Shown here piece after piece: positions 1 to 64,000 of a stretch of 64,000 nt of DNA. A model generated the notes under the pieces. It was not told the origin of the DNA, ran no database searches, and worked only from the letters and a program-made list of their open reading frames with translations. Origin of the DNA: Chryseobacterium capnotolerans (GTDB taxonomy: Bacteria; Bacteroidota; Bacteroidia; Flavobacteriales; Weeksellaceae); contig NZ_CP065589.1 in assembly GCF_021278965.1 (NCBI RefSeq), positions 129,001 through 193,000 of the forward strand, written 5' to 3'. The translations under genes and the position numbers were made by a program. Positions within the stretch are counted from its first letter, which is position 1, and each line of letters begins with the position of its first letter.

Positions 1-106
1 TTAAAACAGCAATATGGGCAATTCCACGCATTCCTCCGCCTGAAAGTGTAAGTCCGATAACTGGTGGTTTCGGAGGTGTCTTTTTTTTAAACGAGAATAT
101 TCCCAT
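1..106 (-). CDS. Patatin-like phospholipase, N-terminal part only (cut by window start)
   Basis: Only the first 35 codons lie in the window. The reading frame starts at an ATG and runs off the left edge without a stop. The N-terminus is a short basic, proline-rich stretch followed by IGLTLSGGGMRGIAHIAVL. The GGGxRG oxyanion loop is the hallmark of patatin-like lipid acyl hydrolases, whose GxSxG nucleophile and DGG aspartate would lie outside the window. There is no signal peptide, so a cytoplasmic or membrane-peripheral lipase or esterase is likely. The family call is fairly safe from this motif; substrate is unknown. Confidence 0.8.
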   Translation of the reverse strand, partial: MGIFSFKKKTPPKPPVIGLTLSGGGMRGIAHIAVL

Positions 107-150
107 TGAGAAAATTATACCACACTAATATACAGGATTTTTCTAAATGT

Positions 151-963
151 TTATGGCTCGTCGCATTCAGAGTCGATTTTAATAAATAAGGCGTTAAACT
201 CATTATTCATTTTTTCGTCATGAGAAACACGCTGTATTTTATCATTTGCACAATTGCCCCAGCCAAAAGTAATCAGGTCAATGATAGCATAATCTCTTTT
301 ATCTGAAGAATTAAGCTGTTCGTTGAACTGGTTGATAATACGTTGTGGATTACCATTATTTTTGCTCATTTCTTCACGAAGCTTTTTCCATTCTGCAAAC
401 ATCTGTTCATCGGTTGAATTTAATGCCTTGGAAAAATTAGAACAGGTATTGTTTTTGAGAAGGATGGAAGGATCAGAGTACGCGATGAGTTGGGTTTTCT
501 CCATTTCATACGTTTGCGCAAGACTTTCAAGATTTTTCTTTTTGACGTTCTGCCAGTAAGGGACATTGACGATTTTCAGATTCATGATCTGAGCTTTCTT
601 TTCTGCAAAATCTTTCTCCAGTTTTGCCAGAACCTGATCTGTATTGTTTCTTATTTCATTAAGGTCTTTGAGATTGTGAATGAAAGGAGTGTTCAATAGT
701 GATCCGCTCAGTTCAAACCAGAGTTTGTAAGTGCCTTCAATTTCTTCTCTGGAATATTTGTTACTGTCAAAATATCCTTTGTTATCACATAATTCCGTTA
801 CAAATTGGAACATTTCCTGTTTAGGTTGAACGGAGATTACAGGATCAGCTTTTGGAGATACTATTTTAGTTTTATCTGCTGATGTCGTATTGGAAGCCGG
901 ATGGTTGTTCTTTTTACAGCTTAAAAATGAAAGCAGAAAGATGGAAATGATCGCAATTCTCAT
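151..963 (-). CDS. Hypothetical lipoprotein (270 aa)
   Basis: The N-terminus MRIAIISIFLLSFLSCKK is a typical Bacteroidota lipoprotein signal, with the lipobox cysteine at residue 16. The rest is soluble, charged and predicted largely helical, with several scattered cysteines and a final acidic SECDEP tail. I do not recognise a domain. It starts only 4 bp after the stop of the upstream alpha/beta hydrolase gene, so the two are probably cotranscribed. A role at the inner or outer membrane follows only from the lipobox; function is unknown. Confidence 0.8.
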   Translation of the reverse strand: MRIAIISIFLLSFLSCKKNNHPASNTTSADKTKIVSPKADPVISVQPKQEMFQFVTELCDNKGYFDSNKYSREEIEGTYKLWFELSGSLLNTPFIHNLKDLNEIRNNTDQVLAKLEKDFAEKKAQIMNLKIVNVPYWQNVKKKNLESLAQTYEMEKTQLIAYSDPSILLKNNTCSNFSKALNSTDEQMFAEWKKLREEMSKNNGNPQRIINQFNEQLNSSDKRDYAIIDLITFGWGNCANDKIQRVSHDEKMNNEFNALFIKIDSECDEP

Positions 964-967
964 ATTT

Positions 968-1750
968 TTACAATACTAATTTTTTAGGAAGATTATGTAA
1001 AAGCTCTGTATTGATAATTTCAGCGCAGATGGCGGGTTTTTCCCAATGACCGTTGTGGCCGCAATCTAATACGTAAGATTTGATATTCGTTCTGTCTGGA
1101 AGATTTTTGATGGTAACGTCTGTTTTTACAGCATTGTCATGTTTACCTGCAAGTACCAGAATTTTAGACTCCAGATTCTGCATGATGTGCTTTTTATCCG
1201 TTCTTTCTACCATACCTTTTACACAAGCAAGAGCTCCTAGATTATTGGTAGAAAGTGCTGTTTCCAGCGCTGTTTCAATTTTTCCTTCCAGAATATCTCT
1301 TTCGTTGGGATTGAATAAATTTGGAATTCCAGCTCTTGCATAGTGAGCAAAGGCATCTTTAATGATTCTGTAGCTTTTGATACGCTGTTGTTTCTTCTCT
1401 TCATCATCTGCAAAATAAGTGGAGAAGAATAGTGTTAAGCTTTTTAATGTTTCCGGGTATTTTTCTGCAAAAGCCAGAGAGGTATATCCACCCATAGAGT
1501 GTCCCAATAAATGTATTTTCTCTAGATTCTGTTCATTTAGTAATTTCTTTACTTCATCAGCCATCAATTCCATAGTATGAACTTCGCCCATAATTTCAGA
1601 TTGTCCATGACCGGGAAGGTCAATTTTTAACAGTGAAAAATCTTTGGAAAGGTGAGGCTCCATATCGTTCCAGATGGATAGATTTTCCATAAAACCGTGA
1701 AGGAGTACTAATGTTTCTTTTCCATTTCCTTTTCTTTCAAAGTTCAGCAT
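968..1750 (-). CDS. Alpha/beta hydrolase fold protein
   Basis: This 260-residue protein has the classic alpha/beta hydrolase landmarks in order: the oxyanion LLHGF motif near residues 16-20, DLPGHGQS near 44-51, the nucleophile elbow GHSMGG with Ser85, an acid region LVLAGKHD, and the C-terminal histidine in LDCGHNGHWEKP. It has no signal peptide and is likely cytosolic. It resembles small esterases or C-C hydrolases (MhpC/BioH-like), but no feature fixes the substrate. The stop lies 4 bp before the downstream lipoprotein gene, suggesting a two-gene operon. Confidence 0.88.
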   Translation of the reverse strand: MLNFERKGNGKETLVLLHGFMENLSIWNDMEPHLSKDFSLLKIDLPGHGQSEIMGEVHTMELMADEVKKLLNEQNLEKIHLLGHSMGGYTSLAFAEKYPETLKSLTLFFSTYFADDEEKKQQRIKSYRIIKDAFAHYARAGIPNLFNPNERDILEGKIETALETALSTNNLGALACVKGMVERTDKKHIMQNLESKILVLAGKHDNAVKTDVTIKNLPDRTNIKSYVLDCGHNGHWEKPAICAEIINTELLHNLPKKLVL

Positions 1751-1825
1751 GATTCCAACATTTTATAGATTAAAAATAATACAGCATTTTGTTTGCTGTA
1801 GTTTAGTTTTCCTTTCAAATGTAAA

Positions 1826-1858
1826 CAAAAAAGAGCATTTTAAAAATGCCCTTTTCTT
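1826..1858 (-). terminator. Rho-independent terminator after the lone exbD copy
   Basis: On the minus strand, GGGCATTTTTAAAATGCTC forms a hairpin followed by a run of T. It lies just after the expected exbD stop at 1860 and before the hydrolase start at 1750, so it separates the two minus-strand units. Confidence 0.7.
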
Positions 1859-1859
1859 T

Positions 1860-2373
1860 TTATTGAGTTAATTCTTTGTAAATCTTTGTTTCCCAAGGTT
1901 TGATATCTGTTACTCCATAGCGTTCTTTTTAGCGATAGTCAGATTATCCAGCATGTCTACAAAATTTTTGTAGTTGGCTTCGTCAGTAGGCTTTATGATT
2001 ACTGTGAAGTTTTCCTGATTTGGAGCATTTTTATAGGCTTCAGAAATAATTTTTGAAACATGTACTCCGCTAAAATCTGTTTCTTTAAGATTAGTAGTGT
2101 TTAAATCTGTTGCATTGCTTTGGTGATAAAATACTCTGTTGTCTTTCCCAAGAATAAATGTCACCTGGTTTTTTTGATTCATTACAGGATCGGTTGTTGG
2201 TGTTCCCTTTGCAGGAAGCCCAAGATCCATCACGTTGGGTTTTGTAAAGTTTGTGGTAAACATGAAAAACATTAATAGTAAAAAATTGAGATCTACCATT
2301 GGGGTCATGTCAATTTTAATTAATTTCTTTTTTGCTTGCCAGCTTGTTGTTCTTGTGCTATTACTTCAGCCAT
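1860..2373 (-). pseudogene. ExbD/TolR-like biopolymer transport protein with two frameshifts
   Basis: Reading from the ATG at 2373 gives MAEVIAQEQQAGKQ and then a stop. After the A6 tract (2328-2333) another frame continues with KKLIKIDMTPMVDLN, the ExbD membrane segment with its conserved aspartate. The frame is lost again at the A5 tract (1926-1930). One more added base restores ERYGVTDIKPWETKIYKE and a stop at 1860. With both repaired the protein is 171 aa and aligns end to end with the second ExbD of the Ton cluster at 23297. The unbroken middle is 1910-2308. ExbD works with ExbB and TonB to drive outer-membrane receptors; here no exbB or tonB is adjacent. Both breaks are single missing A residues in homopolymers, so this is either a decaying paralog or an artefact of homopolymer miscalls. 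Confidence 0.8.
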
Positions 2374-2577
2374 GATTCATATTTTAAATTGTTAAACGGT
2401 ATTTGATGAAAACTTTGAAAATCCGATCGTGATTTAAAAAAACTGATACAAAGTTTATACCTAAAATTAAAAATATGTAACAAATTTTTATTTTTTTTGA
2501 AAAATTGTATTTAAATAACGTTAAAAATTATGTCTAATTGAGTTGAATGCTGATAATCTTTATCATCGTGAAAATAA

Positions 2578-2605
2578 AAAACTCACACTGTGGAAGTGTG
2601 AGTTT
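2578..2605 (-). terminator. Terminator of dsbD
   Basis: The stem AAACTCACACT / AGTGTGAGTTT with a 5-6 nt loop is followed on the minus strand by a T run. It lies about 20 bp after the dsbD stop. Confidence 0.8.
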
Positions 2606-2624
2606 AAAATTTTATATAAATTAT

Positions 2625-4694
2625 TTATTTGCTTTTCTTGAAATAATTAACTCCGCATTCTAAGAATTTTTTAAAATCTTCCTTCGGCATATACCCGGAA
2701 ACAGGAGTATTAATTACTTTTCCGTCTGGAGTGATTAAAACATAATGCGGCTGAGAGTTGTTGTTGAAGTTAACCTGCTGGAATAAGCTCCATCTGTCTC
2801 CAATCGTTTTAACTTTTTTGATCTGCCCTTCGCCAAGATCGATCTTTGTTTTTTGATCTTCAGGAAGTTCTTCTTTGTCATCCACATATAAAGAGGCTAA
2901 AACAACATCATTCTGAAGTATAGGTAAAATATCCGGTTCGCTCCATACAAACTCTTCCATTTTTCTACAGTTTTCACAACCGTACCCTGTGAAGTCAATC
3001 AAGATTGGTTTGTTCTCCTTTTTAGCAATTTCTATGGCTTTAAAGAAATCATGTTCCGGATGCATTCCTAAAATACCGTCTTTTTCATCATGGAAATAGC
3101 TAACATTCAATGGAGGCAAAATTCCACTTAATAATTGGAGCTTCGGACGATCAGAAGGTACTAATCCCTGAATCAAATAGATCACGAATCCAATTCCTAA
3201 TGCACCTAATATTTTTCTGGTGATGGAGATTTTAGGCTTTTTATCATCATGCGGAAACTTGATTAATCCGAATAGATATAGCGCTAATCCCAAAGCAACA
3301 ATGATCCAGATCGCGATGAAAAGTTCTCTCTTTAAGAAGAAAGTCTTAGATACAAGATCTGCTTTTGATAAGAATTTTAAAGCCAGTGCCAATTCTACAA
3401 AACCTAATACCACTTTTACCGTATTCATCCAGCCGCCAGATTTCGGTAGACTTTGTAATGCCTGAGGGAATAAAGCTAATAGTCCGAAAATGATAGCCCA
3501 TGCTAATCCAAATCCAGCCAGTGCAAATGTTAATAACATAGGAACATTTGAAGAACCTGTTACAGCACTTCCTAATAAGCTTCCCAGGATAGGTCCTGTA
3601 CAAGAGAAAGAAACAATAACCAGCGTTAATGCCATGAAGAAGATACCGATGATACCACCAGCTTCCTCAGCTTTTGAAGATTTGTTGGCAATAGAGCTAG
3701 GTAATGTAATATCATAGTACCCGAAGAAACTTCCGGCAAAGAATATAAAGATGATAAAGAAGGCGATATTAAGCCATACACTGGTAGAGATCTCATTGAA
3801 GATGTTTCCTGCAATCCCATCGATAATGTGGAAAGGAATACTCAATAAAACGAAAATAAGAAGAATGAAAAAGCCGTAGATCAATGCATCTCTTTTACCT
3901 TTTGCCTTATCCTTACTTCCTTTCGTAAAGAATGAAACTGTTAAAGGAATCATCGGGAATACACATGGCGTCAGTAAGGCAATTAGACCTCCAATAAACC
4001 CTAAGAATAAATAAGTCCAATAGTTCTCATCTACCTTTGTAGATGCAGTTCCACAATCCGTTAATGGTTTTTTGAAATCCAGCGTTTCAATTTTCAGCTG
4101 CTTAGGATCCAATGTTGAGGTTTCGGCAATCTTAACTTGTGTCTTGGATGGGTTTTCAGTAACTGTTTCAACAACTTTTACAGAATCTTTTGCAGGGGTT
4201 GTAGTTTCTTCAGTAACGGCTTCCTCTGTAGCTCCTTTTGGAGTAACTTTCTGATTAAATTCTAAAGTGTTTGGAGCCAGACAAACCCTGTCATCACAGG
4301 TCTGATAAGTAATTTCAGACGTTACATCAGCTGGTTTGGCAGGATCTTTCAGTTTGAATTTCTGCTTAAATCCAGCTGTATTTGAATAAAAAACAATAGT
4401 TCCTCCAAAAGCTTCAGAGAATTCTTCATGTTTTTTACCCACCTCGGTAAATTTGCCAATAAGTTCAATATTCTTTCCTGAAACTTTATACTCTGTCGGA
4501 ATCCCTGTATCCTCAGGAAGATCTTTAGAGTAAATATGCCAGCCTTTTTCCATGGTGGCATTCAAAACTGCCTCATACTGGTTGTTGCCCAGATCATTGA
4601 TCGTAAACTTAAACTTTACAGGATTTTTAATTTGTGCATTAATTCCTGTTGCTAAAAACAGCAGAATTAATAAAAACCAATTTCTAAATTTCAT
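2625..4694 (-). CDS. dsbD: Thiol:disulfide interchange protein DsbD family
   Basis: The 689-residue protein has the three-part DsbD layout: a signal peptide and periplasmic alpha domain with a cysteine pair in QTCDDRVCLAPN, a polytopic membrane domain starting near LLTPCVFPMIPLTV with a second membrane cysteine in SFSCTGPILG, and a C-terminal thioredoxin-like domain with GYGCENCRKME (Cys573/Cys576). The family passes electrons from cytoplasmic thioredoxin across the inner membrane to periplasmic thiol proteins. A Thr/Glu-rich linker sits between the alpha and membrane domains. Downstream is its own terminator. Upstream lies a decayed tilS 3' fragment rather than a normal spacer. Confidence 0.93.
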   Translation of the reverse strand: MKFRNWFLLILLFLATGINAQIKNPVKFKFTINDLGNNQYEAVLNATMEKGWHIYSKDLPEDTGIPTEYKVSGKNIELIGKFTEVGKKHEEFSEAFGGTIVFYSNTAGFKQKFKLKDPAKPADVTSEITYQTCDDRVCLAPNTLEFNQKVTPKGATEEAVTEETTTPAKDSVKVVETVTENPSKTQVKIAETSTLDPKQLKIETLDFKKPLTDCGTASTKVDENYWTYLFLGFIGGLIALLTPCVFPMIPLTVSFFTKGSKDKAKGKRDALIYGFFILLIFVLLSIPFHIIDGIAGNIFNEISTSVWLNIAFFIIFIFFAGSFFGYYDITLPSSIANKSSKAEEAGGIIGIFFMALTLVIVSFSCTGPILGSLLGSAVTGSSNVPMLLTFALAGFGLAWAIIFGLLALFPQALQSLPKSGGWMNTVKVVLGFVELALALKFLSKADLVSKTFFLKRELFIAIWIIVALGLALYLFGLIKFPHDDKKPKISITRKILGALGIGFVIYLIQGLVPSDRPKLQLLSGILPPLNVSYFHDEKDGILGMHPEHDFFKAIEIAKKENKPILIDFTGYGCENCRKMEEFVWSEPDILPILQNDVVLASLYVDDKEELPEDQKTKIDLGEGQIKKVKTIGDRWSLFQQVNFNNNSQPHYVLITPDGKVINTPVSGYMPKEDFKKFLECGVNYFKKSK

Positions 4695-4735
4695 TGTTCA
4701 TTTCATTAAAAATTTTAAGACTTCATTTAGTCTTC

Positions 4736-4905
4736 TCATTCTGTATATCTTCTATCCTGTCTGAAAGAAATGGTCCCCGAGTATAGAGAATCATTGCTGT
4801 CAGTCACTATTCAGATTTTTTGCCTCGCTAAAATAGATAATTTTTCGTCCCTAAAAAACTTAGAAACTTTCTTTTTGCCCCCAATGGGTAAAATATTCAG
4901 TCTCA
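4736..4905 (-). pseudogene. Decayed copy of the tilS 3' end
   Basis: On the minus strand this intergenic stretch translates as PIGGKKKVSKFFRDEKLSIL, then a stop where TilS has Trp (TGA for TGG), then TDSN and SFRQDRRYTE. It matches the C-terminus of the intact TilS at 6566-7918 (PIGFSGKKKVSKFFRDEKL, LRQDRRYQTD). Sixteen consecutive codons (4829-4876 against 6713-6760) encode identical residues but differ at 7 of 48 bases, all synonymous. The two copies therefore diverged while both were functional, before this one decayed. It lies between dsbD and the thioredoxin gene, about 1.88 kb from the intact copy. Confidence 0.8.
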
Positions 4906-4993
4906 TAGTAGAATTGCTCCTTCTGATATTTCTAAACCATTATTGATTTTGTTTATAAATAATTTTATTTTAGTAAAAAATACTTGCGAAAAA

Positions 4994-5953
4994 TTAATGT
5001 AAGTTTTCTAAAATATCCTCTACAGAAGCTCTTTTTTTATAGTCTGGGTCAAAGTGCCTCCAAGTTATTTCTTTAGCTTCATTAAGTATAAATGTTGCAG
5101 AAACAGGAAGTCTTCCCGAATTATCTGACCTGCTTTTGGTGAAATCATCTTTCAGTTTTGAGTTGTAGAAATTCAGGGTTTCACTGTTAGGAGTATAAAG
5201 AACATCAAAAGCTTCTGCAATTTTATAACCTTCATCATATAAAACAGTATACTCCGTTTTTGTTTTATTAATTGTTTTTTCTATGAACTCTGGTTTTTCT
5301 GGAGATATAATAACGAGTTTAGCGTTTTTGGATTTTAGTTCAGGTGCAATATTCTGTAATGTTTCAATATATTTATTACAAAACGGGCACCACTGTCCTC
5401 TGATAAAAACAACAACCATTTTTTCGTTTTCTTTTGATGAAGAAAATGTATTGCCCAAATGATCCTTAGCATTGAAATTATCAATCTTATCTCCAATCAT
5501 TTTTCCTTTTACCTGATCAAGAGTTTGGCCTGAGGGAGAACGTTTTTTTCTTAAAACAGATGCTCCGACTTCTAAAAACTGTTCTGGATTATAATATCCA
5601 AAATCATATTGAACCAGTTTACCCTTTGGGTCCAGGAACAAAAAAGAGGGATAGTTGACAACTTTAAACTCTTTTACCAGTTTTACCCCTTCTTTCTCTG
5701 CGTCTATAGCAATATTTACAAAATTTTTGTTGAACATCTCTCCAATTCGAGGATCGGTGAAAGTATTCTTTGCCATAAGTTTACAAGGTCCACACCAGGT
5801 AGTATACAGATCAATGAAAATAAGTTTGTTTTCTTTAGCTGCGATTTTTTTCGCTGCCTCTAAATCAATTTTTTGAAAATTGATACCAGTGTTTTGTGCA
5901 TTAAATAAAACTCCTGCTAATATGAGGAGACTCAATACTATTTTTTTGAACAT
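4994..5953 (-). CDS. Secreted thioredoxin / AhpC-TSA (redoxin) two-domain protein
   Basis: A signal peptide (residues 1-19, ending FNAQ) is followed by a thioredoxin-like domain with TTWCGPCKLM (Cys54/Cys57) and the cis-Pro motif YPSFLFLD. A second domain of the peroxiredoxin/redoxin type has GQWCPFCNKY (Cys189/Cys192). Both CxxC motifs are intact, so the protein is probably an active periplasmic or surface disulfide oxidoreductase or peroxide-detoxifying fusion. It starts about 80 bp downstream of the ECF sigma factor gene on the same strand and may be cotranscribed with it. It and the sigma gene lie between the intact and the remnant tilS 3' ends, which suggests joint arrival. Confidence 0.85.
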   Translation of the reverse strand: MFKKIVLSLLILAGVLFNAQNTGINFQKIDLEAAKKIAAKENKLIFIDLYTTWCGPCKLMAKNTFTDPRIGEMFNKNFVNIAIDAEKEGVKLVKEFKVVNYPSFLFLDPKGKLVQYDFGYYNPEQFLEVGASVLRKKRSPSGQTLDQVKGKMIGDKIDNFNAKDHLGNTFSSSKENEKMVVVFIRGQWCPFCNKYIETLQNIAPELKSKNAKLVIISPEKPEFIEKTINKTKTEYTVLYDEGYKIAEAFDVLYTPNSETLNFYNSKLKDDFTKSRSDNSGRLPVSATFILNEAKEITWRHFDPDYKKRASVEDILENLH

Positions 5954-6032
5954 AATGTTTCTTTTTTATATGTTCCATTAAAAAAGGAAAAATCACCCGT
6001 TAATTTATTTTTATTATGTAATGTGTTGATTT

Positions 6033-6593
6033 TTAGGTTGGAAAATTGCTGTTGTTTCTTATTTTTTTGATTTGTTCAACACATTTATATTTTTGGTTCT
6101 GGGCATTATGCTTGCTGGAATATTTGTATTTGTCCTGAATTTCCTCAATACTTTTATTTTCAATAAAAATATCATGGATCAGATTCTGGCAGTGCAGAGA
6201 GATAGACTGAACATAGCCAACCAGCTTCTCCCAATAATATTTTTCATTTTCGATAGCAGAGGTAATTTCCTGGTAATTGTCTGTTAAATAGTTTTCAGGA
6301 GACTCTACATAAAAATTTCTATTTCTCAATCTTTTTAACCACAAATTCTTAGAAATTCCAATGAGATAATTTCCCAGGCAGGTTTGGATCTTAAAATTGT
6401 CAGCATGCAATTTTTCATAAAGGATTAGCATGGCATCTTGGAAAATATCTTCTGCATCTTCCTGATTACCTTTATTTTTAAGGATAAATTTTTTTGTATA
6501 CCCGAAATACTGTTGGTATAAAACACCAAAAGCTATATTGCTGTCTTTTTTAAAATCATCAACCGCTAACGAGTTAGTTGTTCTTCTGTCCAT
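6033..6593 (-). CDS. ECF-type sigma-70 family RNA polymerase sigma factor
   Basis: The 186-residue protein carries a sigma region 2 signature: FGVLYQQYFGYTKKFI followed by GNQEDAEDIFQDAMLILYEKL, the DAEDIFQD core of ECF factors. Region 4 is present but unusual: the helix-turn-helix is represented by IEEIQDKYKYSSKHNAQNQK, where most ECF factors have an IA(E/D)xLGxS motif. Its first 28 bases overlap the end of tilS in another frame, so translation may be coupled. The next gene is the thioredoxin/redoxin fusion, a plausible target or partner. No anti-sigma gene is adjacent. Confidence 0.85.
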   Translation of the reverse strand: MDRRTTNSLAVDDFKKDSNIAFGVLYQQYFGYTKKFILKNKGNQEDAEDIFQDAMLILYEKLHADNFKIQTCLGNYLIGISKNLWLKRLRNRNFYVESPENYLTDNYQEITSAIENEKYYWEKLVGYVQSISLHCQNLIHDIFIENKSIEEIQDKYKYSSKHNAQNQKYKCVEQIKKIRNNSNFPT

Positions 6594-7918
6594 ACTACAG
6601 TTACCTTTTTTTGAGTATTTCTATCAGTCTGATATCTGCGGTCCTGTCTCAGTGGGATTACTCCCAGAATATGGTTTCTTGAATCACACAATAACCAAGT
6701 CTTTTCCTTTATCAGAATAGATAGCTTCTCGTCTCTAAAAAATTTAGAAACTTTCTTTTTACCCGAAAAACCTATTGGATAAAACTCATCTCCATCCTGC
6801 TGTTTTCTCAAATAGAGTGGAAATTGAAGCTTTTCAACATCAAAATCCCATTCAAATCTTTTATTGATTTCATTAATGTTTTCAATATGATCTACGAGAT
6901 TGATGATGGTTTGGTTTTCGGAAAAATCAAAATGATTGATCAGTATGATTTCTTCTTCGATTTTCGAAACATTATTTTTCTCCATAAAAATCAGTTCATC
7001 ACGATTGATTATCAACTGATATTCTTTTGAAAAAAAAGAACTGTTATTTTCTGCCTTAAAAAATTTAGGGATTTCTTCTTCCTGATTGAACCCGTATTTT
7101 TTTAGAATTTCAAATTTCACGAAATCACTTTCCTGATCCAGCTTTTCCTTTGATAAGATTTTATGGTCTGGGTTAAATATCGTAAGGCGATTTTCTATTT
7201 CCTGAATCTGTTTTTGAACAAAATCTTTGGTCTGGTTTAGATATGAAGAGCTCTTTTTGAAGTTTTCCAGAAAATGATCATTGATTTCCTGTAATTTTGG
7301 AACAATGTCATTTCTGATCTTGTTTCTTAGATAATCACTCTTTGTATTGGACAAATCTTCCCGAAACTCAATCTTGTTTTCTGCTGCAAACTGATAAATT
7401 TCCTGCTTAGAAAACTGTAAAAGTGGACGAAGAATATGGTTGTCATTGGCAGGAATGCCACTCAGTCCATTAATTCCTGCTGCTTTGGAAAGGTTAATGA
7501 TAAACGTTTCCAGCTGATCGTTTAGGTGATGGGCAGTAACCAGAAATTCCAGTTTTTCCTTTTCCTGAATTTCCTTAAAAAATGCATATCTAAGTTCTCT
7601 TGCCCAGAGCTGAATGGAATTTTCCGGTTTTTTATCCTTTTCCGAAACTTCATACAGGTGAAACCTGATATGATTTTTCTCACAAAAATCCTGTACCACT
7701 TTTTGATCTCTATCAGAATCTTCTCCACGAAGTTTATAATTGATATGAGCTATTTGAAATGAATACGCTGGATTCTCTTTTTTGTCCCTGGAACCAAGGA
7801 ATAAAGAGGCCAGCACCATAGAGTCAGCCCCACCGCTCACTGCTAAAAGATAGGTGTGTTTTTCAGGCTGGTGAATAAGATTTTCTAATTGTTTTTTAAA
7901 GCTTGATTTTTTCAACAT
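6566..7918 (-). CDS. tilS: tRNA(Ile)-lysidine synthetase
   Basis: TilS converts the wobble cytidine of the AUA-decoding tRNA-Ile to lysidine. The PP-loop ATPase motif SGGADS is at residues 28-33, followed by the HHLNDQLETF region and the FREDLSNTKSDYLRNKIRN signature. The long C-terminal part includes a TilS C-domain ending in LRQDRRYQTD and a short tail WTEEQLTR. At 450 aa it is normal for Bacteroidota. Its last 28 bp overlap the sigma factor start. A second, decayed copy of the C-terminal coding region lies at 4736-4905. A TATCTTTG -7 element lies about 24 bp upstream. Confidence 0.95.
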   Translation of the reverse strand: MLKKSSFKKQLENLIHQPEKHTYLLAVSGGADSMVLASLFLGSRDKKENPAYSFQIAHINYKLRGEDSDRDQKVVQDFCEKNHIRFHLYEVSEKDKKPENSIQLWARELRYAFFKEIQEKEKLEFLVTAHHLNDQLETFIINLSKAAGINGLSGIPANDNHILRPLLQFSKQEIYQFAAENKIEFREDLSNTKSDYLRNKIRNDIVPKLQEINDHFLENFKKSSSYLNQTKDFVQKQIQEIENRLTIFNPDHKILSKEKLDQESDFVKFEILKKYGFNQEEEIPKFFKAENNSSFFSKEYQLIINRDELIFMEKNNVSKIEEEIILINHFDFSENQTIINLVDHIENINEINKRFEWDFDVEKLQFPLYLRKQQDGDEFYPIGFSGKKKVSKFFRDEKLSILIKEKTWLLCDSRNHILGVIPLRQDRRYQTDRNTQKKVTVVWTEEQLTR

Positions 7919-7941
7919 AGGTGTTGAGAATTTCTTTTATA

Positions 7942-7949
7942 CAAAGATA
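7942..7949 (-). promoter_or_regulatory. Bacteroidota -7 promoter element for tilS
   Basis: The minus strand reads TATCTTTG, matching the TAnnTTTG consensus of the Bacteroidota primary sigma factor, about 24 bp upstream of the tilS ATG. It is divergent from the ompA-type gene promoter at 7976. I see no convincing TTTG -33 element. Confidence 0.5.
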
Positions 7950-7975
7950 ATCCATATAATTCAATTGAATTTTCC

Positions 7976-7983
7976 TAACTTTG
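7976..7983 (+). promoter_or_regulatory. Bacteroidota -7 promoter element for the OmpA-type lipoprotein
   Basis: TAACTTTG fits TAnnTTTG and lies 22 bp upstream of the ATG at 8006, a normal 5' leader length for this group. Confidence 0.5.
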
Positions 7984-8005
7984 AGTAGTCTAAAAATGAT
8001 TACTT

Positions 8006-8839
8006 ATGAAGATTTTAAAAATTTTAGCGGTTTCTGCAATGGCGTTGGGGATGACCTCTTGTGTAAGCAAGAAGCAGTATGATGCCTTAAGCACAAACTA
8101 TAAGCAATGTATTGAAAATATCGGAGAAAGACAGAGAGAAATTCAGGATTTGAAATCTCAAAACTCTGCATTAACAGGTGAAAATAATTTATTAAAAAGC
8201 CAGCATGATGCTTTAAAGTCATCATTAGATGCATGTCTATCCAATACAGGAAAAAGCTCTGCTAATATTGATAAACTTGTGGGAGAGATCAATGCTTCCA
8301 ATTCATATATCAAGCAGTTGATTTCAAGCAATGCTAAAAATGATAGCTTAAACCTCGCTTTGTCTAACAAGCTGAAGAGATCTTTAGATAATGTATCAGA
8401 TGAAGATGTACAGGTAAAAGTATTGAAAGGAGTAGTAATGATCTCCCTTTCAGACAAAATGTTATACAAAACAGGAGATTACAATATCTTACCGGCGGCT
8501 CAGGAAGTGCTGGGTAAAGTAGCCAAAGTAATCAATGATTATGATAAATATTCAGTATTGATTGAAGGAAATACAGATAATGCTCCATTAAATTCTGCAA
8601 ACCTGCCAAGAGACAACTGGGATCTTTCTGCATTAAGAGGTACTTCTGTTGCTAAGGTTCTTCAGACTCAGTTTGGAGTAGACCCTGCAAGAATTACAGC
8701 AGGAGGACGTTCTGAATACAATCCGAAAGCTACTAATATGAGCGTTTCCGGAAGAGCAGAAAACAGAAGAACAGAAATCATCATTATGCCTAAGCTGGAT
8801 GAGTTCATGAAACTAATGGATATTGCTCCCAAAAAATAA
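8006..8839 (+). CDS. OmpA/MotB-domain outer-membrane lipoprotein
   Basis: The lipoprotein signal MKILKILAVSAMALGMTSC places the lipid on Cys19. Residues 20-120 are a coiled-coil-like region (repeated LKSQNSALTGENNLLKS pattern). The C-terminal half is an OmpA-like peptidoglycan-binding domain: VLIEGNTDNAPL, LSALRGTSVAKVLQ, ARITAGGRSEYNP and RAENRRTEIII. The role is probably anchoring the outer membrane to peptidoglycan. It is monocistronic, with its own promoter and terminator. Confidence 0.92.
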   Translation: MKILKILAVSAMALGMTSCVSKKQYDALSTNYKQCIENIGERQREIQDLKSQNSALTGENNLLKSQHDALKSSLDACLSNTGKSSANIDKLVGEINASNSYIKQLISSNAKNDSLNLALSNKLKRSLDNVSDEDVQVKVLKGVVMISLSDKMLYKTGDYNILPAAQEVLGKVAKVINDYDKYSVLIEGNTDNAPLNSANLPRDNWDLSALRGTSVAKVLQTQFGVDPARITAGGRSEYNPKATNMSVSGRAENRRTEIIIMPKLDEFMKLMDIAPKK

Positions 8840-8856
8840 TTACTGATAAATACAGT

Positions 8857-8888
8857 AAAAAAGATCCCGATTTTTGGGATCTTTTTTT
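8857..8888 (+). terminator. Terminator of the OmpA-type gene
   Basis: AAAAAAGATCCC and GGGATCTTTTTT form a strong stem around a GATTTTT loop and end in a T run, 18 bp after the stop. Confidence 0.85.
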
Positions 8889-9032
8889 ATGCAGTAAATT
8901 GGATGTAACTTTTAAAGAAAGAGTTCTACTTATTTAGAAAATAATTGATATAGTCTTTGGAAATCAATGAGATGTGTTGTTGCTGAGGGGTGCCGCCACT
9001 TATCAAGAATTTACCATAAATATAATAGTGAT

Positions 9033-11528
9033 ATGAAAAGAATTATTCTATTGGTAAGCTTATTAGGATCTTCTTTAACCGGAACAGCTCTTGCACAAAC
9101 GGAGACTTCAGGAAGAGAAAGAATATATAAAGCAACCCATACAAAAAGTACAGAACTGAAGCACACCAAACTGAAAGTAAATTTTGATTATCAGAATGAA
9201 CAAATGAATGGTGAAGAATGGCTTACAGCTTCACCTTATTTTTATCCATCAGACTCATTGGTGCTGGATGCAAAAGGGATGTTGATTCATGAGGTGGCAA
9301 TAGATAGAGGCGGGGATAGGACTCCGTTAAAGTACTATTATGGTAACAATATTCTTAAAATTAATCTTGATAAAACCTATAACCGGAATCAGGATTATAC
9401 TGTCTATATCAAGTATACGTCCCGTCCTAATGTAGTTGAACAGCAGGGGAGCCCGGCCAAGGGGCTGTATTTCATCAATTCGAATGGAAAAGATCCTGAT
9501 AAACCCACTCAGATCTGGACAGATGGTGAATCTGAATACTCATCAGTGTGGTTTCCTACGATAGATAAGCCTAATCAAAAGACAACTCAGGAAATTTATA
9601 TGACAGTTCCTGATAAATATATTACGCTTTCTAATGGCGTTTTAAAAGAATCCCAAAAAGGGTCCGGAAATATGAGAACAGATCATTGGGTAATGGATCA
9701 AAGGCATGCGGTGTACCTTTTCTTTATGGGAGTAGGAGAATATAGTATCGTAAAAGATAAATGGAGAAATATTTCTATAGTTTATTATGTGGAAAAGGAA
9801 TATGAGCCTTATGCAAGGCAGATCTATGGACATACGCCTGAAATGATGGAGTTTTTCTCTAAAAAATTAAATTATGATTTTCCCTGGCCAAAATACTCAC
9901 AAATTTCTGCAAGAGATTATCCAAGTGTAGCCATGGAAAACACTACTGCTACTCTTCATAATATGGGAGTTATGCAGAAGCCGGGGCAACTGATCGATGA
10001 AAATAGATGGGAGGAGTATATTGCTCATGAGCTGTTTCATCATTGGTTCGGGGATCTGGTAACCGCAGAGAGCTGGAGTAATCTTACGCTGAATGAATCC
10101 TATGCCAACTACTCTCAATATCTCTGGAACGAATACAAATTCGGAAAAGATCAGGCAGATTATCATTTAATGTCTAATGTTAATAAATATTTCAACAGTC
10201 CTGAGGATTGTAAGAAAGATCTTGTAAGGTTCAGTTATGATGCTCCTGAAGATGTTTTTGATGTGGTATCTTACGAGAAAGGAGGTGGAATTCTTCATAT
10301 GCTGAGAAATTATTTGGGTGATGATGCTTTTTTCGCAGGAACAAGTGATTTTTTAAAGACTTATGAATATAAAAACGCGGAGGCTCAGCAATTAAGATTA
10401 TCATTTGAAAAAATATCAGGAAAAGACCTTAATTGGTTTTTTAACCAGTGGTATTATGGAAGTGGTAATCCCAAATTAGAGTATTCATATACTTTTGAGC
10501 CTGTTAAAAAGCAGGTGGAAGTAGTTATTAATCAATTACAGGAAAAGCCTTTTGAGTTTCCTTTAGCAATAGATGTGTATGATAATGGAAAACCAACGCG
10601 GTATAATGTATGGATCAATGCTAAAGCAAGAAATACTTTAAGCTTTAATGTTTCTGGAAAACCTGATTTGATCAATATCAATGCCGATGGGATATTGCTT
10701 TCTGAAATTGCAGATAAAAAGACGGCGGAACAAAATCTCTTACAATTTACTTATTCCAAAGAATTTTTGAGCCGGTATAAAGCACTTGCTGGAATTAAGA
10801 ATGACTTAAACAGCCCCGCGTCTATTAAATTATTATCAGCTGCATTAAAGGACCCTTTCTTCAGAATCAGAATTAAAGCATTGGAGATATTAGATCTTAC
10901 CAATTCAAATCAAAATAAAAATCTGGTGGCTGATGTTGAGAAGTTAGCGACTCAAGATCCAAGAACATTGGTACAGGCTGCTGCTATTTCTGCCTTGGCA
11001 AAGACCAAAAATAAAAAATATCTTCCATTATTCGAAAAAGGAATGGATGCGGTGTCCAATGCGGTAAAAGCAAATTCATTAATTGCCATCAATACCACAG
11101 ATTCTTTAAAAATGAAAACAGTGATTGATCGGCTGGATCTCTCAGGGGCTTCTAAAGACATAATCATCAGAATGCTTCCCATTGTTGTTGAAAATAAAAT
11201 AGATTCCCAAATGCAATATATTGTTTCCATTGTGGCATTTTATCCATTAATAAAACCTAATAATCCGGAATTGGGTAAAGTTGCGGAAGAAGGATTCAAC
11301 AGGATTATGGAGTCTGATAATAGCAAGGCTACAGAAGGAATTGTCAGAATTTTAATTCAGGCAAAATCTGAAATGATGAAAAATGTTGAGACGAAAAAAG
11401 CAATCTATAATATGCTGGAAGCCGGATTGAATAAAAAGAATGAATATTTAAAAAGCAATCCGCAACACAAAGAAAGTGTTAATAAGCAGATTATTGCATT
11501 GAAACAACTTATAGAAGAATATAAATAA
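9033..11528 (+). CDS. Secreted M1 family metallopeptidase (aminopeptidase N-like)
   Basis: I chose the ATG at 9033 because it begins a clear signal peptide (MKRIILLVSLLGSSLTGTAL, then AQ); the open frame extends further upstream without one. The 831-residue protein has the M1 exopeptidase motif in the form SVAMENTT and the zinc site HELFHHWFGDL (His332, Glu333, His336), with the downstream third ligand in NESYANYS. The C-terminal 250 residues are helical and HEAT-like (repeated LAALAKT-type units). It probably trims peptides in the periplasm or at the surface to feed amino-acid uptake. A shared bidirectional terminator follows. Confidence 0.93.
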   Translation: MKRIILLVSLLGSSLTGTALAQTETSGRERIYKATHTKSTELKHTKLKVNFDYQNEQMNGEEWLTASPYFYPSDSLVLDAKGMLIHEVAIDRGGDRTPLKYYYGNNILKINLDKTYNRNQDYTVYIKYTSRPNVVEQQGSPAKGLYFINSNGKDPDKPTQIWTDGESEYSSVWFPTIDKPNQKTTQEIYMTVPDKYITLSNGVLKESQKGSGNMRTDHWVMDQRHAVYLFFMGVGEYSIVKDKWRNISIVYYVEKEYEPYARQIYGHTPEMMEFFSKKLNYDFPWPKYSQISARDYPSVAMENTTATLHNMGVMQKPGQLIDENRWEEYIAHELFHHWFGDLVTAESWSNLTLNESYANYSQYLWNEYKFGKDQADYHLMSNVNKYFNSPEDCKKDLVRFSYDAPEDVFDVVSYEKGGGILHMLRNYLGDDAFFAGTSDFLKTYEYKNAEAQQLRLSFEKISGKDLNWFFNQWYYGSGNPKLEYSYTFEPVKKQVEVVINQLQEKPFEFPLAIDVYDNGKPTRYNVWINAKARNTLSFNVSGKPDLININADGILLSEIADKKTAEQNLLQFTYSKEFLSRYKALAGIKNDLNSPASIKLLSAALKDPFFRIRIKALEILDLTNSNQNKNLVADVEKLATQDPRTLVQAAAISALAKTKNKKYLPLFEKGMDAVSNAVKANSLIAINTTDSLKMKTVIDRLDLSGASKDIIIRMLPIVVENKIDSQMQYIVSIVAFYPLIKPNNPELGKVAEEGFNRIMESDNSKATEGIVRILIQAKSEMMKNVETKKAIYNMLEAGLNKKNEYLKSNPQHKESVNKQIIALKQLIEEYK

Positions 11529-11560
11529 AGTTTGTAGGATTTCATCATTTGAAACCTTTC

Positions 11561-11598
11561 AAAAAAAAAATCCCGAAGAAATTCGGGAAATTTTTTTA
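11561..11598. terminator. Bidirectional terminator
   Basis: TCCCGAA and TTCGGGA form a hairpin flanked by an A10 run on the left and a T run on the right, so it can stop transcription from both sides. It serves the aminopeptidase gene and any convergent minus-strand transcript. Confidence 0.8.
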
Positions 11599-11619
11599 AT
11601 CAAATTAATTCTTCTTTTT

Positions 11620-11754
11620 TTAGAAAGGAAATAATTCGTCGTAAAAAATGATTGGATATTTCAGTCTTGTTTTTTGCAGAAGATTGTGTACTTCCTTTTG
11701 GAGGTACTTTTTTTGATTCTCATGATTAGTTTGTGGTTGATCTTCTGCAATCAT
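11620..11754 (-). CDS. Possible small protein (44 aa), unknown
   Basis: An ATG-started frame encodes MIAEDQPQTNHENQKKYLQK and ends in KYPIIFYDELFPF. The composition is protein-like, with a charged helix and a hydrophobic-aromatic tail, and the frame ends just before a terminator that also works on this strand. No signal peptide and no recognised family. It could be a genuine small gene or a chance frame. Confidence 0.4.
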   Translation of the reverse strand: MIAEDQPQTNHENQKKYLQKEVHNLLQKTRLKYPIIFYDELFPF

Positions 11755-12016
11755 TTTGTTTTCTAGTGTTTTTACCCCTTCGTTCTCTTTGCAAACTTAT
11801 AACTATTACCGCGGAAATAACATCCGTATTTTCCCGGTATTTTGTATGGGTTTTTTCCCGAACATTAGATGATAAAATACTATATAATATTTTATTTTAA
11901 ATATAATTGTCTGATTAATAAAAGAATGTGTATATTTAAATCTCCATAAAAGGAAATAAAAAGAGAGGGATCCGAAAATCTTAAAGAGTAGGAAATTAAT
12001 ACTAAACAAAATAATT

Positions 12017-12172
12017 ATGAAAAATTCAAAAAAACTTTCAAGAGGAGAAATGAAAACTGTAAAAGGCGCTATTAATGGGTGTAATCCACAGATATTTTGT
12101 AGTAGTCCACAGACAAAGTGTTGCCCAGGATGGGTTTGTGCTGGTATAAGACAATATTGTATAGCTCTATAA
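12017..12172 (+). CDS. Bacteriocin-like peptide with a six-cysteine knottin-like core (51 aa)
   Basis: The ATG at 12017 opens a 51-codon frame too short for routine gene calling. Residues 1-18 (MKNSKKLSRGEMKTVKGA) match the leader style of Chryseobacterium bacteriocin-like peptides: a KKLSRxExKxxKG core, here ending in Gly-Ala instead of Gly-Gly. The remaining 33 residues hold six cysteines (22, 28, 35, 36, 41, 48) in the order C-x5-C-x6-CC-x4-C-x6-C. This spacing fits the inhibitor-cystine-knot framework known from animal toxins and plant knottins. A strong terminator follows at once. It is a single gene, with no transporter or protease next to it. Leader processing, export and disulfide formation are inferred. 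Confidence 0.75.
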   Translation: MKNSKKLSRGEMKTVKGAINGCNPQIFCSSPQTKCCPGWVCAGIRQYCIAL

Positions 12173-12192
12173 TTATTTTTTAAATAAAAATT

Positions 12193-12232
12193 AGATACAA
12201 AAGAGAGGAAATAATCCTCTCTTTTTGTATCT
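12193..12232 (+). terminator. Terminator of the cysteine-rich peptide gene
   Basis: AGATACAAAAGAGAGGA pairs with TCCTCTCTTTTTGTATCT (one bulge) around AATAA, with a U-rich 3' arm. It closes a monocistronic peptide unit. Confidence 0.8.
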
Positions 12233-12301
12233 AATACTGAACAGAGGCGGTTTGGTTAAAAAGAAGTTTAAAATCCGTAAATTTGTTTAAATTAAAATGG
12301 T

Positions 12302-12949
12302 ATGAGTTTTTTTGAAGAAAAGAATCCTGAAATGGATAGATATTTGGAAGCACATGCTTCCTCAGAATCAGAAATTCTGAAAAAGCTGAGAAGAGAAACT
12401 TATCAGAAAACAACACAACCTCATATGATTTCGGGTTATCAGCAGGGTAGGTTGTTAACAATCATTTCCCAAATGCTGCAGCCTAAAAACATTCTTGAAA
12501 TTGGTACATTTACCGGATATGCTACGTTGTGCCTGGCTTCAGGATTAGCAAAAGATGGTAAAATTACCACACTGGATGTAAATGAAGATCTGGCTTATCT
12601 GCCGAAAAAATATTTTGAATCCAGTGAATATGCTGCTCAGATCGATTTCAGGCTTCAGGATGCTAAAGAATTTTTAAAAGAAACAGATCAATTTTTTGAC
12701 CTGATCTTTGTAGATGCCGATAAAGAAAATTATGCAGAATATTTCAGACTGATCAAACCTCATACAAAATCAGGCTCAGTAGTGATGTTTGATAATGTTT
12801 TATGGTATGGAAAAGTCTTGGAAGAAAATCCTAAGATGAAATCTACACAGTCTATTCAGGAGTTGAACGATTTAGTGGCAAAAGACGAAGATTTTGAAAA
12901 TCTTATTTTACCTTTGCGGGATGGAGTCAACTTCCTTCGCAGGAAGTAA
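12302..12949 (+). CDS. SAM-dependent O-methyltransferase (class I, caffeoyl-CoA type fold)
   Basis: This 215-residue cytosolic protein shows methyltransferase motif I as ILEIGTFTGYATLCLA, the acidic SAM contact in ITTLDVNED, and the metal/substrate motif FDLIFVDADKENYAEY typical of the O-methyltransferase family 3. Other family features include VMFDNVLWYGKV and the C-terminal PLRDGVNF. Members methylate catechol-like hydroxyls with a divalent metal; the bacterial substrate is unknown. It is monocistronic with its own hairpin. Confidence 0.88.
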   Translation: MSFFEEKNPEMDRYLEAHASSESEILKKLRRETYQKTTQPHMISGYQQGRLLTIISQMLQPKNILEIGTFTGYATLCLASGLAKDGKITTLDVNEDLAYLPKKYFESSEYAAQIDFRLQDAKEFLKETDQFFDLIFVDADKENYAEYFRLIKPHTKSGSVVMFDNVLWYGKVLEENPKMKSTQSIQELNDLVAKDEDFENLILPLRDGVNFLRRK

Positions 12950-12963
12950 TCAAATGAAAAGAG

Positions 12964-13016
12964 TAAGAGATTTAGAAATAAAGCATACATGTGATTTCTA
13001 AATCTCTTAATTTTCC
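12964..13016 (+). terminator. Terminator of the O-methyltransferase gene
   Basis: A perfect 16-bp inverted repeat (TAAGAGATTTAGAAAT and its complement) flanks a 14-nt loop, followed by ATTTTCCT, just before the next start codon. Confidence 0.65.
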
Positions 13017-13026
13017 TAATTTCTAA

Positions 13027-13752
13027 ATGAATAAAATGAATAAAGGAATTTGTATCGTAACAGTAGCGCCGGTTCGTGCAGAAGGTTCAGACAGAGCTGA
13101 AATTGTTACGGAAATATTGTTTGGAGAAAGTGCAGATATTTTAGAAGTTAATAAAAACTGGACTAAAATAAAGATGCATTATGATGGCTATGAAGGATGG
13201 ATGGATACCAAACAGCTGAAAATGGTAACAGATGAAGAACTGGCCAATAGAAAAGTGACTGTTGTTACAGAAGATTTTTCCTCTGTATTGATGAATGATG
13301 GCAAAACTTTACTTTCTATGGGATCTGAAGTGGAGTTTCCGGTAGTGGCTTCAAGAAGAAGTCATGATATAAGGGAAAGTGTTGCTCTTACAGCTAAAGA
13401 ATTCCTTAATGTTCCTTATTTATGGGGTGGTAAAAGCTTTTTCGCGGTAGACTGTTCCGGATTTACTCAATTGGTGTACAAAGTTCATGGGATTAAAATT
13501 CCAAGAGATGCTTCACAACAAGCAGAGATAGGAGAAGATCTTACTTTTGTAGAAGAGACAAAGCCCGGAGATTTAGCATTCTTTGAAAATGCTGAAGGAA
13601 AGATTATTCATGTAGGGATTATGCTGGAGAACCAGAAGATTATTCATGCTTCAGGAAAGGTAAGAATTGATACGCTGGATTCTACCGGAATCTTTAATAA
13701 GGAAATGAACAAACATACTCACAAACTGAGAGTGCTTAAAAGCATTATGTAA
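13027..13752 (+). CDS. C40 (NlpC/P60) peptidase with N-terminal SH3-like region
   Basis: The 241-residue protein opens with two bacterial SH3-like repeats (VAPVRAEGSDRAEIVTEILF, then WTKIKMHYDGYEGWM). The C-terminal NlpC/P60 domain contains the catalytic cysteine in VDCSGFTQLVYK and the histidine in IIHVGIML. No signal peptide is evident, so it may act on recycled muropeptides in the cytoplasm like YkfC-type gamma-D-Glu-diamino acid endopeptidases, but export cannot be excluded. It is closely followed by two plus-strand genes (3 and 11 bp gaps), so it likely heads an operon. Confidence 0.9.
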   Translation: MNKMNKGICIVTVAPVRAEGSDRAEIVTEILFGESADILEVNKNWTKIKMHYDGYEGWMDTKQLKMVTDEELANRKVTVVTEDFSSVLMNDGKTLLSMGSEVEFPVVASRRSHDIRESVALTAKEFLNVPYLWGGKSFFAVDCSGFTQLVYKVHGIKIPRDASQQAEIGEDLTFVEETKPGDLAFFENAEGKIIHVGIMLENQKIIHASGKVRIDTLDSTGIFNKEMNKHTHKLRVLKSIM

Positions 13753-13755
13753 AAC

Positions 13756-14220
13756 ATGAGAGTTTCCAGTATATTATTAATTGTGAATACTCTTTTACTG
13801 ATTGTAATCTGGGTTTTTACAGGAATCAAGTATGCTGGATTACCTGAAATTATCCCTACCCATTTTGATGTTCATGGAAATGTAGATGGAGAATCCGGGA
13901 AAACTACAATTTGGATTTTGCCATGCATTGCTGCTTTTATTCATCTCCTTTTTATTGGAATAAAAGATCCAAATTCACCGCTTGTGAATGTACCTCAAAG
14001 TTTCCGCAATGAAAGAACGCTGAAACTATATCTGTTTTCTCTGGAACTTCCCATAATGATACTGTTTCTTGATATCGTTGTTGAAAGTATCCGTGTTGCA
14101 GAAGGAAGACAGACAGAGCTTAGTGATGCTGTTTTCTATATTTTAGGATTATTGTTTGCTGTAATTGCCATAGGACTCATAAAATCACTTCGAGATAGTA
14201 AAACAAAATCAAACGACTAG
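13756..14220 (+). CDS. DUF1648 domain membrane protein
   Basis: About four membrane segments are visible in 154 residues: near 5-24, 53-68, 93-113 and 124-146. Between the first two lies the DUF1648 signature PEIIPTHFDVHGNVDGE, as in the N-terminus of SdpI-like immunity and signalling proteins. It lacks an additional SdpI domain. It lies 3 bp after the C40 peptidase stop. Function is unknown. Confidence 0.8.
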   Translation: MRVSSILLIVNTLLLIVIWVFTGIKYAGLPEIIPTHFDVHGNVDGESGKTTIWILPCIAAFIHLLFIGIKDPNSPLVNVPQSFRNERTLKLYLFSLELPIMILFLDIVVESIRVAEGRQTELSDAVFYILGLLFAVIAIGLIKSLRDSKTKSND

Positions 14221-14231
14221 ATCTATCAAAA

Positions 14232-15470
14232 TTGAATTTACTTTATAACATATTTATCAGTCTTCTCATTTTTGGAATGAAGGTTTTTTCATTATTTAAT
14301 GATAAAACTAAAAAAGGCGTTGATGGAAGAAAAGAGTCTTTAGATAAGGTGAAATCTGCTTTTTCAAAAACAGATAAAGTAATCTGGATGCATGCTGCCA
14401 GTTTAGGAGAATATGAGCAAGGTTTGCCTGTGCTGGAAGAACTTAAAGTTCAGCTGCCCGATCATAAGATTCTGGTGACTTTCTTTTCCCCGTCAGGATA
14501 TGAAAATGTAATTAAAAAGAAACATATTGCAGATGTGATCTGCTATTTACCATTTGATAAAAAGAGTATTGTAAACGAATTTATAGCACAATTCGATACT
14601 AAACTATTTTTTACGGTGAAATATGATTATTGGTATAACCTGTTTATGGCGCTGAAAGAAAAACAAGCAAAGATCTATGTGATTTCTGCCTTGTTCTATG
14701 AGCATCAATCGTTTTTTACCTCTTATGGAAAATGGTTTGTAAAACAGCTTAAAGAAGATGTAGACTGGTTTTTCCACCAGACCCAATTCTCATTGGCTTT
14801 GGCTAAAAGCGTAGGATTGGTGAAATCTTCTGTAACAGGAGATACAAGATTTGACAGGGTGAAACAGCTGCGGGATCGTGATAATCATGTTGAATATATT
14901 ACAGACTTTATAGCAGACCGTAAAGCGGTTGTTTTTGGAAGCTCATGGCAGGCAGAAGAGAAAATTGCAGCAATGGTTTCCCGTAAAAACAACACCATCA
15001 AAATAATCATTGCCCCTCATGATCTGAAGAGAGTGGAGCACCTGAGAAATACCTTTCCCGATGCTTTATTGTATAGCAAAATTAAAGGTTCTGAGCCTTT
15101 AACCTTTAATTCTCAAATCTTGATTATAGATAGCATAGGGCTGTTGTCAAAACTATATTCCTATGCTGATATAGCAGTTGTAGGTGGTGGATTCCATGCT
15201 GCGGGGCTTCATAATATTCTGGAGGCTGCCACTTTTGGGGTTCCTGTGATCTTTGGAAGTCATTATAAAAAGAATCCTGAAGCTGATGATCTTATCAGTA
15301 AAAACGGCGGGAAATCTTTCACAGATGATCCTACGGCTGCAGAATTCGTTTTATTCCTTGCCAATGAGGATAATGAAGAAGAGCTTGCAGGAATGTCTGA
15401 AAATGCAAAGAATTTTGTTGATGAAAAACCGAATTCTACACAAATGATCCTTCAGAAGATTTTATCTTAA
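14232..15470 (+). CDS. waaA: 3-deoxy-D-manno-octulosonic acid transferase
   Basis: WaaA (KdtA) transfers Kdo from CMP-Kdo to lipid IVA on the cytoplasmic face of the inner membrane. The 412-residue protein has the N-terminal membrane anchor, then VIWMHAASLGEYEQG, a hallmark with the essential Glu, and HKILVTFFSPSGYE. The GT-B C-terminal half has VFGSSWQAEEK and VVGGGFHAAGLHNILEAA. The start is TTG (14232), as no ATG precedes the anchor. It lies in an apparent operon with the two upstream genes and overlaps the convergent gene at 15462 by 9 bp. Confidence 0.93.
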   Translation: MNLLYNIFISLLIFGMKVFSLFNDKTKKGVDGRKESLDKVKSAFSKTDKVIWMHAASLGEYEQGLPVLEELKVQLPDHKILVTFFSPSGYENVIKKKHIADVICYLPFDKKSIVNEFIAQFDTKLFFTVKYDYWYNLFMALKEKQAKIYVISALFYEHQSFFTSYGKWFVKQLKEDVDWFFHQTQFSLALAKSVGLVKSSVTGDTRFDRVKQLRDRDNHVEYITDFIADRKAVVFGSSWQAEEKIAAMVSRKNNTIKIIIAPHDLKRVEHLRNTFPDALLYSKIKGSEPLTFNSQILIIDSIGLLSKLYSYADIAVVGGGFHAAGLHNILEAATFGVPVIFGSHYKKNPEADDLISKNGGKSFTDDPTAAEFVLFLANEDNEEELAGMSENAKNFVDEKPNSTQMILQKILS

Positions 15471-16088
15471 GAATCCCTGACTTTTGATGTCCTTCATGAT
15501 TTGTTCGATATTTTCAGGAATGCTTTCAGATTCAAACCAGTTAAGGTCAAGACCATTATTGATGCATAGCTTTTGGAGATAATGGTTTTCGGAAACCTTT
15601 TGTTGCAGGCTTCTTAAAAGCTCATCAAATTCCATCCAGTAATCTTCATCCAGTTTCCTAATTAAAGTCAGAGATTTGAATATCTTATTGATGATGTAAA
15701 TGTAAAGCTTGTAAACATTATCAAACCGTTGTCTGCTCAGATCAGTATTATAATCCAAAATTTTATCAACCATCAGCAGATTCAGGGAAACTTCACCAAA
15801 CTTGTCTGTTGTTATTTTGATATGCTCAGTGATTTCTGCACTAATTTTCCGGATAATAGTCAGGAAATATTTAGTGTTGCCAATGTATTTTGATGCCAGG
15901 AGAATTTTTTCTTCCACATCTTTTTCCATTGTATTTCTTTTATCGTCGGTAGTTTCCGGGTCAATAAGCTCGAAATACAGTTTTTTAGATAATAATCTAT
16001 CCTTTCGCAGGAGTCTGAAAATAAGTTTATCCTTTTCTGTGCTGGAAAATGCACTCAATGCCGCTTTAAACTCTTTTGAATACTCCAT
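15462..16088 (-). CDS. Conserved hypothetical protein (208 aa)
   Basis: A soluble, highly charged and probably all-helical protein with no signal peptide and no membrane segment. The N-terminus MEYSKEFKAALSAFSSTEKD and the motif LIFRLLRKDRLLSKKLYFEL are its clearest features. I do not recognise a domain. Its ATG overlaps the stop of the upstream glycosyltransferase by one base (TAATG), indicating translational coupling and possibly related function. Confidence 0.75.
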   Translation of the reverse strand: MEYSKEFKAALSAFSSTEKDKLIFRLLRKDRLLSKKLYFELIDPETTDDKRNTMEKDVEEKILLASKYIGNTKYFLTIIRKISAEITEHIKITTDKFGEVSLNLLMVDKILDYNTDLSRQRFDNVYKLYIYIINKIFKSLTLIRKLDEDYWMEFDELLRSLQQKVSENHYLQKLCINNGLDLNWFESESIPENIEQIMKDIKSQGFLR

Positions 16089-16843
16089 TAGTTGAATATT
16101 TTTGAATATTTCATGAATCCGTTTACCGCCCAGTTTGCTGTATAATACAATGATTTTAAAGTGGAGAATCCCATAAAATCCTTATAAACCAGATACTGGT
16201 CCTTAATAATATTTTTTTTCTTTCTAGATACACTATTCTCGCGCATTCTGTATTTAGCCATTGTCTTATTGATAGGCATCCCTTCCGGAATTACTTTCAA
16301 TAGATTTAACCACATTACATGGTCTTCGCGCTTGCTTTTTACAGGAAACAGAAATTTCCCGACTCTTTTTGTGTCATACATTGTGGAAACTGGAGCCAGT
16401 CGGCAGGTCTTCAATAGGTTGGAAAAAGTAACGATTTTATCTGCAAGAAAATCTTTTAATATAGGCTGAAGCTGTTCATCACATCTTGAATAATTGCAGT
16501 AGACAAGCTCGGCATGATGTTCCTGCATATATTCTGTCATCGTTTCCAGATATTCAGGATACCAGAAGTCATCAGAATCCAGAAAAGCAATATATCGGCC
16601 CTGAGCTCTCTCAAGGCTGTTGTTTCTTGCATTTCCCGCACCTCCGTTTTTCTCCAGAACCTGAAGCTTGATCCTCGGATCGTTGTATTTTCTGATCATT
16701 TCAACGGTATTATCCTTAGAAAGATCATCAGTAATCAGCCATTCCCAATTTTCATAGGTTTGGTTAAGGACAGACTGTATCGTTTCTTCAATGAAATCAG
16801 CAGAATTGTAGCAGGGGGTGATAATGGAGACTAAGTCTTTCAT
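16088..16843 (-). CDS. Glycosyltransferase family 2
   Basis: The N-terminus VSIITPCYNSADFIEETIQS is the GT-A nucleotide-binding strand. It is followed by WLITDDLSKDNT and the metal-binding DSDDFW motif at about residue 92. The 251-residue length is typical of WcaA-like sugar transferases acting on polysaccharide or LPS at the inner membrane. It is coupled to the downstream hypothetical gene by a TAATG overlap. The next gene upstream, 24 bp away, is a membrane acyltransferase, so this may be a small surface-glycan group near waaA. Confidence 0.9.
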   Translation of the reverse strand: MKDLVSIITPCYNSADFIEETIQSVLNQTYENWEWLITDDLSKDNTVEMIRKYNDPRIKLQVLEKNGGAGNARNNSLERAQGRYIAFLDSDDFWYPEYLETMTEYMQEHHAELVYCNYSRCDEQLQPILKDFLADKIVTFSNLLKTCRLAPVSTMYDTKRVGKFLFPVKSKREDHVMWLNLLKVIPEGMPINKTMAKYRMRENSVSRKKKNIIKDQYLVYKDFMGFSTLKSLYYTANWAVNGFMKYSKIFN

Positions 16844-16867
16844 TCGTGTTGTAAAATATCGGTAAAA

Positions 16868-17845
16868 TTATAAAAATCTTTTTTCATAAAGGTGCCATGA
16901 AGCAATTCCTACTCCAATCACCACAAACATACACACAATACTCATAAGGTATGGATTGTAGTTGGCAAAAAGTCCCAACGTAGCAAATACTCTGATGATA
17001 GGGAAGTGGAAAATATAAATTCCATAAGTGAAATCTCCGTATTTTCCGAAATTATTTAGGAATTTAAAAGAATAAGCAATGTATAGAACAATAATGCTAA
17101 TCATCATGGGTGAGAATAGCTTTATATCAAAAATAAGATCAATCCAAACCGTAACGATAGCAATAATAAAAAGAACATTTTTATGTTGAATAAATTTATC
17201 AAAATGAAAATACAAAAGCATTCCTCCGATAAAATAGCATAATGAGCCTGGAAGCTGTCTGGAAATAGAGGCTTTTCCAGTCATTTCGAAATAATTAAGA
17301 TAAATCAGAGAAAGAAAATACAGAACAATTAAGCTGGTAGTACGGTATTTATTATTTTTTCCAAACAATAAAAACATCAATGGGACAGCTATATAAAAAC
17401 ACATTTCGATCTTAAGCGTCCATAATGCCCCATTTACAGCCTGGTTTCCAAATACACCGGGAAGCCAAGGCGCCTTAAAGTTGAGGAATATTGAATTCCA
17501 GAACCAATATTTATAGACCTGTGTATCGCTGAAATATTCAGAGAAAGGTAAAGTACTGACAAGACTCAATAATGTAGTGCAAAGAAATACAACAAGTAAA
17601 TAAGCGGGAACAATTCTGTTGAACCTTTTTTTAGCATAGCTTTTTAAACTGGAAGACCTTTCGTAGCTTCTCGCAATTAAAAAACCACTTACAATGAAAA
17701 ATGAGAAAACAGCAACTTCAACAGGGCTATGCGTTAAAAATGAAAGCTTTTCAGAGGCGCTTAAAGCACCCAAATGCCCTACAAAGACAATAAAAGCGAG
17801 GAGAACACGGATGAAGTCAAAATTGTTTTTCGTTATAGCTTGCAT
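16868..17845 (-). CDS. Membrane acyltransferase (acyltransferase 3 family)
   Basis: The 325-residue protein has about ten membrane segments. The family opening is clear: NNFDFIRVLLAFIVFVGHLG with the conserved histidine, then FFIVSGFLIARSYERS with basic RxYAKKRFNRIVPAY. Members such as OafA O-acylate polysaccharides or LPS using cytoplasmic acyl-CoA. Proximity to a glycosyltransferase and waaA supports envelope-glycan modification, but the substrate is unknown. Confidence 0.9.
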   Translation of the reverse strand: MQAITKNNFDFIRVLLAFIVFVGHLGALSASEKLSFLTHSPVEVAVFSFFIVSGFLIARSYERSSSLKSYAKKRFNRIVPAYLLVVFLCTTLLSLVSTLPFSEYFSDTQVYKYWFWNSIFLNFKAPWLPGVFGNQAVNGALWTLKIEMCFYIAVPLMFLLFGKNNKYRTTSLIVLYFLSLIYLNYFEMTGKASISRQLPGSLCYFIGGMLLYFHFDKFIQHKNVLFIIAIVTVWIDLIFDIKLFSPMMISIIVLYIAYSFKFLNNFGKYGDFTYGIYIFHFPIIRVFATLGLFANYNPYLMSIVCMFVVIGVGIASWHLYEKRFL

Positions 17846-18043
17846 TTTTTTTCTTTCCTACAAAAATAACTTTTTTAATAAAACAGAGGAGTTTTCATAT
17901 GTTCAATATTTTTTAAATAAAGGCAATATGACCGCTTGATGTTTTAAAATATGTATAAATAAAAGCTGATGAAATAATTTTTCACAAAAAATAGTAATAT
18001 AAATCAAAAAAATTATAATTTTAGCGCTTGAAAAAATTGATCT

Positions 18044-18523
18044 ATGAAGAAATTAGCACTACTATTTTTTGGTTTATCATTATTGGTGACCACCGGATGT
18101 AATAATAGCAACGATATTGTTATAGATGAACCCGTTATTGGACTCTGGCAACCGATAAAAGAGGTGGTTACTACTGTTGAGGTAGGGGAGCAGCCAATTT
18201 CAGATGTGATTACGTATACCGACTGCCAGAAACAATCCAGATGGTGGTTCAATACGGAAGTAGCTGGAAAAAGAATAGATGTGGAAGATCCTATTACAGG
18301 AACAGCCTGTAATATTTTACCTGATAAAAACTTTACTTACAGCTATGACAAAAGCGGTAAAACTCTTCAGATAAAATATCAGGGAGTCGTAGCACCGGAG
18401 AATACAAAAGTGATGACATTGGATGCAACTACACTCAACTTATCAATAAGAGTAGAAACTGAAGATCCTACAATATATAAAACAAGAACGATTACTTTTA
18501 AAAGAGTAAAGCCTCAGCCTTAA
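18044..18523 (+). CDS. Lipocalin-like lipoprotein
   Basis: The lipoprotein signal MKKLALLFFGLSLLVTTGC puts the lipidated cysteine at residue 19. A small beta-rich domain follows: the opening IGLWQPIKEVVTT, two cysteines in YTDCQKQSRWWF and TACNILPD, a middle FTYSYDKSGKTLQIKY and the end TRTITFKRVK. This matches small lipocalin-like/META-type lipoproteins common in Flavobacteriia. Monocistronic. Ligand unknown. Confidence 0.75.
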   Translation: MKKLALLFFGLSLLVTTGCNNSNDIVIDEPVIGLWQPIKEVVTTVEVGEQPISDVITYTDCQKQSRWWFNTEVAGKRIDVEDPITGTACNILPDKNFTYSYDKSGKTLQIKYQGVVAPENTKVMTLDATTLNLSIRVETEDPTIYKTRTITFKRVKPQP

Positions 18524-18544
18524 TAGTATACTTCAAGATATAAT

Positions 18545-18578
18545 AAAGGTCTCATCTTCGGGTGGGATCTTTCTGTTT
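18545..18578 (+). terminator. Terminator with UUCG loop
   Basis: AAAGGTCTCATC-TTCG-GGTGGGATCTTT forms a stem with three G-U pairs around a stable UUCG tetraloop, then a T-rich tail, 20 bp after the lipoprotein stop. Confidence 0.75.
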
Positions 18579-18702
18579 AATAAGGAATTGTAATTCATCA
18601 TAAATTAAATTTCTATTTCCTTTAAAATCATTATTTTTGTGAGTCTTGTTTTCAAGAAAAACAATTCAATATTAAAGTCTAACATATAAACATCTATATA
18701 AA

Positions 18703-21516
18703 GTGTTTTACGATCATCAGCAGATAGAAAAAAAGTGGCAGAAATACTGGGAGGATAATCAAACGTATAAAACTTCCAACAATACCGATAAACCTAAATT
18801 TTATGTACTCGACATGTTTCCGTACCCATCCGGAGCAGGACTTCACGTAGGGCATCCACTAGGATATATTGCGTCAGATATTTATGCGAGATATAAAAGA
18901 CACCAAGGGTTTAACGTTCTCCACCCGGTAGGTTATGACAGCTTCGGGCTTCCTGCTGAGCAGTATGCAATCCAGACAGGACAGCATCCTGCCATCACTA
19001 CAGAACAAAATATTAACAGATACGAAGAGCAATTAAGAAAAATCGGATTCTCATTTGACTGGAGCAGAGAAGTGAGAACTTCAGATGCATCTTATTATAA
19101 GTGGACACAGTGGATCTTTATTGAGTTGTATCACTCTTGGTACAATAAAAATACAGATAAGGCAGAATCTATCGAAACCCTAATCAAACATTTTGAAGAA
19201 AAAGGAACAGAAGGGTTAAATGCCAATCAAAATGATGAATTGAATTTCACGGCTGAAGAATGGACTAATGCTTCTGATCTTGATAAAGAAGATATCTTAT
19301 TAAACTATCGTCTTGCATACAGAGCAGAGACGACTGTAAACTGGTGCCCTGCATTGGGAACCGTTTTGGCAAACGATGAGATAAAAGACGGAAAATCTGA
19401 AAGAGGAGGATTCCCTGTATTCCAAAAGAAAATGATGCAGTGGAGCATGAGAATTTCCGCATACTCTGAAAGATTACTACAAGGTCTTTCTACATTAGAC
19501 TGGCCGCAACCGTTGAAAGATGCTCAGGAATACTGGATTGGAAAATCTCAGGGAGCACAGGTTCAGTTCCAGGTAGAAAGTCATGACGAAATTGTTGAGG
19601 TTTTCACCACAAGACCTGATACTATATTTGGAGCAACCTTTATGGTGCTTGCTCCGGAAAATCCATTAGTAGATACAATTACTACTGATGCTCAAAAAGC
19701 AGAAGTAGATACATATATAGAAGAAACTTCCAAGAAAACTGAAAGAGATAGAATGTCTGACGTGAAAAACGTGAGCGGAGCTTTCACAGGAAGTTATGCA
19801 ATCAATCCTTTCAGCGGAACAAAAATGCCGATCTATATTTCAGACTATGTATTGATGGGCTATGGGACAGGAGCTGTAATGGCTGTTCCTGCACATGACG
19901 AGCGTGATCACAGATTTGCAAAGAAATTTAATTTAGAAATTAAAAAAGTTGTAGAAACAGAAGAAGACGTTCAGGAAAATTCTTTTGAATCTAAAGACTC
20001 AGTTTGTGTAAATTCAGATTTCTTAAACGGATTGCGTTATAATGATGCCAAATCAAAAATAATTTCAGAAATTGAAACGAAAGGAATCGGTCACGGAACT
20101 ACGAACTACAGACAGCGTGATGCGATTTTCTCAAGACAGCGTTATTGGGGAGAACCGGTTCCTATCTATTATAAAGATGGAATGCCATACACATTACCAG
20201 TTTCTGCTTTGCCATTAGAACTTCCTGAAGTTGAAAAATATCTGCCAACTGAAGATGGAGATCCACCACTAGGAAATGCTAAAACATTTGCATGGGACGA
20301 AGTAAATCAGAAAGTAGTCGCTACAGATCTAATTGATGACCAGACTATATTCCCTTTAGAATTATCTACAATGCCGGGGTGGGCTGGAAGCTCTTGGTAT
20401 TTCCTTAGATATATGGATCCTCAGAATGATGGAGAGTTCACCGCAAAAAATCTTTCAGACTACTGGGGACAGGTAGACCTGTATATAGGAGGCAGCGAAC
20501 ACGCAACCGGTCACTTATTGTATTCCCGTTTCTGGAATATGTTCTTAAAAGACAGAGGATATATCAACCATGATGAACCTTTCCAGAAATTAATCAACCA
20601 GGGAATGATTCTTGGGATGAGTGCATTCGTATACAGAATTGATGGTACTAATCAATATGTATCTAAAAATTTAGCAAGCGAATATCAAACTCAGCAGATC
20701 CATGTTGACGTATCCTTATTAAAAGGAACATCTGATGAATTGGATACTGAAGCATTCAAAGCATGGAGACCAGACTATGCAGAAGCTGAATTTATTTTGG
20801 AAGATGGAAAATACATCACAGATCGTGAAGTAGAAAAAATGTCCAAGTCAAAATACAACGTGGTGAATCCTGATGACATCTGTGAAGAATACGGAGCAGA
20901 CGGATTAAGACTGTATGAAATGTTCTTAGGACCATTGGAGCAGTCCAAACCTTGGAATACACAAGGATTAAGTGGAGTATATGGTTTCCTTAAAAAATTC
21001 TGGAACCTTTATTTCAATGGAGATGTATTTGAAGTTTCTGATGAAGAACCTACAAAAGCTGAGTATAAAGTTTTACATACTTTAATAAAGAAGGTTGTTT
21101 ACGATATTGAAAACTTCTCTTTCAATACATCAGTATCTTCATTTATGATTGCTGTAAACGAGCTTCAGAAAATAAAATGCAACAAACGCAATATTTTAGA
21201 ACCGTTAGCCGTTATCATCTCTCCATATGCGCCTCATATTTGTGAAGAATTGTGGAGTTTATTAGGACATGATACATCCATAGAATTTGAACAATTCCCA
21301 GTATTAAATGAGGAATATTTGGTAGAAGATGAAATTGAGTATCCGGTAAGCATAAATGGTAGAATGAAGTTCAAAATTTCTCTTTCGGCTCAATTATCTG
21401 CGAAGGAGGTAGAAGATTTGGTGATTTCAAATGAGAAAATGCAACAGATTTTGGAGGGTAAAACCCCTAAAAAAATCATTGTAGTCCCTCACCGTATTGT
21501 GAATATCGTAATTTAA
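18703..21516 (+). CDS. leuS: Leucyl-tRNA synthetase
   Basis: This class I synthetase charges tRNA-Leu. The HIGH-type motif is HVGH at residues 48-51 after MFPYPSGAGL. The CP1 editing domain contains TTRPDTIFGATFMVLAPE and MAVPAHDERD, and the KMSKS loop (KMSKSKYNV) is near residue 712. At 937 aa it is full length for Bacteroidota. The start is GTG at 18703, giving VFYDHQQIEKKWQKYW at the expected N-terminus. It is monocistronic and followed by an AT-rich gap before the Ton cluster. Confidence 0.97.
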   Translation: MFYDHQQIEKKWQKYWEDNQTYKTSNNTDKPKFYVLDMFPYPSGAGLHVGHPLGYIASDIYARYKRHQGFNVLHPVGYDSFGLPAEQYAIQTGQHPAITTEQNINRYEEQLRKIGFSFDWSREVRTSDASYYKWTQWIFIELYHSWYNKNTDKAESIETLIKHFEEKGTEGLNANQNDELNFTAEEWTNASDLDKEDILLNYRLAYRAETTVNWCPALGTVLANDEIKDGKSERGGFPVFQKKMMQWSMRISAYSERLLQGLSTLDWPQPLKDAQEYWIGKSQGAQVQFQVESHDEIVEVFTTRPDTIFGATFMVLAPENPLVDTITTDAQKAEVDTYIEETSKKTERDRMSDVKNVSGAFTGSYAINPFSGTKMPIYISDYVLMGYGTGAVMAVPAHDERDHRFAKKFNLEIKKVVETEEDVQENSFESKDSVCVNSDFLNGLRYNDAKSKIISEIETKGIGHGTTNYRQRDAIFSRQRYWGEPVPIYYKDGMPYTLPVSALPLELPEVEKYLPTEDGDPPLGNAKTFAWDEVNQKVVATDLIDDQTIFPLELSTMPGWAGSSWYFLRYMDPQNDGEFTAKNLSDYWGQVDLYIGGSEHATGHLLYSRFWNMFLKDRGYINHDEPFQKLINQGMILGMSAFVYRIDGTNQYVSKNLASEYQTQQIHVDVSLLKGTSDELDTEAFKAWRPDYAEAEFILEDGKYITDREVEKMSKSKYNVVNPDDICEEYGADGLRLYEMFLGPLEQSKPWNTQGLSGVYGFLKKFWNLYFNGDVFEVSDEEPTKAEYKVLHTLIKKVVYDIENFSFNTSVSSFMIAVNELQKIKCNKRNILEPLAVIISPYAPHICEELWSLLGHDTSIEFEQFPVLNEEYLVEDEIEYPVSINGRMKFKISLSAQLSAKEVEDLVISNEKMQQILEGKTPKKIIVVPHRIVNIVI

Positions 21517-21698
21517 AAAAAAATTAACATTGGGAAATTAAAAAAAATGAAGTCCTTATTTTTTAGATTTTTTAACTCAAATGTTAAATTTGAGGAAAAT
21601 AAATAAAATAATTGCGAATAATTATAATATCAAAATCGTATTAAATTTTCTTTATTAAAAAATATCAAAATGTTTAATTAAGACTCTTGCATTTTAAT

Positions 21699-21706
21699 TA
21701 ATTTTG
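21699..21706 (+). promoter_or_regulatory. Probable -7 element of the Ton cluster
   Basis: TAATTTTG fits TAnnTTTG, 50 bp upstream of exbB, in a 240-bp AT-rich gap that otherwise holds nothing I can identify. A -33 TTTG is not evident. Confidence 0.4.
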
Positions 21707-21756
21707 CCTTTAATTTACACCCTGTAAAATTTTAAAACAATATAATTTAGTTAAAT

Positions 21757-22620
21757 ATGGAAATGAATGTTTCAAAAAATGATGAGCAAGTAGTTGCTAG
21801 AAAAGCGGGAGGTTTAAATCCAGCTGTTATTATTCCTATCTTATTAGTAATAGGGATTTGTATTTGGTTATTCGTTTTAGGTAACCCAGGTAATTTTAAA
21901 GCTGATCCAAGATTAGCAGGTGCATCAGTAGCGTTTTCTGATGTAGAAGGTAAAGAGATGCATCCAGAAGGGTTTTTAGGGATGATCTACATGGGAGGTA
22001 TTATTGTACCATTACTTGTAACATTCATGATTACTGTTATTGTTTTCTCATTTGAAAGATACTTTGTATTAAACAAAGCTTCAGGTACAGGTAACGTAGA
22101 CAACTTTGTAGTAAAAGTAAGAAGCTTACTAAACGGAAACAAAATTGACGAAGCTCTAGAAGAGTGTGACAGACAACAAGGTTCTGTAGGGAACGTTGTA
22201 AAAGAAGGTCTTACTACTTACAAAGCACTTGCTCACGATACTACTTTAAATAAAGAGCAGAAAATGGTAGCGCTTAACAAAGCTATCGAAGAAGCTACAA
22301 CTCTTGAGATGCCAATGCTTGAGAAAAACATGATGATCCTTTCTACATTAGGTACTGTTGCAACGTTAGTAGCACTACTAGGAACGGTAATCGGGATGAT
22401 TAGAGCATTCTTTGCTTTAGGTGCTGGAGGAGGTACTCCAGATGCAGCAGCTCTATCAATCGGTATCTCTGAAGCCTTGATTAACACGGCGTTAGGTATT
22501 GGTACTTCTGCAGTAGCGATTATTCTTTATAACTTCTTTACTTCTAAAATTGACGGATTAACTTATAAGATCGACGAGATCGCAATGAGCATCCAACAGT
22601 CTTTTGCTGAATTCCACTAA
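21757..22620 (+). CDS. exbB: MotA/TolQ/ExbB proton channel family protein
   Basis: ExbB forms the inner-membrane proton channel of the Ton motor. The 287-residue protein has an N-terminal membrane segment (IIPILLVIGICIWLFVLG), a second in the IIVPLLVTFMITVIVFSF region, a cytoplasmic loop with EECDRQQGSVGNVVKEG, and the conserved paired C-terminal segments MILSTLGTVATLVALLGTV and GISEALINTALGIGTSAVAI. It starts the cluster exbB-exbD-exbD-tonB, the usual Bacteroidota arrangement. Confidence 0.93.
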   Translation: MEMNVSKNDEQVVARKAGGLNPAVIIPILLVIGICIWLFVLGNPGNFKADPRLAGASVAFSDVEGKEMHPEGFLGMIYMGGIIVPLLVTFMITVIVFSFERYFVLNKASGTGNVDNFVVKVRSLLNGNKIDEALEECDRQQGSVGNVVKEGLTTYKALAHDTTLNKEQKMVALNKAIEEATTLEMPMLEKNMMILSTLGTVATLVALLGTVIGMIRAFFALGAGGGTPDAAALSIGISEALINTALGIGTSAVAIILYNFFTSKIDGLTYKIDEIAMSIQQSFAEFH

Positions 22621-22677
22621 GATGGAACTGTGTTTTGCACAATAAAAGAAGTTTAAAAAATAATTATATAAAAAATA

Positions 22678-23286
22678 ATGGCGAGAATTAAACCAAAAAG
22701 ACATGGAGTAGTTACGGACATGACCGCGATGTGCGACGTTACGTTCCTATTACTTACGTTCTTTATTATGACCACGCAGTTTAAAAAACCTGATGTGGAG
22801 CAGATCAAACCGCCATCTTCAATTTCGGAAAAATTACTTCCTGATGCTAGTTTAATGACTATCAATGCTACACCGGACGGAAAATTTTATTTCCAGCCAG
22901 TAGAAAATGCATCAGAAAGACTTGCACTTTTAGATAAGATGGGTCAAAAGTATGGCGTTACTTTTGATAATAATCAAAAAGCAGCTTTCCAGAAAGTTCA
23001 GGCAATTGGAGTTCCAATGAACCAATTGAAAAGTTATTTGGATATGCCTGAAGATGAGCAAAAAAGTTACAAGAGTCCTACAGGGATTCCTATGGATAGT
23101 ACAAATAAGCAATTAATTGATTGGGTAAAAGAAAGTTTAAGCGTAAACCCTGACTACAAGTTAGCCATTAAAGGTGACGTTACGACTAAATACCCTAAAG
23201 TTAAAAGCCTATTTGAGGGTTTAAGAGATATCGATTTTCTTAAATTTTGGTTGATTACATCACAAGAAGGTAAACCTAATGAATAA
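22678..23286 (+). CDS. exbD: ExbD/TolR biopolymer transport protein, first copy
   Basis: This 202-residue ExbD has a basic N-terminus and the single membrane helix TAMCDVTFLLLTFFIMTT, containing the proton-path aspartate. A periplasmic domain follows, ending KPNE. It has an insertion (QKAAFQKVQAIGVPMNQ and surrounding residues) that the neighbouring copy lacks, so the two ExbDs are not interchangeable duplicates. It sits between exbB and the second exbD on the same strand. Confidence 0.92.
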   Translation: MARIKPKRHGVVTDMTAMCDVTFLLLTFFIMTTQFKKPDVEQIKPPSSISEKLLPDASLMTINATPDGKFYFQPVENASERLALLDKMGQKYGVTFDNNQKAAFQKVQAIGVPMNQLKSYLDMPEDEQKSYKSPTGIPMDSTNKQLIDWVKESLSVNPDYKLAIKGDVTTKYPKVKSLFEGLRDIDFLKFWLITSQEGKPNE

Positions 23287-23296
23287 TTAATAAGAA

Positions 23297-23863
23297 ATGG
23301 CAGAAGTACAAGTACAGGATAAGAGTGCCAAGGGTGGCAAGGTTCGATCCAAGAAAAACAACCCCAGAGTCGATATGACTCCGATGGTTGACCTTAATTT
23401 CTTACTATTGATGTTCTTTATGTTTACGTCAACTTTTAGTAAACCGAATGTAATGGATTTGGGTCTTCCGGCTAAACCGAAAGATGAAAAACAAAAACCA
23501 CCTCCAACAGAAATTAAGCTTTCAAATTCAATTTCTATATTACTAGGAAAAGACAATAAAGTGTTTTGGCACCAGCAGGATGCAACTTCCTTGAATGACC
23601 AGACTCTTATGGAAACTAGTTTTGACAGAGAGGGAATTAGAAAAATAATTGAACAGGCAAAATCTAGAGCTGCAGATCAAAGTAAATTTACTGTGATCAT
23701 TAAGCCAACTGACGATGCTGTATATAAGAACTTTGTTGATATTCTTGACGAAATGGCAATTACCAAAAGTGAGCAGTACGGTGTTACTGATATCAAACCT
23801 TGGGAAAAAGCTGTTTATGAGAGAAAAGTAGGTGGTGCTGCTGCACCGGCTGCTACAAAGTAA
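23297..23863 (+). CDS. exbD: ExbD/TolR biopolymer transport protein, second copy
   Basis: The 188-residue protein has a Lys/Arg-rich N-terminus and the membrane helix MTPMVDLNFLLLMFFMF with the conserved Asp. The periplasmic domain ends YGVTDIKPWEKAVYE followed by an Ala-rich tail. It is nearly identical in key stretches to the frameshifted copy at 1860-2373, making that copy its paralog. It lies 10 bp after the first exbD. Confidence 0.92.
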   Translation: MAEVQVQDKSAKGGKVRSKKNNPRVDMTPMVDLNFLLLMFFMFTSTFSKPNVMDLGLPAKPKDEKQKPPPTEIKLSNSISILLGKDNKVFWHQQDATSLNDQTLMETSFDREGIRKIIEQAKSRAADQSKFTVIIKPTDDAVYKNFVDILDEMAITKSEQYGVTDIKPWEKAVYERKVGGAAAPAATK

Positions 23864-23890
23864 TTTAACCATAAAATTGTTATATTATCT

Positions 23891-24733
23891 ATGGCAGATG
23901 AAAATGTATACGGTCAAAATCTTACTTTAGATGAGATTGTATTTGAAAATAGAAACAAGGAATATGGTGCCTATGATCTTAGACATCAGTATCCTAGACT
24001 TCTGACAAAATCATTTATTGTTGGAACATCTATATTTCTTTTGGTAGCTTTATCTCCGTTCATCTATCTTACAATTAAGAATCTTACAGCTCCGCCTAAA
24101 ACAGAAGTTAAGGCAGATCTTTTGAATATTGTTGAAGAGGACCCGATTATTGAGCAGCCTAAAGAAGAAGAACCACCTCCACCACCACCTCCTCCAAAAG
24201 AGGAACCAAAAATTGAGGTAATTCAGAACGTGGTTCCAGAGCCTGTAAAAGCTCCGAAAATTGAAACTCCACCTCCACCAATTTCTAAGCAGTTGGAAAC
24301 TACAACTGGTTTGAATAATCAGGAGGGGGTAAAAGCTCCGGCTTATACACCACCACCGCCACCACCATCTACAGGTACAAAAACTGCAACTGTGGAAGTG
24401 AAAGCGAATAACCCTAACGAAATCTACAAAGATGTAGACCAATCTGCAGAATATCCTGGAGGTATGGGCGCATTAAGAAAATTCTTAGGTGAAAACTTCG
24501 ATACTTCATTAATGGAAGGAGGTGAAGGTACCCTTAAAGCTAAGCTTAAGTTCGTTGTAGAAAGAGACGGAACTGTTTCCGCTGTTACTATTGAAGAGAA
24601 ATCTCCAAATAGCGACTTCAACAATGAAGCAATTCGTGTAGTTAAGAAACTTAAAAAATGGACTCCTGCGAAAAGAAACGGGGAGAGCGTTAGATCTTAC
24701 TATAGCGTACCATTTACGATGAACTTTGAATAA
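23891..24733 (+). CDS. tonB: Energy transducer TonB
   Basis: The 280-residue TonB starts with a cytoplasmic segment (LTLDEIVFENRNKEYGAYDL, typical of Bacteroidota), a membrane helix near residues 40-58, and a long periplasmic Pro/Glu-Lys region with runs of prolines. It ends with the globular TonB C-terminal domain (AEYPGGMGALRKFLGENF, KFVVERDGTVSAV, VVKKLKKWTPAKRNG, SVPFTMNFE). It carries proton-motive energy from ExbB/ExbD to SusC-type or siderophore receptors. A terminator follows. Confidence 0.95.
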   Translation: MADENVYGQNLTLDEIVFENRNKEYGAYDLRHQYPRLLTKSFIVGTSIFLLVALSPFIYLTIKNLTAPPKTEVKADLLNIVEEDPIIEQPKEEEPPPPPPPPKEEPKIEVIQNVVPEPVKAPKIETPPPPISKQLETTTGLNNQEGVKAPAYTPPPPPPSTGTKTATVEVKANNPNEIYKDVDQSAEYPGGMGALRKFLGENFDTSLMEGGEGTLKAKLKFVVERDGTVSAVTIEEKSPNSDFNNEAIRVVKKLKKWTPAKRNGESVRSYYSVPFTMNFE

Positions 24734-24761
24734 TTAAACTTATTCATTCAGAATATAAATA

Positions 24762-24796
24762 AAAAGAGAGGCTTATGCTTCTCTTTTATTTTTTTT
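24762..24796 (+). terminator. Terminator of the exbB-tonB operon
   Basis: AAAAGAGAGGC and GCTTCTCTTTT pair (one G-U) around a TTAT loop, then a long T run. The T run leads straight into the next -7 element. Confidence 0.8.
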
Positions 24797-24797
24797 G

Positions 24798-24805
24798 TAT
24801 TTTTG
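24798..24805 (+). promoter_or_regulatory. -7 element abutting the tonB terminator
   Basis: TATTTTTG fits TAnnTTTG and begins right at the end of the terminator T run, 4 bp before the next ATG (24810). Transcription from it would be leaderless or nearly so. Confidence 0.4.
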
Positions 24806-24809
24806 TTAC

Positions 24810-25007
24810 ATGATGTTCAAGTGGTTATCCCTTATCGCGGGATTGTTTTATATTGTTTTAGGAATTGTAGTCATTGTCTACAGATTCTTTTTTACTATTT
24901 TAGACCCTATTGTTGCCTATGCTTTAGGTGGGGTATTTGCGCTTTATGGTGTATTCAGAATCTATAGAGCCGTTTCACAAATCAAAAAATCCAGAGATGA
25001 AGAATAG
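24810..25007 (+). CDS. Small two-helix membrane protein (65 aa)
   Basis: From the ATG at 24810 the protein reads MMFKWLSLIAGLFYIVLG with a first membrane helix, then a second (PIVAYALGGVFALYGVFRIY) and a basic-acidic tail ending RDEE. An upstream TTG is possible but lies inside the promoter and terminator region, so I prefer the ATG. It overlaps the PstS-like gene by 11 bp, so the two are coupled. A conserved partner in this Bacteroidota Ton/PstS neighbourhood; function unknown. Confidence 0.8.
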   Translation: MMFKWLSLIAGLFYIVLGIVVIVYRFFFTILDPIVAYALGGVFALYGVFRIYRAVSQIKKSRDEE

Positions 25008-25875
25008 CTTTTTTAAAGCTGCAGCTGTTTTTGCTTTTAGTGTAATACTGATAGGCTGCAAAAAAAAGGATGATACAAGTCCTTCTTATAATAAAGGCAA
25101 TCTTACAATTCTTACTGATGAGTCTTTTCAGAGTGTTACAGAAGCATTGGCTGATGGTTACATGATCAGTTATCCTGAAACACATATTAAAGTAGAAACC
25201 AAAAAAGAAGACTTAGGGTTTGTGGATTTACTGAATGACAAAGCAAAAATTATTGTGATGTCCAGAAATCTGACTGCAAAAGAAATAAAGAGTTACGAAG
25301 AAAGAACAGAATTAAAATTCCTTCCTGCAAGATTTGCCGCAGACGCTGTGGTTTTTGTGGTTCCAAAAGACTCTCCGAAAGAAAGTATTACCATAGATGA
25401 GATCACTAATGGCCTGCTTTCTGAAAAAAAAGATTTTATTTTTGACGGGACAAATTCCAGTAATCTTAATTTTGTGGCTGAGAAAATTAAAAAACAGCCT
25501 AAAGACCTTAAATTTTCCATTATTCCTGGAAATCAGAAGGTGATAGAGGAATTAGGAAAATATCCGAATAAAATAGGCGTTATAGGACTTAATACTTTCA
25601 GCCGTCCTTACGATAAAACTTCAGAGAAACTTAGAGAAATGGTTAAAGTACTTCCGGTAGTCGATAAAGGAATAACATACAATGCCGATTCCGAAGGACT
25701 TCGCACCATGAAATATCCATTTACAAGAGTTCTTTATTTCCTTAATAACGAAAGTGGATTCAATATTGCCAATGGATTTATAAGATTCTCATGTACCCAT
25801 TTGGGACAAAAAATTGTACAGAAAGAAGGTTTGCAACCTTATAACCTCTACAAAAGAGAGGTACAGATGCGTTAA
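24997..25875 (+). CDS. PstS-like phosphate ABC transporter substrate-binding lipoprotein
   Basis: I start at the ATG at 24997, which gives the lipoprotein signal MKNSFFKAAAVFAFSVILIGC. The 292-residue protein then has the periplasmic binding-protein pattern of the PstS family: LTILTDESFQSVTEALADG, a DLLNDKAKIIVMSRNLT stretch, FAADAVVFVVPKDSP, and a C-terminal region TRVLYFLNNESGFNIANGFI. No pstCAB genes are nearby. Its link to TonB and the TPR protein suggests a role other than classical phosphate uptake. Confidence 0.85.
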   Translation: MKNSFFKAAAVFAFSVILIGCKKKDDTSPSYNKGNLTILTDESFQSVTEALADGYMISYPETHIKVETKKEDLGFVDLLNDKAKIIVMSRNLTAKEIKSYEERTELKFLPARFAADAVVFVVPKDSPKESITIDEITNGLLSEKKDFIFDGTNSSNLNFVAEKIKKQPKDLKFSIIPGNQKVIEELGKYPNKIGVIGLNTFSRPYDKTSEKLREMVKVLPVVDKGITYNADSEGLRTMKYPFTRVLYFLNNESGFNIANGFIRFSCTHLGQKIVQKEGLQPYNLYKREVQMR

Positions 25876-25966
25876 AAAATACAATTTCACAATTTACCTC
25901 CAATCCATAAAGTGTTTTGGTCTGAAAATTGTGTAGAATATAACTCAATTGATTAGAAAATATAAA

Positions 25967-27619
25967 ATGAAAGATATAATGAATATGAATGTAAAGAAGA
26001 TTGCTTTTGGAGCAGCCGTGGTATTTTTTACCGGTTTTGCCACTGCACAGACATTGCAGGATGGTATTAACAGTATAGACAGTGATAAATTTGCTCAGGC
26101 AAAAACAAACTTCACTGATATGATCGCTAAAGAGCCTACCGCTGAGAACTACTTCTATTTAGGAAATACCTTCCTGAAGCAAGGAGAGCCTGATTATGCA
26201 AAGGCTACTGAAAACTTTAATAAAGGTTTAGCTGCTGATGCTAAAAGCTTTGTTAACAAAATCGGTTTAGCTACCGTAAAATTAGGAAAAGGCGATAAAA
26301 GCGCTGTTGCAGAAATTCAGAAAATAGTAACCGATTCTAAAGAAAAAGATGCTGAAGTATTATTCAGAGCAGCAGAAGCGTTAACTTTATTTGAAAAGAA
26401 CAGTTCTCCGGACCTTGCCATTCAGTACCTGACTAAGGCGATTGAAAAAGCTGAGAAGAAAGGAGTTCCTGCACATTACTATTATACATTAGGAGATGCC
26501 TACAGATTAAAAAGATCTCCGGGTGAAGCAATGTCCGCTTATGACAAAGCATTACCTTTAGCTAAAAATAAAGCTTCCGTTTATACAAGAATGGCTACTT
26601 TATGGATGGCTGCACAAATTTGGCAGAAAGCGAAAGAAAGTGTTGATAAAGCTATCGCTGTAGACCCTACTTATGCCCCTGCATACAAAGCATTAGCTGG
26701 ATACGATATCAGATACCAGCAAAATGCTAAGGCTACACAAGACCTTATCAATTATACAAAATATGCTGACGAAGATCCCTATACTCAATTGGAGATTTCA
26801 AAATTATACTTCACTAATGAAGACTACGCAAACTCTAAAACAGTATTAGATAAGATCTTTGATAAAATTGAAGATCCTATTAAGTTCAAGTTAAGAGCTT
26901 ACCAGGAGTACGCAGATAAAAACTATGCAGGTGCTAAACAAAACATGGATACTTTTGTTTCTCAAGCTGAAAAAACAAGAGTATTGCCAGCTGACGAAGG
27001 TCTACAAGGACTTATCGCTGCCGGATTAGCAAAAGATGAGAAAGATGCTGCTAAAAAATCTGCTTTAACTGCGGAATCTCAGCAAAAAATTGCTATTGCT
27101 AAAGCTGCGAAAGACGAAACAATGAAGTGGGATTTAGAATTGGCAAATATCGCTGGAGGTGGTGGTGCTTCTCAGGCCGATGTTGATAAAGGACCTACAA
27201 ACCCGGCAATCGAAGCATTGAAGAAGCAAGTAGCTGCTAATAGCCAGGATTCTGATGCTTTATTCAAATTAGCCACTGCTTATCAGGATGCTAAAAACTG
27301 GAGTGGAGCAATTCTTACATGGCAGAAAATGTCAGCACTTCTTCCTGATTGGGCTCCAGCTTATTACAGCCAGGGATATTCTTACCAACAGGCAGGTAAT
27401 AATGACGCGGCGAAGATTGCTTACGAAAAATTCATCAGCACTGTAAAACCTGCTGATCAGGAAGCTAATAAGCAGACCCTTGCTTACGCTTATTTTGCAG
27501 TAGCTTACATGAGCAAAGATTCTGATATTGCAAAAGCAAAAGATTATGTTGCTAAATCTTTACAGCTAGATCCTACTTATCAGGATGCTGTAAAATTAAA
27601 TGCAGAGATCAACAAATAA
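25967..27619 (+). CDS. Tetratricopeptide repeat protein, secreted
   Basis: The N-terminus has a signal peptide (VKKIAFGAAVVFFTGFATAQ), preceded by alternative ATGs at 25967, 25979 and 25985; the first is chosen without firm evidence. The approximately 550 residues contain many TPR units, for example AENYFYLGNTFLKQGEPDYA, HYYYTLGDAYRLKRSPGEAM, APAYKALAGYDIRYQQ and DALFKLATAYQDAKNWSGAI. It probably acts as a periplasmic protein-protein scaffold. It is the last gene of the Ton/PstS cluster and has its own terminator. Confidence 0.9.
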   Translation: MKDIMNMNVKKIAFGAAVVFFTGFATAQTLQDGINSIDSDKFAQAKTNFTDMIAKEPTAENYFYLGNTFLKQGEPDYAKATENFNKGLAADAKSFVNKIGLATVKLGKGDKSAVAEIQKIVTDSKEKDAEVLFRAAEALTLFEKNSSPDLAIQYLTKAIEKAEKKGVPAHYYYTLGDAYRLKRSPGEAMSAYDKALPLAKNKASVYTRMATLWMAAQIWQKAKESVDKAIAVDPTYAPAYKALAGYDIRYQQNAKATQDLINYTKYADEDPYTQLEISKLYFTNEDYANSKTVLDKIFDKIEDPIKFKLRAYQEYADKNYAGAKQNMDTFVSQAEKTRVLPADEGLQGLIAAGLAKDEKDAAKKSALTAESQQKIAIAKAAKDETMKWDLELANIAGGGGASQADVDKGPTNPAIEALKKQVAANSQDSDALFKLATAYQDAKNWSGAILTWQKMSALLPDWAPAYYSQGYSYQQAGNNDAAKIAYEKFISTVKPADQEANKQTLAYAYFAVAYMSKDSDIAKAKDYVAKSLQLDPTYQDAVKLNAEINK

Positions 27620-27645
27620 TTTAAAATTTAAATTATAGATATAAG

Positions 27646-27682
27646 AACTTCCCATTCGTAATGTTTGGGAAGTTTTTATTTT
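27646..27682 (+). terminator. Terminator of the TPR gene
   Basis: AACTTCCCA and TGGGAAGTT form a 9-bp stem with an 11-nt loop, followed by TTTTATTTT, between the TPR gene and bshB1. Confidence 0.75.
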
Positions 27683-27700
27683 AAACTTATCTTTGATATT

Positions 27701-28420
27701 ATGAAAACAGATATACTTGCTTTTGGTGCACATCCTGATGATGTAGAATTAGGATGTGGAGGAACAATTGCTAAATTGGTTTCTGAAGGAAAAAAATGTG
27801 TTGTCGTAGATCTTACCAGGGGAGAACTCGGGACAAGAGGTACAGATGAAACAAGAAAAGCTGAAGCGGCAGATGCTGCCAAAATTCTTGGACTCTCCGC
27901 AAGAGAGAATCTGGGAATGAAAGATGGCTTTTTGGTGAATTCCGAAGAATACCAAATGAGGATTGTAAAAATGATTCGCAAATACAGGCCAGAAATCGTT
28001 TTAGCCAATGCTATTGATGATAGACATCCAGACCATGCAAAAGGAGCGAAATTAGTGTCGGATGCGTGCTTTTTGTCCGGGCTGAGAAAAATTGAGACTG
28101 TAATAGACGGGGAAGCTCAGGAAGTGTGGAGGCCTAAGCATGTTTTTCATTATATCCAATGGAAAGATATTAAACCGGAGTTCGTTATTGACATTTCAGA
28201 GTTTCTTGATAAAAAGATTGCATCATGTATGGCTTACAAAACCCAATTTTATGATCCTACTTCTAAGGAACCTGAGACTCCAATTACTACAAAAGACTTC
28301 TTTGAGAGTTTAACTTACCGTGCACAGGATTTAGGGCGGTTATCGGGAGTTACTTACGCTGAGGGCTTTACGTCAGAAAGATTAATTTCTTTGAAAAATT
28401 TTGATGGAATTGTTTGGTAG
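27701..28420 (+). CDS. bshB1: Bacillithiol biosynthesis deacetylase BshB1
   Basis: I chose the ATG at 27701, because the upstream codons of the open frame lie inside the preceding terminator. The 239-residue protein starts MKTDILAFGAHPDDVELGCGG, with the zinc motif AHPDD of the LmbE/PIG-L family. Other motifs include DLTRGELGTRGT and the second metal site region DRHPDHAKGA. BshB1 deacetylates GlcNAc-malate during synthesis of the thiol bacillithiol, used by Firmicutes and many Bacteroidota. No bshA or bshC lies in the window. Confidence 0.9.
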   Translation: MKTDILAFGAHPDDVELGCGGTIAKLVSEGKKCVVVDLTRGELGTRGTDETRKAEAADAAKILGLSARENLGMKDGFLVNSEEYQMRIVKMIRKYRPEIVLANAIDDRHPDHAKGAKLVSDACFLSGLRKIETVIDGEAQEVWRPKHVFHYIQWKDIKPEFVIDISEFLDKKIASCMAYKTQFYDPTSKEPETPITTKDFFESLTYRAQDLGRLSGVTYAEGFTSERLISLKNFDGIVW

Positions 28421-28443
28421 TTGAGAAATTTGTCCTATATTTG
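28413..28443 (+). promoter_or_regulatory. Consensus Bacteroidota promoter of tRNA-His
   Basis: TTTG (28413-28416), exactly 19 bp, then TATATTTG (28436-28443): a full match to the -33/-7 consensus TTTG-N19-TAnnTTTG. It lies 12 bp upstream of the tRNA. The -33 element overlaps the end of bshB1. Confidence 0.75.
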
Positions 28444-28455
28444 CACTCAGAAAAC

Positions 28456-28530
<75 letters not shown>

Positions 28531-28535
28531 CAAAG

Positions 28536-28570
28536 AAAGTACACTTTTTGAAAGTGTACTTTTTTATTTT
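28536..28570. terminator. Terminator after tRNA-His
   Basis: AAAGTACACTTT and AAAGTGTACTTT form a 12-bp stem with a TTG loop and a following T run. The A-rich left flank lets it also serve the convergent minus-strand frame. Confidence 0.8.
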
Positions 28571-28842
28571 GTATCTGTTTTGATGGTGAAATAATATCCT
28601 TTTTTTATCTTTTTCACAGAAGCTTTTTCCCTCTGCTTACTCATACACCCTACGTCAGTGCCTAAAAATGGTGTTGCTTTTTGCGATCTAACCGTTTTAT
28701 CAGGGTTAATTTCATAAGTAATAGCATTAATTTCTTTTTTCATCTTATTACGATTCAACTGCAAAGCAAAACTCCCGTTTGGCCATTTACTTTTTATTCC
28801 TATCTCATTTTCAAAACCTTGATATTCGTCATGAAATCTCAA
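28564..28842 (-). CDS. Hypothetical protein or gene fragment (up to 92 aa)
   Basis: The frame looks protein-coding (EYQGFENEIGIKSKWPNGSF, then MKKEINAITYEINPDKTVRS, ending YYFTIKTDTK) but has only a TTG near its 5' end, with an in-frame stop a few codons further up. Either it uses the TTG, starts at the internal ATG of MKKEIN, or is a truncated or frameshifted gene. An added T near 28840 would join it to a GTG-started frame reading KFKTLIVSN. No family recognised. It converges on tRNA-His. Confidence 0.4.
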   Translation of the reverse strand: MRFHDEYQGFENEIGIKSKWPNGSFALQLNRNKMKKEINAITYEINPDKTVRSQKATPFLGTDVGCMSKQREKASVKKIKKGYYFTIKTDTK

Positions 28843-28897
28843 TTTGATACAATAAGGGTTTTAAATTTCACTATATTTAAACACACTAAGTTCAAAT

Positions 28898-29332
28898 ATG
28901 GAAATAAAAGTCACTGTAAAGCAGTTGGGCAGGAAACATCCTGTTCTTTCGGAACAAATAATAGAAATCGATTATGAAGACTCCAATATTTCATTAGAAA
29001 ATTTACTAAGGCTCATCGTTCAGCAGCAGGTAGCGGAGTTTAATGCTCAATCATTTGAACTTGAAGACGAAGATGATACCAAAATTCCCACAGACAATTA
29101 TCTGAACATTCTTACGGATACGGGTAAGGTTGGTTTTGGAAGTATTTATAATCTTAAAAAAGCAGATGTACAAAAAGCTCAGGATAATGCAATTCAGGCA
29201 TTTGAAGACGGGATGTTTGCTGTATTTTACAATGATGAACAACTTGAAAAACTTAACCAAGCTATCGATTTGAATCTACAACACCCATTTACCTTTATCA
29301 GACTTGCATTTTTGGCAGGAAGTTATTGGTAG
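28898..29332 (+). CDS. Hypothetical protein paired with the DUF4132 gene (144 aa)
   Basis: A soluble acidic protein with no signal peptide. The first 50 residues (MEIKVTVKQLGRKHPVL, then IIEIDYEDSNISLENLLRLI) alternate two beta strands and a helix in the way of a beta-grasp/ubiquitin-like fold; this is only a visual impression. The C-terminal half is helical and ends FLAGSYW, with no Gly-Gly tail. It lies 26 bp upstream of the DUF4132 gene on the same strand, so the two form a cassette. Function unknown. Confidence 0.75.
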   Translation: MEIKVTVKQLGRKHPVLSEQIIEIDYEDSNISLENLLRLIVQQQVAEFNAQSFELEDEDDTKIPTDNYLNILTDTGKVGFGSIYNLKKADVQKAQDNAIQAFEDGMFAVFYNDEQLEKLNQAIDLNLQHPFTFIRLAFLAGSYW

Positions 29333-29358
29333 TCAAACTATATTAATAAACAAGATAC

Positions 29359-32300
29359 ATGGAAATCACAAAAAAATTAGAATCGAAAAAAACTTGTTAA
29401 AAACTTTTATGAAAAGCAGAGGAAAGACCTGTTAGAACATTCTGAACAAGGAGTTCCTTCTTCGCTCTTTCCAGGCAGACCTATCCTTACAAAAGAAGTA
29501 GCAGAGCTAGGTAAATTGCTGAAAGGTAAGCCTAATTATTTTGAAAGAGTAAACTTAGGTTCAAAAGACGCTGAAAAACTTAAAGAATATATCAAAACTG
29601 ATATTTGGGAAGATCCGAATTATTATGATTTATTGGTTTATTTCTTTGGGGAGAATGCTGAGCTGGTAAAATATGTATGGAATAAAATGCCTTATAAAAT
29701 GTATCAGAGCAGTTATTTCAGACGTTCGTTCCGGGCACCTCACCGTGAAGATTATACACTCCTCAATCAGGTTAACTTTATACGGGAACTGATGATGTTT
29801 CCTTGTATTTATTCTTATAATGGAGATCAGAATTTTGACTTGTCTTTAGAAGAACAAATTATTTATGATAATGAATTTACGCATAATTCAAGCCGTTTTT
29901 ATATTTGGTCTGCCGCAATAGATACTGGAAATACAGCTATTTATCAATTAATTGAAGATGTTATTTTTAATAAGCATCCAGAAGGAAAAGTTTCTCTGAA
30001 TATTATCAAAGCTTTACTCAATAGTGAGCAGAAGAAATGTTGGGAATTGGTAGAAAAGCTTTTACTGGCTGCTCAAAGGCAGGAAGGCTTACGGCAGACA
30101 ATCCTTGAAGCTTTGGATGAAACAAGCGTTGGGGCTTTGGAATATATGACGAATGTAATTATTGAGCAAAAACTTACCCGATTTTCATCTGTTGTAAGGG
30201 CTGTAGATACCTGGACCGGCTTAGGCTGGGAAGCAGAAAAAGAATCTGTAGTGAAAAGTATTTTGTCATTAGCGGATCATTACTTTAAAAATCCAACAGA
30301 AATTTCAACAGCGGTAAAAAGTAAGAACAATAACGAAGTCTATATGGCACTGTGGGTACAGGCGGTATGGGATGTTGAAAAAACAGTTCCTTATCTGCAT
30401 GAGCTATTTGATAAAGGTGATACGGAAAAGAAATGCCTGGCTATTAAATTTGCCACAGAAACAGCTGACCCCTACATTCAGATGCCTTTGTATTATAAAG
30501 CTGTATTGAATGGTAACTTAGAAGTACTGGCTTTTGCTGGTGACCCTATGTCAACACTACTGAGTGCTAATACAGAAACGAAATTTTTTATCAATAGTGG
30601 AGATTATCCGGACTTCTTTGAAAAACTTCATGAGCTGACTCAAAAAATTGAGATTAAGGAAAAGAAATTTGAAGCAAAGGTATTCTCATGGCTGAATGTT
30701 ACTTTCAAAAAAAGTGATCTGTATGCTTCCATGTTTTATTTGGTAGGAGAGGATAGTGATAAGCTGGATCTGCTACTTTCTTATTTTGACCAATTTGACC
30801 TTTCACTACGTGAATTATTGACCCGGAATATATTACGTGAGTTTTACTGTTACTCCCTGTCGTATGCAACAGGAAAAAAGAAACTGAAAGTAACAGCTTT
30901 CCAAAAAGAATTTGCTTTTAAAATTTTAAAAGACAGAGGAGAGGCACTGGTAGCCTCCGGAATTAATGTATTGCTGCAAGACCCTTTAAGCAAAGAAGAA
31001 ATCATGGCTTTCTTTGACTTATTTAAAAGAAAAGGTGGAGTACTTCGTAAAAAGCTTATAGAATTAGTTCTTCAGCAGGAAGATGGTGTCATTTCTCCAT
31101 TAGTCGATGAATTGATGGTTAAAGGAGATCTGGAGCAACGTGCAGCATCTCTGGACATTATGCTTCAGCTTCAAAATGAAAAAAGAGTATCTGCTCAGAT
31201 TACCAATTGGACCAAACAATATACTGAAAGACCAAAAATAACAGAAAGAGAGCAAGGGTTATTGGATCAGATCAACCCATCCGGCGATCAGACCATTCTT
31301 TCTGAAGATAATGGATATGGTTTTTATAGTCCTGGTGTGATATCAAAGTTTGCTTTGCCAAAAGTAGAATCAAACTCAATATATGCACAGGCTGTTAAAA
31401 AAGATAAATATGGGTTTACAAAACCTATGGATGAGATAAAAGCGGAAATAAAGAAGCTTAATGATTTATTTCTTCAATATAAAGATCATGAATATGAATC
31501 TGATGAATGGGATGGCTCTGTAACAACTTTGCTGATGGGAAATACTTTCCGTCAAATTAAAAGGAATACAGAGGGGTTTACTTTGGAGCAAATGGCGCAA
31601 AATTATCCTTTGCATGAGGTCTGGGAACAATGGTATCTGGATTCAGGATTACAGCCTAGAGATCTATTTTTATTGACATTGGCTGAGAGTTGTGACAGAA
31701 AAATTTTCAGAGATTTTATGGAGAATTATGTATTCTACTACAAAGATCTTTTAATAAATCCTCTGAAAGGAAGATATGCATGGGAAAATCCAATCATCAT
31801 GATTCTGCAGTCGTTAAGGGATAAATTCGTATTTGAAGAGCGTATAGATTTTGCATTAGATGCTACCAGTACAATTTTTGCTAACCTTCCTGAAAATGTT
31901 ATCAGCTATAAAGGAAAAGACAGTAATGATTATTACTACCAGGACCAGGGAAATGGCTGGCAGAAACTGGATTTTTTCATGCCTTTCTTATGGGCTGTTC
32001 CAAAAACAAATCTTACCGATGAACAACATACCAAGCAATGGAATTTATACCGATGGATGCAGTATAATGGTTTGAAAGAAAATATTAAAAAATCTGTTCC
32101 TGATTTTTATTTTTTCTGTAAAGCATATGAATTAAAACTCATCACAAAAGAAGAACTGTATGAAGGGATTCTGACCGCTGATTCAGCAATAAGAGAACTT
32201 ACTACGGTGAAAACTAATTATTACAATAAAGAAAAATATCTTGAACAGTTTCCTTTCCTGAAACCTATGATTGTGGAAATTCAGGATAAATTCCTTGACA

Positions 32301-34405
32301 TAGAACTTATAAGGGGAGATGCTAATACTGCTGTATCTCATTTTGTACAGGATTTTCAGACAATATATGGAGCCCAGCGTTTTGCACAGATTCTGAAAGG
32401 ACTTGGTAAATCAGGTTTATATGCCAATTATATTTATAGCTATGGTAATCAAAGTATGACCAAGCAAAAGCTATTCTCTAAATTAATTTCCGAATGTTAT
32501 CCATTAGAAAGTGATACACAGAAGGGATTTAATGAAATCATGAAGAAAGAAAAAATTTCTGAGCTTCGTTTGATTCAGGCTGCAGTGTATGCACCGCAAT
32601 GGCAGTCACTTGTTAGTAGCTATTTGGGGTGGAAGGGCTTGGATTCCGCGATTTGGTGGATGCATGCCCATACGAAAACCGGAGCGTATGAAGAACAGAA
32701 TGCTAAACTGGAAAGTGAGGTTGCCAAATATTCATCAGTCGATATTCAAGAATTTAAAGATGGAGCAGTAGATAAAGATTGGTTTACAAAAGCCTATAAA
32801 GAATTAGGTAAAGCCCGTTGGGAGATGTTATATGAGTCTGCAAAATACATTTCAGACGGAAACGGACACCGAAGAGCAAGGTTGTATTCTGATACCTTAT
32901 CCGGAAGCTTAAAAATCAAGGAAGTAACAGCTAAAGTAAAAGACAAGCGTGATCAGGATTATCTTCGTGTCTATGGGCTTGTTCCTTTGAGCAAAACAAA
33001 TCCGGAAAAGGATGTATTGAGCAGATACGAATACATTCAGCAATTCAAAAAAGAGAGTAAAGAGTTTGGTTCTATGAAGCAGTCGAGTGAAGCTTTAGCA
33101 ATTCGTGTGGCTCTTGAAAACCTGGCAAGAAATGCAGGGTATCCTGATCCGATAAGATTGACATGGGCTATGGAAACCAAGCAGATTCAATTGCTTTTAT
33201 CAAAAGAAACTCAAGTGACCATTGATGGTGTGACTGTAGGTTTGATTATAGAGGATAATGGAAAAGCGGAACTGGTTGTATTCAGGGATGATAAACAGCT
33301 GAAATCTATTCCGCCGAAAATTAAGAAAGATAAATCCATTGTGGAACTAACCAACAATCGGAAGGCCATGCGGGAACAATGGACCCGCTCCAGAAAAGGG
33401 TTAGAAGAAGCTATGATAAGAGGTGATGAATTTTTCTTAAAAGAAATTAAAACTCTTTTTGAACATCCAATTATTGTTAAACATTTAGAGAAGCTAGTAT
33501 TTATTTCCAACGATGATAAAATAGGTTTCTACCATGATGGAATTCTTGTTAATGCTCATGGCGAGATCCAGAAATTAAATGAAGAAAATACTTTACGTAT
33601 TGCACATTGTATAGACCTTCATGAACATTCTGTATGGAGTGATTATCAGCATTATTGCTTTAAAGAAAAGCTTATTCAGCCGTTCAAGCAGATCTTCAGA
33701 GAATTGTATGTTCCGACTCCTGATGAATTGAAGGAAAAATCTATTTCCCGCAGATATGCAGGACATCAGATTCAGCCTAAGCAAACATTGGCATTGCTAA
33801 AAACAAGAGGCTGGAAGGTAGATTATGAGGAGGGATTGCAGAAAGTGTATCATAAAGAAGGGTTCCAGGTGAAGCTGTATGCCATGGCAGACTGGTTTTC
33901 TCCGGCAGATATAGAAAGTCCGACTCTGGAAACGATAGAATTCCATTCATTAAAGGATTATAAGAATATTCCTTTTGAAGAAATTAATCCAAGATTATTC
34001 TCTGAGGTAATGCGGGATGTAGATCTGGTGGTTTCCGTGGCCCATGTAGGCGGAGTAGACCCTGAAGCCAGTCATTCATCTATTGAAATGAGAGCCGTGC
34101 TGATGAGAGAGACAGCCCGTTTATTTAAACTGGATAATGTCAGAATTGAAGGAGCTCATGTATTAATAAAAGGGAAGATGGCAGAATACAGTGTGCATTT
34201 AGGAAGTGCTGTTGTACATCAGACTCCAGGACTGTATTTATCTATACTTCCGGTTCATTCTCAGCATCGAGGACGATTATTCCTACCTTTTGCAGATGAT
34301 GATCCGAAATCAGCAGAAGTATTGTCTAAAGTATTATTACTTGCTAAGGACAATGAAATTCAGGATCCAACTATATTGTCGCAGATCAAGCGAGAGTATG
34401 TATAA
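29359..34405 (+). CDS. Very large DUF4132 domain protein, frameshifted near its start
   Basis: The ATG at 29359 gives MEITKKLESKK and then a stop just after an A7 tract (29386-29392). Removing one A joins it to LVKNFYEKQRKDLLEHSEQG and the long frame, giving about 1,681 residues. The unbroken part runs from at least 29516. The protein is soluble, with long helical repeat-like stretches, and ends with the DUF4132 region (YAGHQIQPKQTLALLKTRGW, AMADWFSPADIES, VVSVAHVGGVDPEASHSS, HRGRLFLPFADDDPKSAEVL). Relatives include the E. coli MolR/YehI group, which sits beside MoxR ATPase and VWA genes; none is present here. The role is unknown. A terminator follows. Confidence 0.85.
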
Positions 34406-34410
34406 AATAG

Positions 34411-34443
34411 AAAGGTATGCTTCTCAAAGTGTACCTTTTATTT
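34411..34443 (+). terminator. Terminator of the DUF4132 cassette
   Basis: AAAGGTA and TACCTTT pair around a 14-nt loop that may pair internally, followed by TTATTTT, just after the stop. Confidence 0.55.
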
Positions 34444-34471
34444 TGCCATAAGCTAATTTCAGAGCATAAAA

Positions 34472-34496
34472 AAAAGCATCTTTTCCAGATGCTTGT
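34472..34496 (-). terminator. Terminator of the DUF3276 gene
   Basis: On the minus strand AAGCATCT-GGAAA-AGATGCTT is followed by a T run, about 20 bp after the stop at 34516. Confidence 0.75.
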
Positions 34497-34515
34497 GTTT
34501 TTAGATATTCTTTTT

Positions 34516-34851
34516 TTAAACTTCGTCGTCAGAATCTATTGTATAAGATCTGCTTTTGAAATCTTTGTCATGTTTTTCTGAAATTACATCCTCACCCTTT
34601 TCATTAATGATGAAATCTGTGGACTCATTAAACATCTCCTGAAAACTCTTAAAATCTTCCTTGTAAAGGTAAATTTTATGCTTCTCGAATGTAGCTTCCC
34701 CATTCTCTCCGAAATTTTTCTTACTCTCAGTGATGGTAAGATAATAATCTCCTGCTTTCGTCTCGCGCACATCAAAGAAATAAGTTCTTCTTCCTGCTTT
34801 TAACACCTTCGTGAAAATTTCATTTTCATGGCGTTCCTTGTATTCACTCAT
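34516..34851 (-). CDS. DUF3276 (PUR-alpha-like) nucleic-acid-binding protein
   Basis: The 111-residue protein matches the single-domain bacterial PUR proteins common in Bacteroidota. It opens MSEYKERHENEIFTKVLKAG, then has the beta strands RTYFFDVRETKAGDYYLTIT and a helix KEDFKSFQEMFNEST. Homologues bind single-stranded, purine-rich nucleic acid. The tail is acidic and charged. Monocistronic. Confidence 0.88.
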   Translation of the reverse strand: MSEYKERHENEIFTKVLKAGRRTYFFDVRETKAGDYYLTITESKKNFGENGEATFEKHKIYLYKEDFKSFQEMFNESTDFIINEKGEDVISEKHDKDFKSRSYTIDSDDEV

Positions 34852-34950
34852 TGTTAGATATTTTTTAATCTTGTTAAGAACAAATATAAAAGAATTCTTT
34901 TAATCACAAAATTTTTTTTATGATTTATTTAACAATTAGGAACGAAACAG

Positions 34951-36612
34951 CTATGCGGTTACAGAATTGGTAATTTCGGTGAGGTTGATAATTTGGTCTG
35001 CTTTTTGAGCGCTAGACTCTCTGTGTGTGATAATTATGGAGGTCGCATTACTGATTTTTCGGTCAATATTTTCAAGGATATTCTGCTCTGTTTCGGTGTC
35101 TAAAGCCGATAAAGAATCGTCAAAAATAATGATATTTGGGTCCTTAATCAGGGCTCTGGCAATGCAAATTCTTTGCTTTTGGCCTCCCGAAAGCATGACT
35201 CCGCGTTCACCAACAAGTGTTTTATATTGTTCCTTAAACTCAACAATATTTTTGTGGACATCTGCAATCTGAGCATACTCAATTACTTTCTCATGAGATG
35301 GATGATCAATGGCAAATCCGATATTATTTTCAATAGAATCAGAGAATAAATAGCTTTCCTGAGGAATGTACCCAATGAAGTTTCTATAGTTCTCGAGATT
35401 ATGTTCTTTAAGGTTTTTACCATCAATAAGGATTTCTCCTTCAGTAGGGTCGATCAGTCTGCATAAAAGAAGTGCTATAGTAGACTTTCCGCTTCCGGTT
35501 TTCCCCATAATGGCAAGGGATTCTCCGGCTTTGATTTTAAAACTTAAATTCTCCAGTGCTTTGATACCCGTATTGGGATAAACATACGATACATTTCTGA
35601 ACTCAATATCTCCTTTAATAGGATATGTCTCAAAGTTAGTACTGATGATCTCAGACCTTTTATCCATAAATTCATTGATCCTTTGCATAGAAGCTTCTGC
35701 TCTTTGATTTACAGACGTTACCCAGCCTACCATAGAAAATGGGAAGATCAGTGTATTAATGTACATGAAGAAATCAGCTATTTTACCGATGCTTAATTCT
35801 CCAGCAATATATTTTGTTCCTCCAATCCAGATAATGGCAACATTCAGTAAGCCGATTACAAACAGAATAATGGTGAAAAAATAAGCTTCTGTTTTGGCAA
35901 GGTCCAAAGCTTTATTCTGGTAATCAGTAACTTTTATTCCATAGTTTTTTTGAATATATTTTTCTCTTGCGAAAAATTTTACAACACGGATTCCTGAAAA
36001 ACTATCCTGTACAAAAGTTGAAATGGCAGACTGGCTTTTCTGCATTACCTTCGACTTTTTATTGATAATTGAACTCACCTTATAAATAGCAAATGATAAA
36101 ATAGGAAGAGGCAGCAAAGTCCATAAAGTCATGGATGCATCTGTCTTTATCATATAGATAGCAGTGATCAGTACAAGAACAATAAGGTTGGCCACATACA
36201 TTACTCCAGGACCAAGGTACATTCTTACCGCCACTACATCTTCACTTAATCGGTTCATTAAATCCCCAATAGTAGTCTGTTTATAGTCTGTTAAAGATAA
36301 ATCCTGATAATGTCTGTAGATCTTATTTTTAAGTTCGTACTCAATTCTTCTGGATGCCACAATGATGGTCTGCCGCATCATAAAAGTGAAGAATCCTGTT
36401 AAAAGTGAACAGCCTACAATAATTCCGACATAAATAAGTACCTGCTGATTGAAACCAAGATTTCCGCTTTTGGTAAGCTCATCTACGGATTTTCCTACAA
36501 ACTGAACTTTATATATATTGAAAAAATTACTGGCAATGATAAATAATACACCCCAAAACAATAGGATTCTGTGTTTCCAAAAATAGGGGTTTAAGGTTTT
36601 TAGCGCTTTCAT
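34951..36612 (-). CDS. ABC exporter half-transporter (permease-ATPase fusion)
   Basis: The 553-residue protein has a six-helix exporter membrane domain in residues 1-300 and a nucleotide-binding domain: Walker A GKTGSGKST, Q-loop in IGYIPQESYLFSD, signature LSGGQKQR, Walker B IIIFDDSLSALD and the H-loop SIIITHRESS. All catalytic residues are present. It resembles MsbA/MdlB-type lipid, peptide or drug exporters that work as dimers. It is slightly shorter than most MsbA-like proteins and substrate cannot be assigned. The preceding gene, on the opposite strand, is nusB. Confidence 0.93.
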   Translation of the reverse strand: MKALKTLNPYFWKHRILLFWGVLFIIASNFFNIYKVQFVGKSVDELTKSGNLGFNQQVLIYVGIIVGCSLLTGFFTFMMRQTIIVASRRIEYELKNKIYRHYQDLSLTDYKQTTIGDLMNRLSEDVVAVRMYLGPGVMYVANLIVLVLITAIYMIKTDASMTLWTLLPLPILSFAIYKVSSIINKKSKVMQKSQSAISTFVQDSFSGIRVVKFFAREKYIQKNYGIKVTDYQNKALDLAKTEAYFFTIILFVIGLLNVAIIWIGGTKYIAGELSIGKIADFFMYINTLIFPFSMVGWVTSVNQRAEASMQRINEFMDKRSEIISTNFETYPIKGDIEFRNVSYVYPNTGIKALENLSFKIKAGESLAIMGKTGSGKSTIALLLCRLIDPTEGEILIDGKNLKEHNLENYRNFIGYIPQESYLFSDSIENNIGFAIDHPSHEKVIEYAQIADVHKNIVEFKEQYKTLVGERGVMLSGGQKQRICIARALIKDPNIIIFDDSLSALDTETEQNILENIDRKISNATSIIITHRESSAQKADQIINLTEITNSVTA

Positions 36613-36673
36613 ATAGTTTTACAAAATTACAAAAATGTCATCAGACTACGAATCTCATCAATTTTAAATTTTG

Positions 36674-36681
36674 TATCTTTG
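36674..36681 (+). promoter_or_regulatory. -7 element upstream of nusB
   Basis: TATCTTTG fits TAnnTTTG and lies 22 bp before the nusB ATG. No TTTG is found 19 bp further up. Confidence 0.5.
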
Positions 36682-36703
36682 CACTCATTAAAAAGCTCTT
36701 TGA

Positions 36704-37609
36704 ATGTTAGGAAGACGACAAATTCGTGAAAAAGTAGTACAGGCGGTGTATTCATACTATCAGAACCCTGTAAAATTTGATGTTTTAGAGAAAAACATGT
36801 TCGCTGGAATAGAGAAAATCTATTATCTCTATATCTATCAGCTTAATTTTTTAGTAGGTCTAAAAGAATTAGCTGAACATCAAATTGAAATCGGTAAGAA
36901 TAAATATCTTAAAACCGATGCTGATATTAATCCTAACCAAAAATTCATCAACAACCAGGTATTGCTTAAGCTGGAAGAAAATCCAGAGAGATTATTCTTC
37001 ACAGGTCAGCACAAGCAGTTGAAGTGGGATATGCATGATGATTTATTGGTAAAGACTTTCCAAAGAATTACTGCTGGAAAACGTTACCAGGATTTCATGA
37101 AAGAAGAAGGATTTTCTTTTGAAGAGGATCAGAAGTTTATCGGGAAATTATTTTTAAGATATATTGCTGAAAATGATGATTTCCACGATTATCTTGGAGA
37201 TAAAGAACTTTCATGGTATGACGATATCCATATTGCCAATTCCATGGTACAAAAAACAATCGGGTTCCTAAGAGAAGATGAAGAAAGCAGAACTTTAATC
37301 AAAATGATTAAAGATGAAGATGACAAAACTTTCGCGGCAAAATTATTGAAAGATACCCTGAACAACTGGGAAAACAACGAGAAAAAGCTGGAAGAAAGAT
37401 TGGAAAACTGGGATCTTGAAAGAATTTCCCTAATGGATAAAGTAATCCTTTCAACTGCTATTGCTGAGCTTGATAACTTCGCCTTCACCCCTTCAAGAGT
37501 AATTATTAATGAATATATTGAGATTGCAAAAGTGTTTGCTACAGACCGTTCGAATATCTTCATTAATGGTATTTTAGATAAATATTGTAAAGATCAAAAT
37601 AGAATATAA
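36704..37609 (+). CDS. nusB: Transcription antitermination protein NusB
   Basis: The 301-residue form is the long Bacteroidota NusB, about twice the size of the E. coli protein. It starts MLGRRQIREKVVQAVYSYYQ, the RNA-binding helix of the family, and ends with the conserved NusB core (LMDKVILSTAIAELDNF, PSRVIINEYIEIAKVFAT, FINGILDKYCKDQNRI). NusB binds boxA RNA with NusE during rRNA transcription. It is followed 1 bp later by a DUF1573 gene and then yajC, probably an operon. Confidence 0.95.
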   Translation: MLGRRQIREKVVQAVYSYYQNPVKFDVLEKNMFAGIEKIYYLYIYQLNFLVGLKELAEHQIEIGKNKYLKTDADINPNQKFINNQVLLKLEENPERLFFTGQHKQLKWDMHDDLLVKTFQRITAGKRYQDFMKEEGFSFEEDQKFIGKLFLRYIAENDDFHDYLGDKELSWYDDIHIANSMVQKTIGFLREDEESRTLIKMIKDEDDKTFAAKLLKDTLNNWENNEKKLEERLENWDLERISLMDKVILSTAIAELDNFAFTPSRVIINEYIEIAKVFATDRSNIFINGILDKYCKDQNRI

Positions 37610-37610
37610 A

Positions 37611-38120
37611 ATGAAAAAGACGTTATCAATTATCGCCTTGTCAATTATAGGCTTTGGATTAGTTTCTTGTAAAAAAGAAAACAAAGAAACTCAAAGCGCT
37701 GATGCAGTCACTACTGACTCTACGGCTGCAGGAACTCCTGCACCAACTGATTCTACAGCTGCACCTGTAACAGGAGAAACTCCTGCTGCACCGGTTTCTA
37801 ACGAACCATCTACTTCTATTGCTTTATCTGAAAGCAACTTCGATTTTGGAAAAATTAAAAAAGGAGATAAAGTAGAGCACGTATACGAAATTACCAATAC
37901 AGGGAAAAATCCTTTGGTTATTTCTGAAGTGAAGCCTGGATGTGGATGTACAGCTCCTGATTTTACAAAAGAGCCTATCATGCCAGGTAAAAAAGGAAAA
38001 ATTACATTACATTTTGACTCTTCAAACTTTGATGGAAACGTTCAGAAATATGCAGATGTTTTTGCAAACGTAGAAAAGTCTCCAATCAAATTAACGTTCA
38101 CTGCGAACATTCAACCATAA
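37611..38120 (+). CDS. DUF1573 lipoprotein
   Basis: The lipoprotein signal MKKTLSIIALSIIGFGLVSC has its lipidated Cys at residue 20. A Thr/Ala/Pro-rich low-complexity linker (residues about 28-65) follows. Then comes a DUF1573 immunoglobulin-like beta domain: SNFDFGKIKKGDKVEHVYEI, TNTGKNPLVISEVKPGCGCT and MPGKKGKITLHFDSSNFDGN. The GCGCT motif is typical of the family. The common location between nusB and yajC suggests an envelope function, otherwise unknown. Confidence 0.9.
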   Translation: MKKTLSIIALSIIGFGLVSCKKENKETQSADAVTTDSTAAGTPAPTDSTAAPVTGETPAAPVSNEPSTSIALSESNFDFGKIKKGDKVEHVYEITNTGKNPLVISEVKPGCGCTAPDFTKEPIMPGKKGKITLHFDSSNFDGNVQKYADVFANVEKSPIKLTFTANIQP

Positions 38121-38130
38121 TTTAAAAAAT

Positions 38131-38475
38131 ATGTTAACATTATTTTTACAGGCACAGCCACAAGGTTCTTCATCTATGATGCTGATTATGATGGGTGTGA
38201 TGTTTGTAGGGTTTTATTTCCTGATGATCAGACCACAAATGAAGAAGCAGAAACAGGAAAAAAACTTTCAGGAAGAACTTAAGGTAGGAACCAGAGTTGT
38301 GCTTACTTCAGGTCTTCACGGAAGAATTGCTCAGGTTCAGGATGACGGTTTTGTTATCGAAACATTATCCGGAAAACTGAAGTTTGAAAAAGCTGCTGTT
38401 TCCAGAGAAATGACTCAAAGTCGTTTTGGAGATAAAGCAAAAACTGCCGATAAACCAGCAGATAAAAAGAAATAG
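38131..38475 (+). CDS. yajC: Preprotein translocase subunit YajC
   Basis: The 114-residue protein has one N-terminal membrane helix (MMLIMMGVMFVGFYFLMIRP), then the YajC cytoplasmic domain: PQMKKQKQEKNFQEELKVGT, VVLTSGLHGRIAQVQDD and KFEKAAVSREM. A lysine-rich tail follows. YajC associates with SecDF at the Sec translocon. It is the third gene of the nusB operon and is followed by a strong hairpin. Confidence 0.95.
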   Translation: MLTLFLQAQPQGSSSMMLIMMGVMFVGFYFLMIRPQMKKQKQEKNFQEELKVGTRVVLTSGLHGRIAQVQDDGFVIETLSGKLKFEKAAVSREMTQSRFGDKAKTADKPADKKK

Positions 38476-38521
38476 AAACTGAAGAAAAAAAATAATTTAA
38501 TTCAGTTTGAAAATATTTAGC

Positions 38522-38560
38522 TGCGGCGGGTGAACGAAGTTCACCCGCCGCAATTTTTTT
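38522..38560 (+). terminator. GC-rich hairpin terminator after yajC
   Basis: TGCGGCGGGTGAAC and GTTCACCCGCCGCA form a perfect 14-bp stem with a 3-nt loop, followed by ATTTTTTT. Its GC content is far above that of the surrounding DNA. Confidence 0.85.
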
Positions 38561-38610
38561 ATATATAATTACATATTTGTTAAGGACATCTCGATTAAAA
38601 ACCTGTATGT

Positions 38611-38655
38611 GCCATTCTGAATGAAGCGAAACATAATCAAGAATCTGAGAATGAT
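38611..38655. repeat. Possible dispersed intergenic repeat unit
   Basis: GCCATTCTGAATGAAGCGAA followed by ...AATCAAGAATCT resembles the widespread intergenic motif TCATTCTGAxxGAAGxGAAGAATCT seen in many Bacteroidota genomes. Only one copy is visible in the window, so the repeat call rests on memory of that motif. Confidence 0.4.
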
Positions 38656-38742
38656 AAGTTTCCCAAAAGCATCATAAGTATATCAATCCATTTGTATGGC
38701 TATCCATGAAATTAATAGTCAATAAAAAATTATCTTTGCCTT

Positions 38743-39477
38743 ATGAATCAAAACACAGGCAAAACAGTTCTCATTCTAGGCGCTAATTCAGACGTAGCGA
38801 AGCAATGCATCATCCAATACCTTGAAAAAGGATTTTCTGTGATAGCGGCCTCCAGAAACACAAAATCATTAGAAGATTTTATCGTGTCAAATAGTTTGGA
38901 TCAGAACAAAGTAACGGTTTTGTATTTTGATGCTGCAGATTTTAATTCTCATCAACAGTTTTACCGTGAACTTCCAGTAAAACCTCATATTGTAGTATAT
39001 TCGGCAGGATTTCTCGTTGATAATCAAAAAGCTTTGAGAGATTTTAAAGGAGCCAAGCAAATGATGGAGGTTAATTATATGGGGGGCGTTTCTATTCTGA
39101 ATATAATTGCGATGGACGAAAGCAATAAAAACCTGGAAAGAATCATAGGTCTATCTTCCTTATCCGGAGTGAGAGGCAGAAAAAGTAATTTTGTATATGG
39201 AAGTACAAAGGCTGCATTTACCCAATATCTGGCGGGATTAAGACAAGAATTGGCTTTCAGAAAAATTACAGTGAATGTTTTGGTGATAGGGTATATCCGT
39301 ACAAAAATTAATGAAGGACTAGAATTGAATGAATCCTTAATCATGGAACCGGATTATGTGGCAAAATTCATTGTGAATGCCGGAAATTCCTTTACCATCG
39401 TTCCTAATTTTAAATGGAAAATTATTTATCATATCCTGAGACTTTTACCGGAAAGCCTGGCTGCAAAACTGCCATAG
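38743..39477 (+). CDS. SDR family NAD(P)-dependent oxidoreductase
   Basis: A short-chain dehydrogenase/reductase fold: the nucleotide-binding start TVLILGANSDVAKQC (a GxxxGxG variant), HIVVYSAGFLVDN in place of the usual NNAG, and the catalytic SSLSGVRGRKSNFVYGSTKAA with Ser, Tyr and Lys (YxxxK). At 244 aa it is a classical-length SDR, related to decaprenylphospho-ribose or glucose epimerase-like reductases. Substrate unknown. A TATCTTTG -7 element (38731-38738) lies only 4 bp before the ATG. Confidence 0.88.
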   Translation: MNQNTGKTVLILGANSDVAKQCIIQYLEKGFSVIAASRNTKSLEDFIVSNSLDQNKVTVLYFDAADFNSHQQFYRELPVKPHIVVYSAGFLVDNQKALRDFKGAKQMMEVNYMGGVSILNIIAMDESNKNLERIIGLSSLSGVRGRKSNFVYGSTKAAFTQYLAGLRQELAFRKITVNVLVIGYIRTKINEGLELNESLIMEPDYVAKFIVNAGNSFTIVPNFKWKIIYHILRLLPESLAAKLP

Positions 39478-39502
39478 CTTTTTAATTTTTAAGGTTGAAA
39501 AT

Positions 39503-39655
39503 TTATTTTAAGGAAGATTTTTCCCTTGAAAAGAGACTTCGGTATTTTTTTTGTAATGATACCCCCGAATTATTCTTCCCGCAAGATTCAATTTCTAAAA
39601 TAATCATTGAGTAAGCAGAAATTATCTGTTCTGCTGTCAATCTATTGTGATGCAT
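39503..39655 (-). CDS. Possible small protein or gene remnant (50 aa)
   Basis: In the 319-bp gap between the SDR and MscS genes a minus-strand frame starting at ATG reads MHHNRLTAEQIISAYSMIIL and ends FSREKSSLK. The frame stays open upstream for about 30 further codons without a good start, so this may be the 3' part of a decayed gene. Composition looks protein-like; no family recognised. Confidence 0.35.
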   Translation of the reverse strand: MHHNRLTAEQIISAYSMIILEIESCGKNNSGVSLQKKYRSLFSREKSSLK

Positions 39656-39796
39656 ATAACCATTGATTTTAACTTCCAAAGAGTTAAGGTTACATTTTTT
39701 TTGAAAAAACGATGCTTTCTCTTCAGATTCATTTTGAAATCTTGTCGTTCAAGGAACGAATATCTATAGTAATATATAAAATAAGTAGTATAAAAA

Positions 39797-40642
39797 ATGG
39801 ACGATTTACAATTGAACAACATTCAAAAACATTGGGATACCTTAATAACTTCAGCCATTTCATGGGCTCCGAGAATCTTTACAGCCGTGGTTTCTGCATT
39901 ATTGATTTACCTGATCGGATCATGGATGATCAGAATCATTAAGAAACTTGTTGCGAAAGGTTTCAAAAAACGTAATATGGAAGCTTCTTTACAGCATTTC
40001 CTACTTAATATTATCAATTGGGGGCTTAATATTCTTCTCTTTATTGTAGTAGTTACTCAATTAGGAGTGCAGACTTCTGCCTTTGTAGCCATGATTGGTG
40101 CTGCAGGTTTAGCGGTAGGTCTGGCTTTACAGGGATCTTTGACAAACTTTGCTGGTGGAATCCTTATTCTATTATTAAAACCATTTAAAATAGGAGATTT
40201 TATTTCCACTAATTCTGGTGTTTCAGGAACAGTAGATGCTATTGATATTTTTCATACGAAACTGATTACTCCACAAAATCAATTAATCATTATTCCTAAT
40301 GGAGTGGTTTCTAATAACAGTATTACCAACTTTACTCAGCTAGGAACAAGAAGGACCTCTCTGGATATTGGAGTTGCTTATGATGCAGATCTTAAACAGA
40401 CGAAAGAAGTTTTGATGAAAGTAATTCATAAGAATCAATATGCTCTTTCCGAGCCAGCACCTCAGGTAATGGTAACTGCATTAGGAGATAGCGCGATTAA
40501 TCTATCTGTGAGAGTGAGTGCCAATACAGAAAATTTCTGGAAACTGAACGAAGAACTTATCATTGATTGTAAAGAAGCTTTAGATCAGGCTGGAATCGGA
40601 ATTCCTTTCCCACAGAGAGATATCCATGTTTACAATAAATAG
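39797..40642 (+). CDS. mscS: Small-conductance mechanosensitive channel (MscS family)
   Basis: The 281-residue protein has three N-terminal membrane helices. The third is the pore helix with glycine/alanine packing: FVAMIGAAGLAVGLALQGSL. The beta domain follows (NFAGGILILLLKPFKIGDFI, QNQLIIIPNGVVSNNSITNF) and the C-terminal domain ends FPQRDIHVYNK. Length and layout match E. coli MscS. It opens under membrane tension to release solutes in osmotic downshock. Monocistronic with its own terminator. Confidence 0.95.
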   Translation: MDDLQLNNIQKHWDTLITSAISWAPRIFTAVVSALLIYLIGSWMIRIIKKLVAKGFKKRNMEASLQHFLLNIINWGLNILLFIVVVTQLGVQTSAFVAMIGAAGLAVGLALQGSLTNFAGGILILLLKPFKIGDFISTNSGVSGTVDAIDIFHTKLITPQNQLIIIPNGVVSNNSITNFTQLGTRRTSLDIGVAYDADLKQTKEVLMKVIHKNQYALSEPAPQVMVTALGDSAINLSVRVSANTENFWKLNEELIIDCKEALDQAGIGIPFPQRDIHVYNK

Positions 40643-40668
40643 TTCTTTAAAATAATTTAAACAAATAA

Positions 40669-40708
40669 TAAAAAACTCCTGTATTAAAGTAATGCAGGAG
40701 TTTTTTAT
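40669..40708 (+). terminator. Terminator of mscS
   Basis: AAAAAACTCCTG and CAGGAGTTTTTT form a strong stem with a 13-nt loop, just upstream of the IS left end. Confidence 0.85.
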
Positions 40709-40758
40709 TATAAAATGATGTCTAGTCCTGAAATATCGATACACAAAAACAAATCGTT

Positions 40759-41028
40759 ATGGAAGAACAATTAAAATCAGAGTACATCAAACGTACACAG
40801 AAAGATTACAGTTTAAGTTTAAAACTTCAAATAGTAAAAGAAGTTGAATCCGGAGAATCTACCATTAGTACTTGTCGCAAGAAATATGGTATACAATCTC
40901 ACGGGACTATTTTAAATTGGCTCAGAAAATATGGTAACTTTGATTGGGAAAACCAAAGACCTTATGCCATGGAAAACTCACCACCCGAACAATCGATGAC
41001 TTCCGCAGTAAAGAAAAAGAAACTTTGA
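40759..41028 (+). CDS. IS3-family transposase OrfA
   Basis: The 89-residue protein has an HTH_Tnp-type DNA-binding region: YSLSLKLQIVKEVESGEST, CRKKYGIQSHGTILNWLRKY. It ends in AVKKKKL in an A-rich tract. orfB lies in the -1 frame and overlaps by 85 bp. In this family a programmed -1 frameshift in such a tract (here codons GTA AAG AAA AAG AAA CTT TGA) makes the OrfAB transposase; OrfA alone usually represses. Confidence 0.9.
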   Translation: MEEQLKSEYIKRTQKDYSLSLKLQIVKEVESGESTISTCRKKYGIQSHGTILNWLRKYGNFDWENQRPYAMENSPPEQSMTSAVKKKKL

Positions 41029-41894
41029 TTTTTACTTGTGGATTGTTAGGGTTAAATAGACAAATCTATTATAGAAGTATCAAGCGTACAAAAATTTGTA
41101 GGAACAGGGCTTCAGAGGTTGTAGAGCTGGTAGAGAGTATTCGTGTTAAAATGCCCCGATTAGGAGGCAGAAAACTATATTTTATGTTACAAGAATCCCT
41201 AAGCTCTATGAAAGTGGGAAGAGATAAGTTTTTTGATATCCTAAGAGCCAATCACTTATTAATTGCACCTAGGAAAAATTATCATGTTACTACCAACTCC
41301 CATCATCGCTTCAGAAAGCACAAAAATTTGATTCTGGACTATCAGATCACAAGGCCCAACCAGGTTTGGGTTGCTGATATTACTTACATAGGAAACAGAA
41401 AAGATCCAAGCTATTTAAGCTTAATAACTGATGCTTATTCAAAGAAAATAGTGGGGCATTTTGTAGCAGATAATTTAAATACAGAAAGTAGTCTTATAGC
41501 ATTGAAAAGAGCTTTAAAGAATCACAAAGGTATGGTAGGCTCATTAATCCATCATTCTGATCGTGGCTTACAATACTGCTCGAATGAATATCAGAAAGTT
41601 TTGCAAAAACATCAATTAAAATGCAGCATGACACAGAACTCAGATCCTTATGAAAATGCAGTGGCAGAGAGGATAAATGGTATTTTGAAGCATGAATTTA
41701 ATATTGATAGACATCATATAAGCAATGCTTTAAGAAGAAAATTAGTAGATGAATCCATTGAAACCTATAATAATCTACGTCCTCATTTTTCAAATTATTA
41801 TTTAACCCCAAATCAAATGCATAAACAGACAAAAATTAGAATGAGAACTTATAAAAATAAAAACCAAAGCAAAAAAAACTTTGCTCTGGTTTAA
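40944..41894 (+). CDS. IS3-family transposase OrfB (DDE integrase domain)
   Basis: The retroviral-type integrase core is complete: first Asp in QVWVADITYIG, second in IHHSDRGLQYCSNEY, Glu in ENAVAERINGILKHEF, with exactly 35 residues between the second Asp and Glu (D35E). An HTH_21-like region (LGGRKLYFMLQESL) precedes the core. The true product is most likely the OrfA-OrfB frameshift fusion, so the first ATG of this frame need not be a real start. Confidence 0.9.
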   Translation: MGKPKTLCHGKLTTRTIDDFRSKEKETLIFTCGLLGLNRQIYYRSIKRTKICRNRASEVVELVESIRVKMPRLGGRKLYFMLQESLSSMKVGRDKFFDILRANHLLIAPRKNYHVTTNSHHRFRKHKNLILDYQITRPNQVWVADITYIGNRKDPSYLSLITDAYSKKIVGHFVADNLNTESSLIALKRALKNHKGMVGSLIHHSDRGLQYCSNEYQKVLQKHQLKCSMTQNSDPYENAVAERINGILKHEFNIDRHHISNALRRKLVDESIETYNNLRPHFSNYYLTPNQMHKQTKIRMRTYKNKNQSKKNFALV

Positions 41895-41951
41895 TTATCT
41901 ATTTTTGTCCTATAATCTTTATCAGATTTTCAGGACTAGTCATGATATTTT

Positions 41952-42500
41952 TTACTTTTCTTTCTTTGCATATTGTTCAAGAAACCCAATGAGAGTCTTA
42001 TAATCATTTTCCTTAAAGTCATTTTCGGTAAAAATAAAATGAAGGCTGTTATTAAGAATACCTAAAATAAGGTATTTATCCACAAATTTATAGCTGGTTT
42101 TATTCCATACAGCTCCCATTGTACTCAATGAATTTTCTATAGTAATACTATCTTTATTAAGAATTACAACACTGTATTTTTCATCCTTTCGTTTAATATC
42201 ATTGATTTGTTCTTCCATGAGTTCATGAAACTTCTTTTTGCGTGTGAAATATTGATAAAGAAGCAAGAAGATATAACCCAGAAAAATAAACCCTGCATAT
42301 CTGAATACAGTAGAAGCAGGATTACTGTTAATAAACTTTGATTGAGAAAAAAAGCCTAGAAACAGAAATATTATCGAGTATATAATTGATTTTTTAAGTT
42401 CAGTAAACCCATTTTTCCATTTGTAGCGGAAGAAAAATTGTTGTTGCTCGCGTTCTGCATTTTCATTAAAAGGAACTTCCAGTTTAATAGGTTCGTCCAT
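41952..42500 (-). CDS. YcxB-like membrane protein
   Basis: I start at the ATG at 42500 (MDEPIKLEVPFNENAEREQQ); a TTG six codons further up is less likely. Two membrane helices lie near residues 33-48 and 65-80. A cytoplasmic beta-rich domain follows (KYSVVILNKDSITIENSLST, VDKYLILGIL, LHFIFTENDF), in the manner of YcxB-like proteins. Function unknown. The IS element is inserted just beyond its 3' end. Confidence 0.75.
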   Translation of the reverse strand: MDEPIKLEVPFNENAEREQQQFFFRYKWKNGFTELKKSIIYSIIFLFLGFFSQSKFINSNPASTVFRYAGFIFLGYIFLLLYQYFTRKKKFHELMEEQINDIKRKDEKYSVVILNKDSITIENSLSTMGAVWNKTSYKFVDKYLILGILNNSLHFIFTENDFKENDYKTLIGFLEQYAKKEK

Positions 42501-42654
42501 AATTATAGTTTTGGGCAAAAATATAGAAAATAATCAATATTCTTTGATGATTTTCAGTGCAGATCAGAATAAGTTCGATTTATATTTAATCCTTTCCTAT
42601 AAGCCAGAATACGATAATTTATCCAAGCTAAAGAATATGAAAAGGAAGTTCTTT

Positions 42655-42668
42655 TTGCCAAATGACAA
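42655..42668 (+). promoter_or_regulatory. Candidate Crp/Fnr-type operator upstream of the regulator gene
   Basis: TTGCCAAATGACAA is a 14-bp imperfect palindrome with the geometry of an FNR box (TTGNN-N4-NNCAA). The wider 18-nt string TTTTTGCCAAATGACAAT (42652-42669) recurs exactly upstream of purA. It is 36 bp upstream of a -7-like TACCTTTA (42691), the same distance as at purA. A second inverted repeat, TCCACA-TTC-TGTGGA (42703-42717), lies between it and the ATG. Confidence 0.6.
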
Positions 42669-42726
42669 TTGTTTTTACATTCTACTTTTATACCTTTACT
42701 TTTCCACATTCTGTGGATAAAATAAT

Positions 42727-43299
42727 ATGGAAGAGCTTTTCAATTACATCAAAAAATTCGGATTATTAAAACCACAGGATGAACTTCTGATTGCAGAGGG
42801 TATTCAGGAAATTGCTGTAAAGAAAGGCGAAATTTTTGTAGAAGCAGGAAAAGTAAGTCAAAAGATTGCTTTTGTTAAAGAAGGAGTATTCCGGTCTCTG
42901 TATTATAATAAAGAGGGTGATGATTTTACCCGTTATTTTATTTATGAAGGTCGTTTTATTGGAGACTTTCAGGGGTTTACCGATCAGCTTCCTGCTCATG
43001 AATACATAGAAGCAATTACCGATGCCGTTTTACTTGTTATTGATCTTAGTCACTTTAAAATATTAGAGGAAAAAATAGCAATATGGCCTGTTTTATTTGC
43101 CCGTATTCATGGTTTTGTTGCTGAGAATAAGCTTAAAGTGGCAAGCATTATGCTTAATCAGGATGCAAAATCCAGGTACATTCATTTTCTCACTCATTAT
43201 CCGGGATTAGCCAATAGGGTTCCCCAATCTATGCTGGCCTCTTATCTTGGGGTGACGCCTTCGTCGTTGAGCAGGATCAGGAGAACGATCAATGAGTAA
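42727..43299 (+). CDS. Crp/Fnr family transcriptional regulator
   Basis: The 190-residue protein has the cyclic-nucleotide-binding beta roll (FVEAGKVSQKIAFVKEGVFR, DFTRYFIYEGRFIGDFQGF), a dimer helix and a C-terminal HTH (VPQSMLASYLGVTPSSLSRI). No FNR-type N-terminal cysteines are visible, so it is not an iron-sulfur oxygen sensor of the classic kind; ligand unknown. A palindrome of FNR-box geometry lies 59 bp upstream and again ahead of purA, suggesting autoregulation and purA control. Confidence 0.92.
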   Translation: MEELFNYIKKFGLLKPQDELLIAEGIQEIAVKKGEIFVEAGKVSQKIAFVKEGVFRSLYYNKEGDDFTRYFIYEGRFIGDFQGFTDQLPAHEYIEAITDAVLLVIDLSHFKILEEKIAIWPVLFARIHGFVAENKLKVASIMLNQDAKSRYIHFLTHYPGLANRVPQSMLASYLGVTPSSLSRIRRTINE

Positions 43300-43516
43300 T
43301 ACAGTCTTCTCATAGTAAAATACAAGGTCTCCGATCTTCTTATTTTTTGTTTAATATATACATGCGAATGGTAAATTCAATAGGAATGGACTTTAGCTCA
43401 TTCTATTATTAACAAAATATTCCATCGGCTTTTAGCCAAAACCTATTAAACCCCAAAAATAAATTTCGGATCAAATTCATAAATATTTGTATTATAAATT
43501 CCTGCAACACACGTTT

Positions 43517-43530
43517 TTGCCAAATGACAA
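43517..43530 (+). promoter_or_regulatory. Candidate Crp/Fnr-type operator upstream of purA
   Basis: TTGCCAAATGACAA again, inside the same exact 18-mer (43514-43531) as at 42652. A -7 element TAGCTTTG follows 36 bp after the palindrome start, so its centre falls near -40, a position typical for activation by Crp/Fnr proteins. Confidence 0.6.
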
Positions 43531-43552
43531 TGGTCTCTCTTTTAAACTGCCA

Positions 43553-43560
43553 TAGCTTTG
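43553..43560 (+). promoter_or_regulatory. -7 element of purA
   Basis: TAGCTTTG fits TAnnTTTG and lies 18 bp before the purA ATG. There is no TTTG -33 at 19 bp; the candidate operator sits there instead, which would suit an activator-dependent promoter. Confidence 0.55.
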
Positions 43561-43578
43561 CATCATAAAAATAATGAT

Positions 43579-44847
43579 ATGGATATTGTATTAGGACTTC
43601 AATGGGGAGATGAAGGAAAAGGAAAGTTTATTGATCTTATCAGTGAAAATTATGATATTGCAGCCCGTTTTAATGGTGGCTCGAATGCTGGCCACAGTAT
43701 TGAAAGAAACGGTAAGAGAATCACTCTTAAAATGATTCCTTCAGGAATTTTTATGCAGGGAGTACAGAATGTGATCGGGACGGGAACTGTTCTTGATCCT
43801 GTAAGCTTTAAAAATGAAATTCTGAATCTAAAGAAGTTTGATGAAACGCTTCAGCCAGAGAAAAATCTGATTATTTCTAAAAAGGCTCATTTTGTTCTGC
43901 CTACTTATAAGCTTATGGATATTTTCATGGAAGAAAATCCGGCTTATACAACCATAGGAACAACAAAGAATGGAATTGCTCAGGCGTATTCCAATAAAAT
44001 TTTAAGACAGAATGTAAGAATTGGAGATATGTATTTACCGGATTTTGAGGAAAAGGTAGATCATATTCTGAAGAGAGACTATCAGTTTTTGGCTGATGGA
44101 GGAATGGAATTACCATCTTTAGAATCAATTCGTGAAGAATTTTTTAACTCGGTAGGGTTTTTAAAGCAATTCAATTGTGCAGAAACTGACTTATTCCTTA
44201 ACAAAGCTTTAGCTGAAGGAAAAACAATATTAGGAGAAGGATCTCAGGCCACATTATTAGATATAGATCATGGTACTTATCCTTATGTAACTTCTTCTTC
44301 CACGATTGCATCTGGAGCTTGCAGTGGATTGGGTATTTCTCCGAAAAAGATCGGTGAGATTTATGGTATTGCCAAAGCTTATTGTACAAGAGTAGGAAAC
44401 GGAATATTCCCAACGGAGTTGTTTGATGAGATGGGTGAGGAAATCAGAATAAAGGGCAATGAATTTGGTTCTAACACTGGTCGTCCGAGAAGAACAGGAT
44501 GGTTAGATCTTCCTGCTTTACGATATGCAGTAATGATCAATGGCGTTACCCAATTGGTTCTGACTAAAGCGGATGTTTTAAGCGGATTAAAATCAGTAGC
44601 AGTTTGTACTCATTATGAGTTGGAGGATGGAACTATTGAAACCACTGCCGGAACACTTCCTGAAAATGCTAAACCTGTATTCCAATGGCTGGAGGGCTGG
44701 AATGCTGATTTTTCAATGATTAAAGATCCTTCTGCTCTTCCACAGGAATTGATGAACTTTCTTTCCTTTTTGGAACAAGAAGTAGGAGTTCCGGTAACCT
44801 ACCTTTCTATCGGTCCGGGAAGAGAAGAGATTTTGAAAATGAGATAG
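43579..44847 (+). CDS. purA: Adenylosuccinate synthetase
   Basis: PurA joins aspartate to IMP using GTP, the first step toward AMP. The ATG at 43579 gives MDIVLGLQWGDEGKGKFIDL with the P-loop-like GDEGKGK and catalytic Asp; the upstream TTG lies in the promoter. Other signatures: RFNGGSNAGHSIER, GEGSQATLLDIDHGTYPYVT, the TGRPRRTGWLDLPALRYA loop, and the C-terminal LSIGPGREEIL. 422 aa is the normal length. It is preceded by the candidate Crp/Fnr operator. Confidence 0.95.
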   Translation: MDIVLGLQWGDEGKGKFIDLISENYDIAARFNGGSNAGHSIERNGKRITLKMIPSGIFMQGVQNVIGTGTVLDPVSFKNEILNLKKFDETLQPEKNLIISKKAHFVLPTYKLMDIFMEENPAYTTIGTTKNGIAQAYSNKILRQNVRIGDMYLPDFEEKVDHILKRDYQFLADGGMELPSLESIREEFFNSVGFLKQFNCAETDLFLNKALAEGKTILGEGSQATLLDIDHGTYPYVTSSSTIASGACSGLGISPKKIGEIYGIAKAYCTRVGNGIFPTELFDEMGEEIRIKGNEFGSNTGRPRRTGWLDLPALRYAVMINGVTQLVLTKADVLSGLKSVAVCTHYELEDGTIETTAGTLPENAKPVFQWLEGWNADFSMIKDPSALPQELMNFLSFLEQEVGVPVTYLSIGPGREEILKMR

Positions 44848-44859
44848 ATATCTTGAGCA

Positions 44860-45396
44860 CTATTGTTGATCAGTAGAAGAAATTTTATTTTTTATATAAT
44901 TGAACTTTGAAGTCGTTATAATTCCAATGGTACTATCAGTTGAGTACTTCCTGGAGACAATAATGTATTTATTTTCCTCATAACAATGTTGAATAACTTC
45001 GATAGGAATTGATTCATTATTTTCAAAAGTAATATATCCTAAATAAGATTCACAATGAAAACGCCCTGGATCACCTTCAAATTTTGTGAAAAGGTCAGCG
45101 GCATCTTCCTGAACGAAAGAAAATCCGTTGATTTCTACTAAGAGAATCTTATTTTCTTTCAGCATTTTTTGAAAGTCTTCTTTTATAAGTGCTTTGCTGC
45201 CTACAATACAGGCAATGCTTAATGAAAGGCATAAACCGAATATGGATTGGTATTTTGAAGATTTTACTTTAACTTGATTTATTGTGTTGGGAGGATGATA
45301 TATTATTTTTTTTAGTAGGATCAGTATTATAGATATTGCAATTCCTAAAAATGATACATATTTAATTAAAGTAAGTATCTGAATAAAAATTTCCAT
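44860..45396 (-). CDS. Hypothetical membrane protein (178 aa)
   Basis: Two membrane helices (FLGIAISIILILLKKIIY and YQSIFGLCLSLSIACIVGSK) precede a soluble domain of about 110 residues with VEINGFSFVQEDAADLFTKF and ending in a Lys/Ser-rich tail. No family recognised. It lies just downstream of the aspS terminator on the same strand. Confidence 0.7.
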   Translation of the reverse strand: MEIFIQILTLIKYVSFLGIAISIILILLKKIIYHPPNTINQVKVKSSKYQSIFGLCLSLSIACIVGSKALIKEDFQKMLKENKILLVEINGFSFVQEDAADLFTKFEGDPGRFHCESYLGYITFENNESIPIEVIQHCYEENKYIIVSRKYSTDSTIGIITTSKFNYIKNKISSTDQQ

Positions 45397-45399
45397 AGT

Positions 45400-45428
45400 A
45401 TAAAAAAGCGGGGCAAATACCCCGCTTT
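45400..45428 (-). terminator. Terminator of aspS
   Basis: AAAGCGGGG and CCCCGCTTT form a 9-bp GC-rich stem with a 6-nt loop, and the minus strand continues with a T6 run, directly after the aspS stop. Confidence 0.9.
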
Positions 45429-45432
45429 AAAT

Positions 45433-47187
45433 TTATGCTTTTAAATCTAATTTTAACTCTAGTTCATCAAGTTGTGCATCAGCAATGGAAGCCGGCGCAT
45501 CAATCATTACATCACGCCCGGAATTGTTCTTAGGGAATGCGATATAATCTCTGATCACTTCATTTCCATCAAGGATCGCTACCAAACGGTCAAATCCGAA
45601 TGCTAAACCACCATGTGGCGGTGCTCCGTACTTAAATGCATTCATTAAGAATCCAAACTGAGCTTCTGCTTCTTCTTTTGAGAATCCTAACAGGTCAAAC
45701 ATTTTAGATTGAAGATCTCTGTCGAAAATTCTGATAGATCCACCTCCGATTTCGTTACCGTTAAGTACCATATCATAAGCGTTGGCTCTTGCTTTTCCAG
45801 GATCTGTTTCCAGTAAGTGAATGTCTTCAGGTTTTGGAGATGTGAAAGGGTGGTGCATTGCGTGATATCTTTCAGTGTCTTCATCCCATTCTAATAGAGG
45901 GAAGTCAACAACCCAAAGTGGTGCAAATACGTTTCCTTTTCTTAACCCTAAACGGTTACCAAGCTCCATTCTCAATGCAGAAAGCTGAGCTCTTACTTTG
46001 TTCTCGTTTCCAGAAAGAATCAACATTAAGTCACCTTCTTTAGCTCCGAATTTTTCAATGATTTTCGCTAAATCTTCTTCGTTATAGAATTTGTTTACCG
46101 ATGAGGTTTTCACTCCGTCATTCTGGAATTTAACCCAAACCATTCCTGAAGCACCAATCTGTGGACGTTTTACCCAATCCACAAGCTCATCAATCTGCTT
46201 TCTTGTATAGTCTGCACATCCTTCAATATTGATTCCGACAACCAGTTCAGCTTCATCAAATATTTTAAAGTCTTTTCCTTTTACAAGCTCGTTCAATTCT
46301 ACGAATTCCATCCCGAAACGGATATCCGGTTTGTCATTTCCGTATTTTCTCATTGCATCTGCGAAGGTCATTCTTGGGAAATCTCCAAATTCCTGACCTG
46401 TAATATCTTTGATAAGCGTTTTGGTCATTCCTTCGAAAACGTTCATTACGTCTTCCTGCTCTACAAAAGCCATCTCACAATCTATCTGTGTAAATTCCGG
46501 CTGTCTGTCGGCTCTTAAATCCTCATCACGGAAACATTTTACAATCTGGAAATATTTATCCATTCCACCTACCATCAAAAGCTGTTTGAAAGTCTGTGGA
46601 GACTGTGGAAGAGCATAAAACTGTCCCGGGTTCATTCTGCTCGGAACGACAAAGTCTCTTGCCCCTTCCGGAGTAGACTTAATCAAAACAGGAGTTTCCA
46701 CCTCAATAAAACCTTCATCAGATAAATAATTTCTTACTTTCTGAGCCATTTTATGACGGAAGATCAATTTATCTTTTACAGGATTTCTTCTGATGTCCAG
46801 GTAACGGTATTTCATTCTTAATTCTTCCCCACCATCAGTTTCATCTTCAATAGTGAAAGGTGGAAGCTGAGAATCATTCAGAATGGTTAGTTTTTCAACT
46901 AAAATCTCAATTTCTCCTGTAGGAATATTAGGATTTTTACTTACTCTCTCAATTACTTTTCCAGTAGCCTGAATAACGAATTCACGGCCTAATTTTTTAG
47001 CTTCTTCCATTAATTGTGCAGAAGAACGCTCCTGGTCCAATACCAGCTGGGTAATTCCGTAACGATCTCGAAGATCTACCCAAATCATAAATCCTTTATC
47101 ACGGATAGTCTGTACCCATCCAGATAGTGTAACTTCTTCATTCAGATTTTTCAGAGATAGCTCTCCGTTGGTGTGTGATCGAAACAT
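45433..47187 (-). CDS. aspS: Aspartyl-tRNA synthetase
   Basis: A class II synthetase for tRNA-Asp. I chose the ATG at 47187 ([20 protein letters not shown]) as the usual N-terminus. The OB-fold anticodon domain ([20 protein letters not shown]) is followed by motif 2 around [20 protein letters not shown], the bacterial GAD insertion domain, and motif 3 [20 protein letters not shown]. At 584 aa it is of bacterial type with the GAD domain, and may be discriminating or not; that was not determined. Confidence 0.96.
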
Positions 47188-47356
47188 AATTATTTGTTTA
47201 AAGTTCAATGTTTAAGGTTCAGCTTAGAACCTTTTTTTACGTTTGCAAAGATAAGATTTTTGAAGGTTTTTAAAACAAAAAAACTTCCGAAAAGGAAGCT
47301 TTTGAATATTGGGTTTGTCTTTTAATGGACATTTATGTAAAAAATAAAGATGAATT

Positions 47357-47800
47357 TTATTCCAGAAGTTTGATGATTTCCGGTTTTTCATATTTTCGGG
47401 CATAATCCAGTGCTGTATATCCTTTGTCTGTTTTGGTATCCTTTTTAGCACCATTGGCCAGAAGTTTTTTAGTGAAATCTGCATGACCATACTTAGCAGC
47501 AAACATTAATGGTGTTTTTCCGTCACAAGCTTTTTCCAGATCTGCTTTTTCCTCAATAAGTTTTTGAAATACTTGCTGGCTGTTCATTTTTATAGCCAGC
47601 CCCAGTAAAGTATAACTATTATTTTCTATTTGATAGCAGGTATTCATATTTTCTTTGTTGATAATTGTTGCAAAATAAGCAGTATTATCATATTTCAGCA
47701 TTTGCTTATGCTCATGGGTTAGCTCTTGGCTATAGCTAATAGCAGAGAATATTATCAATAGGGAAAGAAATGTTTTTTTGAGTGTTTGAAATTGTTTCAT
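47357..47800 (-). CDS. Secreted ankyrin-repeat protein
   Basis: A signal peptide (LKKTFLSLLIIFSAISYSQE) is followed by three to four ankyrin repeats: NSYTLLGLAIKMNSQQVFQK, GKTPLMFAAKYGHADFTKKL and KGYTALDYARKYEKPEIIKL. The protein is short (147 aa) and has no other domain. Probably a periplasmic protein-binding module; partner unknown. Confidence 0.85.
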   Translation of the reverse strand: MKQFQTLKKTFLSLLIIFSAISYSQELTHEHKQMLKYDNTAYFATIINKENMNTCYQIENNSYTLLGLAIKMNSQQVFQKLIEEKADLEKACDGKTPLMFAAKYGHADFTKKLLANGAKKDTKTDKGYTALDYARKYEKPEIIKLLE

Positions 47801-47811
47801 AGTATTGATTT

Positions 47812-48015
47812 TTATGGTTTGAATTCTAATATATCACCTGGCTGGCAGTCCAACGCAGTGCAAATGGCTTCTAAGGTTGAGATTTTTAAAGCTTTGGCTT
47901 TTCCGGTTTTTAAAATGGAAAGATTAGCCTGAGTAATACCTATTTTTTCTGCCAATTCCTGAGACTGCATTTTTCGTTTGGCGAGCATTACATCAATATT
48001 GATAATGATAGGCAT
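47812..48015 (-). CDS. XRE-family HTH regulator (YozG-like)
   Basis: The 67-residue protein is a single Cro/C1-type HTH: MLAKRKMQSQELAEKIGITQ, then LSILKTGKAKALKISTLEAI and the closing CTALDCQPGDILEF. It starts 2 bp after the DUF2975 gene stop. This pairing of a minimal XRE regulator with a DUF2975 membrane protein is common in Firmicutes and Bacteroidota and suggests a membrane-linked regulatory pair. Confidence 0.9.
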   Translation of the reverse strand: MPIIINIDVMLAKRKMQSQELAEKIGITQANLSILKTGKAKALKISTLEAICTALDCQPGDILEFKP

Positions 48016-48017
48016 AA

Positions 48018-48602
48018 TTATATTGTTAAGTCGTTTTGTATCTGTAATTCGTATCCCTTTTTAAAGAACTCTATGATGAAGAGAATAACAATTCCCATGG
48101 ATAGATGAATTAATATAAACATGGGATCAATATCATACACAGATTGATTTATAAAGTATAGAGTGATTGAAAACAGCGGGATAAACAGAATATTAAGAAA
48201 GGCAAACTGCTTTAGTGAACGAATTACCTCCTTGTTAAAAATAATATCATTGCTCATTCCTTTAAATATTTTAAATAAATAAAAAGTGAATACACTGTAG
48301 AACCCTAAGAAAAATAGAATAGAAAATAGAGTATGTAAATTATAATCTCCTGTAGTAACGGAATCGGAGAATGGTATGCTGAATTGAAATTTTAAAGAAT
48401 CAGAAACAGGTTTTCCTCCTTCGTTATTGAAATTACCAAGCTTAAATATCTCAGATAAATAATCTGTACCAGTATTCTGATTGATGTAAATGACCATAAA
48501 TCCAAAGAGGAGATAGCCTAAATACAGCAATTGACCAATGCATCCTATGAGCAGTATTTTATTTAAGATTGTAGATAGTGAATTTGTTCCAATGAGTTTC
48601 AT
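48018..48602 (-). CDS. DUF2975 membrane protein
   Basis: Four membrane helices in 194 residues, near 12-38, 90-108, 127-145 and 155-175, in the DUF2975 arrangement. A periplasmic stretch of about 45 residues (YLSEIFKLGNFNNEGGKPVS and following) lies between the first two. It is translated just ahead of the XRE regulator (2 bp gap), with which it likely acts. Function unknown. Confidence 0.82.
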   Translation of the reverse strand: MKLIGTNSLSTILNKILLIGCIGQLLYLGYLLFGFMVIYINQNTGTDYLSEIFKLGNFNNEGGKPVSDSLKFQFSIPFSDSVTTGDYNLHTLFSILFFLGFYSVFTFYLFKIFKGMSNDIIFNKEVIRSLKQFAFLNILFIPLFSITLYFINQSVYDIDPMFILIHLSMGIVILFIIEFFKKGYELQIQNDLTI

Positions 48603-48789
48603 ATACTGTTATTTTGTTGTAAATGTATAAATAATTATCGTATTACAATAAAAAAATATTGTTTTTTTGCTCTTGTTATATTGTATAATATTAATTCTTA
48701 CCATCAATACACCAGTATTTATTAAGCAGATCATATTTTTTAGCCTGAAAAACTTTCCATATGCTAATCCGTAATTGTTTCTGAATGAA

Positions 48790-48797
48790 TATTTTTG
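48790..48797 (+). promoter_or_regulatory. -7 element of the MATE gene
   Basis: TATTTTTG fits TAnnTTTG and lies 21 bp before the ATG at 48819. Confidence 0.45.
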
Positions 48798-48818
48798 TAT
48801 TTCAAACAAAGAAGAATT

Positions 48819-50213
48819 ATGGCAAAGTATATTGACTTTATTAAAAAAGCCTTTAGTGGAGAAGAAACTGATTTTACAAAAGTAAATATCAGGAGTGCTG
48901 TTCTGCTTCTTGCCATTCCTATGATGTTGGAAATGGCGATGGAGTCAGTATTTGCATTGGTAGACTTGTATTTTGTAGGACATCTGAAGGAGAGTGGTTT
49001 TGCCATTCAGACGGTGGGGCTTACTGAGTCTGTACTTTCCATTATGTATTCTATCGCGATCGGGATGAGTATGGCTGCAACAGCGATGGTAGCGAGAAGA
49101 ATTGGGGAGAAAAACCCTGAACAGGCATCCAGAAGCGCAGCACAGGTATTGCTGGTTTCATTTGCAATTACGCTTGTTCTAAGCATTTTAGGCGTTGTAT
49201 ATGCCGAAGAAATTCTGATTCTGATGGGATCAAGACCGGAAGCCGCTGCTTATGGAAAAAACTTTACGAGAATTATGATGGGAAGCAGCACAATCATTAT
49301 GCTTTTATTCCTTATCAACGGGATCTTCCGAGGAACTGGAAATGCAATGATTGCTATGAAAAGTTTATGGATTGCGAATATTGCCAATATTATTCTCTGT
49401 CCTGTTCTTATTAAAGGATTGGGGCCAATTCCGGCAATGGGACTTACAGGAGCGGCGTTGGCTACTACTATTGGAAGAAGCATCGGGGTAATGTATCAGC
49501 TGTATCATCTTTTAGTGGCAGATACACAGATCAGAATTAAGCTCCCTTACTTTAAAGCAGATACAGCATTAATTAAATCTATCATAAAAATTGCAACTCC
49601 CGGAATTTTTCAGTTTGTAATTGCTTCGTGCAGCTGGATTTTTCTGGCTGAACTGGTAGCCACTACAGGAGGTGAAAATGCTTCGGCGGGGTATCAGACT
49701 GCTTTAAGATTAATGATGTTTTTTATGCTTCCGGCTTGGGGACTTAGTAATGCAGCATCCACTTTGGTGGGACAAAATATGGGAGCTAATGAAATGCTAA
49801 GAGCAGAACAGTCTGTAATGAAAACTGTGAAGTATAATGTGATCTTCATGGTAATTGTAAGTTTAATATTTGTTCTTTTCGGTAATTTCTTAGTAGGCTT
49901 CTTCACTCAGGAAGTAGAGATTAAGGATTTTGCTAAAAATGCACTGTACATAATGAGTATAGGGTTTATTTTCTATGGAATCGGGATGGTGATGATTAAT
50001 GCATTCAATGGGGCAGGGGATACCTGGACACCAACTTGGGTGAATCTATTTGGATTCTGGCTGTTTCAAATTCCTTTAGCTTATTTTCTTTCCAAATATC
50101 TGGAAATGGGACCTAAAGGAGTATTTATCTCCATTCCAGCTGCAGAAACTTTGATTACTGTTGTTGCCTTTATTCTGTTTAGAAGAGGAAAGTGGAAAAC
50201 CGTTAAAGTATAA
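48819..50213 (+). CDS. MATE family multidrug efflux transporter
   Basis: About twelve membrane helices in 464 residues, in two six-helix halves with the MATE/DinF pattern: LLAIPMMLEMAMESVFALVD and LYFVGHL in the first half, GIFQFVIASCSWIFLAEL and GLSNAASTLVGQNMGANE in the second. It exports cationic drugs or metabolites by sodium or proton antiport. The ATG at 48819 (MAKYIDFIKKAFSGEE) is preferred over an upstream TTG that overlaps the promoter. Confidence 0.93.
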   Translation: MAKYIDFIKKAFSGEETDFTKVNIRSAVLLLAIPMMLEMAMESVFALVDLYFVGHLKESGFAIQTVGLTESVLSIMYSIAIGMSMAATAMVARRIGEKNPEQASRSAAQVLLVSFAITLVLSILGVVYAEEILILMGSRPEAAAYGKNFTRIMMGSSTIIMLLFLINGIFRGTGNAMIAMKSLWIANIANIILCPVLIKGLGPIPAMGLTGAALATTIGRSIGVMYQLYHLLVADTQIRIKLPYFKADTALIKSIIKIATPGIFQFVIASCSWIFLAELVATTGGENASAGYQTALRLMMFFMLPAWGLSNAASTLVGQNMGANEMLRAEQSVMKTVKYNVIFMVIVSLIFVLFGNFLVGFFTQEVEIKDFAKNALYIMSIGFIFYGIGMVMINAFNGAGDTWTPTWVNLFGFWLFQIPLAYFLSKYLEMGPKGVFISIPAAETLITVVAFILFRRGKWKTVKV

Positions 50214-50224
50214 GTAAGAAAGCG

Positions 50225-50350
50225 GGAAGATGGTTGCTGGGGGTTGATGAAGGTTAAAGTACAAATTATCATCTTTTATTGTAATAGATTGATCAAGCTA
50301 ATATCACATTAACGACTGACAGAACTTCCATCTTCCAGCATCCATCTTCC
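50225..50350. repeat. Long inverted repeat in the MATE-THX gap
   Basis: GGAAGATGGTTGCTGG (50225-50240) and CCAGCATCCATCTTCC (50335-50350) are complementary at 15 of 16 bases around a 94-bp centre. The right side also repeats CCATCTTCC directly. It resembles GGAAGATGG-rich intergenic repeats in Chryseobacterium genomes. Confidence 0.65.
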
Positions 50351-50417
50351 TTACCTAAATATTTGCATTTTAGGCATGTATTTCCTAAATTCGTAATAAC
50401 AACAAATATTTATTACT

Positions 50418-50537
50418 ATGGGAAAGGGAGACAAAAAATCCAGAAGAGGTAAAATCAATTCCGGAAACTATGGAAAAAGAAGACCTAGAAAGGCTTCAAA
50501 ATCGATTGTAGCCTCAGAAGAAAAATCTAAAAAGTAA
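50418..50537 (+). CDS. 30S ribosomal protein THX
   Basis: A 39-residue, strongly basic protein starting MGKGDKKSRRGKINSGNYGK and continuing KRRPRKAS. This matches ribosomal protein bTHX, which binds the top of the 30S head in Thermus and is annotated in many Bacteroidota. It is too short for routine gene calling. A strong terminator follows 6 bp after the stop. Confidence 0.92.
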   Translation: MGKGDKKSRRGKINSGNYGKRRPRKASKSIVASEEKSKK

Positions 50538-50543
50538 TGACAA

Positions 50544-50578
50544 TAAAAAAGACCGGAGAAATTTTCTCCGGTCTTTTT
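50544..50578 (+). terminator. Terminator of the THX gene
   Basis: AAAAAGACCGGAGAA and TTCTCCGGTCTTTTT form a strong stem with a 4-nt loop; it can also serve the convergent DUF937 gene. Confidence 0.9.
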
Positions 50579-50597
50579 CTATGACAAATTAAATTAA

Positions 50598-51254
50598 TTA
50601 TTTCCCAAAAATATTTCCAAGAATGCTTCCTAATCCGCCATTGCCTTGTTGCTGTTGGTTTCCACCACCGCCAAGTACGCTTCCTAAGATATCATTCAAT
50701 GGGTTTCCTGATGACTGAGACTGCCCACTACCTAAAACACTTCCAAGAATGTCATTTAATGGGCTAGATTGTTGGGTCTGTGCCTGGTTAGAAGCATTTC
50801 CTAAAATCCCACCTAAAAGATCTCCTAAACCTCCGGCTCCAACATTGCTCTGTTGTTTTTGTTGTCCGATGTATCCCATAACAACTGGTGCCAACATAGC
50901 AAGAATAGGTCCTATCTTGTCAATTGAGATCCCTGTGTTTTGTGATAACTGGTTTTCTACTGTACTTTTTTGTCCGCCAAAGATATGATCAAGTATAGAT
51001 CCGCCTTCAGCCTGTCTGGCTTCAATTTGTGATGGATCGTTTAAAATACTTCCGTTATGGTCTTTATCTAGAGCACTGTTTAATGCTTCAGCTTCCTTAG
51101 CATCTTGAGATTTATTTCTAAGATAAGAAATGATAAGAGGAGTAGCTACTGCTAATAAAGCAATTACCTGATTTCTATTGATTCCGAATTTGTTTTCAGC
51201 CTGTTCAGCAACCTGGTTGCTAGTGTTCCCTGTAAGTAGGTCTATTAAGCTCAT
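50598..51254 (-). CDS. DUF937 (YidB-like) protein with Gly/Gln-rich repeats
   Basis: The N-terminal half has the DUF937 pattern (FGINRNQVIALLAVATPLII, then ILDHIFGGQKSTVENQLSQN and ILAMLAPVVMGYIGQQ). The C-terminal third is a low-complexity array of LNDILGSVLG units separated by Gln/Ser/Gly stretches, ending GLGSILGNIFGK. No signal peptide. Function of the family is unknown. Confidence 0.88.
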   Translation of the reverse strand: MSLIDLLTGNTSNQVAEQAENKFGINRNQVIALLAVATPLIISYLRNKSQDAKEAEALNSALDKDHNGSILNDPSQIEARQAEGGSILDHIFGGQKSTVENQLSQNTGISIDKIGPILAMLAPVVMGYIGQQKQQSNVGAGGLGDLLGGILGNASNQAQTQQSSPLNDILGSVLGSGQSQSSGNPLNDILGSVLGGGGNQQQQGNGGLGSILGNIFGK

Positions 51255-51455
51255 TGTTTGTGTTTATTAAAGTATTAATTGACTCAAAGTTATCAAAAAA
51301 TATGCCTCACAAAATACTTCAGATTCATAATTATTGTTAAAGTTTCCTGATCTCTGTTTTGAAGCATCCTATCCCTTTTTAAGAAAGATGGTTTTTCTAA
51401 AAAACTGAGAATTATATAAAATTTATCAATAAATGCTTTTACAAAAACTTAATCT

Positions 51456-51965
51456 TTAATTCTTTACAATCGGAACATTAGAGCATGCTTCACCAAACAT
51501 CAAAGATTTTACAAGAGGTTTTAGCTGCTCCACCAGCTCTATATAAGCATTTTCAGGAATTTCCTTATCTGAACATCCCTTTACCAATACTCTTTTTCCT
51601 CTCATGTCTTCAAAATCATAGGTCTGGATGGCATTATGCATCAGAATAACTTCTAAATCTTCTTTGCTTCCAAATACGATTTTTTTTGCAACATCTGTAA
51701 GCTTGGCCGTCAGTACAAAATAAGCCCACAGCGGAATAATAGTATCTACAGAATTGTAAATATAAATATAAGAATCTCTGTATTCTTCAACATTAATGGC
51801 TTCTACTTTTTCACGGAAATCTTTCTCTTTCAGGATCATCTCCTGAAAAAGAAAATCTTTAAGGTCAATACCTTTTCTTAGTCCTTTGGGAAGAAGAGTA
51901 GCAAGGTCAAAATTCACAAGGCCGCTTTCAGCAACTTTATTTCGGATTTCAAATTCTTCTGACAT
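51456..51965 (-). CDS. DUF2480 family protein
   Basis: The 169-residue cytosolic protein matches the Bacteroidota DUF2480 family: NKVAESGLVNFDLATLLPKG, FLFQEMILKEKDFREKVEA, and the C-terminal KRVLVKGCSDKEIPENAYIE and KSLMFGEACSNVPI. The start at 51965 (MSEEFEIRN) is preferred to a slightly upstream ATG at 51974. Role unknown. It is divergent from lpxB. Confidence 0.85.
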   Translation of the reverse strand: MSEEFEIRNKVAESGLVNFDLATLLPKGLRKGIDLKDFLFQEMILKEKDFREKVEAINVEEYRDSYIYIYNSVDTIIPLWAYFVLTAKLTDVAKKIVFGSKEDLEVILMHNAIQTYDFEDMRGKRVLVKGCSDKEIPENAYIELVEQLKPLVKSLMFGEACSNVPIVKN

Positions 51966-52111
51966 TTTTATCATTATCTTTGAACAAATTTACGAATTAA
52001 GATCAATATACATTTTAATTTGTTCTCTATCCTTACTATAGAAACTGACCATAATTGACAGCAAAAGGCTGTTTCTGGCGGTTATTAAAACAAATAAAGA
52101 TTTCGAAAGAA

Positions 52112-53215
52112 ATGAAATATTACATTATTGCAGGAGAAGCTTCCGGTGATCTTCATGGAAGCAATTTGATGAAATCCCTCAAACAAAAAGATCCGAATGC
52201 TGAGTTCAGGTTTTGGGGAGGTGACTTAATGGAAGCTCAGGGCGGGACATTGGTAAAACATTACCGTGATCTGGCGTTTATGGGGTTTCTGGAAGTGGTC
52301 ATGAATCTGAGAACGATTTTGAATAACATCAAATTCTGCAAAGAAGATATTCAGAATAACAGACCTGATGTTTTAATTCTGGTAGATTATCCGGGATTTA
52401 ATTTAAGGATAGCCAAATTTGCCAAGGAATTAGGTATTAAGGTAATTTATTATATTTCACCCCAGCTTTGGGCCTGGAAAGAAGGAAGAGTAGAGATCAT
52501 CAAAAAGTATGTGGATGAAATGATGGTTATTCTTCCGTTTGAAGAAGATTTTTACAGAAAGCATGGCGTTCATTCGCACTTTGTAGGTCATCCTTTACTG
52601 GATGCGATCTCTGATCTAAAGGAAATCAGTATTGATGGGTTTAAAAAAGAAAATGGATTAAACGAAAAAGAAATTATAGCCCTTTTACCAGGTTCCAGAA
52701 AACAGGAAGTGGAAAAAATGCTTGAAATTATGCTTTCCGTAAGACCACATTTTAAAAATTATCAGTTCGTGATTGCTGGGGCGCCAAGTCTTCCTAAAGA
52801 TTTTTACGAGAAATATGTAGATGATAATGTACATTTTGTTTCGAACAGAACCTACGATCTGCTCAGATGCTCAAAAGCAGCTCTGGTAACTTCCGGAACA
52901 GCTACGTTAGAAACAGCTCTACTGAATATTCCTGAAGTGGTATGTTATCGTGGAAGTGCGGTTTCTTATGCAATTGCTAAAAGGCTTGTGAAAAATATCA
53001 ATTATATTTCATTAGTGAACCTTATCATGGATAGAGAAGTCGTGAAAGAACTTATCCAGAGCGATTTGAATACTGAGAATCTGGTAGACGAACTCAATAA
53101 AATTTTAGAAGGAGAAAAAAGAGAACAGGTCCTTAACGATTATAGCCTTTTGAGAGAAAAGCTTGGCGGAAAAGGAGCCAGTGATCATGCTGCTGATGTG
53201 ATTTTAAAAGTCTGA
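52112..53215 (+). CDS. lpxB: Lipid-A-disaccharide synthase
   Basis: LpxB joins UDP-diacylglucosamine and lipid X during lipid A synthesis. The ATG at 52112 (MKYYIIAGEASGDLHGSNLM) gives the family N-terminus. Other signatures: VILVDYPGFNLRIAKFAKEL, VIYYISPQLWAWKEGR, SHFVGHPLLDAI, LLPGSRKQEVEKML and VTSGTATLETALLNIPEVVC. 367 aa is normal. Together with waaA in this window it confirms a lipid A/Kdo outer membrane. Confidence 0.95.
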   Translation: MKYYIIAGEASGDLHGSNLMKSLKQKDPNAEFRFWGGDLMEAQGGTLVKHYRDLAFMGFLEVVMNLRTILNNIKFCKEDIQNNRPDVLILVDYPGFNLRIAKFAKELGIKVIYYISPQLWAWKEGRVEIIKKYVDEMMVILPFEEDFYRKHGVHSHFVGHPLLDAISDLKEISIDGFKKENGLNEKEIIALLPGSRKQEVEKMLEIMLSVRPHFKNYQFVIAGAPSLPKDFYEKYVDDNVHFVSNRTYDLLRCSKAALVTSGTATLETALLNIPEVVCYRGSAVSYAIAKRLVKNINYISLVNLIMDREVVKELIQSDLNTENLVDELNKILEGEKREQVLNDYSLLREKLGGKGASDHAADVILKV

Positions 53216-53239
53216 GAAGAATATATATCCTCTATTACC

Positions 53240-54331
53240 ATGAAGCATTTGAAGAATTTTCTATTATTAATTGCCTGTACAATTTTCTCATTAAGTTTTG
53301 CTCAAAAAGAAGCAGTATCAAGAGATAAAGTCCAGATTTTCTATTATGGCTGGTACGGAAACCAAAAAACAGACGGAAGTCTACAACATTGGAATCATGA
53401 AATTATCCCGCATTGGAATAATCCTAAATGGAATAATCTCGGACATTACAAAGGCGGAGATGATATTGGTGCGAATTTTTACCCGGAATTAGGGAATTAT
53501 AGCTCCAATGATAAAATAATCATAGAGAAACATCTGAAGATGATTAAAGAATCTGGTGCAGGAGTTGTCGTGGTAAGCTGGCTGGGAAAGGATTCTTTTA
53601 CGGATAAAAGTTTAATGAAATATCTGGATGTCGCAGACCGTTTAGGATTAAAAATAGCATTTCATATAGAGCCGTTCTATAAAACAATCACTGAACTTAG
53701 AGATCAGCTTTCTTATCTTGTTAAAACATATGCTCATCATCATGCTTTTTACAAAAAAAATGGAAAACCTTTATATTATGTCTATGACAGTTATAAAATA
53801 GCACCGGAAGAATGGAAGAAGTTGCTTTCTAGAAATGGAGAAAAAACAGTACGAAACACAGCTTTAGATGCTTATTATATTGGGCTATGGGTAGAAAAAA
53901 ATGATTCTTCTTTTTTCGATACTGCAGGATTTGATGGGTTCTATACTTATTTTGCCAGTGAAGGTTTTGTTTTTGGAAGTACAACTTCCAATTGGGAGTA
54001 TATGGCTCAATATGCAAAAGATCGTGATCTTATTTTTATTCCATGTGTAGGTCCTGGTTATTCCGATACAAGAATCAGACCTTGGAATGAAGCTAATTTT
54101 AAAAGCAGAGAAGGTGGAAAATATTATGAAAGAATGTTTGATGCTGCCATTAAAATGAATCCTGAATTAATAGGCATTACCTCATTTAACGAATGGCATG
54201 AAGGAACCCAGATAGAGTCTGCAATTCCTAAAAAGACAGACCGTTTCACCTACGAAGATTACGGCAAAGATCCATGGATGTATATCAAAGAAACAAAACG
54301 TTTGACGGATAAGTTCTTGAAAAGAAAGTAA
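53240..54331 (+). CDS. Secreted glycoside hydrolase family 99-like protein
   Basis: A signal peptide (FLLLIACTIFSLSFAQ) is followed by a TIM-barrel sequence of the GH99 type: VQIFYYGWYGNQKTDGSLQH, SGAGVVVVSWLGKD, KIAFHIEPFYK, and the acidic active-site region ITSFNEWHEGTQIESA. GH99 enzymes are endo-alpha-mannosidases or endomannanases. Its 363 residues cover the whole family domain. It lies 24 bp after lpxB and may be cotranscribed, perhaps acting on host- or yeast-derived glycans. Confidence 0.85.
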   Translation: MKHLKNFLLLIACTIFSLSFAQKEAVSRDKVQIFYYGWYGNQKTDGSLQHWNHEIIPHWNNPKWNNLGHYKGGDDIGANFYPELGNYSSNDKIIIEKHLKMIKESGAGVVVVSWLGKDSFTDKSLMKYLDVADRLGLKIAFHIEPFYKTITELRDQLSYLVKTYAHHHAFYKKNGKPLYYVYDSYKIAPEEWKKLLSRNGEKTVRNTALDAYYIGLWVEKNDSSFFDTAGFDGFYTYFASEGFVFGSTTSNWEYMAQYAKDRDLIFIPCVGPGYSDTRIRPWNEANFKSREGGKYYERMFDAAIKMNPELIGITSFNEWHEGTQIESAIPKKTDRFTYEDYGKDPWMYIKETKRLTDKFLKRK

Positions 54332-54470
54332 AACTTTTTCGTATAAACTTAATTTCATAGCAAAAAAATAAGCGCCCTGTTAATCTCTTTGAAGTTTGCA
54401 GGGTGTTTTATTTAGTAATTACAGTGATAATAATCTATGAATCAATTTCCTATATTGGTAATATAATTAA

Positions 54471-56249
54471 TTGAAATTGAATAAACAACCACTGTTGATC
54501 TTAGCCATATGCTTTATTCTTGGAATTTTTTTTCAGGATCAACTTTTATTGGAAAGGGAAGGGATCTATGGTATTGCGATTATGAATGTTGGGATTTTAA
54601 TTTCTCTATTTTTTACTACATATTTTTTATATAAAACCAGGGGCATTCTTTTGGGAATATTGTTCTTTGGGATAGGTGTAATTCTTCATTTCTGTAATTC
54701 TTTGCCTCAAAAGAATGATATACCTGTGAATAAAAGCGAAACTATTGTTTTTAAAATTTCACAGAAATTAAATTCAACAGAAAAGTATAAAAAGTATGAA
54801 GGGATAGCTCAATGGGAGCAAACTATTTTTAAATCAGTTATTTATATTCCAAAAAATCACGAAGATTTAGATGGTAAGCATTATTACAAGGCTGAAGCCT
54901 ATATTGTGAAACCCCAGAAGCCTCAATATGATTTTCAGTTTAATTATGCACAATATCTGAAACGGAAAAATATTGATTATCAAACCTATATTTCGAAAAA
55001 GTTTTCCTTAGTGGAGCGGAATGATTTAAGTTTTACAGAGCGCATCAGGCAATACAGGTTCAATGTTCTGAAGAAAATTAACAAAACGGAAATGTCCGCT
55101 AATACCAGAGAGTTTCTAAAAGGAATTATTCTGGCAGACCGGACCGAAATGGATGCAGCCACTGTACAGGATTTTAACAGATCCGGGTTAGTTCATCTAT
55201 TGGCGATTTCAGGAACTCACATTGTCATTATTTTTGGACTTTTTTATTTTTTGATGATCCGTTGTATTCCTTTGCAATTCAGGAAATATTCCATTGTTTT
55301 AAGTTTGGTGTTTATTTGGCTTTTTGCGTTATTTATAGGGTTTGGAAATTCAGTGCTGAGGTCATGCATCATGTTAAGTGTGTATTTTGTGTTTGTATTA
55401 TTGCAGAGAAAGCCGGACTTGCTGCATTCATTGGCATTATCAGCATTTATAATTCTTATTTTGGATACTCAGCAGCTTTTTGATGTGGGATTTCAGCTTA
55501 GTTTTGTAGCAGTATTAGGGATTTTTTTGTTGAATCAGCCGCTTCTGAAGTATTTCCCAAGAGCTGATCATTATTTCAAAAAATTGATTTTTAATACCAT
55601 TACAATATCCATATCAGCACAGTTGGCAACACTACCGCTGGTTCTGTATTATTTTCATCAGTTTTCATTTGTTTCTGTGGTAGCGAACTTCTTTATTGTT
55701 CCATTTTCAGAAGTGATTATTGTGTTTTCATTTCTGATGACGCTCCTTATCACCTTTGGTCTCGATTTTAGTTTTATTGATCATTTGTATGATAATGTGA
55801 TCCAAATACTTCTAAAGATTATTCATTGGTTTGCTGAAGCAGATGCATTCTTGATTAAAAATATTTCCATGACTCTGCCTGAAGTTTTGTCGATATCAAT
55901 AGCTGTCTACCTGCTTAGAGCATTGATTTTAAAGATAAACTTTAAAAATTCAATGAATCTCATAATCGCTGTTTTAGTCTTCTTTATAATAAGGGTTGGG
56001 TGTGATGTTATTGAAAATCAGAGTGATGAAGTGCTTGTACATACCTTTGGTAAGGATAAAATATTATCAATGAAAAAAGGAAATAAAGCCTTTTTTTGGA
56101 TTCCAGATATGGCACTAAAAGAAAAGGTTTCACGATTTATTATCGAGCCTTATTGCTCTTCCAGAAGAATAGATCATTTGGAGATAAAGAAGATTCCTTT
56201 TTCAACTAAAAAAATAGTTTTTGAAGATAAGGTGTATGAAATGAAATAA
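54471..56249 (+). CDS. ComEC/Rec2 family competence protein
   Basis: The 592-residue polytopic membrane protein has the ComEC OB-like N-terminal region (DUF4131-type; YKKYEGIAQWEQTIFKSVIY) and then the competence domain LKGIILADRTEMDAATVQDF followed by NRSGLVHLLAISGTHIVII. Several membrane helices follow. The C-terminal beta-lactamase-like domain of long ComEC proteins is missing or reduced, common in Bacteroidota. It probably forms the inner-membrane DNA channel. The start is a TTG (54471). Confidence 0.88.
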   Translation: MKLNKQPLLILAICFILGIFFQDQLLLEREGIYGIAIMNVGILISLFFTTYFLYKTRGILLGILFFGIGVILHFCNSLPQKNDIPVNKSETIVFKISQKLNSTEKYKKYEGIAQWEQTIFKSVIYIPKNHEDLDGKHYYKAEAYIVKPQKPQYDFQFNYAQYLKRKNIDYQTYISKKFSLVERNDLSFTERIRQYRFNVLKKINKTEMSANTREFLKGIILADRTEMDAATVQDFNRSGLVHLLAISGTHIVIIFGLFYFLMIRCIPLQFRKYSIVLSLVFIWLFALFIGFGNSVLRSCIMLSVYFVFVLLQRKPDLLHSLALSAFIILILDTQQLFDVGFQLSFVAVLGIFLLNQPLLKYFPRADHYFKKLIFNTITISISAQLATLPLVLYYFHQFSFVSVVANFFIVPFSEVIIVFSFLMTLLITFGLDFSFIDHLYDNVIQILLKIIHWFAEADAFLIKNISMTLPEVLSISIAVYLLRALILKINFKNSMNLIIAVLVFFIIRVGCDVIENQSDEVLVHTFGKDKILSMKKGNKAFFWIPDMALKEKVSRFIIEPYCSSRRIDHLEIKKIPFSTKKIVFEDKVYEMK

Positions 56250-56362
56250 GGATTTTTGTTTTTTTACTTTCCTTTATTTATAACGTGTAAGGCTCTTATT
56301 TAGAAAGATTACAAACTGTCTAATTGTGAGATTTCTCACTTTTCGATATTGTTAACATTTCT

Positions 56363-56370
56363 TAATTTTG
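56363..56370 (+). promoter_or_regulatory. -7 element of the sdh operon
   Basis: TAATTTTG fits TAnnTTTG, 24 bp before the sdhC ATG, with a T-rich TTTT at the -33 position (56340-56343). Confidence 0.5.
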
Positions 56371-56394
56371 TGGGAAATTCAAATTTAAACTTAT

Positions 56395-57057
56395 ATGGCA
56401 GGTTTAACGAGTTCTACGATAGGTAGAAAATACGCTATGGCATTATCAGCTATGTTTTTGCTGATTTTTCTTATACTGCATTTGACAACCAATTTGTTAT
56501 CAGTTCTAAACAGAGATGCATTCAATACAGCATCTGAGTTTATGGGCTATAATCCTTTTGTGCAGTTCTTAATGCAGCCTATTCTTGGTTTTGCAGTAAT
56601 TTTCCATTTTGCGATGGGATTTGTATTGGAGATCAAGAATAATAAAGCGCGTCCAGTAAAGTATGCATCAAACAATGCAGCTGTAAATTCAACATGGATG
56701 TCCAGAAATATGATTATTTCCGGAGCTGTTGTGTTGGCTTTCCTGGCGCTTCACTTATATGATTTCTGGTTACATGAAATCAACTATAAGTATGTAGAGG
56801 GAATAGCTCCTGATTCAGAACGTTTCTGGCCAGAGCTTCATGAGAAGTTTGCTGACCTTTGGAGAGTCGCTTTGTATGTGATCTCTTTTGTACTATTGGG
56901 CTTACACTTAGCTCATGGATTCCAGTCTTCATTCCAATCTATTGGAGCAAGACATCCAAAATATACGCCTGTGATTAAGGCTTTCGGAACATGGTATTCT
57001 ATACTTATTCCGGCAGGATTTATCATCGTGGCAGTTTTTCATTTTATAACTCAATAA
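56395..57057 (+). CDS. sdhC: Succinate dehydrogenase cytochrome b subunit
   Basis: The single-subunit cytochrome b of the Bacteroidota/epsilon-type complex: 220 residues with five membrane helices and heme-ligating histidines in FLILHLTTNLL, VIFHFAMGF, LALHLYDFW and LLGLHLAHGFQSS. It anchors SdhA/SdhB and passes electrons to menaquinone. It heads the sdhC-sdhA-sdhB operon with 15 bp to sdhA. Confidence 0.94.
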   Translation: MAGLTSSTIGRKYAMALSAMFLLIFLILHLTTNLLSVLNRDAFNTASEFMGYNPFVQFLMQPILGFAVIFHFAMGFVLEIKNNKARPVKYASNNAAVNSTWMSRNMIISGAVVLAFLALHLYDFWLHEINYKYVEGIAPDSERFWPELHEKFADLWRVALYVISFVLLGLHLAHGFQSSFQSIGARHPKYTPVIKAFGTWYSILIPAGFIIVAVFHFITQ

Positions 57058-57072
57058 TATCAATATACTAGT

Positions 57073-59085
57073 ATGAGTAAATTAGATTCAAGAATTCCAG
57101 CGGGTCCTCTTAAAGACAAGTGGAAAAATCATAAAGATCATATGAACCTTGTTGCACCAAACAACAGAGATAAGATTGATATTATTGTTGTAGGTACAGG
57201 TTTGGCAGGAGGTTCTGCAGCAGCTACTTTAGCTGAGCAAGGATACAATGTGAAAGCATTCTGCTACCAGGATTCTCCAAGAAGAGCGCACTCTATTGCA
57301 GCTCAGGGAGGGATCAATGCTGCTAAGAATTACCAAGGAGATGGTGACTCTACCTACAGATTATTTTATGATACCATCAAAGGTGGTGACTATAGAGCAA
57401 GAGAAGCTAACGTTTACAGATTAGCAGAAGTTTCAGCTAATATTATTGACCAGTGTGTTTCCCAAGGGGTACCTTTTGGTAGAGATTACGGTGGCCAATT
57501 AGATAACCGTTCATTTGGTGGGGTTCAGGTAAAAAGAACATTCTACGCAAAAGGACAAACAGGGCAACAGTTATTATTAGGAGCATATTCTTCAATGAGC
57601 CGTCAGATCGGTAAAGGAAGAATCAAGATGTATAACCGTCATGAAATGCTTGACCTTGTGATTGTTGACGGAAAAGCAAGAGGGATTATCGCAAGAAACC
57701 TGGTTACAGGTGAAATCGAAAGACACTCTGCTCACGCAGTAGTAATTGCTTCAGGAGGATACGGAAACGTATATTTCCTTTCTACCAACGCAATGGGATC
57801 TAACGTTTCTGCAGCTTGGAAGATTCACAAAAAAGGAGCGTACTTCGCAAACCCTTGCTACGTACAGATTCACCCGACTTGTATTCCCGTTCACGGAACT
57901 CAGCAGTCTAAACTGACGTTGATGTCTGAATCACTAAGAAACTCAGGAAGAATCTGGGTTCCTAAAAAGATCGAAGATTCAGTAGCGATCAGAGAAGGTA
58001 AATTAAGACCTGAAAATATTAAAGAAGAAGATAGAGATTACTATTTAGAAAGAAGATATCCTGCATTCGGTAACCTTGTACCGAGAGACGTTGCTTCAAG
58101 AGCAGCTAAAGAAAGATGTGATGCTGGATTCGGAATCGAAAATAACGATACTCAGGAAGGTGTTTACCTGGATTTCTCTACAGAGATCATGAAAAAAGGT
58201 AAAGAAGCCGCTATCGAAAAACATATTCACAATCCTACAGATCAGCAGATCTATGATCTTGGGAAGAGTTGGGTTGAAGAGAAATACGGTAACTTATTCG
58301 TAATGTACGAAAAAATTACAGCTGATGATCCTTACAAAACTCCAATGAAAATCTATCCTGCAGTTCACTACACAATGGGTGGTGTATGGGTTGATTATAA
58401 CCTTCAGTCTACCATTCCGGGGTGTTTCGTAATCGGTGAAGCTAACTTCTCAGATCACGGAGCGAACAGATTGGGAGCATCTGCCTTGATGCAGGGACTT
58501 GCTGATGGATATTTTGTACTTCCTTATACGATCGCAGATTATCTTTCTGCAGATATCAGAACAGGAACTATTCCTACCAATTCAGCAGCGTTTGATGAAG
58601 CTGAAAAAGGAATTAAAGATAAAGTTGATTTCTTCATTAATAATAAAGGAACTCATTCAGTAGACCACTTCCACAAGAAACTTGGACACATTATGTGGAA
58701 TAAAGTAGGAATGGGAAGAACTCCTGAAGGATTAAAAGAAGCAATCAAAGAAATCGAAGAAGTAAGAAACGATTTCTGGAAAAATGTAAAAGTTCCTGGA
58801 GAGGGAGATGGAATGAACACTGAGCTTGAAAAAGCATTCAGAGTGGCAGACTTCCTTGAATTAGGACAATTAATGGCTATCGATGCACTTAACAGAGAAG
58901 AGTCTTGTGGTGGACACTTCCGTTGGGACCACGCAACTCCGGATGGAGAAGCGGAAAGAGACGACGTAAACTTCAAATACGTTGGAGCTTGGGAATATCA
59001 GGGACCGGATATCAACGCGGAAGTGTTGCATAAAGAAGAACTGATCTATGACAACATCGAGGTTAAAACTAGAAGTTATAAATAA
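57073..59085 (+). CDS. sdhA: Succinate dehydrogenase/fumarate reductase flavoprotein subunit
   Basis: The 670-residue SdhA has the FAD-binding [20 protein letters not shown], the covalent-FAD region [20 protein letters not shown], and the dicarboxylate site [14 protein letters not shown] and [18 protein letters not shown]. It oxidises succinate to fumarate in the TCA cycle. Length is typical of the Bacteroidota type. It lies between sdhC and sdhB. Confidence 0.96.
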
Positions 59086-59109
59086 TCTCCAACCTATAAA
59101 TATAACATT

Positions 59110-59876
59110 ATGAGTGCAAAAAAGGCTTACATCTTACGCTGAAAATTTGGAGACAAAAAAATAGTAAAACTAAAGGTCAGTTTGAGACCTATAAAATATC
59201 AGATGTATCTACAGATTCTTCATTTTTGGAGATGTTAGATATTCTGAACGAAAATTTAATTAACGAAGGTAAAGAACCTATCGCTTTCGATCACGACTGT
59301 CGTGAAGGAATCTGCGGGATGTGTTCCCTTTACATCAATGGTAGAGCTCATGGTCCTGATACAGGTATTACTACTTGCCAGCTTCACATGAGAATGTTCA
59401 AAGATGGAGAGACTATCGTTATTGAACCTTGGAGAAGTGCTGCTTTCCCTGTTATCAAAGATTTGATGGTGGATAGAAGCGCCTTCGACAGAGTAATGGC
59501 AGCAGGTGGTTTTATCTCTGTAAATACTTCAGGAAATACGTTGGATGCTAACGCTATTCCTGTTCCTAAAGAAGATGCAGATAAAGCAATGGATGCTGCA
59601 GCTTGTATCGGATGTGGAGCTTGTGTGGCTACCTGTAAAAACGGATCGGCAATGCTGTTCGTGGGGGCTAAAGTTTCTCAGTACGCATTACTTCCTCAAG
59701 GTAGAGTAGAAGCTAAGAGAAGAGTTCTGAACATGGTGAAGGCTATGGACGAAGAAGGATTCGGAAACTGTTCAAACACTGGAGCTTGCGAAGTTGAGTG
59801 TCCTAAAGGTATTTCTCTTGAGAATATCGCAAGAATGAACAGAGAATACATGTCTGCTCTTGTAGATCAAGGATAG
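59110..59876 (+). CDS. sdhB: Succinate dehydrogenase iron-sulfur subunit, with an apparent frameshift
   Basis: The ATG at 59110 gives [10 protein letters not shown] and a stop. One extra A in the A6 tract (59118-59123) would give [16 protein letters not shown] and join the long frame, making 255 residues. The rest is intact: the 2Fe-2S motif [16 protein letters not shown] with TCQLHM, the 4Fe-4S motif [13 protein letters not shown], and the last cluster [15 protein letters not shown]. As the electron-transfer subunit of an operon whose other genes are intact, it should be functional. A homopolymer error in the sequence is the simplest explanation. Confidence 0.93.
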
Positions 59877-59893
59877 AATTGATTCAAATACTT

Positions 59894-59928
59894 AAAAATC
59901 GCTCTCGTTTCGGGGGCGATTTTTTTTT
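59894..59928 (+). terminator. Terminator of the sdh operon
   Basis: AAAAATCGCTCTCG and CGGGGGCGATTTTT pair (two G-U) around a TTT loop, ending in T8. Confidence 0.88.
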
Positions 59929-59929
59929 A

Positions 59930-60187
59930 TATACTATTTTAGCTGTTAAAGTTTGTTAACTTATTGCCGGATCTTAGGTTTACTTTGCTGAATAAGTATA
60001 TATTTGAAGGGCAGTTGAATGACATAAACGCCATGTCCTTTCAGTTGTTTTTTACTGATAAAAAATTGATAGATAAAGTAATTGAAATATCCCTTTTTAT
60101 CAGTGATGATAAAATTTTTAAAAAAAATTATCCGTGTGAATTAACATGCCTTAAAAAGCGTATTTTTGTGTAATATTAAAAATTGAA
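59930..60187. other. AT-rich gap between sdhB and the thioredoxin-fold lipoprotein
   Basis: No convincing gene: the only open frame (plus strand) starts with TTG and has poor composition. Two -7-like elements face the downstream gene: TATATTTG at 59999-60006 and TATTTTTG at 60161-60168, the latter 19 bp before its ATG. Confidence 0.5.
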
Positions 60188-61717
60188 ATGAAAAAATATC
60201 TTTTATTGTTTATCATCGCGATTTTCGTGATGTCTTGTTCAAAAAAAGTAGAAGTAAAAGGAAAAATTACAGGAAGCTCACCATTAGAAAGAATCGAATT
60301 TGTAGAAGCTTCCGGAGTAGGAACATTGCCTTTAATTAATATCGGTCTGGATAAAGATGGCAACTTTTCAGGAAGCTTTGAAGCACCTAAAGATGGAATG
60401 TATGTTATCAATTATGCCAACAAACAAAACCTGATCTACCTTGAAGGAGGACAAAAAGTAAATATCTCTGGAAATGCAATGACATTCCCGAATGAATATG
60501 TGATTACCGGAGATGCTAAAAAGAATAACGACTTCCTTGCCGCTACCCAGAAGTTCTTAGGAGAATATGGCAGCAAAATTGACCTGAGACAGATGATGGC
60601 AGGGGATGAAGCAGCGTTCGTGAAAGGGATGCAGAAAGTAGAAGCGGATATCAATAAGAATGTTGATGATCTTGCAGCTAAAAATAACCCTAGTAAAGCC
60701 CTTTTAGCTTGGAAGAAAAATGATGTTAAGGTAACGGTTCTTAATCTTCTTGCCAATTATGAAATGTCTCATGGAGCAATGGCTGGAAATCCTTCTTATA
60801 AAGCTTCTAAAGCTTTAACAGATTATGAAGCTAAACTGGATAATGATAAAGAGGCTATGGTGAAATCTATTCCACTTTACAGACAGTATCTTCTTGTAAA
60901 AATGACTCCTGATTTTCAAAAATATGCAGAAGCAAACAGTAAAAATAAAACTGGAATTACTACTTCAGAAATGTTTGCTAAATATTTAAGTACTAAAAAA
61001 GATCTTTCTCAAACAGCGAAGGACTATCTTTTAGCATTTGTAATGGCTCAGGCAGACATTCACCCTACCTCTCCAACAGCTAATATTGATAAGATTAAAA
61101 AACTTATTGATACTGATATCAAAGACGCTACTATTAAAAGTGACCTGTTGAAAATGCAGATGGCTATTACAGGTATTAAGATTGGTGAAGTTGCTCCGGA
61201 AGCAGCTTTGGTAAAGCAGGATGGAAAAGCGTATAAGCTTTCTGAAAATAAAGGAAAGCCATATATGTTATTCTTCTATGCTTCATGGAATCCTTATATC
61301 AGCGAAGCTACAGTACCGGTGTTAAAAGAAGTTGTTAATTTCTACAAATCTAAAATGAACTTTGTTTTTGTAAATGTGGATGATACAAAAGATCAGTTTA
61401 TCAAAACCAGCAATTCATTATTAAAAGGAATTCAGGGAGTAAATGTATACGGAGAAAAAGGAATGGAGTCTGATATTGCTAAAAAATATGGAGTATACGG
61501 ATTTAAACTACCTTGCTTTGTAATCATTGATAAAGATGGAAAGATTGCCAGCAGATCATATGTAAACCTTGGTGAGCAGGAGTTAGTCACTATTTTGGAT
61601 AAACTAACAGGACTTTCAGCTCCAAAAGTAGATCCAAATGCACAAATGCAGCAGCAATTGCAGATTGATCCTACTGCACCGCAGGCAGGAAACCCTCAGC
61701 CAGCACCTACAAAATAA
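60188..61717 (+). CDS. DUF4369/thioredoxin-fold lipoprotein lacking the active-site cysteines
   Basis: The lipoprotein signal MKKYLLLFIIAIFVMSC is followed by an N-terminal DUF4369-like beta domain (VEVKGKITGSSPLERIEFVE, NISGNAMTFPNEYVITGDAK). A helical middle leads to a C-terminal TlpA/thioredoxin domain of about 150 residues: IGEVAPEAALVKQDGKAYKL, YMLFFYASWNPYISEAT, FVFVNVDDTKD, YGVYGFKLPCFVIIDKDGKI. Where TlpA has WCxPC this protein has WNPYI, so the redox pair is gone. It ends with a Gln/Pro-rich tail. Probably a binding rather than redox protein. Confidence 0.88.
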   Translation: MKKYLLLFIIAIFVMSCSKKVEVKGKITGSSPLERIEFVEASGVGTLPLINIGLDKDGNFSGSFEAPKDGMYVINYANKQNLIYLEGGQKVNISGNAMTFPNEYVITGDAKKNNDFLAATQKFLGEYGSKIDLRQMMAGDEAAFVKGMQKVEADINKNVDDLAAKNNPSKALLAWKKNDVKVTVLNLLANYEMSHGAMAGNPSYKASKALTDYEAKLDNDKEAMVKSIPLYRQYLLVKMTPDFQKYAEANSKNKTGITTSEMFAKYLSTKKDLSQTAKDYLLAFVMAQADIHPTSPTANIDKIKKLIDTDIKDATIKSDLLKMQMAITGIKIGEVAPEAALVKQDGKAYKLSENKGKPYMLFFYASWNPYISEATVPVLKEVVNFYKSKMNFVFVNVDDTKDQFIKTSNSLLKGIQGVNVYGEKGMESDIAKKYGVYGFKLPCFVIIDKDGKIASRSYVNLGEQELVTILDKLTGLSAPKVDPNAQMQQQLQIDPTAPQAGNPQPAPTK

Positions 61718-61737
61718 TAAACTTTAATATAGATCAG

Positions 61738-61767
61738 AACCTTATCCTCGGATAAGGTTTTTTTTAT
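61738..61767 (+). terminator. Terminator of the thioredoxin-fold lipoprotein gene
   Basis: AACCTTATC-CTCG-GATAAGGTT plus T8; the T run leads directly into the rlmD -7 element. Confidence 0.88.
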
Positions 61768-61769
61768 TG

Positions 61770-61777
61770 TATTTTTG
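61770..61777 (+). promoter_or_regulatory. -7 element of rlmD
   Basis: TATTTTTG fits TAnnTTTG and abuts the terminator T run. Its predicted start point (about 61784) argues that the ATG at 61827 rather than 61782 is the true rlmD start. Confidence 0.45.
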
Positions 61778-61826
61778 CAAGATGAAACTTTCAAAGTTTC
61801 GATTAGGAAAAATAGAAAATTTTAGA

Positions 61827-63239
61827 ATGAGCAGAAAGAATAAGAAAAATTTAGTTCTTGAAAATATAAAGCTGTTGACTGCCGGAGCAAAAGGAGTAGC
61901 TATTGGAAAAACGGAAGATGGAAAGACTGTATTGGTTTCTGGGGCAATTCCCGGAGATCGTGTTAACGTAAGAGTGAAAAAAGCCAAGTCTAAATATTAT
62001 GAGGGAGAAGCAGTGGAAGTACTGGAGAAATCTCCTTTCAGAGCAGAACCAAAATGTGTTCATTTTGGAACTTGCGGCGGTTGCAAATGGCAGAATATGA
62101 GCTATGAAAAGCAGCTTGATTTTAAACAGGAAGAAGTATATAACAATATCAAAAGAATTGGAGGTATTGAAGAGTTTGAAACCATGCCAATTTTAGGATC
62201 AAAAGAGCAGTATTTTTATAGAAATAAAATGGAATTCTCTTTCTCCAATGCAAGATGGCTTACTCAATATGAAATCAGCTCTGAAGAGAACTTTGGAAGC
62301 AAAGATGCTTTAGGGTTTCATATTCCTGGGATGTGGAGCAAGATTTTAGACCTTAAAGAATGTTTCCTGCAGGAAGATCCTTCCAATGCCATCAGATTAG
62401 CTGTGAAAAAATATGCTGTAGATAATGGTCTGGATTTCTTTGATGTAAGAAACCATGAAGGCTTCCTGAGAACACTGATGATGAGACAAAACTCTAAAGG
62501 AGAATGGATGGTATTGTTCCAGTTGTTTAGAGAAGAAAAAGAAAACAGAGAAAAGCTTTTTGCTTTCATATTAGAGAAGTTTCCACAGATCAAAACATTG
62601 GTGTACGCCATTAATCCAAAAGCCAATGACTCTATTTATGATCTGGATATCAATGTCTATTTTGGGGAAGGATATTTAATGGAAGAAATGGATGGGCTGA
62701 AGTTTAAAATTGGACCAAAATCATTCTTCCAGACCAATTATAAGCAAGCTCTAGAGTTGTACAGAAAAACACTTGAATTTGCAGATTTGAAAGGAGATGA
62801 AGTGGTGTACGATTTATATACAGGAACCGGAACCATTGCTCAGTATGTGGCAAGAAATGCAAAACAGGTAATCGGAATAGAATCTGTTCAGGAAGCCATT
62901 GATGCAGCCATTGAGCATGCGGAATTGAATGGCCTTACCAACACTACATTCTATTGTGGAGATATGAAAAATGTCTTTAACGATGAATTTATGGAAAACC
63001 ATCCAAAAGCAGATGTTTTGATTACCGATCCTCCAAGAGACGGAATGCACCAAAAAGTAGTGGAGCAAATATTAAAATTGGCTCCGGAAAAAGTAGTGTA
63101 TGTAAGTTGTAACTCAGCAACACAGGCTAGAGATCTTGCACTGATGAAAGAAGATTATACCGTAGTGAAAATTTTACCGGTAGATATGTTCCCACAAACT
63201 CATCATGTGGAAAATATAGCATTGCTGATTAAAAAATAA
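61827..63239 (+). CDS. rlmD: 23S rRNA (uracil-5-)-methyltransferase RlmD
   Basis: RlmD methylates U1939 of 23S rRNA with SAM. The protein begins with a TRAM domain (VLENIKLLTAGAKGVAIGKT) and has iron-sulfur cysteines in CVHFGTCGGCKWQ and LKECFLQE. The methyltransferase core has VVYDLYTGTGTIAQYVA, ITDPPRDGMH and the catalytic VSCNSATQARDL. I chose the ATG at 61827 (MSRKNKKNLVLENI, 470 aa); an ATG at 61782 would add 15 residues but sits on the predicted transcription start. Confidence 0.92.
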   Translation: MSRKNKKNLVLENIKLLTAGAKGVAIGKTEDGKTVLVSGAIPGDRVNVRVKKAKSKYYEGEAVEVLEKSPFRAEPKCVHFGTCGGCKWQNMSYEKQLDFKQEEVYNNIKRIGGIEEFETMPILGSKEQYFYRNKMEFSFSNARWLTQYEISSEENFGSKDALGFHIPGMWSKILDLKECFLQEDPSNAIRLAVKKYAVDNGLDFFDVRNHEGFLRTLMMRQNSKGEWMVLFQLFREEKENREKLFAFILEKFPQIKTLVYAINPKANDSIYDLDINVYFGEGYLMEEMDGLKFKIGPKSFFQTNYKQALELYRKTLEFADLKGDEVVYDLYTGTGTIAQYVARNAKQVIGIESVQEAIDAAIEHAELNGLTNTTFYCGDMKNVFNDEFMENHPKADVLITDPPRDGMHQKVVEQILKLAPEKVVYVSCNSATQARDLALMKEDYTVVKILPVDMFPQTHHVENIALLIKK

Positions 63240-63268
63240 TTTAATTAAATTTGAGTTTAAATCTTACT

Positions 63269-63745
63269 ATGAAGTATTTTAAATTTCTCATCATGCTCTG
63301 CTTGGTTGGAATGTTCTATTCCTGCGGGAGTGATGATGATATCTGTGAAAGCGGTGAAGGAACTCCAAGGATGAAGATCGCCTTCAGATCAGTAGACTCT
63401 AATAAAGAGAAGACTGTAGACTCATTATCTGTTGCGGTAGACTATGGCTCAGGAAAAGTAGATTTAGGATGGCAGACTAAAATAGACTCAAGGCTTATTC
63501 CTTTAAGGGTAGATGATTCTCCCTATACGGATATTTATTTCAAAACATCTACTAAAAGTAAAGTATCCCAAGTAAGAGTTAAATATACAACACAAGCTAC
63601 ATATGTATCTCCCGGGTGTGGGGCTAAAAAGACATATGATAATGTAAGTGGAGAATTAATAACTTCTGATCCTATTCAAAAGGTAGAAAACGGACAAAAT
63701 CAAATATTGAATGAAGACAAGACTAATCTTTACCTTGTTTTGTAG
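63269..63745 (+). CDS. DUF6452 family lipoprotein
   Basis: From the ATG at 63269 the protein begins with a lipoprotein signal (MKYFKFLIMLCLVGMFYSCG). The 158 residues are beta-rich (TPRMKIAFRSVDSNKEKTVD, IPLRVDDSPYTDIYFK) with a conserved SPGCGAKKTYDNV motif near the C-terminus. The order rlmD - DUF6452 - DUF6048 is characteristic of Flavobacteriia. Its end overlaps the next gene by 35 bp. Confidence 0.85.
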   Translation: MKYFKFLIMLCLVGMFYSCGSDDDICESGEGTPRMKIAFRSVDSNKEKTVDSLSVAVDYGSGKVDLGWQTKIDSRLIPLRVDDSPYTDIYFKTSTKSKVSQVRVKYTTQATYVSPGCGAKKTYDNVSGELITSDPIQKVENGQNQILNEDKTNLYLVL

Positions 63746-64000
63746 CCTTTTCGGGGTTTTAATAGGGGCACAGGAAGGCAAAAAGGAAGAAGAAAAGAAG
63801 ACACACTGGAAATATGAGCCAAATTTTATGGTTGGGTTTGATATGTTGAATGGCGGCGTTGGATTTTTTTCAGACAGAAAGTTATATCAGGGATTTATTT
63901 CCTCGAAAATAAATGGAAATGTTCATGCGGTTGCGGAAGCAGGTTTTGAAAAAAATGTATATCAGAAAAATGGCTATGACGCTAAAGTAAATGGTCCCTT
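63711..64000 (+). CDS. DUF6048 family protein, N-terminal part (cut by window end)
   Basis: An ATG at 63711 opens a frame that runs to the window edge: a signal peptide (IFTLFCSLFGVLIGAQE), a Lys/Glu-rich stretch and then beta strands such as PNFMVGFDMLNGGVGFFSDR and GFISSKINGNVHAVAEAGF. This is the pattern of the DUF6048 outer-membrane-like family. It overlaps the DUF6452 gene by 35 bp, indicating tight coupling. Confidence 0.85.
   Translation, partial: MKTRLIFTLFCSLFGVLIGAQEGKKEEEKKTHWKYEPNFMVGFDMLNGGVGFFSDRKLYQGFISSKINGNVHAVAEAGFEKNVYQKNGYDAKVNGP

Follow-up and report, generated by a model that had tools for sequence, protein, structure and literature searches.

A knottin-like six-cysteine core behind a bacteriocin-type leader in a candidate secreted mini-protein of Chryseobacterium

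A short gene in a 64,000-nucleotide stretch of Chryseobacterium capnotolerans DNA (NZ_CP065589.1, positions 129,001 to 193,000; hereafter the window) is best interpreted, by a modest preference overall, as encoding the precursor of a secreted, oxidatively folded inhibitor-cystine-knot mini-protein, which belongs to a larger peptide repertoire and is probably used in antagonism. The parts of this proposal differ in strength: export and disulfide-bonding of the peptide are very probable, a knottin fold of its core is likely, and an antagonistic role is evenly balanced. The ORF has 51 codons and cysteines at positions 22, 28, 35, 36, 41 and 48, precisely as given in the initial annotation, and is a real gene rather than a chance ORF, because its product exceeds the curated cut-offs of two NCBIfam models, namely NF047792 (CCPGW_fam; 96.8 bits against 80, residues 1-51) and NF047798 (leader_Chryseo; 34.9 bits against 23.5). 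The latter match bears out the earlier recognition of a bacteriocin-type Chryseobacterium leader, and the Gly-Ala leader end remarked on at the same time proves to be the rule in the family (GA in 65 of 67 peptides, GS in two). The family is already catalogued under NF047792 as the "CCPGW family putative bacteriocin" with a leader_Chryseo domain, a label that is silent on a knottin fold, an exporter, disulfide enzymes and an RNA element.

Table 1. Features of the peptide gene (window coordinates) and of the exporter locus
Feature	Position	Strand	Basis
Probable Bacteroidetes-type promoter: TTG (11907-11909), 21 nt, TATATTTA (11931-11938)	11907..11938	+	Read by eye
DUF805b RNA element (Rfam RF02914), presumed 5' untranslated region	11962..11994	+	Rfam match
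CCPGW-family precursor peptide, 51 aa plus stop	12017..12172	+	ORF read and NCBIfam match
Leader, residues 1-18, Gly-Ala end	12017..12070	+	NF047798 match 1-18
Knottin-like core, 33 residues, six cysteines, C-x5-C-x6-CC-x4-C-x6-C	12071..12169	+	Toxin_12, AF2 model, Foldseek
Hairpin, probable terminator	12194..12231	+	Fold -20.6 kcal/mol, z -7.17
Exporter locus: VKOR, thioredoxin-like, C39-ABC, HlyD, two leader peptides	L151:7916-13567 (G000:C1 about 4131916-4137567)		

The likeness of the core to knottins emerges from both profile and structure comparisons. The Pfam profile PF07740 (Toxin_12, ion channel inhibitory toxins of the spider knottin kind) has a gathering score of 21; the window protein lies just above it both as a whole (21.3 bits) and as a core (21.8 bits), with a match that spans profile positions 9-29 of 30 and leaves out the first cysteine. 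Its relatives lie well above, with all four cores tested surpassing the gathering score and the best reaching 29.9 bits. At E<=1 the profile matches all 62 distinct CCPGW family members (best E 7.9e-7), against one of 50 cysteine-fixed shuffles (E 0.02). When 395 genomes from the order were searched in six frames, Toxin_12 matches at E<=0.01 appeared in 13, in eight of which the match is the CCPGW gene itself, against none of 14 controls. Cysteines II-VI are spaced as in the solved hainantoxin-3, the ungapped alignment with which is not significant (E 0.39). The AF2 model of the core (mean pLDDT 83.4, pTM 0.45) drew 17 Foldseek matches, none significant alone, and the full-length model four; they comprise venom toxins, the squash trypsin inhibitor EETI-II, an amylase inhibitor and two cysteine-rich peptides. 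Fifteen of the 17 core matches are known cystine knots, the titles of the other two (6av8 and 9crb) being silent on fold. Taken together, sequence and model suggest that the knottin reading proposed in the initial annotation holds up, short of proof. The window peptide is bacterial and carries a bacteriocin-type leader; its likeness to the spider toxins is probably convergent and does not imply common descent.

An unlikely alternative is that the product is a secreted, disulfide-rich bacteriocin-type peptide with another cysteine pairing, whose knottin likeness arose by convergence and goes no deeper than a short six-cysteine motif. The weakness of the individual fold scores is compatible with such a peptide, as is the fact that most six-cysteine sister peptides of the window genome depart from the C-C-CC-C-C order, which only seven of 36 have; laterosporulin (PMC6024828) and actinomycesin (PMC8819291) likewise exemplify other eukaryote-like cysteine folds in bacterial peptides. 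However, the family-wide Toxin_12 matches mostly vanish when sequences are shuffled around fixed cysteines, and the composition of the Foldseek list also speaks for a knottin.

Of 320 genomes from the bacterial family, 68, the window genome included, contain a CCPGW member above cut-off, and all 68 belong to a single genus; every title among 26 loci from a named collection reads Chryseobacterium, one of the 26 being a weak match. For comparison, 67 peptides, including that of the window, were gathered by a script whose CCPGW requirement fixes no cysteines other than III and IV; a 68th (L051), carrying CCEGW, was read by eye. All 68 intact genes retain six cysteines, in agreement with the six-cysteine core originally described, and the C-C-CC-C-C order is kept in all 67 scripted peptides and in L051, with spacings of 5-6-0-4-6 in 35 and 5-5-0-4-6 in 32 of the scripted ones. 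Across 67 distinct gene sequences, dN/dS is about 0.22 in the core and 0.35 in the leader, by which measure selection on the gene is purifying. Leader-sharing homologues without the six cysteines, named in the initial annotation as potential counter-evidence, do occur, with dozens of such paralogues in the genome, but the orthologues keep all six. The other cysteine patterns found behind the common leader suggest that the leader is modular.

The gene also has a constant chromosomal site. The O-methyltransferase and NlpC/P60 genes lying 3' of it in the window are present in all 68 loci compared, which comprise those of the 67 other above-cut-off genomes and of G142, whose copy of the peptide gene is disrupted. 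In 30 peptide-free genomes, chosen from about 104 such genomes in the genus, the methyltransferase and NlpC/P60 genes are invariably present and an OmpA-like gene lies within 1.5 kb upstream in 29; CCxGW was found on neither strand of any of these 30 loci, and the DUF805b pattern turned up solely in G016, as the element of a divergent 197-aa gene. In a 99-row methyltransferase tree, where 69 rows counting G142 carry the peptide (negatives sampled, midpoint root, bootstrap unsettled), peptide presence takes 5 changes against 26.0 in shuffles, none of 500 being as low, and one well-supported group of 56 rows is entirely peptide-positive. Given the constant site and the low change count, the probable history of the gene is one gain or a few, followed by inheritance and occasional loss; the plasmids and phages searched contained no match to it. 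A divergent neighbor in 27 of the 68 loci is the 197-aa protein (L232, L238, L240, L251; also L259), which has its own DUF805b element, appears by eye to bear an N-terminal membrane anchor, gave no match in an NCBIfam search and occurs in G016 without the CCPGW gene. It is possibly an immunity gene, or else unrelated.

A search of the window genome with NF047798 gave 77 matches at E<=10, 42 of them above cut-off. Seventy-four leader-type frames were read mechanically; 72 of them are 40 aa or longer, and in 66 of these the cysteine count is even (four in 25, six in 36, eight in 4 and none in 1). The window peptide apparently has dozens of cysteine-rich companions in this genome, all possibly sharing one export and disulfide-forming machine. 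We tentatively regard them as an arsenal of dozens of modular leader-plus-core precursors per genome, with 42 above the leader cut-off and about seventy read in this one. A second knottin-like framework, C-x5-C-x4-CC-x3-C-x4-C, is shared by four clustered six-cysteine leader peptides (G000:C1:3267760-3268722; L062), the tested members of which have no Pfam match above cut-off.

No transporter-peptidase adjoins the peptide gene, as had been noticed, the sole Peptidase_C39 match of the genome (E<=0.001) being at G000:C1:4133774, that is, at 4.13 Mb, with the window at 129001-193000. The idea that processing is supplied from elsewhere agrees with this single distant C39-ABC exporter gene, which would then handle the window peptide. 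Nineteen stretches chosen elsewhere were examined, and 14 contain a C39 orthologue of at least 86% identity, with VKOR and thioredoxin-like genes upstream in 12, neither gene in one, and one stretch starting too near to tell. Three of the other five have a distant C39 only (27-34%), one (G003, of another genus) combines a C39 of 56% identity with weak matches to VKOR and the thioredoxin-like protein, and in the fifth a partial C39 match accompanies VKOR and a thioredoxin-like gene. Among the matches listed, an exporter orthologue of at least 89% identity is present in all 68 CCPGW genomes and, across the genus, in at least 146 of 160 leader-positive and at least 2 of 13 leader-negative genomes (Fisher p 4e-9 from the matches listed, kinship ignored); the C39 search gave no match in the leader-positive genome G082. 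A single C39-ABC exporter, equipped with a VKOR/thioredoxin pair of its own for folding, might serve the entire arsenal in trans.

In the mechanism that we propose, the C39 domain would cleave after Gly17-Ala18 (residue 18) and export the 33-residue core, the VKOR and the thioredoxin-like protein would drive disulfide formation, and the core would adopt the knottin fold with disulfides I-IV, II-V and III-VI. Once secreted, it might serve in antagonism as a stable peptide that binds a target, other bacteria being the likeliest opponents. It is rather improbable that such an exported knottin is instead directed at eukaryotes such as grazing protists, nematodes, insects or plants, for example as a protease, amylase or channel inhibitor. 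Its nearest sequence and structure likenesses are indeed channel toxins and trypsin or amylase inhibitors, an obvious immunity gene is absent and the gene has been maintained long-term; yet a common fold tells little of the target, and the label chosen by the NCBI curators is putative bacteriocin. Less probable still is a signalling pheromone or self-directed peptide passing through the same exporter. Pheromones too are exported by C39 exporters, and a gene conserved as one copy, its core evolving slowly, would suit one, but the six conserved cysteines and the many sister peptides, dozens in number, point to an arsenal, and the three window neighbors scanned (an M1 peptidase, the O-methyltransferase and the NlpC/P60 protein) include no receptor or kinase. 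That the gene is non-functional, as the disrupted copy in G142 might hint, is scarcely credible in light of the 67 other intact orthologues, the purifying selection and the conserved upstream block and RNA element.

The closest tested precedent for this combination of features is provided by the bacteroidetocins (class IIf), which according to PMC6671954 are Bacteroidetes peptides with a short glycine-ending leader, cysteines, an ABC transporter/peptidase and a thiol oxidoreductase. In the same paper, bacteroidetocins A and B have four cysteines and further candidates at least two, their genes adjoin those of their transporters, and killing of Bacteroidales was shown. The window peptide differs in its six cysteines and in its distance from the only C39 of the genome at 4.13 Mb, and on both counts an assignment to this class was rejected. 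Laterosporulin (PMC6024828) and actinomycesin (PMC8819291) are also disulfide-stabilised, eukaryote-type mini-proteins of bacteria, but they are defensin-like, the window peptide being knottin-like. Such bacterial defensin-like peptides being known, the surprise would lie in the knottin fold; no bacterial knottin was found in the literature searched by phrases, titles, abstract starts and the passages of one review. A more speculative extension, to which we lean slightly less than to its negation, is that true knottins evolved in Chryseobacterium independently of those of animals and plants, within a trans-exported and partly DUF805b-switched peptide arsenal. If real, this would be a convergence with venom and plant knottins within a bacteriocin-type export system, and the single exporter near disulfide enzymes would offer a testable model for the handling of many disulfide-bonded peptides in a Gram-negative bacterium.

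Upstream of the gene, TATATTTA is highly conserved across 67 orthologous regions and the TTG part less so; TTG/TAnnTTTG is the consensus of Bacteroidetes-type promoters. A sigma-70-like match overlaps the promoter, but such matches are no commoner than in shuffles. At the other end, the claim of a strong terminator stands as regards the strength of the hairpin, but its U-run lies inside the stem, and the hairpin is missing from the output of the consensus terminator scan. The DUF805b element scores 40.6 bits against a gathering score of 35.6 (E 4.5e-10) and ends 22 nt before the start codon; its core regular expression recurs upstream of 65 of 67 orthologues, with close variants at the other two. 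The association of this RNA with leader-peptide genes is new to the present analysis. Ten DUF805b matches in the window genome are clear of background, nine being above the gathering score, and eight of them lie directly 5' of leader-peptide genes, including one for each of the two leader peptides at the exporter locus; of the remaining two, one lies before an 86-aa ORF and the other before a 182-aa protein. Exact copies of the core pattern number seven, always before leader genes, against none of its reversed control. The element is present in 58 of 59 genus genomes sampled. In the 30 best-scoring loci of the genus, a non-random sample with downstream genes named by eye, it precedes 18 peptides with this type of leader, three other short peptides, three small proteins with signal-like starts, four copies of the 197-aa protein, one caspase-like protein and one copy of the 182-aa protein. 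The element might co-regulate the window peptide with other secreted peptides, and the link supplies a candidate regulon for an RNA family. As it also precedes the 182-aa protein (L203:1562-2110, L257), which by eye resembles phage tail-collar/microcystin-dependent proteins and of which one tested gave no NCBIfam match, the regulon may reach beyond peptides. The small proteins with signal-peptide-like starts (L201:1566-1826, L242, L249, L252) contain several cysteines, and the one tested had no NCBIfam match. The caspase-like protein, recognized by eye, has 281 aa and lies 3' of the element in G086 (L233).
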